A DNA stretch of 9,762 nt from Chroococcidiopsidaceae cyanobacterium CP_BM_RX_35 (GTDB lineage Bacteria; Cyanobacteriota; Cyanobacteriia; Cyanobacteriales; Chroococcidiopsidaceae). Both the position numbers and the translations under genes were made by a program. The stretch lies in assembly GCA_019242465.1 (NCBI GenBank), contig JAFAVL010000809.1, forward strand, positions 1 to 9,762. The letters are read 5' to 3'. The notes under the pieces were generated by a model. That model was not told the origin of the DNA. It saw only the letters and a program-made list of their open reading frames with translations, and did no database searches. Below are positions 1 to 9,762 of this stretch, one piece after another; the stretch's first letter is position 1; every line of letters begins with the position of its first letter.

Positions 1-377
1 TAATGCAGACTGACCCCAACTTCTTTGAGCGCTGCCTGAAACGCTGCACTCCGAAAGGTACTATAACCGCTGAAGGTATCTCCCAAAAGTGTCAGTGGCT
101 CCTCCGAATTCCTTTGAACATAGTTCCCTGGCAATAAAGAATTCAGAGTGCTGCCAGCCTGATTGCGCCAGACGAGATAGCCTGCCCCTGCTATTAGTAC
201 CAACAGGAGGACTGATACCACCCAGTTGCCAGGAGATGCAAGACGACTTCTAGTAAACAACTTGAGAAATGGGTTAGGAGCGTGCTCAAGGGGCTGACCA
301 CAGATCTCGCAGTGCGTAGCAGTCACAGGGTTGGCATTGTAACTGCAATAGTGACAGACTAAGGTCGGCTTATTCAT
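1..377 (-). CDS. Zinc-ribbon, membrane-anchored putative solute-binding protein (5' part only)
   Basis: The first 125 residues are present; the rest lies beyond the left edge. Seen directly: an N-terminal zinc ribbon with two CxxC pairs (Cys8/Cys11 and Cys23/Cys26), one hydrophobic segment at about residues 52-69 that should span the inner membrane, then a polar linker and the start of a globular domain with the stretch GDTFSGYSTFRSAAF at about residues 99-113. That last stretch resembles the first strand and ligand loop of PstS/NMT1-like periplasmic binding proteins that follow a zinc ribbon in many cyanobacterial proteins. From this I infer a cytoplasmic zinc ribbon, one membrane span and a periplasmic binding domain; the ligand is unknown. 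The ATG at 377 is supported by AAGGAG seven bases upstream. It starts 113 bases after the unknown gene 491-1666 on the same strand, so the two may be co-transcribed. The zinc ribbon and span are secure; the binding-protein call is moderate because most of the domain is missing. Confidence 0.7.
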   Translation of the reverse strand, partial: MNKPTLVCHYCSYNANPVTATHCEICGQPLEHAPNPFLKLFTRSRLASPGNWVVSVLLLVLIAGAGYLVWRNQAGSTLNSLLPGNYVQRNSEEPLTLLGDTFSGYSTFRSAAFQAALKEVGVSLH

Positions 378-384
378 CAAATTG

Positions 385-390
385 CTCCTT
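385..390 (-). promoter_or_regulatory. Ribosome binding site of the zinc-ribbon protein
   Basis: On the minus strand AAGGAG lies seven bases before the ATG at 377. It is a strong Shine-Dalgarno match and fixes the start of the edge-truncated gene. Confidence 0.7.
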
Positions 391-490
391 AAGCGGGATC
401 AACGCTGTGCAATTAGCTAAATGTCGGTAGCAGGAGGCATTGCAGCAAGCGTTGTGCCAAACGGCTGTGGGTCTTCTCTCCTCAACTGGG

Positions 491-1666
491 TTAATAATCA
501 TCGGCTTTGTCTTGCCATTTATGCAACAAGTCCAGTGTCAATGCTGATTGGCAACACTCAGTGTATATTTCCAGGGATAAGGGGCGTAGTCGTGACAGGA
601 TTTGCTCCCGTAAAGCCCCAACTTGCACTGACTCTGCAATTCCCCACTGATTAAGGGAATGACCTGCCCAACCTTCAAGTTCGCGACGCAGTTGAACTGG
701 ATTGGCTCGCTCTGCTAAGTAGTCCCTCAATAAGGGTATGAATATCGGCTTAGCTGCACAACGCTCAGTAAACCAGCTCTGTAAGCTGGTCAGCATTGCA
801 TCTGTCTGAGCTACCTGAGCAGTGTATGCTCGCGTCTGCTGCACCAGTTCACCCACTAGTTGACTAGCCTGCGTATAAGTTTCTGCCTCCAACTTAAATT
901 TGTAGGCAACAGCAAGGGCGCGTAGGGCTGCTTCCCAGTCCGTGCTACGACCAGACCATAACCAGTTGCGGTCTGCAAGTTTTCCACTCAAGGTATAGTA
1001 AGCTTGCCAGGCGGAGCTTTCCCGTCTTAGACAGTCTTGCCTTTGAATCTCATAGTTAGCCTGCACATTCTGTAGTACTTCACTCAAAGACCCAAGCTTT
1101 TCTAAGACCGACTGTGGTCCTGCTTGCCATAGCCTAGCAAGGTGCTCCCGCAACTTCATCCGACTTTGTGTTCGCAGGATTAGGGTGTTGGAATGCAACT
1201 GTGCTAAACAACTGCCTATTGCTGTTGGGGACTGGGATGGTAAAGAGGTTGTAGGGGTTAGCTGAGTAAACCACCTAGCTAGCCCGGCAACTTCCTCCTC
1301 CCACCACTTGCGGTGGCGAGAGTGCGGCTGTAGTTTCTTTTGCTGTAGCTGCTCGTGCAGCGCCTGGACTCGTAAAATTAGTTCTTCAGAGAGTAAAGTG
1401 TTCGTAGCCGTCCTGCATAAAGCGATGAGGAGTGGAGCTATACTCTCGACGCTGGTTAGCCCTAGGTCTTCTGCGATGGTTGCTACTGAAAAGTTTTCCA
1501 CTGGCAGCTCCCGCCATTGTGCGATTGTCTCTGCCGCTAGCCAGCAAGCCCAGGTCTCCAGACGACAGACCAAAGAGCTGTTTCTCTCACTTTTTCCTTC
1601 CAAACTAATGCTGACAGTTGCCTCTGAGGATGGCTCCCAGGGGTTTTGCAGTTTTCCTGTCTCCAT
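491..1666 (-). CDS. Conserved-looking hypothetical protein, helical, function unknown
   Basis: A 391-residue protein that I do not recognise. It has no signal peptide and no hydrophobic segment long enough to cross a membrane, so it is probably cytoplasmic. It is rich in Leu, Gln, Ala, Glu and Trp and looks almost entirely alpha-helical. Likely amphipathic or coiled-coil stretches are at about residues 90-115 (EELILRVQALHEQLQQKKLQ), 168-215 and 270-300. No enzyme motif, nucleotide-binding loop or metal-binding pattern is visible. The ATG at 1666 is supported by GGAG six bases upstream. The next gene on the same strand, 113 bases on, is the zinc-ribbon membrane protein at the left edge. A role as a partner or scaffold of that protein is possible from position alone. 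The long clean frame and good ribosome site make it a real gene; the function stays open. Confidence 0.8.
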   Translation of the reverse strand: METGKLQNPWEPSSEATVSISLEGKSERNSSLVCRLETWACWLAAETIAQWRELPVENFSVATIAEDLGLTSVESIAPLLIALCRTATNTLLSEELILRVQALHEQLQQKKLQPHSRHRKWWEEEVAGLARWFTQLTPTTSLPSQSPTAIGSCLAQLHSNTLILRTQSRMKLREHLARLWQAGPQSVLEKLGSLSEVLQNVQANYEIQRQDCLRRESSAWQAYYTLSGKLADRNWLWSGRSTDWEAALRALAVAYKFKLEAETYTQASQLVGELVQQTRAYTAQVAQTDAMLTSLQSWFTERCAAKPIFIPLLRDYLAERANPVQLRRELEGWAGHSLNQWGIAESVQVGALREQILSRLRPLSLEIYTECCQSALTLDLLHKWQDKADDY

Positions 1667-1672
1667 ATAGCT

Positions 1673-1676
1673 CTCC
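1673..1676 (-). promoter_or_regulatory. Ribosome binding site of the 391-residue hypothetical protein
   Basis: Minus-strand GGAG with a six-base spacer to the ATG at 1666. It supports that start over later in-frame Met codons. Confidence 0.6.
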
Positions 1677-1772
1677 AGTCCATAAGCGTAGATTAGTTTC
1701 AGTCAAGCCTGTGCCAATTGGTTTTAATAACTACTTGGTTAAGCATTAGAACGGCTAGTCGCCTCTTAGCAA

Positions 1773-1867
1773 TCAAGGCAACGCCTGCGGTAGCTCTGAC
1801 AACTCAGCGTTCCGCTGAAGCTACCCATAGCGGCTACGCCCTTGCAAGCTCAAGAGCGCAAGCTCAA
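1773..1867 (+). repeat. Modular palindromic repeat, copy A (intergenic)
   Basis: The left end (1773-1800) matches copy B in the amidase (7985-8012) at 24 of 28 bases, the first 15 being identical (TCAAGGCAACGCCTG) and all four differences being transitions. The right end TCAAGAGCGCAAGCTCAA (1850-1867) is identical to 8055-8072. The middle differs: it contains nested inverted repeats GGTAGCT/AGCTACC around TCAGCG-TTC-CGCTGA. The terminal motif GCAAGCTCAA occurs twice (1844-1853 and 1858-1867). Orientation is given relative to copy B. No transposase is nearby, so any mobility would have to be supplied in trans. Confidence 0.8.
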
Positions 1868-1916
1868 TAGCGTTTCAGGCATGTTTTTCCGTATAATTAC
1901 TGGTATTGTCACTGAT

Positions 1917-1947
1917 AGATCACAGATTAGCAAGACACAGATCACAG
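1917..1947. repeat. Pair of 9-base direct repeats, 22-base period
   Basis: AGATCACAG occurs at 1917-1925 and 1939-1947. The spacing of 22 bases is close to two turns of the helix, so a protein binding both copies would sit on one face. They lie about 250-280 bases upstream of the 391-residue gene on the minus strand, where they read CTGTGATCT. That includes the TGTGA half-site of CRP-type regulators, but no matching TCACA half-site stands at the standard distance. They could be an operator or chance. Confidence 0.3.
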
Positions 1948-2036
1948 CAGTTTGAGGGAATTTTGATAAAGCATTGTGTAAGTGGGTCTTATTGCCAAAA
2001 TAGAGAGCTGCCAATTTTCCACGAACGCCATCCTAG

Positions 2037-2180
2037 TTTTCGTGCCGGTGTTTGGGTATTAGGCAAGGAAATGCACCTGATTTAGACGTGCCCACTGCCG
2101 AGAGCGTCGTTACTGTCTCTCGAATCGGCATAATAGTGCATGTTAACTACAACGGACCTATTCGCTCAACTGCTAGATAA
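2037..2180 (+). other. Short open frame, possible small gene or gene remnant
   Basis: A plus-strand frame is open for 47 codons between TAG at 2034 and TAA at 2178. Its C-terminal half looks protein-like (DVPTAESVVTVSRIGIIVHV followed by NYNGPIRSTAR), with a valine/isoleucine-rich strand pattern. No ATG precedes it; the only early start is TTG at 2052, with no ribosome site. I do not recognise it. It could be the tail of a decayed gene or a chance frame. It sits in an otherwise empty stretch beyond the gcvP stop, on the opposite strand. Confidence 0.15.
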
Positions 2181-2199
2181 GTTCAGCTTTGATTAGAAC

Positions 2200-5112
2200 T
2201 TACAGGTAATCATCTATGGGTAAACAAGAGCAGACAAAATTCCGATCGCCGTAGGCGTTATCTATTCGCCCCACAGCAGGCCAGAACTTATATTCGCGAG
2301 TCCATGGTGCAGGATAAGCCGCCTGTTCGCGGGAGTAGGAATGGTGCCATTCTGTTGCAATCAGTGCTTCTGCTGTGTGAGGGGCGTGCTTCAAGACGTT
2401 ATCTTGAGGGTCTACCTTACCCTGTTCAATTGCCTCTATTTCCTGGCGAATCGCAATCATCGCGTTACAAAAACGATCTAGCTCTTGCTTAGATTCGCTT
2501 TCCGTTGGTTCTACCATCATTGTACCTGCGACTGGCCAGGAAACCGTTGGGGCATGAAAGCCGTAATCCATTAGACGCTTAGCAACGTCATCGACTTCGA
2601 TTCCAGCACTCTTCTTAAGCGAACGCAAATCTAGAATGCACTCATGAGCCACCAAACCCGCCTTACCCTTGTATAAAATGGGATAGTAGGGTTCAAGTCG
2701 GCGGGCAATGTAGTTAGCATTGAGGATTGCAACTTTGGTAGCTTCTGTCAAGCCTGCCCCACCCATCATGGCGATGTACATCCACGAAATTGTGAGGATA
2801 CTCGCGCTACCCCAAGGCGCAGCAGCAACGGCACCGATGCCTTGCTGACCTCCGGTCGGAATCACCGCATGTCCTGGCAAGAACGGCACCAAATGAGCCA
2901 GCACTCCAATTGGTCCCATCCCAGGACCACCACCTCCATGAGGGATACAAAAGGTTTTGTGCAGGTTTAAGTGACAAACATCTGCCCCGAAATCTCCTGG
3001 ACGGCAGAGTCCTACCTGGGCGTTCATATTGGCTCCATCCATATAAACTTGTCCGCCATGGGCATGGACAACAGCGCAGATGTCTTTAATCTGCTCTTCA
3101 AATACACCGTGAGTAGATGGATAGGTAACCATCAGGGCGGCAAGCTCATTGCTGTGCATCTGCGCTTTAACCCGGAGATCTTCCAAGTCAATATTGCCCA
3201 ACGCGTCAGTAGCGATTGCCACCACCTTCATACCACACATAACAGCACTAGCAGGATTCGTTCCATGGGCTGATTGGGGAATCAGACAAATGTTTCGATG
3301 TCCTTCCCCCCGGTGTTCGTGGTACCGTCTTATAACTAAGAGACCTGTGTATTCTCCTTGAGAGCCAGCATTGGGCTGGAGAGAAATCCCGGCAAACCCC
3401 GTAATTTCGGCTAACCATTCCTCCAACTGCTGGAACAAGATTCTGTAACCCCGCGCTTGTGACTGAGGGGCAAAAGGATGAATTTTGCCGAACTCCGGCC
3501 AAGTTACGGGCATCATCTCGGCAGTTGCATTAAGCTTCATTGTGCATGACCCTAACGGAATCATAGAAGTAGTCAGCGACAGATCCTTGCTCTGTAGACG
3601 GTGCAGATAGCGTAACAGTTCAGTTTCGGAGTGATAGCTGTTAAAGACAGGATGGGTCAGATAGCTGCTCTGACGAGCAAAAGGGGCAGCAAAATCAGTT
3701 TGAGCCCGCTCTGCCAATTTTTCAATGGTAAAAGGCAGGGACTCCGCACCCGCAAAAATCTCAAACAAGTTTAGCAAGTCCTGCAATGTTGTCGCCTCGT
3801 CTAGCGAGATTCCAACTGTATTTGCATCCCAAATCCGCAGGTTAATGCCAAGCGCCTGGGAAGCGCCGAGAATTTCTGACCGACTGCGCTTTCCCAGTTC
3901 TACTCGCACCGTATCAAAGTAAGGTTCTGTGCTGATGTTGTATCCCAACCGCTTCAGTCCCTCTGCCAAAATTACGGTCAAGAGATGCACCTTCTGGGCA
4001 ATTCTCTTAATCCCTGCTGGACCGTGATAGACCGCATACATAGAAGCCATCACTGCCAGTAGTACTTGAGCTGTGCAAATGTTACTAGTGGCTTTATCGC
4101 GGCGGATATGCTGTTCGCGAGTCTGAAGGGCAAGACGTAGCGCTGGCTTGCCATGAATGTCTTTAGATACACCAATAATTCGCCCTGGAACCTGCCGTTT
4201 ATATTCTTCCTTAGTTGCAAAGTAGGCAGCATGAGGACCACCATATCCCATAGGAACGCCAAAGCGCTGCGTACTTCCCACGGCAATATCAGCTCCAAAT
4301 TCCCCTGGTGGTGTCAGCAGAGCTAGGCTTAAGGGGTCTGACGCCACAGTAACCAAGGCACCAGCTGCATGGGCTTGAGCTATAAATTCGCGGTAATCAT
4401 AGATCTTGCCATCAGAGGCAGGGTACTGTAGCAGCGCCCCAAAAATCCCTGCCTCGAACGAAAAAGTCTGATGATCACCCACAATCACGTCAATGCCTAA
4501 TGGCAAAGCTCGAGTCTGCACCACTGCAATTGTTTGGGGATGGCAGGTACTACTGACAAAAAAAGCTTTTGCCCGACTCTTGCAAAGACTATAGCTCATA
4601 GTCATCGCTTCGGCTGCTGCTGTTGCCTCATCTAGTAAAGAAGCATTGGCAATCTCCAAGCCTGTCAGGTCAATAATCATTGTCTGGAAATTCAGTAGTG
4701 CCTCCAGACGCCCTTGTGCAATCTCTGGCTGGTAGGGAGTATAGGCGGTGTACCAGCCGGGATTTTCCAGAATATTGCGCTGAATGACAGGTGGGATAAT
4801 GCAATCGTGGTAGCCCATCCCGATAAACGAGCGATACACCTGGTTTTTGGAGGCAATATCTCTCAACTCAAGCGAAGCTGCATACTCACTGCGCTCTGGT
4901 CCAAGCTGTAGTGGAAGGGATAGCCGGATAGCCGATGGCACTGTCTGGTCGATGAGAGCATCGAGACTCGGCAACCCCAACACTTCCAACATTTGCCGCA
5001 CCTCATTGGGGCTAGGTCCGATATGCCGTTGTTCAAACGAAACAGACTCTAGACCTATTTTCCCCAACAGGTGCTGATGGCTAGACTCGGTAGGGGGGCT
5101 GTAAATTACCAC
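2200..5112 (-). CDS. gcvP: Glycine dehydrogenase (decarboxylating), P-protein of the glycine cleavage system
   Basis: P-protein of the cytoplasmic glycine cleavage system. With pyridoxal phosphate it decarboxylates glycine and loads the remaining aminomethyl group on the lipoyl arm of GcvH. The protein has the full-length fused form, with an N-terminal non-catalytic half and a C-terminal PLP half. Visible family signatures (numbered from the GTG start) are FEQRHIGPS near residue 26, [19 protein letters not shown] in mid-protein, [12 protein letters not shown], and [15 protein letters not shown], where Lys719 should form the Schiff base. A longer frame runs to a TTG at 5178, but that has no ribosome site. 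The GTG at 5112 has GGAG eight bases upstream and gives about 970 residues, usual for the family, so I prefer it. It is the third gene of the gcvT-gcvH-gcvP cluster, separated from gcvH by 237 bases carrying a palindromic repeat. In cyanobacteria it serves photorespiratory glycine recycling and one-carbon supply. Confidence 0.97.
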
Positions 5113-5120
5113 AGTTTGCT

Positions 5121-5124
5121 CTCC
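5121..5124 (-). promoter_or_regulatory. Ribosome binding site deciding the gcvP start
   Basis: Minus-strand GGAG lies eight bases before the GTG at 5112. No comparable site precedes the upstream in-frame TTG at 5178, so this site argues for the shorter protein. Confidence 0.6.
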
Positions 5125-5242
5125 AGACACTACTTCTTTATATTTTGCAACAAGTAGCTTCCAGTAAACAGAGGTCAACCGTAAAAGTTTTGTATAGTTG
5201 ACGACTAGATTATGTATTTTCTCCCCCTGTTCTCTTCTCTCA

Positions 5243-5348
5243 CGAAGTTCCGAGCTTCCTTCGGAAGAGCTAACGCCTGCGGCTTCGCTTCGCTAACGCG
5301 AACGGAGGGAGCCTCCGCTCGGACTTTGCGCTCCGAGCTTGACTTCGC
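5243..5348 (-). repeat. Modular palindromic repeat, copy C (gcvH-gcvP gap)
   Basis: A dense cluster of short inverted repeats begins two bases after the gcvH stop. Outer arms are CGAAGT (5243-5248) and ACTTCG (5343-5348). Inner hairpins are CTTCC-TTC-GGAAG (5256-5268), CGGAGG-GAG-CCTCCG (5303-5317) and CTCGGA/TCCGAG (5318-5323 and 5332-5337). GCTAACGC occurs twice (5269-5276 and 5292-5299). It shares AACGCCTGCGG (5272-5282) with copy A and the hairpin tip GAGGGAGCCTC (5305-5315) with copy B (8027-8037). Such GC-rich stems between cistrons can stabilise or process the upstream mRNA and change the ratio of gene products; that role is inferred here. The strand is tentative. Confidence 0.75.
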
Positions 5349-5349
5349 G

Positions 5350-5736
5350 CTACTCCCCTTCTACCTGTGCCTGATACTCATCTGCAGATAGAACATCATC
5401 CAAATCATGGTCTTTAACGCGCACCTTGATCAACCACCCCTCACCGTAGGGGTCCTCTGCTAGCTGCTCTGGCGACTCCATCATTGCCTCATTGCGCTCT
5501 ACCACTGTACCAGTCACTGCTGAGTTGAGGTCTTCAACTGCTTTCACTGATTCAACCGTGCCAAAGCTTTCACCCTTAGTTACCGTATCGCCAACTTCTG
5601 GCAGCTCTAGAAACACAATGTCGCCCAGTTGGTCAACGGCAAAAGCGCTGATGCCAAGCGTGGCAATTTCACCTTCTAGCCGCACATACTCGTGAGAATC
5701 GAGATATTTCAGGTCACTCGGATATTCTAAAGACAT
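5350..5736 (-). CDS. gcvH: Glycine cleavage system H protein (lipoyl carrier)
   Basis: H protein, 128 residues, the usual family length. It is the mobile carrier of the system: its lipoyl-lysine arm takes the aminomethyl group from GcvP, presents it to GcvT, and is reoxidised by the L-protein (dihydrolipoamide dehydrogenase). The lipoyl attachment signature [18 protein letters not shown] is present, with Lys65 as the modified residue. The N-terminal HEYVRLEG and C-terminal [12 protein letters not shown] stretches are also typical. The ATG at 5736 has a GAGG Shine-Dalgarno seven bases upstream. It follows gcvT by 35 bases, so the two are almost certainly co-transcribed. The stop codon almost abuts palindromic repeat copy C, which separates it from gcvP. 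Lipoylation would need LipA/LipB or equivalent enzymes from elsewhere in the genome. Confidence 0.97.
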
Positions 5737-5743
5737 ATAACTT

Positions 5744-5747
5744 CCTC
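5744..5747 (-). promoter_or_regulatory. Ribosome binding site of gcvH
   Basis: Minus-strand GAGG (within TGAGGAAG), seven bases before the ATG at 5736, inside the 35-base gap after gcvT. Confidence 0.55.
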
Positions 5748-5771
5748 AAAAACTCTCGGTTGTCAGTTTTC

Positions 5772-6908
5772 CTAGCGATTTTTAGACCGATAAAACGGAC
5801 GCTTCACCACGACAGCCGGGTAAACCTTGCCTCTAATTTCTACCTCCAGCTGCTGAGTCGGAGTCGCTAGATGAGCAGGAATATATGCCAAGGCAACTGG
5901 ATAGCCTAAGGTGGGGGATAGTGTCCCACTAGTAATCTCTCCTACCACTTGACCATTTGATAGCACTTGGTAGCCGTGACGGGCAATGTTACGACCCTGC
6001 ATAGATAACCCTACCAATCGGCGAGGCACCCCAGCAGCTTTTTGCTGTTCTAGGACTGAGCGTCCAATAAAATCGCCTTTAGTATCTAGGTGAATTAGCC
6101 AACCTAATCCAGCTTCTAATGGTGTGGTGGTTTCGTCAATATCCTGCCCGTAGAGCGCCATGCCTGCTTCTAACCGCAGGGTATCTCTAGCACCCAGTCC
6201 GCAGGGAATCACACCAGCTTGCAAGAGAAGCTGCCACAATTCTACCCCCACCGCTGGGTCTACCATCAACTCAAATCCATCCTCCCCGGTATAACCAGTT
6301 CGGGCAATGAAGCTCGGTTGCCCCAACACCGTTGCCTCTAGATGATAAAATGGCTTTAACTGAGATAGGTCTTCTTGAACCAATGGCTGGAGGTATGTAG
6401 CAGCTTGTGGTCCCTGCACGGCGATGAGGACTTTCTCTGGTGAAAGATCATGCAACTTGACCTGATGCAGATCGAGGTGTGTCTGTAACCAGGCTTTGTC
6501 TTTGCTAGTGGTAGCAGCGTTGACAATCATAACTCCCCGCGGCTCACCAGCAACGTCTTTACCTTGGTAGTAAAAGATTATATCGTCAACAATTCCTGCC
6601 TGGGAGTTCAGTAACACTGTGTACTGTGCTTGACCAGGTTGTAACCGATTCAAGTCTGAAGGGACCAACGGTTGGAGGTAGTCAATTAGCTGTTGACCCC
6701 GCAGGACAAATTTGCCCATATGGGAAATATCAAACATTCCCGCTGCCGTCCTGACAGCTGCATGTTCGCGCCCAATGCCTGTAAACTGCACGGGCATCTC
6801 CCACCCCCCAAAACTAGTCAGCCGTGCCTTTAGTTCTACGGCTAACTGATACAGAGGCGTCTGAGCCAAGGGAAGTAATGTTTCTGGTTCTAATTCTGAC
6901 TTAGCCAC
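5772..6908 (-). CDS. gcvT: Aminomethyltransferase, T-protein of the glycine cleavage system
   Basis: T-protein, 378 residues, full length for the family. It transfers the methylene carbon from the aminomethyl-lipoyl arm of GcvH to tetrahydrofolate, releasing ammonia and 5,10-methylenetetrahydrofolate. Visible family motifs are FGGWEMPVQF (33-42), FDISHMGKFVLRG (59-71), GIVDDI (105-110) containing the conserved catalytic aspartate region, VQGPQA (164-169), TGYTGEDGFEL (204-214) and GLGARDTLRLEAGMALYG (237-254). The start is a GTG with no good Shine-Dalgarno site. An in-frame TAG lies 33 bases upstream of it with no ATG between, so this GTG is the best choice. It is the first gene of the cluster, 35 bases before gcvH. 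A weak promoter candidate lies just upstream and no glycine riboswitch is evident. The divergent amidase gene starts 300 bases away. Confidence 0.97.
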   Translation of the reverse strand: MAKSELEPETLLPLAQTPLYQLAVELKARLTSFGGWEMPVQFTGIGREHAAVRTAAGMFDISHMGKFVLRGQQLIDYLQPLVPSDLNRLQPGQAQYTVLLNSQAGIVDDIIFYYQGKDVAGEPRGVMIVNAATTSKDKAWLQTHLDLHQVKLHDLSPEKVLIAVQGPQAATYLQPLVQEDLSQLKPFYHLEATVLGQPSFIARTGYTGEDGFELMVDPAVGVELWQLLLQAGVIPCGLGARDTLRLEAGMALYGQDIDETTTPLEAGLGWLIHLDTKGDFIGRSVLEQQKAAGVPRRLVGLSMQGRNIARHGYQVLSNGQVVGEITSGTLSPTLGYPVALAYIPAHLATPTQQLEVEIRGKVYPAVVVKRPFYRSKNR

Positions 6909-7208
6909 AGATGATATTTCAGTCGTAGGTCTATTTCTAATATCCTAAGGGATGTCTGTTAACCCAATCAGATACAGTTTCACCGTTTCCAATTTTACAG
7001 AGTTTCTTGGCTCTCAGAGCTATCTCCATTTCCTTGATACTTATTAAAAAACGGCTTCTTAAGTGTTCGCCCCAAATTCCTCTTTGGCTAAGGGCTGGGA
7101 GGTTGGCTCAGAGAACGGATGAAACTCTTCTGACCACTCAGCCGTTAAGTTGCACAATAGGTGAGACTGTAGGGGAGTTGGAGGTAAATTAACTCGCTTA
7201 ATTAAAAC
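6909..7208. other. Divergent intergenic region between gcvT and the amidase
   Basis: Exactly 300 bases separating two genes read away from each other, so it should hold both promoters. Apart from the weak gcvT promoter pair I see nothing firm. No glycine-riboswitch core, NtcA-type GTA-N8-TAC site or strong inverted repeat is visible. A GGAGG at 7180-7184 is 24 bases before the amidase ATG, too far to act as an ordinary ribosome site. Confidence 0.5.
6939..6967 (-). promoter_or_regulatory. Weak candidate promoter for the gcv cluster
   Basis: On the minus strand TTGGGT (6962-6967) and GATATT (6939-6944) are 17 bases apart, the standard sigma-70 spacing, but each matches consensus in only four of six positions. 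It would give a leader of roughly 25 bases before the gcvT GTG. Offered as the best-spaced pair here, not as a secure call. Confidence 0.25.
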
Positions 7209-8702
7209 ATGAATCAAACTGACCTAGCGTTTACCCCCGCACTAGAACAGGTACAGCTAATTCGCCGCCGTGAAGTGTCACCTTTAGAGTTGGTAGAAGT
7301 ATATCTGGAGCGCATCCAGCGTCTAAATGTGCAACTGGGTAGTTACTTTACAGTGATGGCAGAGCAGGCGATCGCAGATGCCAAAGCTAAGACCGAGCAC
7401 CTGGCGATCACCAAAGAGACATCGGAATTACCACCTTTTTTTGGCGTACCTATCTCAGTGAAAGACCTGAATCCAGTTGCTGGTGTGGTTTGTACATATG
7501 GTAGCCAAGTGTTGCGAGAAACAGTTGCTACCGCCGACGACGGTGTGGTGACGCGGATTAAACAGGCTGGGTTCATTATTTTGGGCAAAACAGCTACACC
7601 TGAATTAGGCTCACTGCCCTACACTGAGCCCCCTGGCTTTCCACCAGCTCGTAACCCCTGGAATTTGGAATACACCCCAGGGGGGTCAAGCGGTGGCGCA
7701 GCGGCATCTGTGGCAGCGGGAATGTGTGCAATTGCTCAAGGTTCTGATGGTGGCGGGTCGATTCGCGGTCCAGCTGCCTGTTGTGGTTTGGTAGGAATTA
7801 AACCAAGCCGAGGTCGGGTGTCCTACGCCCCGGTAGGTGAGCGCCTCAGTGGGATGGCTGCGATTGGTCCTTTGGCTCGTACTGTCGCCGATGCAGCGGC
7901 GCTTTTAGATATTATGTCTGGTTACGTCACTGGCGATCCCTACTGGTTGCCAGACCCAAACCCATCATTTCTCGCCGCTGCCACTCAAGGCAACGCCTGT
8001 GGCAGCTCCGGCACGGCGGTTGGGACGAGGGAGCCTCGTCCCAACCGCCTCGAATCAAGAGCGCAAGCTCAAAAACGGAGTCCTTTACGGATTGCCTTTG
8101 TCACTGCACTGCCACCTTTGGGCGCAGCTGCACCTATATGTCAGCAAGCCGTACACCAGACTGTGCAGCTGTTGTCAGAACTAGGTCATATGGTTGAAGA
8201 AGTTGATTGTCTCGATCTCACTGATTTGATTGAGCCTTTCACCGCTGTCTGGCAAGCTAGCGTAGCTGTTGCTGAGATTCCAGAGGCATTACTGCAACCA
8301 ATGAATCGTTGGCTGCGCTCGCGAACTGGTTCGGCTAGCGATTATCTACGGGCTGTTGCCCAACTCCAAGTCATAGCAAGACGAATTGTGGCAATTTTTG
8401 ATGCAGTAGACGTGTTGATCCTGCCAACTTACATGCATCAGCCGCTCTTAGTGGGTGAATGGGCAAACTTGAGTCCTGAAGAGACATTAGAGAAAATTAT
8501 CCATTGGATTGCTCCCTGTCCACCGTTCAACGCCAGTGGACAACCTGCAATTGCAATTCCTACTGGTTTTGACACCAACGGGTTACCAATTAGCGTGCAA
8601 CTAGTCGGACGTCCGGCGGCTGAAGCCACACTGATTGCTCTAGCAGCTCAAATAGAAGCTGCGAAACCTTGGAACAGCAAGAGACCAATTTTGGCGCTAT
8701 AA
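7209..8702 (+). CDS. Amidase-signature family hydrolase with an in-frame repeat-derived insert
   Basis: Amidase-signature enzyme, 497 residues, predicted cytoplasmic, hydrolysing a carboxamide bond in an unknown substrate. The Ser-cisSer-Lys catalytic triad is intact: Lys85 in VPISVKDL, Ser160 in TPGGSSGGAAAS, and nucleophile Ser184 in GSDGGGSIRGPA. Ser160 and Ser184 are 24 residues apart, as in fatty acid amide hydrolase. The family also includes GatA, but there is no gatB or gatC here and a general amidase is more likely. The ATG at 7209 has an in-frame TAA six bases upstream, so it cannot be extended; no good Shine-Dalgarno site is seen. Oddity: residues 261-288 come from palindromic repeat copy B. 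They sit between SFLAAATQ and the strand PLRIAFVTALPPLG, where I would expect only a short loop, and the frame stays open. The phytase-like gene follows 47 bases later on the same strand and may be co-transcribed. Confidence 0.92.
   Translation: MNQTDLAFTPALEQVQLIRRREVSPLELVEVYLERIQRLNVQLGSYFTVMAEQAIADAKAKTEHLAITKETSELPPFFGVPISVKDLNPVAGVVCTYGSQVLRETVATADDGVVTRIKQAGFIILGKTATPELGSLPYTEPPGFPPARNPWNLEYTPGGSSGGAAASVAAGMCAIAQGSDGGGSIRGPAACCGLVGIKPSRGRVSYAPVGERLSGMAAIGPLARTVADAAALLDIMSGYVTGDPYWLPDPNPSFLAAATQGNACGSSGTAVGTREPRPNRLESRAQAQKRSPLRIAFVTALPPLGAAAPICQQAVHQTVQLLSELGHMVEEVDCLDLTDLIEPFTAVWQASVAVAEIPEALLQPMNRWLRSRTGSASDYLRAVAQLQVIARRIVAIFDAVDVLILPTYMHQPLLVGEWANLSPEETLEKIIHWIAPCPPFNASGQPAIAIPTGFDTNGLPISVQLVGRPAAEATLIALAAQIEAAKPWNSKRPILAL
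7368..7375. repeat. HIP1 octamer
   Basis: GCGATCGC, the highly iterated palindrome of many cyanobacterial genomes, inside the amidase gene. It helps place the organism. Confidence 0.8.
7985..8072 (+). repeat. Modular palindromic repeat, copy B (inside the amidase gene)
   Basis: The left end (7985-8012) and right end TCAAGAGCGCAAGCTCAA (8055-8072) match copy A. The core is a perfect inverted repeat with 16-base arms (8015-8030 and 8034-8049) and a GAG loop. CTCAA at 7984-7988 and 8068-8072 forms direct repeats 84 bases apart, exactly 28 codons, so the element is read through as residues 261-288 (GNACGSSGTAVGTREPRPNR then LESRAQAQ). Low-complexity, polar and proline/arginine-rich coding is what one expects from a recruited repeat, not from the amidase fold. 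Confidence 0.85.
8015..8049. repeat. Perfect 16-base inverted repeat (hairpin core of copy B)
   Basis: GGCGGTTGGGACGAGG pairs perfectly with CCTCGTCCCAACCGCC across the three-base loop GAG. In the amidase mRNA this would be a very stable stem in the middle of the coding region. The tip GAGGGAGCCTC is shared with copy C. Confidence 0.9.
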
Positions 8703-8731
8703 ATGTCTACACTTTTTACAGGTCAAGAGAT

Positions 8732-8737
8732 AGGAGG
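8732..8737 (+). promoter_or_regulatory. Ribosome binding site of the phytase-like gene
   Basis: AGGAGG lies 12 bases before the ATG at 8750, a strong match at slightly long spacing. It lies in the 47-base gap after the amidase. Confidence 0.5.
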
Positions 8738-8749
8738 AAGCAAGGGCGA

Positions 8750-9762
8750 ATGAGTAAATACAGATCTATTTTAGTGTTATTGCTAAGCCTCATCGCGCTT
8801 TCTATCTTCAGCACATCCTGCGCCTACCCAGCACTTGCACGAGATCGCGTGTTTCTTGACCTATCTCTAGACTTTTTAGGAGAGTACAGGCTGCCAAATC
8901 CGCATTTGGACACGCCAGTCGAAGGATTGACAGCAATCACCTATGACCGACAGCGCGATCGCTTCTATGCTTTGAGTGATGACGCTAGCCAATTTGCCCC
9001 GGCTCGATTCTACACCCTTAAACTGACCCTAAATGCTGCTGATACCGAAAAAATCGGTATTCAGAAAGTTGATGTAGAGTCTGTCACTTTTCTAACTGAC
9101 AAAGATGGCAAAACCTATGCCAAAGGCACTATTGTTCCTGAAGGTATTGCCTTATCTCCCCAACAAACCGTATTTATTTCCACTGGCATCACCCCATCTA
9201 TACAAGAATTCGATCTAACTACTGGGAAGCTGCTCAGTAGCCTACCCATACCAGAGCGCTATCTACCTGATGCTGCCAATGAGGCTGAACGTACCAGAGG
9301 TGTTCAAGACGCCAATACATTTGCTTCCTTAACCCTGAATCCTACTGGTACCATCCCTGCCAGTGGGGAACCGATTCGCTTATTTACTGCTACTAAATCT
9401 GCTTTGGTGCAAGATCGAGAGCCACCTAATTCAGAACTGGGAGCCAAATCTCGTTTCTTGCACTACTTAATCGGCTATGGACCACCTGTCCTGATTGCCG
9501 AGCATCTCTATCTAATAGAGCCTCCTAATGAGGCAGCAAAAGGCTTGGTAGAATTATTAGCTTTAGATCAAGGCGGTCACTTCCTCAGTTTAGAGCGCTC
9601 TAAAGGTCGTTCGGGCTTCGATATTCAGTTGTTTCAAATGACAACTGGTGGGGCAACTGATACATCTAGAATTGACAGTCTCAAGGGTTCACTCAACGTT
9701 CCGCCGGAGGCAGCTCCGGCGGCTGCGTTGAGCAAGCTCAATGGCATTCGACCAGTCAAGAA
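8750..9762 (+). CDS. Exported phytase-like esterase-family protein (3' end cut off)
   Basis: The first 337 codons are present; the gene runs past the right edge. The N-terminus MSKYRSILVLLLSLIALSIF is a clear Sec signal. Cleavage after YPALA (near residue 30) would give a periplasmic or secreted protein; Cys24 in STSC could instead be a weak lipobox. The mature part reads like the cyanobacterial 'esterase-like activity of phytase' family (Phytase-like domain), a beta-propeller-type fold: PVEGLTAITYDRQRDRFYALSDD (about 56-78; the EGLTA...YALSDD pattern is the family hallmark), GTIVPEGIALSP, FISTGITPSIQEFDLTTGKL and LEHHLFL-like AEHLYLIEP later on. The substrate is unknown and true phytase activity is not implied. 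The ATG at 8750 is backed by AGGAGG. Residues 316-330 appear to be a 15-codon insert from repeat copy D. It may share a transcript with the amidase. Confidence 0.82.
   Translation, partial: MSKYRSILVLLLSLIALSIFSTSCAYPALARDRVFLDLSLDFLGEYRLPNPHLDTPVEGLTAITYDRQRDRFYALSDDASQFAPARFYTLKLTLNAADTEKIGIQKVDVESVTFLTDKDGKTYAKGTIVPEGIALSPQQTVFISTGITPSIQEFDLTTGKLLSSLPIPERYLPDAANEAERTRGVQDANTFASLTLNPTGTIPASGEPIRLFTATKSALVQDREPPNSELGAKSRFLHYLIGYGPPVLIAEHLYLIEPPNEAAKGLVELLALDQGGHFLSLERSKGRSGFDIQLFQMTTGGATDTSRIDSLKGSLNVPPEAAPAAALSKLNGIRPVK
8955..8962. repeat. HIP1 octamer
   Basis: Second GCGATCGC in the window, in the early part of the phytase-like gene. Two copies in under 10 kb fits a cyanobacterium. Confidence 0.8.
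9692..9741 (+). repeat. Modular palindromic repeat, copy D (inside the phytase-like gene)
   Basis: A nested inverted repeat: outer arms CTCAACG (9692-9698) and CGTTGAG (9726-9732), inner arms CCGCCGGAG (9701-9709) and CTCCGGCGG (9714-9722), loop GCAG. It shares GGCAGCTCCGGC (9709-9720) with copy B (8001-8012) and the terminal GCAAGCTCAA (9732-9741) with copies A and B. CTCAA at 9692 and 9737 is a direct repeat 45 bases apart, exactly 15 codons. The frame continues through VPPEAAPAAALSKLN into the host protein (GIRPVKK). Confidence 0.75.

Follow-up and report, generated by a model that had tools for sequence, protein, structure and literature searches.

The question raised by this locus is how a palindromic DNA segment came to be read in frame within an enzyme gene, and whether it belongs to that gene at all. 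The DNA analysed here, the window, is a stretch of 9,762 nt from Chroococcidiopsidaceae cyanobacterium CP_BM_RX_35. It is cyanobacterial: its amidase has the best-named homolog in the MAG Chroococcidiopsidaceae CP_BM_ER_R8_30 (85% identity; hereafter the relative). The amidase gene and the parts of its insert are as follows.

7209..8702, forward strand: amidase gene with the inserted element (Pfam PF01425, 497 aa).
7984..8072, forward strand: putatively mobile hairpin repeat in an enlarged form that runs from CTCAA to CTCAA over 89 nt and lengthens the amidase frame by 84 nt net.
7989..8072, forward strand: 84 nt coding for the added residues 261-288 (GNACGSSGTAVGTREPRPNRLESRAQAQ), absent from the 119 best listed homologous proteins and from the 80 best loci.
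8015..8049, forward strand: perfect 16-bp hairpin with a 3-nt loop, nested centrally within the element (inverted repeat 8015-8030/8034-8049).
7984..7988, forward strand: CTCAA left boundary, within the Thr-Gln codons ACT CAA.
8068..8072, forward strand: CTCAA right boundary, from the sequence and unit bounding.

Residues 261-288 (28 aa) are the stop-free reading of the insert in the translated frame; the sequence-only reading had described its 16-base perfect hairpin as translated in this way, and the inverted repeat was confirmed. Both ends of the core profile of the family were matched within 7984-8072, at E values of about 1e-4 and 1e-3, and no Rfam family matched in the window at gathering thresholds. 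We aligned the amidase with 29 homologs and found that the insert is missing from all of them (29/29); among the best 119 of 7994 matched proteins, the 28 insert columns hold one to three residues per homolog, and six in one. The 80 best homologous loci (of 268) all have an insert-free amidase site, and the BLASTN alignment with locus L001 of the relative is broken at 7981 and restarts at 8067. The earlier reading had proposed a dispersed repeat, not native amidase sequence, marked by CTCAA as an 84-nt unit in frame. The net insertion of 84 nt with CTCAA at both ends, the lack of the insert in the homologs examined and the abundance of the repeat in the relative's genome uphold this proposal. 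The comparison with relatives' amidases that it had suggested thus found residues 261-288 lacking throughout these best-matching proteins and loci, no ortholog with the same 28 residues among the homologs examined, and a repeat that is abundant elsewhere, in the relative's genome.

The alignment of the amidase with 3a2p, a solved amidase-family enzyme, paired query residues 8-256 and 292-495 with chain residues 7-249 and 257-483, which puts the predicted position of the 28-residue insert in a short link joining two conserved blocks. An AlphaFold2 model of the amidase (alignment A1) was discarded for placing the insert, with a mean pLDDT of 40.9 and a pTM of 0.39. K85, S160 and S184, which we take to be the Lys-Ser-Ser catalytic residues of the amidase signature, show no variation across 30 aligned sequences (the query and 29 homologs); judged from sequence, this is compatible with amidase activity but no proof of it. 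We infer that host proteins with inserts still work. In Nostoc sp. JL33 (locus L070 10001-12153), the amidase match spans 2153 nt, compared with about 1390-1400 nt in most others, so that some 760 nt may have been inserted there independently.

The window contains two further copies of the repeat.

9692..9741, forward strand: second in-frame copy, a 45-nt unit from CTCAA to CTCAA adding 15 residues (LKGS-LNVPPEAAPAAALSK-LNGI), found by profile search.
8750..9760, forward strand: phytase-like gene (Pfam PF13449), cut by the window end, carrying the second copy.
1772..1867, forward strand: intergenic composite copy with a unit of 91 nt, not a multiple of three, found by repeat match, profile and unit bounding.

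Two of the three copies are therefore in frame within genes, and both are missing from locus L001 of the relative; the third is intergenic. The earlier reading had matched both ends of the amidase element to the intergenic copy ending at 1867: the right-end match of 18/18 bases held, whereas the left-end match was 23/28 in the register used, not 24/28. The copy at 9692-9741 had not been noticed there, nor had the 45-nt core, the probable CTCAA target or the mostly genic copies in the relative described below. The 15 insert columns of the phytase-like protein are filled in 0/119 of the best listed homologs, a few of which are shorter proteins, the SL[KQ]G motif being present in 102/119. Where the window reads SLKGS-LNVPPEAAPAAALSK-LNGI, SLKGx-LN stands in 17 of the 24 closest homologs displayed (counted by eye). 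Of the 102 homologs, 21 continue with the dipeptide Leu-Asn and 4 with Leu-Lys, so that a CTCAA-compatible dipeptide is common near the window and not universal; locus L001 has PRS at the site, without CTCAA.

We surveyed the family in the relative's 5.5-Mb genome (G001), which is a MAG and not the window's own genome. The results showed 67 sites for the 17-base right-end motif at up to two mismatches, compared with 1 for the reversed-pattern control, and 20 sites for the left-end motif at up to three mismatches, compared with 0 for the control. Seven hits in a 472-kb sample extrapolate to some 82 copies in 5.5 Mb; this figure is too low, because the sample consisted of 40 regions taken by contig number with five copy-bearing contigs (C5, C24, C26, C28, C38) left out. 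A further 60 regions of this genome were picked for repeat matches, and one (L169) was dropped as a repeat of another (L117). At one mismatch, any match was found in 4/19 genomes of the family and in 4/388 sampled from the order, and matching genomes other than that of the relative have one or two sites each. The repeat is thus nearly limited to one Chroococcidiopsidaceae-like lineage. The 19-base end motif had no exact match in viral contigs, and the 50-nt core had no match in plasmids.

The copies share the consensus CTCAAGG-N-TTCGCCGGAGG-NN-GCTCCGGCGA-CTCAAGAGCGCAAG-CTCAA, that is, a 45-nt unit plus one CTCAA. Tandem copies lie exactly 45 nt apart at two loci (L097, L101), and the bounded units in genes measure 45 nt in 27 cases and 90 nt in six, with one each of 36, 84, 93, 126, 135 and 177 nt. 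The element ends are direct CTCAA repeats, almost constant across copies, and CTCAA or a near match stands at the borders of nearly every copy. Compensatory changes support the central hairpin, which has 14 cells changed on both sides, compared with 5.3 in shuffles (0/500 as high) and with 3-9 in slid versions of the hairpin. Its pairs with compensatory changes (4 vs 2.5, 68/500 shuffles as high) and its pair types (52/500 as high) are within chance. The small right hairpin is paired in 79.5% of cells and shows no changes on both sides.

A copy counted as genic if the open frame around it was 150 aa or longer and extended 15 codons or more to either side. Such frames hold 44/67 (66%) of the clusters in the DNA of the relative that was examined; they make up 81% of the 472-kb sample, and all 7 sample hits are inside them. 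Pfam matched 37 of the 40 ORFs scanned (of 41 distinct ones with copies; two long ones were cropped), and the host families include NRPS, histidine kinases, PrmA (two paralogs), Cas1, Tex, LytR-CpsA-Psr, lumazine synthase, GH57 and FUSC. Most inserts are between domains or in tails, and about eight are inside a domain span (coordinates read by eye). The empty sites were found in other genomes: the net gain is 14 residues in PrmA and 15 in most alignments of Tex, each with the insert in 0/18 other family genomes, and 14 residues in LytR (18 found) and 19 in RibH, including four further residues, each with the insert in 0/16 other genomes. In two PrmA-family ORFs of the relative (L117 1472-1521, L137 3034-3083), the copy is within the first 70 residues, and in a cas1 ORF of this genome (L182 449-493) an in-frame copy falls within the stretch matched to the Cas1 domain.

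All 38 bounded genic copies of the relative are multiples of three, compared with 9/21 of the others (Fisher p 2.6e-7), a contrast that describes survivors only, because the genic class itself requires an open frame and any insert that broke the frame would fall outside it. With the window copies added, the counts are 39/39 vs 10/23, and 27/33 of the 45-nt units are genic; the window copy at 9692-9741 was tallied as non-genic here only because the contig ends. From the 45 gene clusters, four without a bounded unit (the second of L122, L139, L144 and the second of L146) and two that were mis-bounded with the right end alone matched (L089, L103) were omitted, as were two without a bounded unit (L136, L148) from the 25 other clusters. 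In the relative, 27/32 of the 45-nt units are genic, whereas the share is 0/7 for stop-bearing units of 47-49 nt (p 5e-5), the seven having been chosen by eye (L119, L121, L125, L126, L132, L133, L134; L119 is outside the 67 clusters).

The 25 exact 50-nt genic cores comprise 13 in sense phase 2 (translated, for example, as QGxAxGSSGDSRAQAQ), 9 in sense phase 0 (for example LKGSPExAPATQERKL), 0 in sense phase 1 and 3 in antisense. This is a sense excess of 22 vs 3 (expected 0.66 sense, p 0.012). All 44 genic clusters comprise 36 sense and 8 antisense, some of the latter being partial matches only. Perhaps the antisense peptide is less tolerated, or the mechanism itself causes the shortfall. 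The lack of sense phase 1 is weak evidence, with P 0.11 for 22 copies and 0.028 for 35. On the sense strand of 288 ORFs, CTCAA occurs 281, 101 and 341 times in phases 0, 1 and 2; together with freedom from stops, these frequencies predict shares of 0.44, 0.10 and 0.46, and the observed 9, 0 and 13 are close to them.

CTCAA also stands at sites that the element has not entered. In insert-free loci, it is found exactly at the junction codon pair of the amidase in 10/80, and exactly at the junction in 3/14 for Tex (14 located of 18), in 5/14 for LytR (14 located of 16) and in 2/16 for RibH; at the PrmA site, it was found in 0/16 relatives inspected by eye. Some insert-free relatives thus already have CTCAA at four of these five sites (amidase, Tex, LytR and RibH, not PrmA), which makes it the probable insertion target. 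Binomial values calculated over the relatives assume independence, which relatives do not have.

The relative's genome gave 11 Y1 matches, and it contains two copies, 90.6% identical, of one IS200/IS605 element that has both TnpA and TnpB. The TnpA-side end of this element stops right after ...TTTGCTCAA, with the tip GCTCAA, and the flanks diverge at that point, so the end pentamer is CTCAA, the same as the end of the repeat. The opposite IS end is unlike the repeat, and the GCTCAA tip is the sole common end. The 13 TnpA loci compared across the order include these copies (L220, L229) and seven loci without such a tip. Among 11 related TnpA loci in other genomes, GCTCAA is comparably placed, as judged by eye, in three (L222, L224, L230) and GCTCAC in one (L225). 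The tip comes shortly past the tnpA stop in these three loci as well as in both copies of the relative, and the loci with this arrangement may form a TTGAG-targeting subfamily. No Y1 gene is flanked by the repeat in the 1.6-3.4 kb around each of the 11 Y1 matches, and only two of these surroundings hold a copy, 0.7 and 1.1 kb away. Because a resident IS200/IS605 element ends at the CTCAA pentamer, a Y1 transposase is suggested as the mover; a TTGAG-recognising enzyme may be resident in this genome, and Y1 is the likely candidate.

The repeat is dispersed, it has been inserted in frame into genes, and the corresponding sites are empty in relatives. We consider it probable that the amidase insert is a lineage-specific non-autonomous mobile repeat with CTCAA as its target, moved in trans by a Y1 transposase, and within this explanation the role of CTCAA is well supported. 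The core would be the 45-nt unit, in which a GC-rich hairpin is followed by a small one, GAGC-GCAA-GCTC, and CTCAA closes the unit. It would enter beside an existing CTCAA (TTGAG on the other strand), leaving CTCAA on either side of the copy, and would add 45 nt net, or 84-177 nt when further palindromes or units are nested. Genic CTCAA is mostly in two sense codon phases that would leave the element open; because the unit is a multiple of three and open in these usual phases, the gene would be lengthened by about 15-59 residues, usually in a linker, tail or loop, and not killed. The presumed enzyme would be a TTGAG-specific Y1 transposase of the IS200/IS605 type.

A more specific version, which we put forward tentatively, is that the 45-nt lineage is adapted to life within protein genes, where translated linkers and loops serve it as safe sites, while its 47-49-nt stop-bearing sister is restricted to intergenic DNA, both being moved by a TTGAG-specific Y1 transposase. 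If true, it would be the smallest known element to spread while being translated. Rather unlikely in our judgement is spread of the same family without any transposase, by template switching or recombination via the hairpins and CTCAA or through an RNA intermediate, a route once suggested for very small cyanobacterial repeats. Such spread would suit a unit of just 45 nt, a hairpin with compensatory changes, the tandem 45-nt duplications and the nested forms; the CTCAA or near match that bounds nearly all copies, and the resident IS200/IS605 element with the same tip, point instead to an enzyme. The sense excess of 22 vs 3, which an RNA route could give, is also explicable by selection on the protein. 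Selection could act further and make host benefit the driver of spread, the added segments being adaptive linkers; the phase-2 translation QGxAxGSSGDSRAQAQ does resemble a flexible linker, and many inserts are between domains. This is very improbable in view of the absence of both genic window copies from locus L001, the many unrelated kinds of host genes and a phase use that tracks CTCAA frequency, as expected of tolerated rather than selected insertions. Although the window is a single record without reads and the relative's genome is a MAG, loss of a native amidase sequence in relatives or an assembly artefact is hardly credible: the same family is at many sites of another assembly, the second window copy is filled in 0/119 listed homologs, and the amidase insert is lacking in 29 aligned homologs, in the 80 best loci (of 268) and in the 119 best listed proteins (of 7994), on which grounds native origin was rejected.

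Returning to the mobile repeat favoured here, its nearest counterpart in behaviour is the Rickettsia palindromic element. In PMC10969869 and PMC2229807, these are dispersed palindromic repeats lying in frame in many unrelated genes and also between genes, with in-frame fusions and a tolerated effect on one enzyme; their size is 105-146 bp (PMC2229807) or about 150 bp (PMC10969869), and a related report from Wolbachia is an entry among the references of PMC2229807. The earlier reading had named them as the precedent, and here too a dispersed palindromic repeat has entered unrelated protein genes in frame. The size and host differ: Rickettsia elements of about 105-150 bp have a long stem-loop and terminal inverted repeats, whereas here the unit is 45 nt with a short internal hairpin, direct CTCAA ends and nested forms, and the host is a cyanobacterium, as are the closest named relatives. 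The element is closest to this group in behaviour and is set apart from it by size and host.

In proposed mechanism, REPINs are nearest, sharing a small hairpin DNA and a proposed Y1 mover in trans. REPs are extragenic and stand beside a RAYT gene, and an IS200/IS605-like Y1 transposase is proposed to move them in trans (PMC3116915). Unlike them, most copies examined here are inside open frames, and no flanked Y1 gene was found in the 1.6-3.4 kb surroundings. The Correia elements of Neisseria (PMC2229807), which have 107-bp and 155-bp forms, possess terminal inverted repeats and carry TA at either end; one size class is fused within reading frames and the other, stop-bearing, is almost only intergenic. 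The division between translatable 45-nt units (27/32 genic) and stop-bearing 47-49-nt units (0/7) is similar, but compared by description, Correia elements are longer, and the present ones are short and bounded by CTCAA. A classical MITE has terminal inverted repeats and a variable target duplication, whereas here the CTCAA ends are direct and near-constant. The small dispersed repeats (SDRs) of Nostoc punctiforme, of 21-27 nt, are said to be very small, hairpin-forming, nested and mobile, and by description the present element resembles them as a very small, hairpin-forming, nested cyanobacterial repeat. To our knowledge, SDRs were never described as in-frame protein insertions. The SDR work of Elhai et al. 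2008 is mentioned in PMC3116915 and PMC6513891.

A literature search, whose coverage leaves out most subscription papers, found no report of in-frame repeats in cyanobacterial proteins, and PMC10969869 and PMC2229807 describe an in-frame repeat spread through many proteins above all for Rickettsia. Here the host is a cyanobacterium, the unit is about one third the size of a Rickettsia palindromic element, and there are a probable target pentamer, empty sites in many relatives and a candidate transposase, so that the spread of elements within genes without killing them becomes directly testable. Repeat insertion of this kind is one route by which proteins gain new segments.

The intergenic region between gcvP and gcvH (5228-5350) contains a GC-rich inverted-repeat block that is longer than the matching stretch of locus L001. 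It does not have the element ends and has AACGCCTGCGG in common with the element family.
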